From a virus, in the IMG/VR virus record IMGVR_UViG_3300043395_002794, positions 1 through 25,529 of that record: 25,529 nt of DNA; one strand, given 5' to 3'. The translations under genes and the position numbers were made by a program. Shown piece by piece: positions 1 to 25,529 of this stretch. The notes under the pieces were generated by a model. The model was not told the DNA's origin, searched no databases, and worked only from the letters and a program-made list of their open reading frames with translations. Position 1 is the stretch's first letter. Each line of letters begins with the position of its first letter.

Positions 1-134
1 GTGCCCGTATAAATAAACTGGAGCGAGACGTTATCTAGGTATTGGATATTGGTAGAGTCTGATTCGATGTCATCATCCATCGTTTCAGAATCGACAAGAA
101 GAAAGGGCTCAATAACATTTTTTCGGCCTGACAC
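1..134 (-). CDS. Virion-type protein, N-terminal part (runs off left edge)
   Basis: An open frame begins with GTG at 134 and continues to the window edge, giving about 44 residues that start MSGRKNVIEPFLLV and end near LQFIYTG. The start is supported by a Shine-Dalgarno-like AAGGGGG four bases upstream and by the position 23 bases after the stop of the large internal virion protein. The stretch DNVSLQFIYTG resembles the start of small phage structural proteins with a beta-sandwich fold, but this is inference from a short piece. It is the last visible gene of the leftward structural operon. Function is not established. Confidence 0.6.
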   Translation of the reverse strand, partial: MSGRKNVIEPFLLVDSETMDDDIESDSTNIQYLDNVSLQFIYTG

Positions 135-157
135 GTATCCCCCTTATGGGTTTGGGA

Positions 158-3100
158 TTATTGCCCCTGGATTTTTCTTTGAGCTGCTCTTTGCGTGTCG
201 GTGGCCGTGCGGCCTGCAATAGAATCAATGGCTTTGAGATCAGATTTTACCTTACTTTGCTCTGTCTGTCCCTGCCCATTTTTTTGCGCCATAAACGCCA
301 TCTGATTAGCTACGATGCTTTCAGGCGCTGTGCTTTGGTCCATGGGCTGCTGCATAAAGGCAGCTAGCATAAGCCGCCTTTGATAAGGCACGTATTTTAC
401 ATCGCTTAGTTGGTCGAGCACCTCTTTTTGAATACTCGTATAAAGCTCTGGGTAAACTGAATGCACCGCCTCTAAAGACTCTTTGGTCAAAACGCCGCCT
501 TCCATTTCCTTTAAGATGGTGAGCGGATTTTGGACTGCGTCATAGTAGCGGTTAAACTTATTTATCTCAGCGTCGTTGGGCTCAAAGTGCTGCAGGGGAT
601 ACGCTACCGGCGAGCGCGGGATTTTAGAGCTTAAAAACTGGGTTCCCGCAACAAGCGTTTGCTGAATGCCGGCTGCTGTCTGGGGAGCCGCCTCAAATAC
701 GTTTTCGGTAGCTTTTTGAATGGTGCTTGAAAGAGCTTCTGGGCTATCAGCAAGGCTTTGAATTTGGCGCGTTCTTTTTTCAAACTTTTCTCTTATTTCC
801 TCGGGCGACTTTGTGACCTTAGTAGAGACAAGCCCCGCAATTGCCGGCGTTGCCGTTTTAGCGCCCGAGATAATATTTCTTACCGACTTAGAAATTACCC
901 GGCTTGTTTTATTAACGGCGGATTCAAGACCAGAAAGAACCTGAAACTTAAGAACCTTTTCCTGCGCGGCTTTCGCAGCGTCTGCGTACGCCATGCCTCT
1001 ATCAATATTTGTTATCGTGTGGCGAGCAAGCGCTGAGTCGCTGCCTTTAGTAATAAAAGCGTCATAGGCGGCTTTTAACCCGCTCTTAGTAAGCTCTACC
1101 GGGCTAAAAAGTTTTGAAAGCCCCCCGATTGCCGCAATTTTATCAAGCGTTTGAAAAGTGGGCGCTGTCATCGACGGGTTTACAGGACCTGAGTCCGGTA
1201 AAATGCGCATGATGGTGTTAATGTCGTTAATCATCTGCTGCTTAGGAGACGCTCCAAAGGCTGTCGTAAGCTGGGGGGCTTCTTTTTTCAAAAAGCTACC
1301 AAACTTATTAGACGAAAAGCCGGTCTTTGCCGCGTCCGTCACAGCTTCCATATTGAGCTTTAGGTAGTTTTTAAGGGCCGAGTTAAAAACGTCTTCCCCT
1401 AAAATTTCTTTAGCCGTTTGAACTGTAATCGTGTCCTTAAAGACTTTATCAAGCACCTTTTCGGGCCGGATTGTTTTTCGAATACTTGCCGGGTCAAGTT
1501 TTCCGCCAAAGATGGCTTCCATCTCAGCCCTTTTACCTTCGTTTATCGCGTAGCGCTTAAAGTCTTCCCTAAGAGTAGGATTTGAAATCGATGTCCCAAC
1601 CTCCTGCTCCATAAAATCCATAAGGCCTTTACGAAGCGAGGAAATCTGCGCCTGCTCTGTCGCTGTCGCCTCAAGCGGGAGCATCGTTCTAAGGTTTTCT
1701 CTCGCATTTCTAAGCCCCCCAAGGGTGATGCCCTCTTCATTAACGACAGAAACAAGGTCTTTAATCCCACGGTATACCCTTCTAGAAAACGGCATGCTCG
1801 TTTTATAAGGAGCAAGGGTGACTTTTCCGTCTACCCCTTGAAAATTTAAATAGTCGCTACTTCCCGGAATTGCCATTTCGACAGAGTCTAAAATTTTACC
1901 TGGATGAGAAAGTTTCCCGGAGGCCGCTTCATCAAGCGCCTGAAAAGTTTTTTTAGTCGCTTCTTTTGCCTCTTTGTACTGCCTGTCAAAGGCGGAAATT
2001 AATTCATCCCCCGCCGCTGTCCAGTCTTTAGCAGCCGGCGCTTCAGAGAGCGACTCAATTTCGTTTGAAAGCGTTTTAGTAAGATACTTTTTTTGCGCAG
2101 CTTCTTTTGCCTTAAAGTAGTTTCCTTCTGGGGTGTTACTTTCTAAGACCGTTTTATAAAACTTTCGCGTAGGCTCGTCTTTTAACGCCTCAATTTGCAC
2201 CGGGTGAATAGGAATTTCCATCGGCACATTTTTAAGCGCCTTTTCAAGTTCGTTTTTGGCAGGAAGAGCGTCATCAAGCCCAAGTTTACTTACCTGCTCC
2301 GAAAGCTCTTCAGAAAGCTTTAGGTAGGTCGATTCGTTTACTATTTCTTTTGTGGCCGCCCCTTCTGCCTCACCAAAAAGTTTACTAGCGACAGCCTTTT
2401 TAGCAGGGCCAACGGAATTTAAAAGCGCTCCCCCCAGTCCCCCAATCGCAGCGCCAAAACCAATGCTAGCAACCGCCTGCTCGCCGTTAAGGTAGGGGTC
2501 CCCAATCGTATATTCGTTAGCAAGCTGGCCTGCCGAGTAAAGAGCGCCTTCTACTGCGCTTCCTAATGCCTTTTTACCAATGGCATTATTTAAAATTTTA
2601 TTAGCCTCTGCGGCTCTTTCGGCGACAACACCGGCCTTTTCAATGGCGCGCATGGGATTTAAGGCAGGAAGCCCTTTTACCCCAATTCTTGCGGCCTCAA
2701 GCGCTTTTTCGGCGGCCATAATCGCCGCATAGTCGCCCGTTAAAGAAGCGGCCTTTAGCGCCTGCTGCGCGGCTTTTACGGCGGCCCCTTCGGGTAAAAG
2801 CATCATTGCAGGAAGAGAGGCAAGCTCGCCGGCAAGCATCGAGCCTGGGTGCATTCTTTCACGAGCTGAAATTTCTTTTTCATCGGCCATCGTGCGCGCA
2901 AGAGCGCCGCCGACAAAAGGAACGCCTTTAGCGGCTCCTACCATAAAGGACTTTGCGTGCGATCTCATGTCATCGCCGTAAGTTGCTTTATCTGAGTAGC
3001 TTTGAACTTCTTCGCTGGACGGGAAAGAGTACCCGCCTTCAGAAACAAGGCGGTAAGCTTCGTTTGGGTCTACATCGATTAATTCCCCTTCTGGCGTTTT

Positions 3101-3217
3101 AAGGCCAACGGGGGCATCTGCCGGAAGCTCGTATAGGCCGCTATTAAGCTGGCTTTGAAGGTCGTCGTGAGAGACCTCTTCCAGCGTTCCGCTTTGAGTG
3201 TTAATGAGTTTTGGCAC
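158..3217 (-). CDS. Large internal virion / DNA-ejection protein (1019 aa)
   Basis: A very long Ala-, Lys- and Glu-rich protein lies downstream of the tail gene and two other Gln/Ala/Gly-rich proteins. This is the position where podoviruses encode the internal proteins that leave the capsid with the DNA and line a channel through the host envelope. Seen: an N-terminal globular part (about 1-85), Gly/Ala-rich weakly hydrophobic stretches near residues 92-107, 127-145 and 250-272 that could be membrane-active, then long helical and probably coiled-coil regions to the end. It starts with GTG immediately after the TAA of the preceding gene, with GAAGAG just upstream. No muramidase or peptidase motif was recognised, so an enzymatic role in wall penetration is not supported. 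The ejection role is inferred from position and composition. Confidence 0.6.
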   Translation of the reverse strand: MPKLINTQSGTLEEVSHDDLQSQLNSGLYELPADAPVGLKTPEGELIDVDPNEAYRLVSEGGYSFPSSEEVQSYSDKATYGDDMRSHAKSFMVGAAKGVPFVGGALARTMADEKEISARERMHPGSMLAGELASLPAMMLLPEGAAVKAAQQALKAASLTGDYAAIMAAEKALEAARIGVKGLPALNPMRAIEKAGVVAERAAEANKILNNAIGKKALGSAVEGALYSAGQLANEYTIGDPYLNGEQAVASIGFGAAIGGLGGALLNSVGPAKKAVASKLFGEAEGAATKEIVNESTYLKLSEELSEQVSKLGLDDALPAKNELEKALKNVPMEIPIHPVQIEALKDEPTRKFYKTVLESNTPEGNYFKAKEAAQKKYLTKTLSNEIESLSEAPAAKDWTAAGDELISAFDRQYKEAKEATKKTFQALDEAASGKLSHPGKILDSVEMAIPGSSDYLNFQGVDGKVTLAPYKTSMPFSRRVYRGIKDLVSVVNEEGITLGGLRNARENLRTMLPLEATATEQAQISSLRKGLMDFMEQEVGTSISNPTLREDFKRYAINEGKRAEMEAIFGGKLDPASIRKTIRPEKVLDKVFKDTITVQTAKEILGEDVFNSALKNYLKLNMEAVTDAAKTGFSSNKFGSFLKKEAPQLTTAFGASPKQQMINDINTIMRILPDSGPVNPSMTAPTFQTLDKIAAIGGLSKLFSPVELTKSGLKAAYDAFITKGSDSALARHTITNIDRGMAYADAAKAAQEKVLKFQVLSGLESAVNKTSRVISKSVRNIISGAKTATPAIAGLVSTKVTKSPEEIREKFEKRTRQIQSLADSPEALSSTIQKATENVFEAAPQTAAGIQQTLVAGTQFLSSKIPRSPVAYPLQHFEPNDAEINKFNRYYDAVQNPLTILKEMEGGVLTKESLEAVHSVYPELYTSIQKEVLDQLSDVKYVPYQRRLMLAAFMQQPMDQSTAPESIVANQMAFMAQKNGQGQTEQSKVKSDLKAIDSIAGRTATDTQRAAQRKIQGQ

Positions 3218-4753
3218 TTACTCTTCGCCTTTTACTGACATCGGGCGCCCGCTTTGGGCCTTCATCGTTTCCCCGCTATACCCAGGGATGTTTGCTTTCA
3301 TTTTGGCGTTGTATTGAGAGCGTATAAACTTTTCTAGCTGCTTTAGTTTCACAAGCGAATTCCCAGAAAGCGGGGTATTAAGGCCGGGTAGCATGCCTTC
3401 TGCAATTTTCACATCGGGCCCGGCAAGTACGCCAAGCTCGGCGGCGTTTTTAATCAAAATAACGCCCTGATTATGGATTGAGTCGGACTTTGCTTTTCTT
3501 TCGGATAGACCGTAAGAGCCGCCCTCTTTAAGAAGGTCGGCGTATTCTTTGGCAAGGTCCGTCGCAGAGCTTTCCATCGAAACGGCTTCCCTTGCTTTTT
3601 TGGCCGCATCTTTATCAAACGCCTGCTTAATGCCGGTCTTTGTTTGCACCATTTTTTCTGGGTCGCCGTAGCGCAAAATCTCTTCCTGAGTTGCAAGGCC
3701 GGCTGCGATTTTGTTGGCCATAAACTTTTTCGAGTAGTCTTCGGCAATCTTTGCCTGCTGCTCTTTTATTTTTGTCACCATCTCTTTAGCGTTAAGCTTT
3801 GCCTGCGCAGACTTGGTGCGGCTTGCCGCCTGCTTAATTTGAGTCTCTGCAAGAGTCAGCATATTCATGCGGGTAGCCGCCTCCGCCTCATCGTATGACT
3901 TCACCATCTCAAGCGTTTTGCCAAAAAGGGTGTTTTTTTGGTCCCTTTTTTCTTTTTGCGCAAGTAGGTCTCTTTCAATCTGCTTATTAAGTACGTCCAT
4001 TGCCTGGTTAGTGCCACCAGGACCACCACCAAGAGCGATAAAGATCGTCGATAAAATCTTATTGCCGGTTGATTTTTCATTCCAAAAGCGGTGCGGGTCT
4101 ATCTGGTTTTCTGGACTATTTAGGTCCACTAAAAACTTTTCGGCGGTGTTTAAAAGCCGGTTTCTTCTTTCTTGCCCCTCTTTCATGATCTGTTCCATTT
4201 GAGGGACCATGGCGTCGTAGGCTTTTACTTCAGCTCCCGCAGCTTCTACGTCGGCTTTTTCTTTTTCTTGGACGGCTCTTTCTTGTTGACGGAGCGCGCC
4301 CCTTAAATCAGATTGTGCCTGTTCTTCAGGGGCCCCGGTCTTACCCAATTGATCTTGACCCGCAGGCCGGGGCCCTCCCCCAACACTTCCCCACTTAACA
4401 CCGGAAACTTTAGGCGCTTCTTGAAGCGTCGGCGCTTGCGGCTGCCCCAAAATTTCCTGCGGCTTTTGCCCGTGAGTTCCATAGCGGCGCGGAGTTAATC
4501 CTTCTTTTTGGGCAAATGTATCAAGGCCCTCTACTTGCCCTGTTTGCTCGCCAAATTTACTGCCAAAAGATTGCTCGGGAGCCGCGGCGGCTTGCTGACT
4601 AGCTAAACTTCGAATTAGGTTATGCTGGTTTGGGTCTGTGTACTGCTTTGCGATAGGAAGCGCGGTCCCGTCTGCGTGCTGAACAACAAAGGTCTCAGGC
4701 GTTTCCTCTAATAGCTGCCAGTTTTGAAGGTCCTCAGCCACAAATACCCCCAT
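3218..4753 (-). CDS. Internal virion protein, helical (up to 511 aa)
   Basis: A Gln/Lys/Glu/Ala-rich protein with a disordered, Pro/Gly-rich region at about residues 45-150 and long alpha-helical segments at about 150-215 and 285-400. Its place between two other internal-type proteins suggests an ejection or virion-internal component; no domain was recognised. The ATG at 4753 has no clear ribosome site and overlaps the previous gene by 20 bases. A GTG four codons later (4741) has GGGGG five bases upstream and is the better-supported start, giving 507 residues. It ends directly against the GTG of the next gene, which implies translational coupling. Confidence 0.6.
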   Translation of the reverse strand: MGVFVAEDLQNWQLLEETPETFVVQHADGTALPIAKQYTDPNQHNLIRSLASQQAAAAPEQSFGSKFGEQTGQVEGLDTFAQKEGLTPRRYGTHGQKPQEILGQPQAPTLQEAPKVSGVKWGSVGGGPRPAGQDQLGKTGAPEEQAQSDLRGALRQQERAVQEKEKADVEAAGAEVKAYDAMVPQMEQIMKEGQERRNRLLNTAEKFLVDLNSPENQIDPHRFWNEKSTGNKILSTIFIALGGGPGGTNQAMDVLNKQIERDLLAQKEKRDQKNTLFGKTLEMVKSYDEAEAATRMNMLTLAETQIKQAASRTKSAQAKLNAKEMVTKIKEQQAKIAEDYSKKFMANKIAAGLATQEEILRYGDPEKMVQTKTGIKQAFDKDAAKKAREAVSMESSATDLAKEYADLLKEGGSYGLSERKAKSDSIHNQGVILIKNAAELGVLAGPDVKIAEGMLPGLNTPLSGNSLVKLKQLEKFIRSQYNAKMKANIPGYSGETMKAQSGRPMSVKGEE

Positions 4754-5882
4754 AGGCCATGCGCTCTAGGTTAGCTAGGCGCTCATGAAGCACTCTATTT
4801 GCATGAAGCACGTGCCCGAAGTTAACACTTTCCTTTTCTTTTTTCTTTTGAATTTCTTCAACAAAGCGCTTTGCATCTTCCGGGTCCGTTTTAGAGCGCG
4901 GGATGACAATTTCCCCAGGCGAAAGCATGGTCGGAACTGTGTCATTTGCGTAAGAGTCGCCTTGAACCTGCGCCTGACCAGGAACCGGGCCGCCGTTTGA
5001 TAGGGCGGCTCCACTCATTTTACCGCCAGCGCTTGTAGGAGCAGCTCCGGCTCCCCCGCCAGAAGACGAAAAGAGTTTTTTTAGGCCGCTAGCTCCGCTA
5101 GAGCCAATACCGGCGCCTGCTTCTTGCGCCTCACCGATTCTTGCTTTATCAAGAGCTGCTAAAAAGTTATTTTGATAGGCTCCTGGACCTTGAGCAACAA
5201 CGCCTGGGTCATAAACTTCTCCGCCGCCTGCCATCGGCTGAATTTCACCGCCGTAGGCCTTACCACCGCCACTAAGCGCGTTTATGCCGGAGCCCATAAA
5301 GCTTTGCGCAAGACCTTGCCCATAGGCCGTATTTTGCTGGGCCGCATTTTGCCCAATCGTGTTTGCCCCAATGTAATTGCCGCTTCTTACCTGGTTTTGT
5401 GCGTTATTTAAATTGCCCAAAGTTCCAAGGCGGTTTGTTTGCGCGTTTGCCATGTTAAGAAGGTTTCCGCCCAAGGCTTCCATCGCGCCAAGCCGCTCCT
5501 GATTTTGAGCAATCCTAGTTCCAAGCGCGTTTTCGCCAGACTGGCTAGCTGCCGCCCTTGAGGCAAGTTTAGCTGCAAGAGCGGGCGTCATCCCCTTACC
5601 GCTAGCCAAGGTCGAAGCAAGAGCTTGGTTTGTTTGCGCCTGCTTTAAGTCGCCTTGAACGCTGGCAACACTCGGGCCTTCGCCGCTAGCCGCCTGCATG
5701 AGCATTTGATTAAGCTGCTTTGCTTGATCGGCCCCGCCCCCCACCCCAGAAAGAAAGTCGTTTTGATTGGCAAAACTATTTTTAAGCTGGTCTAAAAAAT
5801 TAAACTCATCCAGCTTTACGGGCTGCATGCCCTCGTAATCGTTCTTAGAAAGTAGCCCCCCAACCCAGTCAAAAAGTCCCAT
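4734..5882 (-). CDS. Internal virion protein with DTVP-MLSPGE motif (382 aa)
   Basis: The protein starts MGLFDWVGGLLS and is strongly enriched in Ala, Gly, Gln and Asn over residues 25-290, indicating repetitive helical or disordered structure. Near residues 310-330 it carries DTVPTMLSPGEIVIPRS. That short motif is seen near the C-terminus of phage tail tape-measure and internal virion proteins. A short charged helix rich in Lys/Glu follows. The start is secure: AGGAG lies six bases before the ATG. It follows the tail nozzle-like gene by 17 bases. A role in the virion interior or ejection is inferred from the motif and neighbours; no catalytic motif is visible. Confidence 0.6.
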   Translation of the reverse strand: MGLFDWVGGLLSKNDYEGMQPVKLDEFNFLDQLKNSFANQNDFLSGVGGGADQAKQLNQMLMQAASGEGPSVASVQGDLKQAQTNQALASTLASGKGMTPALAAKLASRAAASQSGENALGTRIAQNQERLGAMEALGGNLLNMANAQTNRLGTLGNLNNAQNQVRSGNYIGANTIGQNAAQQNTAYGQGLAQSFMGSGINALSGGGKAYGGEIQPMAGGGEVYDPGVVAQGPGAYQNNFLAALDKARIGEAQEAGAGIGSSGASGLKKLFSSSGGGAGAAPTSAGGKMSGAALSNGGPVPGQAQVQGDSYANDTVPTMLSPGEIVIPRSKTDPEDAKRFVEEIQKKKEKESVNFGHVLHANRVLHERLANLERMAYGGICG

Positions 5883-5899
5883 AATATTCTCCTATTCTA

Positions 5900-8866
5900 T
5901 CACCCAAACGACTTTGCCGCAGGCAAACGGTTCAAGTTCGGCTCAACTCCAACCTCAAACGCAATGCCGGATAAATTAAACGACTCACCCGTTGCAGAGC
6001 TGTCGTACATAGTAACCTGCACCGCTTCACACTTTTGCGTGGTCATAAAAACTCTGCCCTGCATCACGCCGGGCGTTCCAAACGTGGTAGCCGCGTTAAA
6101 AGAAAGCGTTTGAGAAGGCGTTGATTCAAAGTCGTAGGCAATTGCGATATTCATCGTATGCGCGGAAATGTAGTCCCCAAGAAAGAGATACTTATACGCG
6201 CGCTGATACCCTTGAAGACCAGCAAAGCTCATCCAATTAGTTTTAATCTTAAGAGAGTAGCCGCTAGAATTATCGGTGAAAAGTCCAGCCGTTTCCGTAA
6301 GTAGCTGCCCTGCGCTATTTACATAGACGTAGGAGCCGCCAAAAATCGCAGCGTCCACGGCGTTAGTAAACCCGGTGTCTACCGACCACTGGCCGATAAG
6401 GTAGTCGTAGTTAAGTGCAACCCCAGAGTCTAAAAGAAACCTGACAAGGGTCGTATTTCTAATCATCTCAGCCGATTTTATGGTCGATGAATTATAGGCC
6501 GCAACGTCTGAGCCGATGTAAGAGACCTGGAGCGAGCGGTCTAATAGGTAAATCCCTTTAAGCGTCTTAAAAAGAGTTCCCGTTGGCGTTGTAATAACGC
6601 TTCTCCCCTCAGAGCAGCCGGCATCGGTCGGGATTTCTTGGGCCGGCGTAAAGTCGTTGTTTAATCCCGTATCCGCCGGGCCGTCCCCCACAAAATACCA
6701 AATGGTATTTGCCTTAAATAAAATGCACTTTTCGTCCATTTGCGTTCCGGCCACAATTCCGCCGTCGTAGGTATTAAGCTGGTATTGAAACTCATCTGAA
6801 AATTCGACTGGGTTACTAGGGATACTTTGCTGAAGTAGCTTACTAAACCAGACAATTGACGGGGTTTCCTCTGGGACCACCATAACGCGGTTTTTATAAG
6901 TCCACTGGCACCTAGGAGATGGGACCGCAAGGTTAGGCGCTACTCCGCCGTTAGTGTAAATCACAGGAAGGGCGGTATTTATAGCGCCGTCTGAGTCTCT
7001 AATTGTAATCGTATCTGCGGCAGTCGTATTTACGCCCGTTCCAACAAGGTAATAGGTCGTTGGGTCTGAAAGATTGTTGCGGTAAAGATTTATAATAACC
7101 CCGCTTTTTGCGGTTAACCGAAGCGTGGTAACTGTCACATCGATGTAATCTGCCGTTGAAGCTACGTTAATTGAGTCAATGTCAGAGGGCTCAGAGTAGT
7201 GGACGTTCCCTTGGTTATCCATCCACCGGTAAACTGCGTAGTAGGCATATCTTCCAACGGCAAAGGTGCCGCCCCCAGAAGCATGATCGGATAGGGCCGT
7301 GACTTCCGGCTTATAAAAGTAAGAATGCTCGGTAAAAGTAGCGCTATCATAAAGACCCTCAATTCCGGTAACGGCGTGAAGGTCGTTTGAAGCGGTAACC
7401 GTCTGATAGCTCCTAGTTGATGCAAAATCAAAAAGGGCAATACTGGTCCCAAATCTTCCTGTGGTTAAAGACGTTCCAAGCCGTGGGCCTGTGTCATCCG
7501 CAAGAAGGTAGGGAATTTGAAATCTGGTCGATGAGGTAAGGGTGACCCCGCTTGGGCGAGAAATCCCAGCTTTATCTAAATGGGCCGCAGAAAGGCCTTG
7601 GGCGTTTCCGCTAGCGCCAAGGTAAGCAAGAATAGTCCCAGAATCGTTTACTAAAAAAAGGTTTCCAATACTCGCGTTTGGAACTGGGTCTCCGTCTGCA
7701 TCGGTTGAGTTATACCCAATTGTCGCATACCCCACGATAAAGCAAAGCATGGTCGCAGAGCCGACCGTGACAGAAAAAATATTTGAAATAACGCCAACGC
7801 CCCTTTTAAAACTTGCCGCGCTAACTGTTCCTGCGCTATTAGCGGTCGCTTTTTTAGTAAGAACCGTATTTAAATCGGCGGCCCCGCTAGCCCCAATCAT
7901 GCTGTAGACAATAATCCCAGAGTTATTGGATGCGTAGGTCGCTATCTCCAATACGTTTGTTGCCGTTGTATCAACCGCAGTCTCGGCTAAAACAACCGCA
8001 AAGGCTGTTGAAACAATTAGGTACTTAATAGACGTAGAGGCGGAATAGGCAACCCAAAGCCTGCTTGCCGTAGAATCTGCGGTGATAGAAATGTTTGTCA
8101 CAGAAATCGTCACCGCAACATCGGTTGCAGACGATAAAACAAGAGAGCTTGAAAGAGATTTAAAAGAAAGGTGGGTTGCGTCCTTTTTGTAACAAATATA
8201 GCCCGTATTTGAGAGAGAGCAGGCATCAAAAATCGTTAAGCTAGAAACAACCGTAGCGCTAGAAGGCGCCGAAGTCGGGCTTGCCGAATTTACCGCCGCG
8301 TACAAAATATCTGTCCCGTTGGTGTAGACGATAACGATATAAGCGCCAACTACAATAACCCTCGGTGGGACAGATTCGTTTGTGGTAAGCCTTGTCGCTG
8401 AAACAAGGGTCGTATTGGTATTTGAATCTTGGACGCAGTAATAAACGCCGTTAGAGGCAGCGCCAGAGCCGCTATAGGCAAGCCACGTAACGACCCTAAC
8501 ACCGGTTGCCGCATGAATTCCCATGTCGGTCGCAACCTGGTTTTCGTTTGTAGAAACCGTTTTTGAAGAAGTAAGCTGGGCCGCTGCAAAGGGAGTGTAG
8601 CGGCTAACAAGGCCGGCTGCAGGAGAATAGGTTTTTACGTCCGCGTTTCCAAAAAGGATAAGGTCGTCATTTAAAACGCCAAGCCCCTGCGCGTTTGAGC
8701 TTAAAGTGGTAGTAAGGGCATAACCCGGACGCTTTTGGATGCGCTGGTAGGTTTCAAGCCTCCCGTTTTCCAGCGTAAGAAGCTTTCCCTGGACTTGCTT
8801 TGGGTCTGTTTTGGTGTCAACGCCGTATCCCATTTGGACGGGCGCGTTTTGTTTTTGTAATGGCAT
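5900..8866 (-). CDS. Tail nozzle / tail-tube-like protein (988 aa)
   Basis: A long beta-rich protein, high in Ser, Thr, Val and Gly, with a typical N-terminus: a charged segment followed by NGRLETYQRIQKRPGY. Comparable starts are common in the large tail-nozzle or stabilisation proteins of podoviruses (the role of P22 gp10). Residues 60-480 have repeating beta-strand character compatible with a propeller-like domain. The region from about 640 contains a conserved-looking core (YKNRVMVVPEETPSIVWFSK). The ATG follows the TAA of the previous gene directly. It lies between small adaptor-region genes and internal virion proteins, as expected for the distal tail protein. The family assignment is by pattern and needs a structure-based comparison. 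Confidence 0.65.
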   Translation of the reverse strand: MPLQKQNAPVQMGYGVDTKTDPKQVQGKLLTLENGRLETYQRIQKRPGYALTTTLSSNAQGLGVLNDDLILFGNADVKTYSPAAGLVSRYTPFAAAQLTSSKTVSTNENQVATDMGIHAATGVRVVTWLAYSGSGAASNGVYYCVQDSNTNTTLVSATRLTTNESVPPRVIVVGAYIVIVYTNGTDILYAAVNSASPTSAPSSATVVSSLTIFDACSLSNTGYICYKKDATHLSFKSLSSSLVLSSATDVAVTISVTNISITADSTASRLWVAYSASTSIKYLIVSTAFAVVLAETAVDTTATNVLEIATYASNNSGIIVYSMIGASGAADLNTVLTKKATANSAGTVSAASFKRGVGVISNIFSVTVGSATMLCFIVGYATIGYNSTDADGDPVPNASIGNLFLVNDSGTILAYLGASGNAQGLSAAHLDKAGISRPSGVTLTSSTRFQIPYLLADDTGPRLGTSLTTGRFGTSIALFDFASTRSYQTVTASNDLHAVTGIEGLYDSATFTEHSYFYKPEVTALSDHASGGGTFAVGRYAYYAVYRWMDNQGNVHYSEPSDIDSINVASTADYIDVTVTTLRLTAKSGVIINLYRNNLSDPTTYYLVGTGVNTTAADTITIRDSDGAINTALPVIYTNGGVAPNLAVPSPRCQWTYKNRVMVVPEETPSIVWFSKLLQQSIPSNPVEFSDEFQYQLNTYDGGIVAGTQMDEKCILFKANTIWYFVGDGPADTGLNNDFTPAQEIPTDAGCSEGRSVITTPTGTLFKTLKGIYLLDRSLQVSYIGSDVAAYNSSTIKSAEMIRNTTLVRFLLDSGVALNYDYLIGQWSVDTGFTNAVDAAIFGGSYVYVNSAGQLLTETAGLFTDNSSGYSLKIKTNWMSFAGLQGYQRAYKYLFLGDYISAHTMNIAIAYDFESTPSQTLSFNAATTFGTPGVMQGRVFMTTQKCEAVQVTMYDSSATGESFNLSGIAFEVGVEPNLNRLPAAKSFG

Positions 8867-9169
8867 TTAGAAGACAAAGAGATTCACCGTCGTTGCCGCA
8901 TCCGAAGTGAGGGTTAAAGTCGTCGAATTAAAAGGCGCAGATCGATACACCGTCGCGGCGGCGGTAATATCCGTAAAAAACCACCCTTGCTGCACTCTAC
9001 TTAGCTTATGGGGAATGACATTGGCCCCCGAATCTAAAGACACGTTTTGCAAAATGCTCCCTTGGTTTAAAGGAAGAGAGATAAGCTGGTTAATGCGATT
9101 AACCGCAAGCGCCTGGTTTTGGTTATCCACTCTTTTATCAGACTGAATATTTCCGATTTTAGAGATCAC
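8867..9169 (-). CDS. Small beta-rich virion-associated protein (100 aa)
   Basis: A 100-residue protein with an amphipathic N-terminal third (ISKIGNIQSDKR...) and a Thr/Ser/Val-rich beta-type C-terminus ending VNLFVF. It starts at GTG, whose G is also the last base of the preceding TAG stop, and its own TAA abuts the next ATG, so it is translationally coupled on both sides. Small proteins of this type often lie between adaptor and tail genes of podoviruses and may be surface or head-tail joint proteins. No specific family was recognised. Confidence 0.6.
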   Translation of the reverse strand: MISKIGNIQSDKRVDNQNQALAVNRINQLISLPLNQGSILQNVSLDSGANVIPHKLSRVQQGWFFTDITAAATVYRSAPFNSTTLTLTSDAATTVNLFVF

Positions 9170-9891
9170 TAGTAGCTACCCCCGCCCCCGCCACTTCCGT
9201 TACCGCAAGGCCACCAGTAGTCGGACCACGCGGTATCTGCCACCTGGCCAGGATTTGCCGCGTCCCTATTTTCAGCAACGCTCACAATGCGCTGTAAAAG
9301 AGCGTCTTTCATTGCCGCTAAAGTTGTTGGGTCAAGCTCGGCCTTTTGCACGGCCTTTAAAGCCGCGTCTACAATCACGTATTCAAGCCAGCCGCCAAAG
9401 CCGTCCGCGGTATCTGCGTCGTCCACTAATTCGGTGCATCTAGGGACGTAGTACATTCTAAAACTTTGGCCGCCCGCTGGGATAGGGGTAAGCCAAAGCT
9501 GGTTTCCCCGTAACCGGTAACGCAGGTTAGTGACCCCGTAGAAGGATTGAAAGTTTGGAACGGCATACCGGTTTCTGTCCGCGAAGTTGAATCGACGAAT
9601 AGTAACCCAAGAATCCAAAGTATTACTAAGAGCCAAATCAAGTCCAAGGAACTTGTAGAAGTCTTCCGGCAAGTCGATAAGGAATTCTTGACCGTCTGTC
9701 GTAAACTCGTAGGGCTCGGCCACATAATAATCATCGCCGTAATGCTGCAAGATCACGTCGTAAAGTTCAAGAAGGCTTTGATTGATGTTGAAATTCCACT
9801 CGGCAGTCGTTAAAAACTGCGAGTTAACCATATCCGCCTTTTGCTGGGCGTTGGTTCTTATCTGGGCGAGTGTGAGTACGCCAGAAGGCAT
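9169..9891 (-). CDS. Head-to-tail adaptor protein (240 aa)
   Basis: An acidic protein of mixed helix and strand. Its N-terminus (TLAQIRTNAQQKADMVNSQF) leads into a helical region with NQSLLELYDVILQHYGDDY, followed by a beta-rich middle. The pattern 'helical start, Leu-Tyr-Asp, then a beta barrel' is typical of podovirus neck/adaptor proteins that dock under the portal. The C-terminus ends in a Gly-rich tail. The start ATG follows the TAA of the previous gene, with GGGGGA upstream. The gene lies downstream of the capsid and immediately before the tail genes, as expected for an adaptor. The assignment is by pattern and context. Confidence 0.65.
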   Translation of the reverse strand: MPSGVLTLAQIRTNAQQKADMVNSQFLTTAEWNFNINQSLLELYDVILQHYGDDYYVAEPYEFTTDGQEFLIDLPEDFYKFLGLDLALSNTLDSWVTIRRFNFADRNRYAVPNFQSFYGVTNLRYRLRGNQLWLTPIPAGGQSFRMYYVPRCTELVDDADTADGFGGWLEYVIVDAALKAVQKAELDPTTLAAMKDALLQRIVSVAENRDAANPGQVADTAWSDYWWPCGNGSGGGGGSY

Positions 9892-10086
9892 TTATTCCCC
9901 CTGGTAAATGCGGTTTAATTCGCTAATGGCGCCGTCGATAGCGGAGGCGTCCCCAGATTGAATGGCGGCCAAGACATTCTCAGCCGCCTCTTCCAACCTA
10001 GCTCCCTCATCACCGCCCCCGCCATCTTCCCCAATGGAGGCCGAAATAATGCTATGAGCCTGTTTCTTAGCATCCCAAGGAATCAT
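9892..10086 (-). CDS. Small acidic hypothetical protein (64 aa)
   Basis: A 64-residue acidic protein with a Gly-rich turn (GEDGGGGDEG) between two predicted helices, the second rich in Ala, Glu and Ile. AAGGA lies eight bases before the ATG, and the TAA abuts the next ATG, so it looks like a real gene in the structural operon. No family was recognised. A small virion or assembly factor is possible from its place between capsid-surface candidates and the adaptor. Confidence 0.6.
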   Translation of the reverse strand: MIPWDAKKQAHSIISASIGEDGGGGDEGARLEEAAENVLAAIQSGDASAIDGAISELNRIYQGE

Positions 10087-10104
10087 GCGCGGGTCCTTTT
10101 TAAG

Positions 10105-10536
10105 TTACGGCGCTGTGGAGTCGTTTAGCTTGAACTGAAACCAGGCCGCCTCACCAGAGGCCGGGTCCGTTGCCGTTCCCGAGGTATTTGTCGTAGTCAC
10201 TTGAATCGAGCAGACATTTACCGTGGAAACCGAGTTACCCGATACGTGATACAGCGGGGCCGCAGGCGCGTTCCCACTATTTCCCGTAGAGTCGTAACTA
10301 ACGGCCACCCCAAGCACGCTAACATACGTGTCCTTACCAGCCGGGCTCGGTGACGGAGTTCCAAAGACAAACGTAAATTTGCCTTGAGAGTCCCGAGTTA
10401 CCGAGTAAACACCCTTTGATTGGTAGCCCGAAGTCACTAGCGTCGGCGCGCCCGAGCTACCAAAGGTAACTCTTGCGTACACGTAGACTTCTTTGTTGTT
10501 AAATGTGGACGGGAATTGGTTTAACCATCTATTCAT
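10105..10536 (-). CDS. Beta-rich virion surface/structural protein (143 aa)
   Basis: The composition is dominated by Ser, Thr, Val, Gly and Ala with alternating hydrophobic residues, and the middle has KGVYSVTRDSQGKFTFVF, a beta-hairpin-like segment. Proteins with this 'G-x-Y-x-V-x-R-x-x-x-G-x-F' pattern are common near phage capsid genes. Its ATG overlaps the stop of the Ig-like gene upstream as ATGA. The likely place is on the virion, as a capsid decoration or fibre-related protein. This is inference from composition and position. Confidence 0.6.
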   Translation of the reverse strand: MNRWLNQFPSTFNNKEVYVYARVTFGSSGAPTLVTSGYQSKGVYSVTRDSQGKFTFVFGTPSPSPAGKDTYVSVLGVAVSYDSTGNSGNAPAAPLYHVSGNSVSTVNVCSIQVTTTNTSGTATDPASGEAAWFQFKLNDSTAP

Positions 10537-10943
10537 CCCAGGCCCCCTTCCGATTCAGGGAGCGGCAGCGGATTAACCGTTACTTCCGCCGCAGTCGGCG
10601 CAAAGTTAGATCCATCCGAGCTAGAAACAAGCGCCCCGATTGAATACGTTCCATCCCCAGCGCCAATCGGCCCCGTAGAAGGAGCGAAAAAGACGTAGGA
10701 ATAACCAAACGCCAAGGAACTAGACGGGCTTACTTGAACCGTTTGACCAGGTCCAAGCGGAGCCACACCAAGCGCGCAAGAAACCGCTCCAGGAGGCGAG
10801 CCCCCCGTTACAATCGCTGTCGGCGTGATGTTAATTACGTTTACGGCCTGGCTCCCAGAATTACTCACCGTCAAAGTCGCATTGACTTCTTGGTTAATGA
10901 GGTAAGTCGAGGGAGAAACCGTGATACTTGCAGTCATTGCCAT
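10533..10943 (-). CDS. Ig-like capsid decoration candidate (136 aa)
   Basis: A short all-beta protein. The N-terminal half (ASITVSPSTYLINQEVNATLTVSNSG) has the strand pattern of a bacterial Ig-like or CARDB-type domain, and the second half is Gly/Ser/Pro-rich with a further strand ending EVTVNPLPLP. It follows the major capsid gene and its terminator. AGGTAGCC lies just before an ATG GCA ATG start, so either ATG could be used. Small Ig-like proteins next to the capsid gene are commonly surface decorations that bind host or environmental glycans; that role is inferred here. Confidence 0.6.
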   Translation of the reverse strand: MAMTASITVSPSTYLINQEVNATLTVSNSGSQAVNVINITPTAIVTGGSPPGAVSCALGVAPLGPGQTVQVSPSSSLAFGYSYVFFAPSTGPIGAGDGTYSIGALVSSSDGSNFAPTAAEVTVNPLPLPESEGGLG

Positions 10944-10960
10944 AAGGCTACCTCGTTAAA

Positions 10961-10982
10961 AAGGGGGCCCCGAAAGGCCCCC
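10961..10982 (-). terminator. Intrinsic terminator after the major capsid gene
   Basis: On the minus strand, GGGGGCC, a six-base loop (TTTCGG) and GGCCCCC form a perfect seven-base-pair G/C stem followed at once by TTTTT. It lies nine bases after the capsid stop codon and about 18 bases before the next start, in the only gap with this structure in the leftward operon. It would reduce transcription into the genes downstream of the capsid gene and could protect the capsid message 3' end. Confidence 0.8.
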
Positions 10983-10990
10983 AAACAATT

Positions 10991-12217
10991 CTAGGCACTA
11001 AGCGAGACGTTCGCGTTCCAACCCGGTGCGTTAGTACGCAACTGGTAGTAAGCGCCGACTCTAACTTCGCCCGCATCCGCATTCGCCACGCGGAGCATTT
11101 CAAGCCCATCGCCGTAGCGAAGGATTTGAGGCGCGTCCCCAAGGCACTCAAGCGCCCACGTGTCCATCTGCAAGAGATAGGCAGTTTGCGGCTGACAGTT
11201 ACGGTCCGGGAATACTTCGATTTGGCTATTAGCTCCGTTTACCAAGATACCGCGAAACGCGATATTGGCAGGTCCTTTAGCATCGATGTATTGCACTTTA
11301 GCCCCGAGCGCTTTTTCAAGCGCGCTGTAAGAGGCAAAGTTGGTGATGCACTTATTGGGCTTGCCACCTTCTCGGGCGAGAAGAGAGCTAGCGTCAATGA
11401 GCGCTTCTTCGATAGATTGCGTAGAGCCGTTATAGCGAACGCCCGCAAGACGGGTCGTATCGACCGAGCGGTCAACGCCGAAGAAGTTATCACCGGAGCT
11501 AGGCGCCGTCGCCGGCAGCCAGCCCGCAAGACCTTTTGGTTTAAGGTTAAGGTCACCTTGAACCAATAGGTAATCGCCAGAAGTCCAGCCAGACGGAGAT
11601 CCCGCCGCGCCGCCCATCGCCGTCGCCGATACGGTAACCGTACCAGACGAGCGATTAACCGCAACGACATAGCCCAAAGCCGCTCGAGGCGTTCCGCCAT
11701 CGGTGGCATTAGCCTGAAGCACTTGGTTAATTTCAAACTGAACCACATCGTTCGGATTCGACAGCGTAATTACGCCCGAAGAAACCGAGCCAGAAATTTG
11801 GCCGATGGAGCCCGTTCCCGTTCTAAAGATGGCCGAAGAGATAGAAAGCGTGATCGAACGAATCGCTCCGTCAATCACAAGCTTTGCACCCTCAAGAAAC
11901 GCCATCTTATCGGTACGCGAGGCAAGCATCGTTTGGTTGTCGATGGTCGCAATCGAGTAGTCGCTTGCCCGAGTGAGCAAGAAGCTTTCGATTTGTACCG
12001 GGGATTGATTACCCTGGGCATTGCTAAAGGTCGAAGAACGACCTTGCGAAACGCCGGTGATAATCGGGATGGGTTTATACTTACCGCCGAAGTCAGTATT
12101 TTTCTTCAGCATGGCAAGAAACGGGTTATCCGCATAAACAAGGTTCTCTACGACCTGTCCGTCGTAAAGCTCCTTAAGAGCTGCGTTCATCGCAGCAAGG
12201 TCTAGGTAAGACGACAT
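10991..12217 (-). CDS. Major capsid protein (408 aa)
   Basis: Length, position after portal and scaffold, and sequence features fit an HK97-fold major capsid protein. The N-terminal arm (MNAALKELYDGQVVENLVYADNPFLAMLKK) is a common start of this class. A long helix with RTDKMAFLEGAKLVIDGAIRS follows at about residues 100-125. A beta-rich Ser/Thr/Gly insertion occupies about 130-225, and the C-terminal part contains QIEVFPDRNCQPQTAYLLQ and LRYGDGLEMLRV. The insertion may be an accessory surface domain. The start is firm, with AGGAG eight bases upstream. It is the last gene before a strong terminator, consistent with high expression. The family assignment is by pattern. Confidence 0.8.
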   Translation of the reverse strand: MSSYLDLAAMNAALKELYDGQVVENLVYADNPFLAMLKKNTDFGGKYKPIPIITGVSQGRSSTFSNAQGNQSPVQIESFLLTRASDYSIATIDNQTMLASRTDKMAFLEGAKLVIDGAIRSITLSISSAIFRTGTGSIGQISGSVSSGVITLSNPNDVVQFEINQVLQANATDGGTPRAALGYVVAVNRSSGTVTVSATAMGGAAGSPSGWTSGDYLLVQGDLNLKPKGLAGWLPATAPSSGDNFFGVDRSVDTTRLAGVRYNGSTQSIEEALIDASSLLAREGGKPNKCITNFASYSALEKALGAKVQYIDAKGPANIAFRGILVNGANSQIEVFPDRNCQPQTAYLLQMDTWALECLGDAPQILRYGDGLEMLRVANADAGEVRVGAYYQLRTNAPGWNANVSLSA

Positions 12218-12241
12218 AAAGAGTCTCCTATTGGAGCCTTC

Positions 12242-13153
12242 TTATCCGAGCTTTTCCATTGCCCGGCGCATGCGGTCGGCTTCAGTTTGAGCTGGAAGCA
12301 TCGACGCCGCTGCAGAAGAAGACATTTGGTTAGTTATGGTTTTTGGCGTCTTAGACTCTTGGGCTTGCGTCGTCTCCCCTTGAGGCTGGGGCTTTACCTT
12401 TGCTTGATACTTCTTTGAGGCTACATTGGCCTCGATTTGCTTTTCAAGGTGCTGCTCGACTAAATCGGCAGCTTCTTTAAAACTTAAAATTTTACCAGGC
12501 CCGACCACATTTCCTAGGTCGTCCTTTTCCTGGGTTTTATAGTAGTGCTCTTCGATGACGGCTGGAAGCAGCCCTTGCGCTTGATTAAGAGAGATTAGCT
12601 CGTAGGTTTGAGCGTTTTGCTCGACATAGTCAAAGCAGTTTTGCTCAAAATCTTTCCTTATTCTAGCAGACTCGGCCTCTGCCTGCTGCTTTTTTTCTTC
12701 AAGTTCTTTTTGCCGCTCGGCCTTAAGCGCTTCAATCTCTTTAGAAAGCTTTTCTTCCACCTGCCCCACAAGGCGCTCGGGCGGCATTTTGCCTTCGTTA
12801 AGCACGTAATCTGTCACAGATTTATAGTCGTGCCCGTAGTCTTTAAGAGCCTCTAAAGGGTTTACTCGGTAAGTTTTAGAGCGCTCTTCCATCTCTTGCA
12901 GGCGTCTTTCAACCTCCTGCATTCTAGCCTCACGCGCCTTAAGCTCAGCCTGCATCTGAACAAGCTGTCTTTCTCTTCTTGCAAGAGCTTGAAAACGTTT
13001 AAGGTCTGGATTTGGCTTTGATTCTTGTGGTTTTGTGTCGGCTGCTGCGGCTTGAACAGGTGGCTGACTATCGGTTTTAGTGTCATTTACGATTTCCTTT
13101 GCCGTTACCTGCGGCGGCGTTTTGACTTCTTCTGTGATTGATTGCTGAATCAT
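12242..13153 (-). CDS. Scaffolding protein (303 aa)
   Basis: A highly charged, almost all-helical protein with a long Arg/Glu/Gln coiled coil at about residues 50-165 and a Gln/Lys/Pro-rich, low-complexity N- and C-terminal tail. It ends in a basic, amphipathic segment (ADRMRRAMEKLG) like the capsid-binding ends of scaffolding proteins. It sits immediately upstream of the major capsid gene, the standard place for scaffold. The start chosen is the ATG at 13153, which overlaps the previous stop as ATGA and has AAGGGA upstream; an in-frame start nine codons earlier is less likely. The role is inferred from composition and synteny. Confidence 0.7.
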   Translation of the reverse strand: MIQQSITEEVKTPPQVTAKEIVNDTKTDSQPPVQAAAADTKPQESKPNPDLKRFQALARRERQLVQMQAELKAREARMQEVERRLQEMEERSKTYRVNPLEALKDYGHDYKSVTDYVLNEGKMPPERLVGQVEEKLSKEIEALKAERQKELEEKKQQAEAESARIRKDFEQNCFDYVEQNAQTYELISLNQAQGLLPAVIEEHYYKTQEKDDLGNVVGPGKILSFKEAADLVEQHLEKQIEANVASKKYQAKVKPQPQGETTQAQESKTPKTITNQMSSSAAASMLPAQTEADRMRRAMEKLG

Positions 13154-13434
13154 TGCATTTTTCCCTTCTTCGTACCCCAAACCCTAGGGCGCTGGACCGT
13201 TTCGATAATTACCCAATTCTTTACCCCGTTATGATCGGTCCATTTAGCCTGCCCCTTAGTTAAAAGGTCGCGGTAAATGCCGGCGTCATGCTTATACCAA
13301 CGGGTTTTTTTCAATTCGAATTGTAAATCGTGTACGAAGGGGACTTGGTCTACCCACTCATCGCCGTCTGGAAACTCTAGGCGATGAGTAAAATACCGGA
13401 CGGTTCCTGGCGTATGCTCTTTAACGCGGGCCAA
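13150..13434 (-). CDS. Hypothetical protein between portal and scaffold (94 aa)
   Basis: A compact 94-residue protein rich in aromatic and charged residues (DEWVDQVPFVHDLQFEL, KTRWYKHDAGIYRDLL). It starts at TTG, preceded by an excellent AAAGGAG five bases away, and its stop overlaps the scaffold start as ATGA. No domain was recognised. Its conserved-looking density of Trp, Tyr and His suggests a folded protein. Position points to a head-assembly role, which is inference only. Confidence 0.65.
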   Translation of the reverse strand: MARVKEHTPGTVRYFTHRLEFPDGDEWVDQVPFVHDLQFELKKTRWYKHDAGIYRDLLTKGQAKWTDHNGVKNWVIIETVQRPRVWGTKKGKMQ

Positions 13435-13448
13435 AGTCGCTCCTTTAA

Positions 13449-15335
13449 TTATTGAATTTGCGCATTAGGGACGTTGGGCACCATTTCAGAGACGGGAGGC
13501 GCCATCGGATTTGCTTGTGGGGCCGCTTCCATTCCCGGCATTGCGGCTGGGGCGGCCGGCGGCATCGATTGCGAAACGAGTAAGTCTAATTGGTCGCTGA
13601 AACGCCTTAAGAGGTCAAGCTTTTCTTCTTCTAACCCGCTGCATTTTCCGCGGGCATAGTATTCAAGGCACAGCTCTTTAGCTAGCGGCAGATCATCATA
13701 AGGCTCAGGCGCTGTATAAACGCCGTCTTCAATCATCTTTTCAAATATTTCGTTTAAGTAGTCCTCTTCCGCATTAGCTAAATCCTCTACCGCCTCAAGG
13801 TCCGGGAAGTCTAAGAGCTTTCTGCCGGTTCTTGGGCTCATAAGGCCAGCTTGCATATACTCGGTAATCGTTTGAAGTCTTCCCTCTGGCGTTTGCGGGA
13901 GCGAGCTTACCGGGTAGGCCTTCATCACGTACTCATCGTTTTCAAGATCAATGTCTTTCCAGTCGATAGTCTGGATAAACTTTTTACCGGGCACATTAAC
14001 CGTGTACTCGCCCTCTTCTTCATAGATTTCTTTGGCCGTGTCGATTGACAGCTTGGCCAGCTCTAAGAAATAATTTTCATAGGCGTGTCCAATCGTCATA
14101 AAGCGGTCTGATTCAATGTCGTTGTACTCGCGCAGTGCTTTACCGGAATTTAAACCAGCCGGCTTTTCACTAGCGGCAGAAAGCTGGCTAACTCCCAGCT
14201 CGGCAAACGCCGTATCAATGAGGGTCTGAAGATGAGTGTAAATCTCAGGCGGGACAATCGGGGGGACGAGGTAGTGCGGTTCGGTTCCCGTGTAATTCAC
14301 AATTGCACCGATGTCGTTATTCAAGTGTTCTTTGACGATTTTAGAGCCGTTCTCAAGGAAGATTTTGAAGCTTCCCGCGAGATGATAGCTGCGCTGAATG
14401 ACCCACAAAAGCTTATTGATCTCAAGCTGGATATTTTGAATCTGCTCCGCCGCACCCTGGCCCCAAAAGCCGTACAGTCTTCTATTCCAGTCGAATCGTG
14501 CGAACGGGAAGTAGTCCTTCTTCCACGGCTCACTCATTAAAACAGCGTTCTCTACACTTAAAACGTGCCGTCCATCTTTCGCATCCGGCCCACTGGGTAA
14601 ATGCCAGCTTTCGCGAATTGTGACCACGTCCGAAATATTTTGGTAAGAGCCCGTCTGGTCCGCATTAGCCGAATTGGTTTCCTTAAGCTTTCCCTTTTTA
14701 CCTGGGAAAAGGTCGATAAGAAGGTCTCGGTCAATGGTTTTGACGCGGTGGAGGCTTCTTGGGTTGCCGTAGAAGCCCTCGACTTCGTCAACGAATAGCT
14801 CACCCGCGAGGACTCTTTCATGCTTAACCCGTCCATGCTCCGCGTATACATGAGTAAGTCCCGTCCCAAATACTGCCCCGTCCCGAAAGATGATTGGTCC
14901 GTTTTCGTATGCCTTATTCTCATAAAGAATCCCATCCACCCACTTATCTAGCTTTTTCGCCTTTTGCTGCATTTTGTAATCGCCGCCCGACGTGAGGAAC
15001 ATCGGCCTCGGCTTATTCTTTGCGATCTTTGAGACAATCGTGTCAATCGCCGCCTGGATGACGTTGTAGGTAATCCGGTCCCTAACTTGATTTTGCACAG
15101 CAGTAACGCGGCTATAAGAAAGCCCGTTAAGCCCCATGATAGAAAGGTTCCCATATAGCCTCGCCGACATTAAAAGCTGCGTTTGACGCGCGCCTTGATG
15201 CTCGTAAAGAAAGTTAACTATCTTGGCTATTGTCGCCGGGAGGTCATCTTCCCTAACCAGCCACCAGCGGTTATTCGCCGAGCCTGGCGTTGTGACAGGT
15301 CCATTAGCCGAAAAATTCGTATAGTCCATGGGCAT
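13449..15335 (-). CDS. Portal protein (628 aa)
   Basis: The protein fits the podovirus-type portal that forms the dodecameric DNA channel and docks terminase. An N-terminal helical segment (IAKIVNFLYEHQGARQTQLL) leads to RITYNVIQAAIDTIVSKIAKNKPRP, a typical portal clip/wing start. The middle has FGTGLTHVYAEHGRV and LEINKLLWVIQRSYHLAG, and the crown region includes SGKALREYNDIESDRF. The C-terminal 30 residues are Pro/Ala/Met-rich and probably disordered. GAGGGA lies six bases before the first ATG, although a second ATG two codons later is possible. The gene lies two genes after TerL and ahead of scaffold and capsid, the usual order. Confidence 0.85.
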   Translation of the reverse strand: MPMDYTNFSANGPVTTPGSANNRWWLVREDDLPATIAKIVNFLYEHQGARQTQLLMSARLYGNLSIMGLNGLSYSRVTAVQNQVRDRITYNVIQAAIDTIVSKIAKNKPRPMFLTSGGDYKMQQKAKKLDKWVDGILYENKAYENGPIIFRDGAVFGTGLTHVYAEHGRVKHERVLAGELFVDEVEGFYGNPRSLHRVKTIDRDLLIDLFPGKKGKLKETNSANADQTGSYQNISDVVTIRESWHLPSGPDAKDGRHVLSVENAVLMSEPWKKDYFPFARFDWNRRLYGFWGQGAAEQIQNIQLEINKLLWVIQRSYHLAGSFKIFLENGSKIVKEHLNNDIGAIVNYTGTEPHYLVPPIVPPEIYTHLQTLIDTAFAELGVSQLSAASEKPAGLNSGKALREYNDIESDRFMTIGHAYENYFLELAKLSIDTAKEIYEEEGEYTVNVPGKKFIQTIDWKDIDLENDEYVMKAYPVSSLPQTPEGRLQTITEYMQAGLMSPRTGRKLLDFPDLEAVEDLANAEEDYLNEIFEKMIEDGVYTAPEPYDDLPLAKELCLEYYARGKCSGLEEEKLDLLRRFSDQLDLLVSQSMPPAAPAAMPGMEAAPQANPMAPPVSEMVPNVPNAQIQ

Positions 15336-15338
15336 GGG

Positions 15339-15635
15339 TTATCCCTCTTTGGGTATAAACTTGATGGGGCTAGAGTAGCCGAGCATCTCCTCGTCACTTG
15401 GCATTTGATCTTTTAGCTCTGGCGCAGGCTGCGCTACTTGGGGCTGTGGCGTATCTTTGAATTCTACCTCAAACTCGGCACATTTGTAACGGCGAACTCC
15501 CATAACTCCCAGGGCCCTAATGGTACTTAAAGCGCCGGGGCTTGTTTGCATAACAAAACTTCTGTCATAGCGGCACTTAGTACAAAATTCCCCGTTAAAG
15601 TTATGCTCTCCAGGAAAGCAAACATCACCGTTCAT
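15339..15635 (-). CDS. Small Cys/His-rich protein between TerL and portal (98 aa)
   Basis: The N-terminal 25 residues contain C-x4-H-x6-C-x2-C (C6, H11, C18, C21), a likely zinc-binding knuckle, followed by a further Cys near residue 52 and a Pro/Gln-rich acidic tail. The start is the ATG at 15635, which overlaps the TerL stop as ATGA and has AAGGGG five bases upstream; an earlier in-frame start would add six residues without its own ribosome site. Translational coupling to TerL suggests a packaging or head-assembly accessory role. No named family was recognised. Confidence 0.6.
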   Translation of the reverse strand: MNGDVCFPGEHNFNGEFCTKCRYDRSFVMQTSPGALSTIRALGVMGVRRYKCAEFEVEFKDTPQPQVAQPAPELKDQMPSDEEMLGYSSPIKFIPKEG

Positions 15636-17884
15636 CCAAACCCCTTTTCCCACGGGTCGGTTTCTTCCCGCGTGTCTTCAAACCTTTTAAGCGCGGCCTC
15701 TTCCATTTGCTTAACTTCCCTGGCAAACCACTCGGGAGTATTTGGATGGACCGCGGGCGGCGGCGCTTCCCAGAGCCAGTGGTACGCTTCCCGGAAAGCA
15801 TAGAGAACTGCGTCGCAGATATCTGAGTGGTAGCTATCAAGTATGCGTGGCACCCCGTACGGTGCGTCCCGGTCCCATTGCACGAGCATACAATCTTGAG
15901 CAAACCGAGAGTTCTTTTTTGCATAAAATCTCTTTGTGCGCATAGCATCGTTTAAAAGCTCAATAAATTCAAACTTTCTTACCTTCTCCGCGGCAATTAT
16001 TGGTAACCCGTATCGTCTTTGGATTTCTTCGGCGATCTTTTTCCCAAGTCCGCCGGTATCCATGACGATCCGGTCTGGGTTATAAGTATGAACGACCCTT
16101 TCGATTTCCTTAGCCAGGTCCGTAATTCCTTGCTTAGTTTTAATAGATTCTTCGACGAGCCAGGCGACTTGTGCATTTTGATGCCACCCAATGACCGCAA
16201 TTGCGTCGGCGTCCTCGTACCCCAAATCAACGCCCACCACGTAGGTCCAATTCGTTTCCTCTGGGATGGCTTCATAATCGTTTATCCCTTCGTTATAACG
16301 AAAAACAAGCGCGTTATCGTCTTTACTCCAAACCCCGAAGCACTCTCTTTGAATCGCCGGGTCATCAACACTAACGCCTTTACGCTCTAATTCTCTTTGC
16401 AGGATTTGCTGGTGCGTTTGGCCGGACTTTTTGGGGAGCCAGGGGTTATCGAACATCGTCCAGTGGTGGTGGCTCCACTGGTCACTACGTGCACAGTCGT
16501 AGAAATACCCAACCGGCACCGGCCCAGGAGTACCAATAAGGCGCAAGCGGCCAGCGTAGTCAAAGAGGCGCTTTGCAATAACTTCATCCACGAGTTCTCG
16601 AATATAGTCGCGAAACAATTGGCAATTGTGTACAAGCGCGCCATTTACACTAAAGCTCGGGTGGTTAAGAACTGTGAGATCGTAGAAAAACTCTTCTGCG
16701 GCCTTTGCATCACCTGGCTGTTTGTAATCCTCAATACTCTCCAGCCTAAAATAGCCAGCCTCAATCCCTTCTTTCGGTCCTGCGCCTTTCTCGTCACTAG
16801 GTTGTGACTCAGGCCGTCCACTTCTATCGCTAGCTTGTTCTGCACGTCCGCAAGGTCCACCTTGTAGTTGGTCGGAAACCCCTTCGGCCTTGGCCTTCCA
16901 AGAGAAATCGCATGGTTCCATTTCAATTGCGGAAACTCTTTCAATATGATTTTCTCTGGCTCTGTCGGCCCCGTCCCATTGCCCATTCGAGATACCGGCT
17001 TCCATCCCATCGCCTTTAGCGAATTCGAAACCTTGCGCCTCACCTCTTCTTTTTTCATCGGGTTGGGCAAGCGCCGCCTTTCGAACTTCCCGAAGCAGCT
17101 CGCACTGCAAAAACGATAGCGCCTCCAGTGCTTTCGACTGAAGGGCATCCCGCAAAATTCGCATTGAAAATGACTGACGTGCAAGTAAATCCCCCGGCCT
17201 TAAATCCTTGGCAAACACCCAGCCGCGCGCTGTAAAAAATGGGTGCCTATCAGAGCAAATAACCTTCCCATTATTGAATTCTAAACTCTTGCTCTTTGCA
17301 ACTTTCTTTTTGGAGACTTTAGTGACCGTATCCACGCCCCACGCGTTAAGCACCTTATCTCCTTTACGAATGTCAGAAATCCTTTTTTTGCCGCTAGGAG
17401 TATCAACAAGGGTATCCCCACTAAAGCACTCATCGATGTAACAAAGCGCCAAAGCGATACCGCGAAACTTTTCAATTTCCGTTTTATCTTTCGCACCCGA
17501 GACATAAACGACACTATCGTTGGAAAGTTTAATGTAAAGTTCCGTCTCATTGACCTTGCCCCCTAACTGAAACTCTCTGTTTATTCTAACAAGCTCGGGC
17601 CAGATGATGCGCTTTGCGTTTACCCTTGAGAGCGTAAGGTAAAGCACGTTGCACCCAGGAATTCTTCTTGCTGTCTGAAGTAAGTCTACCGCACACGCAA
17701 TCGTTTTACCCGCCCTTACTGAACATACGGCGGTTGCAAAGTAGCTGGGGTCGTTGATAAGGGCTAGCTGCTTATCAAAGCAGTAGGCTTCAGCGCTGAA
17801 TTGGCTCTGCTTGCTGGTGAGAAACAGGCTCTCCCCCGCCCTCAATAACTCGTTCGCCTCTTGGGTCCATAAGTCGTCGCTCAT
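15632..17884 (-). CDS. terL: Terminase large subunit interrupted by an intein (750 aa precursor)
   Basis: The DNA-packaging motor ATPase and nuclease. Without the intein the protein is 482 residues, a normal TerL length. Seen in order: a Walker A-like SVRAGKT at residues 55-61; Walker B plus catalytic acid in ALCYIDE ending at 152, where the intein (153-420) is inserted; a coupling-type GTP motif at 451-453; and the RNase H-fold nuclease acids D553 (VGVDLGY), D609 (RIVMDT) and D688/D691 (SDICDAV). The Walker A lysine is preceded by Ala-Gly, a tolerated terminase variant. Splicing would join ...YIDE to CQLFRDY.... The first 95 bases overlap the preceding gene in another frame; AGGG lies about ten bases before the ATG. 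Activity should depend on splicing, because the catalytic Glu sits directly next to the insert. Confidence 0.93.
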   Translation of the reverse strand: MSDDLWTQEANELLRAGESLFLTSKQSQFSAEAYCFDKQLALINDPSYFATAVCSVRAGKTIACAVDLLQTARRIPGCNVLYLTLSRVNAKRIIWPELVRINREFQLGGKVNETELYIKLSNDSVVYVSGAKDKTEIEKFRGIALALCYIDECFSGDTLVDTPSGKKRISDIRKGDKVLNAWGVDTVTKVSKKKVAKSKSLEFNNGKVICSDRHPFFTARGWVFAKDLRPGDLLARQSFSMRILRDALQSKALEALSFLQCELLREVRKAALAQPDEKRRGEAQGFEFAKGDGMEAGISNGQWDGADRARENHIERVSAIEMEPCDFSWKAKAEGVSDQLQGGPCGRAEQASDRSGRPESQPSDEKGAGPKEGIEAGYFRLESIEDYKQPGDAKAAEEFFYDLTVLNHPSFSVNGALVHNCQLFRDYIRELVDEVIAKRLFDYAGRLRLIGTPGPVPVGYFYDCARSDQWSHHHWTMFDNPWLPKKSGQTHQQILQRELERKGVSVDDPAIQRECFGVWSKDDNALVFRYNEGINDYEAIPEETNWTYVVGVDLGYEDADAIAVIGWHQNAQVAWLVEESIKTKQGITDLAKEIERVVHTYNPDRIVMDTGGLGKKIAEEIQRRYGLPIIAAEKVRKFEFIELLNDAMRTKRFYAKKNSRFAQDCMLVQWDRDAPYGVPRILDSYHSDICDAVLYAFREAYHWLWEAPPPAVHPNTPEWFAREVKQMEEAALKRFEDTREETDPWEKGFG
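16625..17428 (-). mobile_element. Intein in TerL (268 aa) with out-of-frame endonuclease
   Basis: The insert begins with Cys1 in CFSGDTLVDTPSGKK (block A) and ends at VHN followed by Cys+1. Block B is seen as SDRHPFF (TerL residues 211-217, with Ser in place of the usual Thr and His214 intact). Block F is FYDLTVLNHPSFSVNG (from residue 400). The penultimate His419, Asn420 and Cys421 are intact, so a class 1 splicing mechanism is expected. The splicing domain takes up about the first 85 and last 25-30 residues. The intervening 155 or so residues show no LAGLIDADG or HNH motif in this frame and are hydrophilic, low-complexity and probably disordered. The same DNA encodes an endonuclease in the +1 frame. 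Confidence 0.92.
16645..17184 (-). CDS. Nested EDxHD (Vsr-like) homing endonuclease in the +1 frame (179 aa)
   Basis: This frame lies entirely within the TerL intein and is shifted +1 relative to TerL. The N-terminus has a zinc-finger pattern C8-x2-C11...C26-x3-C30. A nuclease core follows: Glu75/Glu77 in TEPEKII, Asp110 in YKVDLAD, Glu121-x-Asp123 in LAIEVDG, His127, and Asp136, then GWRVLRITN. This matches the EDxHD family of Vsr-fold homing endonucleases known from phages, some of them beside split inteins. It starts at TTG with GGGGGA five bases upstream; the next Met (residue 13) would lose the first two zinc Cys. It starts at intein residue 82 (TerL residue 234), just after the N-terminal splicing blocks, and stops inside block F. 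It probably cuts intein-free terL and so spreads the intein; the target is inferred. Confidence 0.85.
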   Translation of the reverse strand: MHVSHFQCEFCGMPFSRKHWRRYRFCSASCFGKFERRRLPNPMKKEEVRRKVSNSLKAMGWKPVSRMGNGTGPTEPEKIILKEFPQLKWNHAISLGRPRPKGFPTNYKVDLADVQNKLAIEVDGLSHNLVTRKAQDRKKGLRLAILGWRVLRITNSQVMQRPQKSFSTISQFLTTRALV

Positions 17885-18125
17885 CTATTTTTGCCCTAAG
17901 CAGTCGTAAAAACTCTTCGTCTGAAAGCTCGTTAATCGCCCCCGGCTTTCTAAAACAGTAAGTCGCCATTATCTCTAGGCACTTAAGCCGTACAAGCTCG
18001 CTTCTGCTTTTATTAAAAAGGCTTACCAGCTCGGCGGCGACATCCATTCCAAGCTCGGCCATCCTATCGACCATCCGAAAGGAAACCTTATTTGGAACTC
18101 CTTTTCTGCTGCCAACCTGCGGCAT
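17790..18125 (-). CDS. Terminase small-subunit-like protein (111 aa)
   Basis: The protein starts MPQVGSRKGVPNKVSF. Its helical core (MAELGMDVAAELVSLFNK, RLKCLEIMATYCFRKPGA) follows the 'two helices, Leu-Lys, Tyr-x-x-x-Lys-Pro' pattern common in small terminase or terminase-associated proteins encoded directly before TerL. Its last 31 or so residues are charged, Gly/Gln-rich and overlap the TerL start in another frame by 95 bases. AGGAG lies only three bases before the ATG. It probably recognises or organises DNA ends for packaging. The role is inferred from pattern and synteny; the neighbouring 76-residue protein is the alternative candidate. Confidence 0.6.
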   Translation of the reverse strand: MPQVGSRKGVPNKVSFRMVDRMAELGMDVAAELVSLFNKSRSELVRLKCLEIMATYCFRKPGAINELSDEEFLRLLRAKIDERRLMDPRGERVIEGGGEPVSHQQAEPIQR

Positions 18126-18149
18126 AAACTCCTAAATAGACGCGCGGCA

Positions 18150-18380
18150 CTAAATCGTTTTTCTTTGTGGTAGGACCAGTGTACCAAATTTCTCTAGCTG
18201 CTCGTCTCTTGGAATATAGGGCGTATTAAACCTGTGCTGCCAAAAGTAGAACTGGTTTCTAGATACTCCCGCCCGCCTGCACGCGCTATCAACGCCCTTA
18301 CCCTTTTTAAACTCAGCCGCCATTGTGGTAATCACAAAATCGGTAAGAGTAGGATAAGTGTACTTTTTTTGCCGCGGCAT
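18150..18380 (-). CDS. Helix-turn-helix protein, possible DNA-binding part of small terminase (76 aa)
   Basis: A helix-turn-helix is visible at about residues 25-50: GKGVDSACRRAGVSRNQFYFW. The pattern 'A-C-x-x-x-G-V-S-x-x-x-F-Y-x-W' is the one used by the N-terminal domain of many small terminase subunits. The protein is too short to contain the oligomerisation domain as well, and the next gene downstream (24 bases away) supplies a small-terminase-like helical core. Its ATG follows the preceding TAA directly. It may be the DNA-binding half of a split small terminase or an independent regulator. Both ideas are inference. Confidence 0.6.
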   Translation of the reverse strand: MPRQKKYTYPTLTDFVITTMAAEFKKGKGVDSACRRAGVSRNQFYFWQHRFNTPYIPRDEQLEKFGTLVLPQRKTI

Positions 18381-18662
18381 TTAGCGCTTTTTCTCCGTCC
18401 ACTCAATGGTTTCAATAAGCGCCGAGTTTACGGTTACCATGTTGGGGCTGCTTTCTTTGGTAACGTCAACGGAGCCGTCCGCTTGTCTGGTCATTTCTAT
18501 CTTGTGCCTATCGCAATCAAGGCTCGTATAGACCGACATCTCGCCCAGGGCCTTTAGGCTTACGCCTTTGTAGCAGATGATTCTTTGGATTTTTCTTTGG
18601 GCTTGGCCGGCTCTTTTTGCTGGCTGGCTTGATTCGCTTGCGGCGGCGGCTGGGTTTGACAT
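18381..18662 (-). CDS. Hypothetical protein with low-complexity N-terminus (93 aa)
   Basis: The first 28 residues are Ala/Ser/Gln/Lys-rich; the remainder looks folded, with alternating strands (HKIEMTRQADGSVDVTKE). The start is firm: GGGAG lies eight bases before the ATG at 18662. It therefore overlaps the previous gene by 103 bases in the -1 frame, and the overlap falls in the low-complexity part of both proteins. The stop abuts the ATG of the helix-turn-helix gene. No family was recognised. Confidence 0.55.
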   Translation of the reverse strand: MSNPAAAASESSQPAKRAGQAQRKIQRIICYKGVSLKALGEMSVYTSLDCDRHKIEMTRQADGSVDVTKESSPNMVTVNSALIETIEWTEKKR

Positions 18663-18853
18663 TTTTGTTTCTCCCTTTCAATGAGCTTTGATAGCTCGGT
18701 GGCTTTTACAAATTCAAGTTCGATATTGTGCGCGTTTCTTTTTAGGTTTTCTATTTCAAGACCAAGTCTTTGAAGCTGCATCTCTTTATCGCCAATTTGG
18801 CAGCATGTATCGACATATTCCTGGCGCAATGTTTCTGGCGTTTTAGTTTCCAT
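18560..18853 (-). CDS. Coiled-coil hypothetical protein (97 aa)
   Basis: Residues 5-65 form a clear helical coiled coil (Leu-, Glu- and Lys-rich heptads such as EMQLQRLGLEIENLKR). The last 33 residues are Pro/Gln/Lys/Ser-rich and disordered, and coincide with the overlap with the next gene. AAGGGG lies seven bases before the ATG, and the start overlaps the preceding stop by 11 bases. No specific function was recognised; a small assembly factor or oligomerising protein is possible. Confidence 0.6.
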   Translation of the reverse strand: METKTPETLRQEYVDTCCQIGDKEMQLQRLGLEIENLKRNAHNIELEFVKATELSKLIEREKQKCQTQPPPQANQASQQKEPAKPKEKSKESSATKA

Positions 18854-19127
18854 ATCTGTACCCCTTTTCTTTGGCTGTCATGGCCGGCATTGGCGCCTTC
18901 TCGCCCGTATACACCGGGCTGTCGTTAATAAATTTAATGCACTCTTTAATAATGTTTCCTTGCGCGCCACCATCGCCCAAAGCTTTTAGTACCCTGGACC
19001 TTATTAGCGGCCAGCGGGGGCTGTTATAACAAGCCCACTCAATATCATCCATGATTGGGCCCCTGGCCTCTTTAAATAGATTTCTGATACCGTCTTCCAC
19101 TCTTTTTGCTTTTTCCTTTTTAGTCAT
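18843..19127 (-). CDS. Hypothetical protein (94 aa)
   Basis: A mainly helical protein that starts MTKKEKAKRVEDGIRNLFKEA and contains a Trp/Tyr/Pro motif, WACYNSPRWPLIRSRVLKALG. AAGGAG lies close to the ATG, giving a strong start. It lies between a GNAT-type gene (10-base gap) and the coiled-coil gene (11-base overlap). No domain was recognised. Confidence 0.6.
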   Translation of the reverse strand: MTKKEKAKRVEDGIRNLFKEARGPIMDDIEWACYNSPRWPLIRSRVLKALGDGGAQGNIIKECIKFINDSPVYTGEKAPMPAMTAKEKGYRYGN

Positions 19128-19137
19128 GCCATCTCCT

Positions 19138-19572
19138 TTATACGGCGTAGGGGTTATAGGACAGTTTTGGAAACATGCGCGAAATCCACCAGTCTACCGG
19201 ATGCGTGTGGTGTGTGTAGTGGCACTCGTTGGGATTTAAGTCCGAAGATTCCATAAGTTTTCTGGCTATCCCCATCCGTCGAAAGGCGGATTTCACGTAA
19301 CAAAAATGAATAATGGCGGGCGGCGTTTCAAGCTTTTCTATCGCCAAATACCCAATAACAACCTCGGGGTCGTCTTTAAGGCACGCGATTGTGACCTCGG
19401 TCGTTTCCCTTTTTAAGATGCGGGTAAGTATCGGGTGGTGAAACTTAAAAAAAACGTACTTTGAAATGGCCTCGGTGGCGGGGGAGTTTTTTTGGTAGGA
19501 ATTTAGCCAGCTTGAAAAAACAAAAGACTCGTCCGCAGGCTGGTACTCCCTGATCGCTATTTCGCTTTGCAT
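19138..19572 (-). CDS. GNAT-type acetyltransferase (144 aa)
   Basis: The protein shows the GNAT layout: an N-terminal strand-helix (IAIREYQPADESFVFSSW), central strands with VIGYLAIEK, and the acetyl-CoA motif A region HFCYVKSAFRRMGIARKLM with the R-x-x-G-x-A signature at about residues 99-105. The C-terminal part is His/Thr/Trp-rich (THHTHPVDWW). Length is normal for a minimal GNAT. AGAGG lies eight bases before the ATG, which directly follows the previous stop. Similar acetyltransferases occur near packaging genes in several phages; the substrate (host protein, small molecule or virion protein) is unknown. Confidence 0.75.
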   Translation of the reverse strand: MQSEIAIREYQPADESFVFSSWLNSYQKNSPATEAISKYVFFKFHHPILTRILKRETTEVTIACLKDDPEVVIGYLAIEKLETPPAIIHFCYVKSAFRRMGIARKLMESSDLNPNECHYTHHTHPVDWWISRMFPKLSYNPYAV

Positions 19573-19785
19573 TTAAAGGGCCTCTTCGTATACGCGAATT
19601 ATCTGGCTTTGATTTCTTGAAAAAATACCATCGTAGTGCCCCACATAACAGTAAAATATTGTAACGCCTGCGACCTCGCGCGTTACTTCATACTGAGTGG
19701 TTTCAGGAATTCTTACCATGCGGCTTAAGCCGTCTGCCGATACCAAAAGCGCTGGCACCGTCTCCTCTTCTTTCTCTGGTTGCAC
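19573..19785 (-). CDS. Hypothetical protein (70 aa)
   Basis: A short acidic N-terminus is followed by a beta-rich body (YEVTREVAGVTIFYCYVGHYDGIF). The first start in frame is GTG at 19785, with no obvious ribosome site. The stop directly abuts the acetyltransferase ATG, which supports it as a coupled gene. It is separated from the upstream HNH gene by 32 bases. No family was recognised. Confidence 0.5.
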   Translation of the reverse strand: MQPEKEEETVPALLVSADGLSRMVRIPETTQYEVTREVAGVTIFYCYVGHYDGIFSRNQSQIIRVYEEAL

Positions 19786-19817
19786 TTTAGTTTAGTGTAA
19801 CAGAGAAATGGGTGCTA

Positions 19818-20312
19818 TCATTTCTTTACACGCTTGAAAGTTGAGTTCTCCGAATGCGTTACCCATCGCATGTTTCCGAGCGTGTAGCCCAAAGAATTAT
19901 CCAATCGGTCTATTGAAGGCCAAAGTTTCGCATTGAGTCTGTTGTTTTGCCACTGCTCAAAGAGCCGGTGAAAAGCGGGGTCTTTTAATGACCACTCAAG
20001 AAACTCCTCAAAAGAACATACGGGCTTATTCATCCACGTGCTGTTTAGTCGCCCGTTTTGCCCGTACGTCCTGGCTCGCATCTGGCCATGCTTGGCTTTT
20101 AAATACCCCCGTTTCGTCAAACGCGATTTTCTCATGTTTGCGGCCCCAATTTCTCGGCTTCTTTCTGGGTGCGCTTGGCGCCAGAGCCTGTTTTTTTGGT
20201 CTACTTTTGCGCGCCATACTTTATTTGTGCGCCATAACCACTGGTCGTAGTGATTCTTGCACATTTCACGCGAACGGCTTGGCCTCATACAATTTTCAAC
20301 GGAGCACTTCAT
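19818..20312 (-). CDS. Free-standing HNH endonuclease (164 aa)
   Basis: The N-terminus has a zinc-finger pattern C3-x4-C8...C18-x2-H21, and a basic DNA-binding stretch follows at 30-80. The C-terminus holds the HNH signature in WPSIDRLDNSLGYTLGNMRW (about 131-150), with Asp135/Asp138 and Asn147, then a conserved-type W-V-T-x-x-E-N. The classical first His is not seen, as in some phage HNH-like homing endonucleases of this type. It lies at the head of the leftward operon and its ATG overlaps the ATG of the divergent phosphoesterase as CATG. No Shine-Dalgarno was seen, so expression may be low. It is probably a selfish nuclease; the target is unknown. Confidence 0.75.
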   Translation of the reverse strand: MKCSVENCMRPSRSREMCKNHYDQWLWRTNKVWRAKVDQKNRLWRQAHPERSREIGAANMRKSRLTKRGYLKAKHGQMRARTYGQNGRLNSTWMNKPVCSFEEFLEWSLKDPAFHRLFEQWQNNRLNAKLWPSIDRLDNSLGYTLGNMRWVTHSENSTFKRVKK

Positions 20313-21048
20313 GGCGCTAATTCGTAGACTATTTATACCAGACTGTCACTTTGGTTTTGCAGACGAAAGGGCATGGCGTGTAGCGCTGGATGTGGCCACG
20401 CAACTCAAACCACATGAGACGGTTATCCTTGGAGACTTTTTCGACTGCTATTCAGTTAGCCGGCACGACAAAGACCCACTCAAAAATTATGGACTTCTTA
20501 AGCAAGAACTTGCCCGCGGCCAAGAAGCATTAAGAGAAATACAAAGAGCTACAAAAGGAGCTAAGTTAGTGTTTTTAGAAGGAAATCACGAGAATAGAAT
20601 CCCCCGTTTTATAAACGCATACGCCGACAAACTAGCGGGCATCCTTGAGACGAGAGACATCCTTGGTCTTCCGAAGAACTGCCTTTTTATTCCCTACGGG
20701 CAGGGCGGCTTTTACCGGATGGGCAAGCTTCTTGCGACGCACGGGACTATATTTAACCGTCATGTCGCCGCTGGCATGATCGCTAAATACGGTCACTCCG
20801 TCGTCTTCGGACACACACACCGTGTCCAGCATGCTGTTTCTAAGAATATTAACGGAGAAGTTTTCGAGGGTTTTAACATCGGCTGGCTTGGCGACCCGGT
20901 CAAAGCGGCGGACTATATTAAGGATGTTCCTGATGCTAGCCACTGCCTTGGCGTTTCCTATCACAAGAAGAACGGCGGGTTTTTCTTTGAGACGCATATG
21001 ATTAAAGACTACTCCTGTGTGTTAAACGGAAAGGTGATTGAACGATGA
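20311..21048 (+). CDS. Calcineurin-like metallophosphoesterase (245 aa)
   Basis: All metal-binding motifs of the family are present: D11-x-H13 (PDCHFG), GDFFD with Asp42, GNHE at 91-94, THG with His144, and GHTH at 167-170. Length is normal. The start is the ATG at 20311 because GGAG lies six bases upstream; a start at 20257 would add 18 residues without such a site. Phage enzymes of this type can act as phosphatases on nucleotides or DNA ends; the substrate here is not known. It shares CATG with the divergent HNH gene and overlaps the following gene as ATGA, so the pair is co-translated. Confidence 0.85.
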   Translation: MALIRRLFIPDCHFGFADERAWRVALDVATQLKPHETVILGDFFDCYSVSRHDKDPLKNYGLLKQELARGQEALREIQRATKGAKLVFLEGNHENRIPRFINAYADKLAGILETRDILGLPKNCLFIPYGQGGFYRMGKLLATHGTIFNRHVAAGMIAKYGHSVVFGHTHRVQHAVSKNINGEVFEGFNIGWLGDPVKAADYIKDVPDASHCLGVSYHKKNGGFFFETHMIKDYSCVLNGKVIER

Positions 21049-21344
21049 AAATAAACCGTATCCGCGCGCTGTTCATTGTTTTTTTGTGCCTTTCTTTTTG
21101 CGGCGCAAAACAGTTCTACGACGATGAGATAGACTGCCCTGCGGGATGCTCGCGTCAAGATGACGAAGAAGCGCCGTATGTGCCTGAACTTCCACCCTGG
21201 CCCGAAGGATTCGGTGTACTGCCAGACGCCGAAGAGCAAAGTACAGAGCCTCTATATGACGAGGCCGAACCTTTTGAGGACGACGAGCCAATTATTTACC
21301 CCCCTCAAAGTCCCGTCGAAGAAGAGCCGATCTTTGAAGCGTAG
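21045..21344 (+). CDS. Small secreted acidic, proline-rich protein (99 aa)
   Basis: The N-terminus (MKINRIRALFIVFLCLSFCGAK) is a clear signal sequence with basic residues and a hydrophobic core. Cys19 in LSFCGAK could be a lipidation site, although Phe before Cys is not the usual lipobox. The mature part is very acidic and Pro-rich (for example PELPPWPEG, PPQSPVEEEP), suggesting an extended, disordered periplasmic chain. It overlaps the phosphoesterase stop as ATGA. A membrane-anchored, Pro-rich small protein could be an outer spanin (Rz1-like), but no inner-spanin partner was found beside it, so this is only a possibility. Confidence 0.6.
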   Translation: MKINRIRALFIVFLCLSFCGAKQFYDDEIDCPAGCSRQDDEEAPYVPELPPWPEGFGVLPDAEEQSTEPLYDEAEPFEDDEPIIYPPQSPVEEEPIFEA

Positions 21345-21347
21345 TTT

Positions 21348-21728
21348 TCACCGCTTACCCGCCTCAAGGATTGGAAGCCCGGCTTCTGTCGGAACATAAA
21401 CCACTGCATTTTTCCCGTTCTCAAGGCCTTGAATCCAAAGGTAGCGAAGATACGCCTCGTTGTTTTTAAGCGACTCTCCGAGAATTACGTTAGCCTGCGC
21501 CGCGCCCTTTGCCCTTGTAATATCAGCCGTGGCGAGCAGCTCCGCTGCCTCCATTTTCGCTTTTGCCTCTGCTACCGCGACCTCGCGGGAAAACTGGGCG
21601 TGGGCAAGCTGCGCCTCGCCTTCTTTTTGTTGCACGTATACGTTGTACCTGGGGCAGCCGTACATTCCGACAGCCACCCAAAAGCAAACAAAGAAAAATA
21701 CTCCAGAACCAATTAGGCCTTCTTTCAT
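21348..21728 (-). CDS. Membrane protein with band-7-like helical tail (126 aa)
   Basis: One transmembrane helix is seen at about residues 5-24. A long Ala/Glu/Lys/Gln helix (GEAQLAHAQFSREVAVAEAKAK) follows, then a conserved-looking end with NNEAYLRYLWIQGLENG and VVYVPTEAGLPILEA. That C-terminus matches a widespread small phage membrane protein resembling the last part of SPFH/band 7 proteins. AGGAGG lies eight bases before the ATG at 21728 and fixes the start. The stop is three bases from the convergent secreted-protein stop. Function is unknown; a role at the host inner membrane is inferred. Confidence 0.7.
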   Translation of the reverse strand: MKEGLIGSGVFFFVCFWVAVGMYGCPRYNVYVQQKEGEAQLAHAQFSREVAVAEAKAKMEAAELLATADITRAKGAAQANVILGESLKNNEAYLRYLWIQGLENGKNAVVYVPTEAGLPILEAGKR

Positions 21729-21746
21729 GCCAAAATCCTCCTGCAA

Positions 21747-21872
21747 TTAACTCCAATCCGAGTTTTTTATTACCCAGTTAGCCGATGAAACAATCACGTT
21801 TGCGGCCCAAAGCGCCGTAATAGCCGCCAAAATAAATGGAAACGAAATAATTCTAGCCCCCCACTTTTTCAT
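21747..21872 (-). CDS. 41-residue single-pass membrane protein
   Basis: A short frame starts MKKWGARIISFPFILAAI and ends NWVIKNSDWS. Residues 8-29 are strongly hydrophobic with positive charges before them, which fits a single transmembrane segment. Its ATG overlaps the stop of the glycosyltransferase gene as ATGA, and it ends 18 bases before the next ATG (that of the band-7-like gene), whose AGGAGG follows at once. Coupling on one side and membrane topology argue that it is real. Function is unknown; it may act with the adjacent membrane protein. Confidence 0.65.
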   Translation of the reverse strand: MKKWGARIISFPFILAAITALWAANVIVSSANWVIKNSDWS

Positions 21873-22582
21873 TGGTGCGGCCCCGTTCTAATGTACTCGT
21901 CAAAGTTTCCGGCGCGCCCGTGGATATAGTCTTGCTTCCATTTATTATAAATCGGGTCATGTGCCTCCGGGCAAAAGGTCTCTCTATAATCCCAAAGGTA
22001 TCCCATCTTTAACCCGTCGGCCTTTGTAAGAGCGTGCATGGAAAGCTCAACGCCGCCATAAAGCCCCGTGAGCGCTTTCATGCCGCCCGTTTTTTTGACT
22101 AAAGAGCCGCGCCACCCGGTTGCGTTAAACATATCTAAATTATCGGGAACCACCACTTTTGGGGACTCAAGCACCGTTTCCCATTTTCTGTTTCCCTCTA
22201 AGTGATCAATCAAAAGGCTTACGCAGCCAAGCGACTTTTCTTTTTGAATGGCCCCTACCATCGCCGCGTCCCACCCCTTATGCATCGGATAGGTATCCGG
22301 GTCATACCCAATCACAATATCGTCGTCTGCAATTTCAAGCTGATTAAAAACCCAGTTAAACCCCTCGTGCCCCCCGATATTTTTAGGGTTTGAAACAAGT
22401 TTGCATCTGTGCCTTTCGCAGATGTCTACTATCGCGCGCACCGTGCCCCAGTAATCAATCGGGTAGTGGTGGTTTAAAATGTAGTGCTCAGTGGGAAGGG
22501 TCGCCGTTTCATAGTAGCGGTTAAGCCCACACTTTAAGACTTCGGCCCTTGCGTGACAGGTCGTTATCGTTACGACTTTCAT
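21869..22582 (-). CDS. GT-A type glycosyltransferase (237 aa)
   Basis: The protein starts with a Rossmann-like strand (MKVVTITTCHARAEVLK) typical of family-2-like glycosyltransferases. It has NPKNIGGHEGFNWVF and the metal-binding DxD motif in IGYDPDTYPM at about residues 92-101, plus an acceptor-side region GWDAAMVGAI. It is expected to move a sugar from a nucleotide-sugar donor, either to host surface glycans or to phage DNA or proteins. It overlaps the upstream GT-B-like gene as ATGA and the downstream small membrane gene likewise. The acceptor is unknown. Confidence 0.75.
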   Translation of the reverse strand: MKVVTITTCHARAEVLKCGLNRYYETATLPTEHYILNHHYPIDYWGTVRAIVDICERHRCKLVSNPKNIGGHEGFNWVFNQLEIADDDIVIGYDPDTYPMHKGWDAAMVGAIQKEKSLGCVSLLIDHLEGNRKWETVLESPKVVVPDNLDMFNATGWRGSLVKKTGGMKALTGLYGGVELSMHALTKADGLKMGYLWDYRETFCPEAHDPIYNKWKQDYIHGRAGNFDEYIRTGPHQ

Positions 22583-23550
22583 ATAATAGCCTCAATTACT
22601 CTTTCTCTTTGCTGGTTTACCCTCTCAATTGAAAGCTCGTCTTTTATGTAGGTCGTCGCCTCAAGCTTTAGGCCCTCAAGCTCGTTTTTTACCCCGTCTT
22701 CAAGTAGCTCTAAAAAGCCTTTTCCAAATCCTTGAATAACCCCAGGTCTGCGAAACTCTGGAAAATCTTGGCTTGCGACCATTACCGCCCCGGCAGCCGT
22801 CGTCTCAATCCAAGAGCAGTTTGATTTACAGATATTAAGCTGCGTTTTTCTTAACGGGAAAATGCTAAGGCGCGGGTTTATCTTTTTAAGCCCGTCGTAG
22901 TAGTCCTTAAAAGGCACGCCGCCTGTCATAATCATATTGTGCTTTACGTGATCGGTAATAAACCAGGGGTCTGCGCCCACAAAAACCCAAGTATACTTTT
23001 TGCCGGCAATAGAGTTTGCGGCCTTTATGATATTTTCTTTTTCTTCGTAAAGGTCTGGAAGATGGCTCCAGCCGCCGCGCCAAACAACGGCCATTTCGCT
23101 CTTTTCTAAAAACTCGCCGTGATACCTTTTATCGTACGCATTTGGAATAATGAAAATTTTGTCGTTAAAGCGGTTATAGCTTCTATAAAGAGCGTTAGTT
23201 GATACGGACACGGCGCTTGCCACCGTCAGACAATAGGCAATGTTCTTTTTGATGTTCAGCGGAAGGTACGCCGGAAAGGCGAGGTTAGTTGTCGGCACAC
23301 TTAAAATATCGTCGTCATAATCCACCCAAAGCGGGATACCAAGCGACTTAACTCTTTCCGCTGTCTTTGCGTGATCATCGTTAAACGGCCTTTGCATAAA
23401 GACCATATCGATAAAAGATAAAGACGCCTGAGAGGCGTTAACGATAAATTCAAGTTTGTACTTATTTCTAAGAAGAGAAAGAGGTCCCGCCGCCCTATAA
23501 AGAGACGTTGGGTCATTAATGTCTGGAACAACGCATCCGATTGTTTTCAT
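22579..23550 (-). CDS. GT-B type glycosyltransferase (323 aa)
   Basis: Two Rossmann-like halves are visible. The first has LWVDYDDDILSVP and SVSTNALYRSYNRF, then IIPNAYD, a typical GT-B hinge segment. The second has AVVWRGGWSHLPDL and YTWVFVGADPWF, then NICKSNCSWIETTAAGAVMVAS, matching the donor-binding 'K-x-x-x-W-x-E-x-x-A-x-G' region of family-4-like enzymes. Length is slightly short but complete. The start overlaps the preceding stop as ATGA. Together with the GT-A enzyme it probably builds a short glycan; the sugars and acceptor cannot be read from the sequence. Confidence 0.75.
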   Translation of the reverse strand: MKTIGCVVPDINDPTSLYRAAGPLSLLRNKYKLEFIVNASQASLSFIDMVFMQRPFNDDHAKTAERVKSLGIPLWVDYDDDILSVPTTNLAFPAYLPLNIKKNIAYCLTVASAVSVSTNALYRSYNRFNDKIFIIPNAYDKRYHGEFLEKSEMAVVWRGGWSHLPDLYEEKENIIKAANSIAGKKYTWVFVGADPWFITDHVKHNMIMTGGVPFKDYYDGLKKINPRLSIFPLRKTQLNICKSNCSWIETTAAGAVMVASQDFPEFRRPGVIQGFGKGFLELLEDGVKNELEGLKLEATTYIKDELSIERVNQQRERVIEAII

Positions 23551-23792
23551 ATCCCTAAAATTTCCTTGGCCTTTGCAACGGCGCTACTTCGGATAAAGGC
23601 CGAAAACGTGGGCCTTGGATTCATCATGCGCACAGCCCTTTTTATTATCTTTTCAGAATCCTTTTCAAAGCGAATGGTTCTAAAAACGTCTTTTATCTCT
23701 TCTCTTTTTTTCATCTGCCCTTTAAAAAATGGCCCGGTAGTTCCTACGCCCCCGGCGCCGGAGCTTTTGCTTTTTTTTAAAAGCGAAGACAA
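23547..23792 (-). CDS. Ribbon-helix-helix-like small protein (81 aa)
   Basis: After a Ser/Gly/Lys-rich N-terminus, residues 36-81 (IRFEKDSEKIIKRAVRMM, then PTFSAFIRSSAVAKAKEIL) follow the strand-helix-helix pattern of TacA/DUF1778-like ribbon-helix-helix proteins. The first in-frame start is a TTG with no clear ribosome site; a Met at residue 27 would keep the whole domain. It heads the glycosyltransferase operon, so it may regulate that operon or the divergent nuclease operon. No toxin partner was seen. The family call is tentative. Confidence 0.5.
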   Translation of the reverse strand: MSSLLKKSKSSGAGGVGTTGPFFKGQMKKREEIKDVFRTIRFEKDSEKIIKRAVRMMNPRPTFSAFIRSSAVAKAKEILGI

Positions 23793-23829
23793 AACCTAAC
23801 CGCTGGGCGCTTTAGATGGCAAGAAAAAA

Positions 23830-23843
23830 GTAACACGTAACAC
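23830..23843. repeat. Tandem 7-base repeat GTAACAC in a divergent promoter region
   Basis: Two exact adjacent copies of GTAACAC lie in the 96-base gap between the leftward glycosyltransferase operon and the rightward nuclease operon. They sit just upstream of the rightward promoter-like hexamers. Tandem short repeats in such a place can be regulator binding sites; the ribbon-helix-helix-like protein encoded next door is a candidate. This is inference. Confidence 0.4.
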
Positions 23844-23852
23844 GGGTTTTAC

Positions 23853-23881
23853 TTTACTTAAAGCGGCGCGTGCCCTCTAAT
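23853..23881 (+). promoter_or_regulatory. Candidate sigma70-type promoter for the nuclease operon
   Basis: TTTACT (4 of 6 matches to TTGACA) and TCTAAT (5 of 6 to TATAAT) are separated by 17 bases. The -10 ends only seven bases before the ATG at 23889, so transcription would begin at or next to the start codon. No Shine-Dalgarno is seen before that ATG, which fits a leaderless message. It may also be a chance match. Confidence 0.4.
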
Positions 23882-23888
23882 GTAGCCA

Positions 23889-24593
23889 ATGAAATACACA
23901 AATAGGCTCTCACTCCCAAAGCGCTTTTTTAACGCAGTAGTAAACGACCCCTATGATAAGGGGGGCGCCGATTTTTCAATTACTGAGCTACTTGACCCGC
24001 CTAAAATTAGGGTTCTTCAAAGAGCGCACGCAGAAGAAATTGAAGAAGACGTTTCCGATTACATTTTTACGATGCTGGGAAAGGGGTTTCACTTAGCCGT
24101 TGAAAATGCGCACTCATCCGGAGTTGCCGAAAAAAGAGAGGAAATCGTTATCGACGGCTTTCGCGTTTCTGGCGCGCCGGACCTATTTGAAGAAGGTTTT
24201 ATTTACGACTGGAAAGTTACCGGCGCTTATAAGGTCATGAAACGCCTTTATGACGACTGGGAAAAGCAGCTAAACGGGTACGCGATGATTTTACGTTCAA
24301 AGTCTCTTCAGGTAAAAGGCCTTCGGGTAATGCCGGTTATTAGAGACTGGAACTTTAGGGACTCTTTTAAAAACGGGTATCCAAAAGCTCCCGCTCTTGT
24401 CGTCGATATTCCGCTATGGGAAGAGGAAAAAGCGGTCCCCTTTTTTAGAGAGCGAATTTCTTTACACATGGCCGCAGAGCGTGGTTTACCAGACTGCACT
24501 GACGAGGAAACGTGGCAGGGAAGGCGCTGCGAAAGATTCTGCTCGGTTAGCCAGTTTTGCGTTCAGTTTCAAAAAAGCAAAAAAGGAGTATAA
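23889..24593 (+). CDS. Cas4-like PD-(D/E)XK exonuclease with four-Cys C-terminus (234 aa)
   Basis: Nuclease motifs in order: His68 in GKGFHLAVE, Asp98 in SGAPDLF, and D107-W-K109 in IYDWKVTG, then a helix with YDDWEKQLNGYAMIL matching the Q-x-x-x-Y element. The C-terminus has four Cys (C203, C214, C218, C224) in PDCTDEETW...RRCERFC, a likely iron-sulfur site as in Cas4/AddB-type nucleases. Length is typical. The gene directly precedes a putative annealing protein, so the pair probably forms a phage recombination system in which the exonuclease makes single strands. No ribosome site precedes the ATG. Confidence 0.75.
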   Translation: MKYTNRLSLPKRFFNAVVNDPYDKGGADFSITELLDPPKIRVLQRAHAEEIEEDVSDYIFTMLGKGFHLAVENAHSSGVAEKREEIVIDGFRVSGAPDLFEEGFIYDWKVTGAYKVMKRLYDDWEKQLNGYAMILRSKSLQVKGLRVMPVIRDWNFRDSFKNGYPKAPALVVDIPLWEEEKAVPFFRERISLHMAAERGLPDCTDEETWQGRRCERFCSVSQFCVQFQKSKKGV

Positions 24594-24595
24594 AA

Positions 24596-25174
24596 ATGAG
24601 CAATTCTTTTAAAACAAAGGCCGGAACGGAGCTGCCGCTTCTTGATTTACGCGGGAAAAAATACCTACAGGTTGCGCATCGCCTTGTGTGGTTTAGAGAA
24701 GAGCACCCAGAATGGGGAATTATCACAGAGATTATAGACAGAAGCGAAATCCATGCCTTGGTTCGCGCGGTAATACGTGATGAGAGCGGAAACATTGTTT
24801 CTTCTGCGCATAAGTTTGAAGACAAAAGAGGGTTTGCCGATTTTATTGAAAAAGCAGAAACCGGTGCAATAGGAAGAGCGCTTGCTGGGTGCGGTTATGG
24901 GACGCAGTTTGCGCCAGAATTAGAAGAAGAGCACAGGATTGTGGACTCGCCGGTGCAAAGAGCTAATCAATCTCACGCACCAGCTCCACGTAAAGAAGTA
25001 GCGCCGCCGCAAAGATCACAGCAAGTACAGCCAGTGCCGAGAACATCTAGGTTCCCTGCTTACCCAGGCAAGAGAGGCGAAGCTGGAGCCGATTTAACCG
25101 GCGCAGCAATAAGCAGCGCACAGGCACCGGCCAGTTCACCACATTTAAAAGGCGCGCCATTAGAGAAACCCTAG
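24596..25174 (+). CDS. Putative ssDNA-annealing/recombination protein (192 aa)
   Basis: A conserved-looking core spans about residues 20-110: KKYLQVAHRLVWFREEHPEW, a strand region with HALVRAVIRDESGNI, then IEKAETGAIGRALAGCGYGT. The 'K-A-E-T-G-A-I-G-R-A-L' signature is widespread in small phage and plasmid proteins often placed with Rad52/Erf-like annealing proteins. The remaining 80 residues are Pro/Gln/Ala-rich and disordered. AAGGAG lies seven bases before the ATG at 24596, and the gene follows the exonuclease stop by two bases. The annealing role is inferred from signature and context. Confidence 0.6.
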   Translation: MSNSFKTKAGTELPLLDLRGKKYLQVAHRLVWFREEHPEWGIITEIIDRSEIHALVRAVIRDESGNIVSSAHKFEDKRGFADFIEKAETGAIGRALAGCGYGTQFAPELEEEHRIVDSPVQRANQSHAPAPRKEVAPPQRSQQVQPVPRTSRFPAYPGKRGEAGADLTGAAISSAQAPASSPHLKGAPLEKP

Positions 25175-25197
25175 CCTCTATTAAAGAAATCATTTTT

Positions 25198-25392
25198 TTA
25201 AGCCTTAGAAGGAACGATGCCCAAAAGGGAGCGCACCTGGTGACACATTTTTACCATTTCGGCGATATGCGCGTTTTCGCATTTACCAAAAAGGTTGCAC
25301 TTTTGTTTTTCTTTGAGCATTTGATTTAATTTTTCAAGCGCTTTATCGACGACTTTTAACTCAAGCTCGGCGAGCTGTTCTTTTGGGTCCAT
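25198..25392 (-). CDS. Small helical protein with two Cys (64 aa)
   Basis: An acidic helix (EQLAELELKVVDKALEKLNQML) is followed by a short Cys-bearing segment, KCNLFGKCENAHIAEM, and a basic end. The ATG at 25392 lies two bases after the upstream stop. An in-frame ATG at 25422 would add ten residues and overlap the upstream gene, and cannot be excluded. The stop is 23 bases from the convergent annealing-protein stop. No family was recognised. Confidence 0.5.
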   Translation of the reverse strand: MDPKEQLAELELKVVDKALEKLNQMLKEKQKCNLFGKCENAHIAEMVKMCHQVRSLLGIVPSKA

Positions 25393-25394
25393 GA

Positions 25395-25529
25395 TTACTT
25401 TACCTGTCTTTCTTGTACGCATTGTTTAAGTTTCCCCTGCCACACAAGCGGGTCGCTGCTTGGCGGTGTTCCGATTTTTGATTCATAGCACTCGATGTAC
25501 CCCTTTTGGCAAGAGTGTTGGTATTTATC
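25395..25529 (-). CDS. C-terminal part of a small Cys-containing protein (runs off right edge)
   Basis: A frame open to the right edge supplies the last 44 residues, including HSCQKGYIECYESKIG and PPSSDPLVWQGKLKQC, and ends at TAA 25395. No start codon with ribosome site is seen inside the window, so it probably begins beyond it. Three Cys and a Trp suggest a folded small protein. Function is unknown. It lies two bases upstream of the next leftward gene. Confidence 0.45.
   Translation of the reverse strand, partial: DKYQHSCQKGYIECYESKIGTPPSSDPLVWQGKLKQCVQERQVK

Follow-up and report, generated by a model that had tools for sequence, protein, structure and literature searches.

Inteins and homing endonucleases are, in their textbook form, in-frame fusions. 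An intein whose own frame contains no endonuclease interrupts terL in a 25.5-kb viral contig of IMG/VR (25,529 nucleotides, the window; Table 1). The single 750-residue frame of terL reads through the bases of a nuclease gene, which lies one frame further on. The first-pass annotation had claimed a complete nuclease out of frame inside the TerL intein, and this holds: the nuclease ORF is open at +1 throughout, entirely within the intein coordinates. Elsewhere in the window, the large minus-strand ORFs between positions 158 and 9891 (1019, 511, 382, 988 and 240 amino acids) have no PHROG match.

Table 1. Features of the window and of its intein-containing terminase gene, in window coordinates.
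Feature	Position	Strand	Remarks
Major head, weak match	10991-12217		
Portal	13449-15335		
terL, terminase large subunit with in-frame intein	15632..17884	-	750-aa precursor; phrog_2, 4e-33; TIGR01547
Continuous class-1-type intein	16625..17428	-	268 aa, CFSGD...LVHN; between YIDE (Walker B) and C+1
Intein N-terminal Hint half, residues 1-84	17177..17428	-	pLDDT >95 in most blocks; own N-block profile 1e-26
Intein-frame linker, residues 85-225	16754..17176	-	predicted helix to ~120, then disordered (pLDDT <50)
Intein C-terminal Hint half, residues 226-268	16625..16753	-	overlaps nuclease ORF 3' end; C-block profile 3e-14
Nested +1-frame EDxHD/DUF559 zinc-finger nuclease gene (predicted)	16645..17184	-	TTG start at 17184; 179 aa + stop, 540 bases
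Shine-Dalgarno-like GGGGGA	17190..17195	-	upstream of TTG 17184; duplex energy -8.6
Zinc-finger cysteines C8, C11, C26, C30	17095..17163	-	nearly invariant in 55 homologues
Putative catalytic D110, E121, D123, H127, D136	16777..16857	-	all invariant among homologues
Glycosyltransferase	22579-23550		
Exonuclease	23889-24593		

TerL profiles match on either side of the insertion, which falls exactly after the YIDE of the Walker B motif (YIDE/C, the slash marking the insertion point). The inserted segment displays Cys1, the block-B His62, a terminal His267-Asn268 pair, an extein Cys+1 and a predicted Hint fold, and the Pfam profile Intein_splicing (PF14890) matches the intein alone (E=8e-9). A profile search for an endonuclease family in the intein's own frame found none; both halves of the earlier statement, that the intein keeps its splicing residues and lacks an endonuclease in its own frame, are thus seen in the residues and in the profile search. 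In the AlphaFold2 model of the intein frame, both Hint halves are predicted with confidence, while the linker between them lies largely below pLDDT 50; the closest fold to this model is that of the gp41-1 intein (6qaz, TM 0.82). Taken together, residues and fold point to a continuous intein that is likely to splice autocatalytically.

With its start 244 bases inside the intein and its stop 20 bases short of the intein's end, the nuclease ORF overlaps the C-terminal Hint half as well as the linker. When compared with EDxHD/Vsr families, a check proposed in the first-pass annotation, the +1 frame displays clear homology to DUF559/EDxHD nucleases, matching DUF559 (PF04480, 4e-10) and MTES_1575 (1e-8). 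PF04480 is found in 60/60 members of the nuclease family, whose profile also matches 3hrl (1e-11) and the homing endonuclease I-Bth0305I (3r3p, 3e-5), the alignment to 3r3p beginning after D110 and having no equivalents of D123 and H127. DUF559 has been placed within the EDxHD group (PMC9403480). The AlphaFold2 model of the nuclease frame, obtained from a 55-sequence alignment, reaches a pLDDT of 93 on average; the alignments used for structure prediction contained no rows taken from annotated phage records. In a Foldseek search, the top PDB fold for this model was the catalytic domain of I-Bth0305I (TM 0.68 over the target), with a modest E-value (1.5e-3) and a probability of 1.00, and the sequence evidence agrees. 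Judged by its homology to I-Bth0305I, the product of the +1 frame is a predicted homing-type endonuclease of the EDxHD/DUF559 kind. Thus, of the two products predicted from these bases, the nuclease is an ordered enzyme, and the intein-frame segment is a mostly disordered linker whose sequence is imposed by the nuclease frame.

The explanation that best accommodates these observations, and that we regard as highly probable, is a dual-coding mobile intein with an independently translated EDxHD-type homing endonuclease at +1. It is read from the sequence: from the two frames, the homology, the fold predictions, the signs of dual selection, the recurrence of the arrangement and the existence of empty sites. 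The TerL message would be translated straight through into one precursor, in which the two Hint halves would assemble into one fold, the disordered linker between them being dispensable, and excise themselves to leave intact TerL. The bases of the linker would also serve as a second gene, that of a free-standing nuclease translated from its own internal start, in the window the TTG behind GGGGGA. In alleles of the target gene that lack the intein, this nuclease would cut at the Walker B codons, and the intein and the nuclease would be copied together into the cut allele during repair.

The arrangement is not confined to the window. Loci were gathered by searches with the nuclease, with intein N-blocks and with TerL; some contigs were met more than once, and most loci are metagenomic. 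Among 222 nuclease-bearing loci (122 nuclease clusters at 90% identity), a continuous intein with a nuclease at exactly +1 is present in 213 loci and 117 clusters; the remaining nine comprise five cut by a contig end, two that are split (L053/L267) and two with the nuclease in frame (L235/L236). The offset of the nested nuclease is always +1. Over a hundred related viral sequences therefore keep the two-layer layout, which looks widespread. The products of the host genes include SF2, SNF2 and UvrD helicases, DnaX-like clamp loaders and terminases, and probably also DinG-type helicases, a label that comes from reading the sequence; in nearly all of them the insertion point is DE/C of Walker B/motif II, and the arrangement goes with this site in P-loop NTPases. 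Cultured carriers include the Vibrio phages CP-T1, 159E43-1b, 104E43.1, 1.088.O and 1.194.O, Corynebacterium phage phi673 and Pseudomonas phage MR14. All seven of these records annotate the host gene as a single CDS, under names such as helicase or hypothetical protein, and none annotates the +1 nuclease.

Had relatives been found in which the +1 frame is full of stops while the intein linker is conserved, the first-pass annotation would have considered its proposal refuted. When the intein N-block alone served as seed, in a search blind to the nuclease and limited to the closest clade (L177-L219), all 42 untruncated inteins carried an intact +1 nuclease and none a degraded one. Most of the more distant inteins have no +1 nuclease, and several are mini-inteins. 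The split relative occupies one contig (L053, the same as L267): its intein N-half stops right after the Hint block and is followed by the nuclease ORF, its C-half ORF begins inside the 3' end of the nuclease, and the intein frame between the halves is full of stops. The two in-frame loci (4001-5170 in L235/L236) form one cluster and have the conventional arrangement, in which the continuous intein is fused in its own frame to a nuclease of this superfamily. A divergent nested case (L223, 3986-5353) has a +1 ORF of ~398 codons, in which the nuclease domain is preceded by about six CxxC repeats that resemble zinc fingers.

How the nested frame would be translated was approached through its start sites. 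In the window the start is a TTG with an imperfect Shine-Dalgarno (SD) signal, and some other loci have no obvious start. One test ATG per locus was taken, that nearest the first zinc finger, picked without regard to SD signals, and an SD was called strong at <=-7 kcal/mol. By this measure, strong signals precede 41% of the test ATGs (56 loci), as against 5% of 687 control ATGs (p=2e-5); for the first ATG of the host gene itself the share is 25%. Examples of signal and start are AAAGGAGGTCCAATTATG in L006 and GAGGAGGAAAAAATATATG in L003; in the former, the SD signal with the start behind it reads AAAGGAGG...ATG. The enrichment over control ATGs favours internal initiation of the nuclease. Under a stricter null, in which only synonymous intein codons were reshuffled, SD strength was not significant (combined p=0.08), so that selection for SD signals is supported, not proven. 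The main rival to internal initiation is programmed ribosomal frameshifting, by which the nuclease would be made as a fusion to the TerL N-extein and the N-half of the intein. It would account for the constant +1 offset and for the nuclease frame often opening before the end of the N-block, yet the nuclease starts are placed differently in each lineage and their SD signals are far above those of control ATGs, and we hold it to be unlikely. Internal initiation therefore appears to be the more plausible route.

Whether each frame is under selection was assessed from the constraints that the two frames place on each other. A nuclease codon ending in T before AA, AG or GA creates a stop in the intein frame; at such sites T was found in none of 1113 pyrimidine-ending nuclease codons of 70 representatives, as against 59% elsewhere. 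All 70 representatives have an open intein frame, whereas 0.08 would be expected from shuffled synonymous nuclease codons, the representatives being related by descent, so that joint probabilities are not to be taken literally. The third frame is open in 0/70. The split relative L053 offers a natural control, as its intein frame, once released, closes directly behind the N-half and is full of stops from there on. The rhythm of substitutions among related loci changes in the overlap: in the flanks, position 3 of the host/intein codons is the most variable (0.43-0.55), and within the overlap it is position 3 of the nuclease codons (0.34 versus 0.16 and 0.19). Over the same bases, identity is higher in the nuclease frame than in the intein frame in 827/827 pairs, the window and its nearest relative (L008) sharing 53% and 29%, respectively. 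These patterns indicate that both the intein frame and the nuclease frame are under selection. The distance correlation between intein and nuclease is weak (Mantel test of co-inheritance, p=0.07), and constant joint inheritance is accordingly not claimed.

These constraints bear on a second rival, according to which the intein frame is non-functional and the segment is either removed otherwise, as a group I intron, or lies in a gene that is really split. The disorder of the linker in the model and the existence of the split relative L053 would agree with it, but the intein lacks none of the splice residues, has both of its Hint halves and keeps an open frame in every representative, so that this rival seems very improbable. 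A group I intron at the insertion is ruled out, since a search for its RNA core in 16400-17650 gave no Rfam match at E<=1, and a fractured gene or split intein is ruled out for the window by the continuity of its intein frame. That only the intein matters, the +1 frame being open by chance or in decay, is scarcely credible and already contradicted by the results: the frame does remain open in 0.6% of synonymous shuffles of the window intein, but its homology to known nucleases, the invariance of the putative catalytic residues, the pLDDT of 93, the switch of substitution rhythm in the overlap and the 42 intact nucleases of the intein-seeded search all speak against it. The same shuffles reveal that the probability of ~0.0002 earlier given for the open frame was overstated, and the openness of one single case is weak evidence. 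The accompanying claim that chance is excluded is nevertheless borne out, because of the homology and not because of bare openness.

Under the dual-coding interpretation, alleles that lack the element would be its targets. Related TerL genes that are up to 67% identical in the C-extein contain no intein and present the empty site YIDE/CQSF or similar, and the occupied TerL cases found are the window, L008 and L170. The pattern of presence and absence and the nuclease family fit homing. Homology and this patchy distribution suggest that the protein acts as a mobility nuclease, and it may cleave empty alleles specifically.

The components of this system have known counterparts. In conventional large inteins the nuclease also sits between the Hint N and C halves; both activities there reside on one polypeptide, a form that was found here only in L235/L236. 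I-Bth0305I, an EDxHD homing endonuclease of a group I intron, shares the catalytic fold, as the profile and structure matches indicate, but is intron-encoded, whereas the window nuclease is nested in an intein; their N-terminal DNA-binding parts also differ. The 'fractured genes' of Dassa et al. in 2009 reportedly contain split inteins whose halves enclose a free-standing nuclease, and EDxHD nucleases are said to be among these. They resemble the present loci in affecting phage-type genes and in having intein halves that flank a separately translated nuclease, and L053 is of this form; the difference is that in the window and in 117 clusters one continuous intein chain is overlapped by the nuclease. 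Among 50 gp41-1-type split intein loci (L098-L147), the EDxHD-type nuclease profile found no match; in L098, the two intein halves flank a GIY-YIG-like ORF.

Out-of-frame HNH nucleases have been described in phage methylases, as the ShiLan domain and the Pacc40 insertion, for which no intein or intron was found and the insertion was supposed to stay in the methylase; no ribosome-binding site was detected, and how the nuclease is translated was left open by the authors (PMC11855218, 2025). The likeness is considerable, with a phage insertion open in the host frame, a homing-type nuclease in a second frame and a patchy distribution, but the nucleases there are HNH enzymes without splicing, whereas here they are of the EDxHD type, with an intein in the host frame and SD-like starts common. 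A hidden insertion of the ShiLan type is ruled out for the window by its DUF559/EDxHD nuclease and by the intein splicing domain in the host frame. The literature searched, which did not cover the 2009 fractured-gene paper, yielded no out-of-frame nuclease inside an intein. Known parts thus seem to be combined in a new and common dual-coding arrangement that is apparently undescribed; an earlier report of overlapping cases, by Dassa in 2009 or in other work, would lower its novelty, not its truth.

More tentatively, and with somewhat less than even confidence, dual-coding inteins that carry an EDxHD nuclease at +1 may be widespread elements that spread among the Walker B motifs of P-loop NTPases and bridge continuous inteins to fractured genes. 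If so, with the nuclease translated independently, a stop in the linker would yield a natural split intein with mobility kept, as L053 suggests; natural split inteins are heavily used as tools, and a way in which they could arise step by step is thereby suggested. The two genes share bases in different frames, stably across >100 viral lineages, and so give a clear, long-lived example of overlapping genes on the same strand in which dual selection is testable; internal SD signals suggest a ready mechanism for the translation of 'hidden' nucleases. Annotation overlooks these nucleases, as in the seven cultured-phage records inspected. Some host genes carry further inteins: helicase genes contain three Hint-like inserts in L046 and two in L010, and the TerL of L173 is interrupted at a second site, on the C-terminal side of Walker B, by a short intein without a nuclease.
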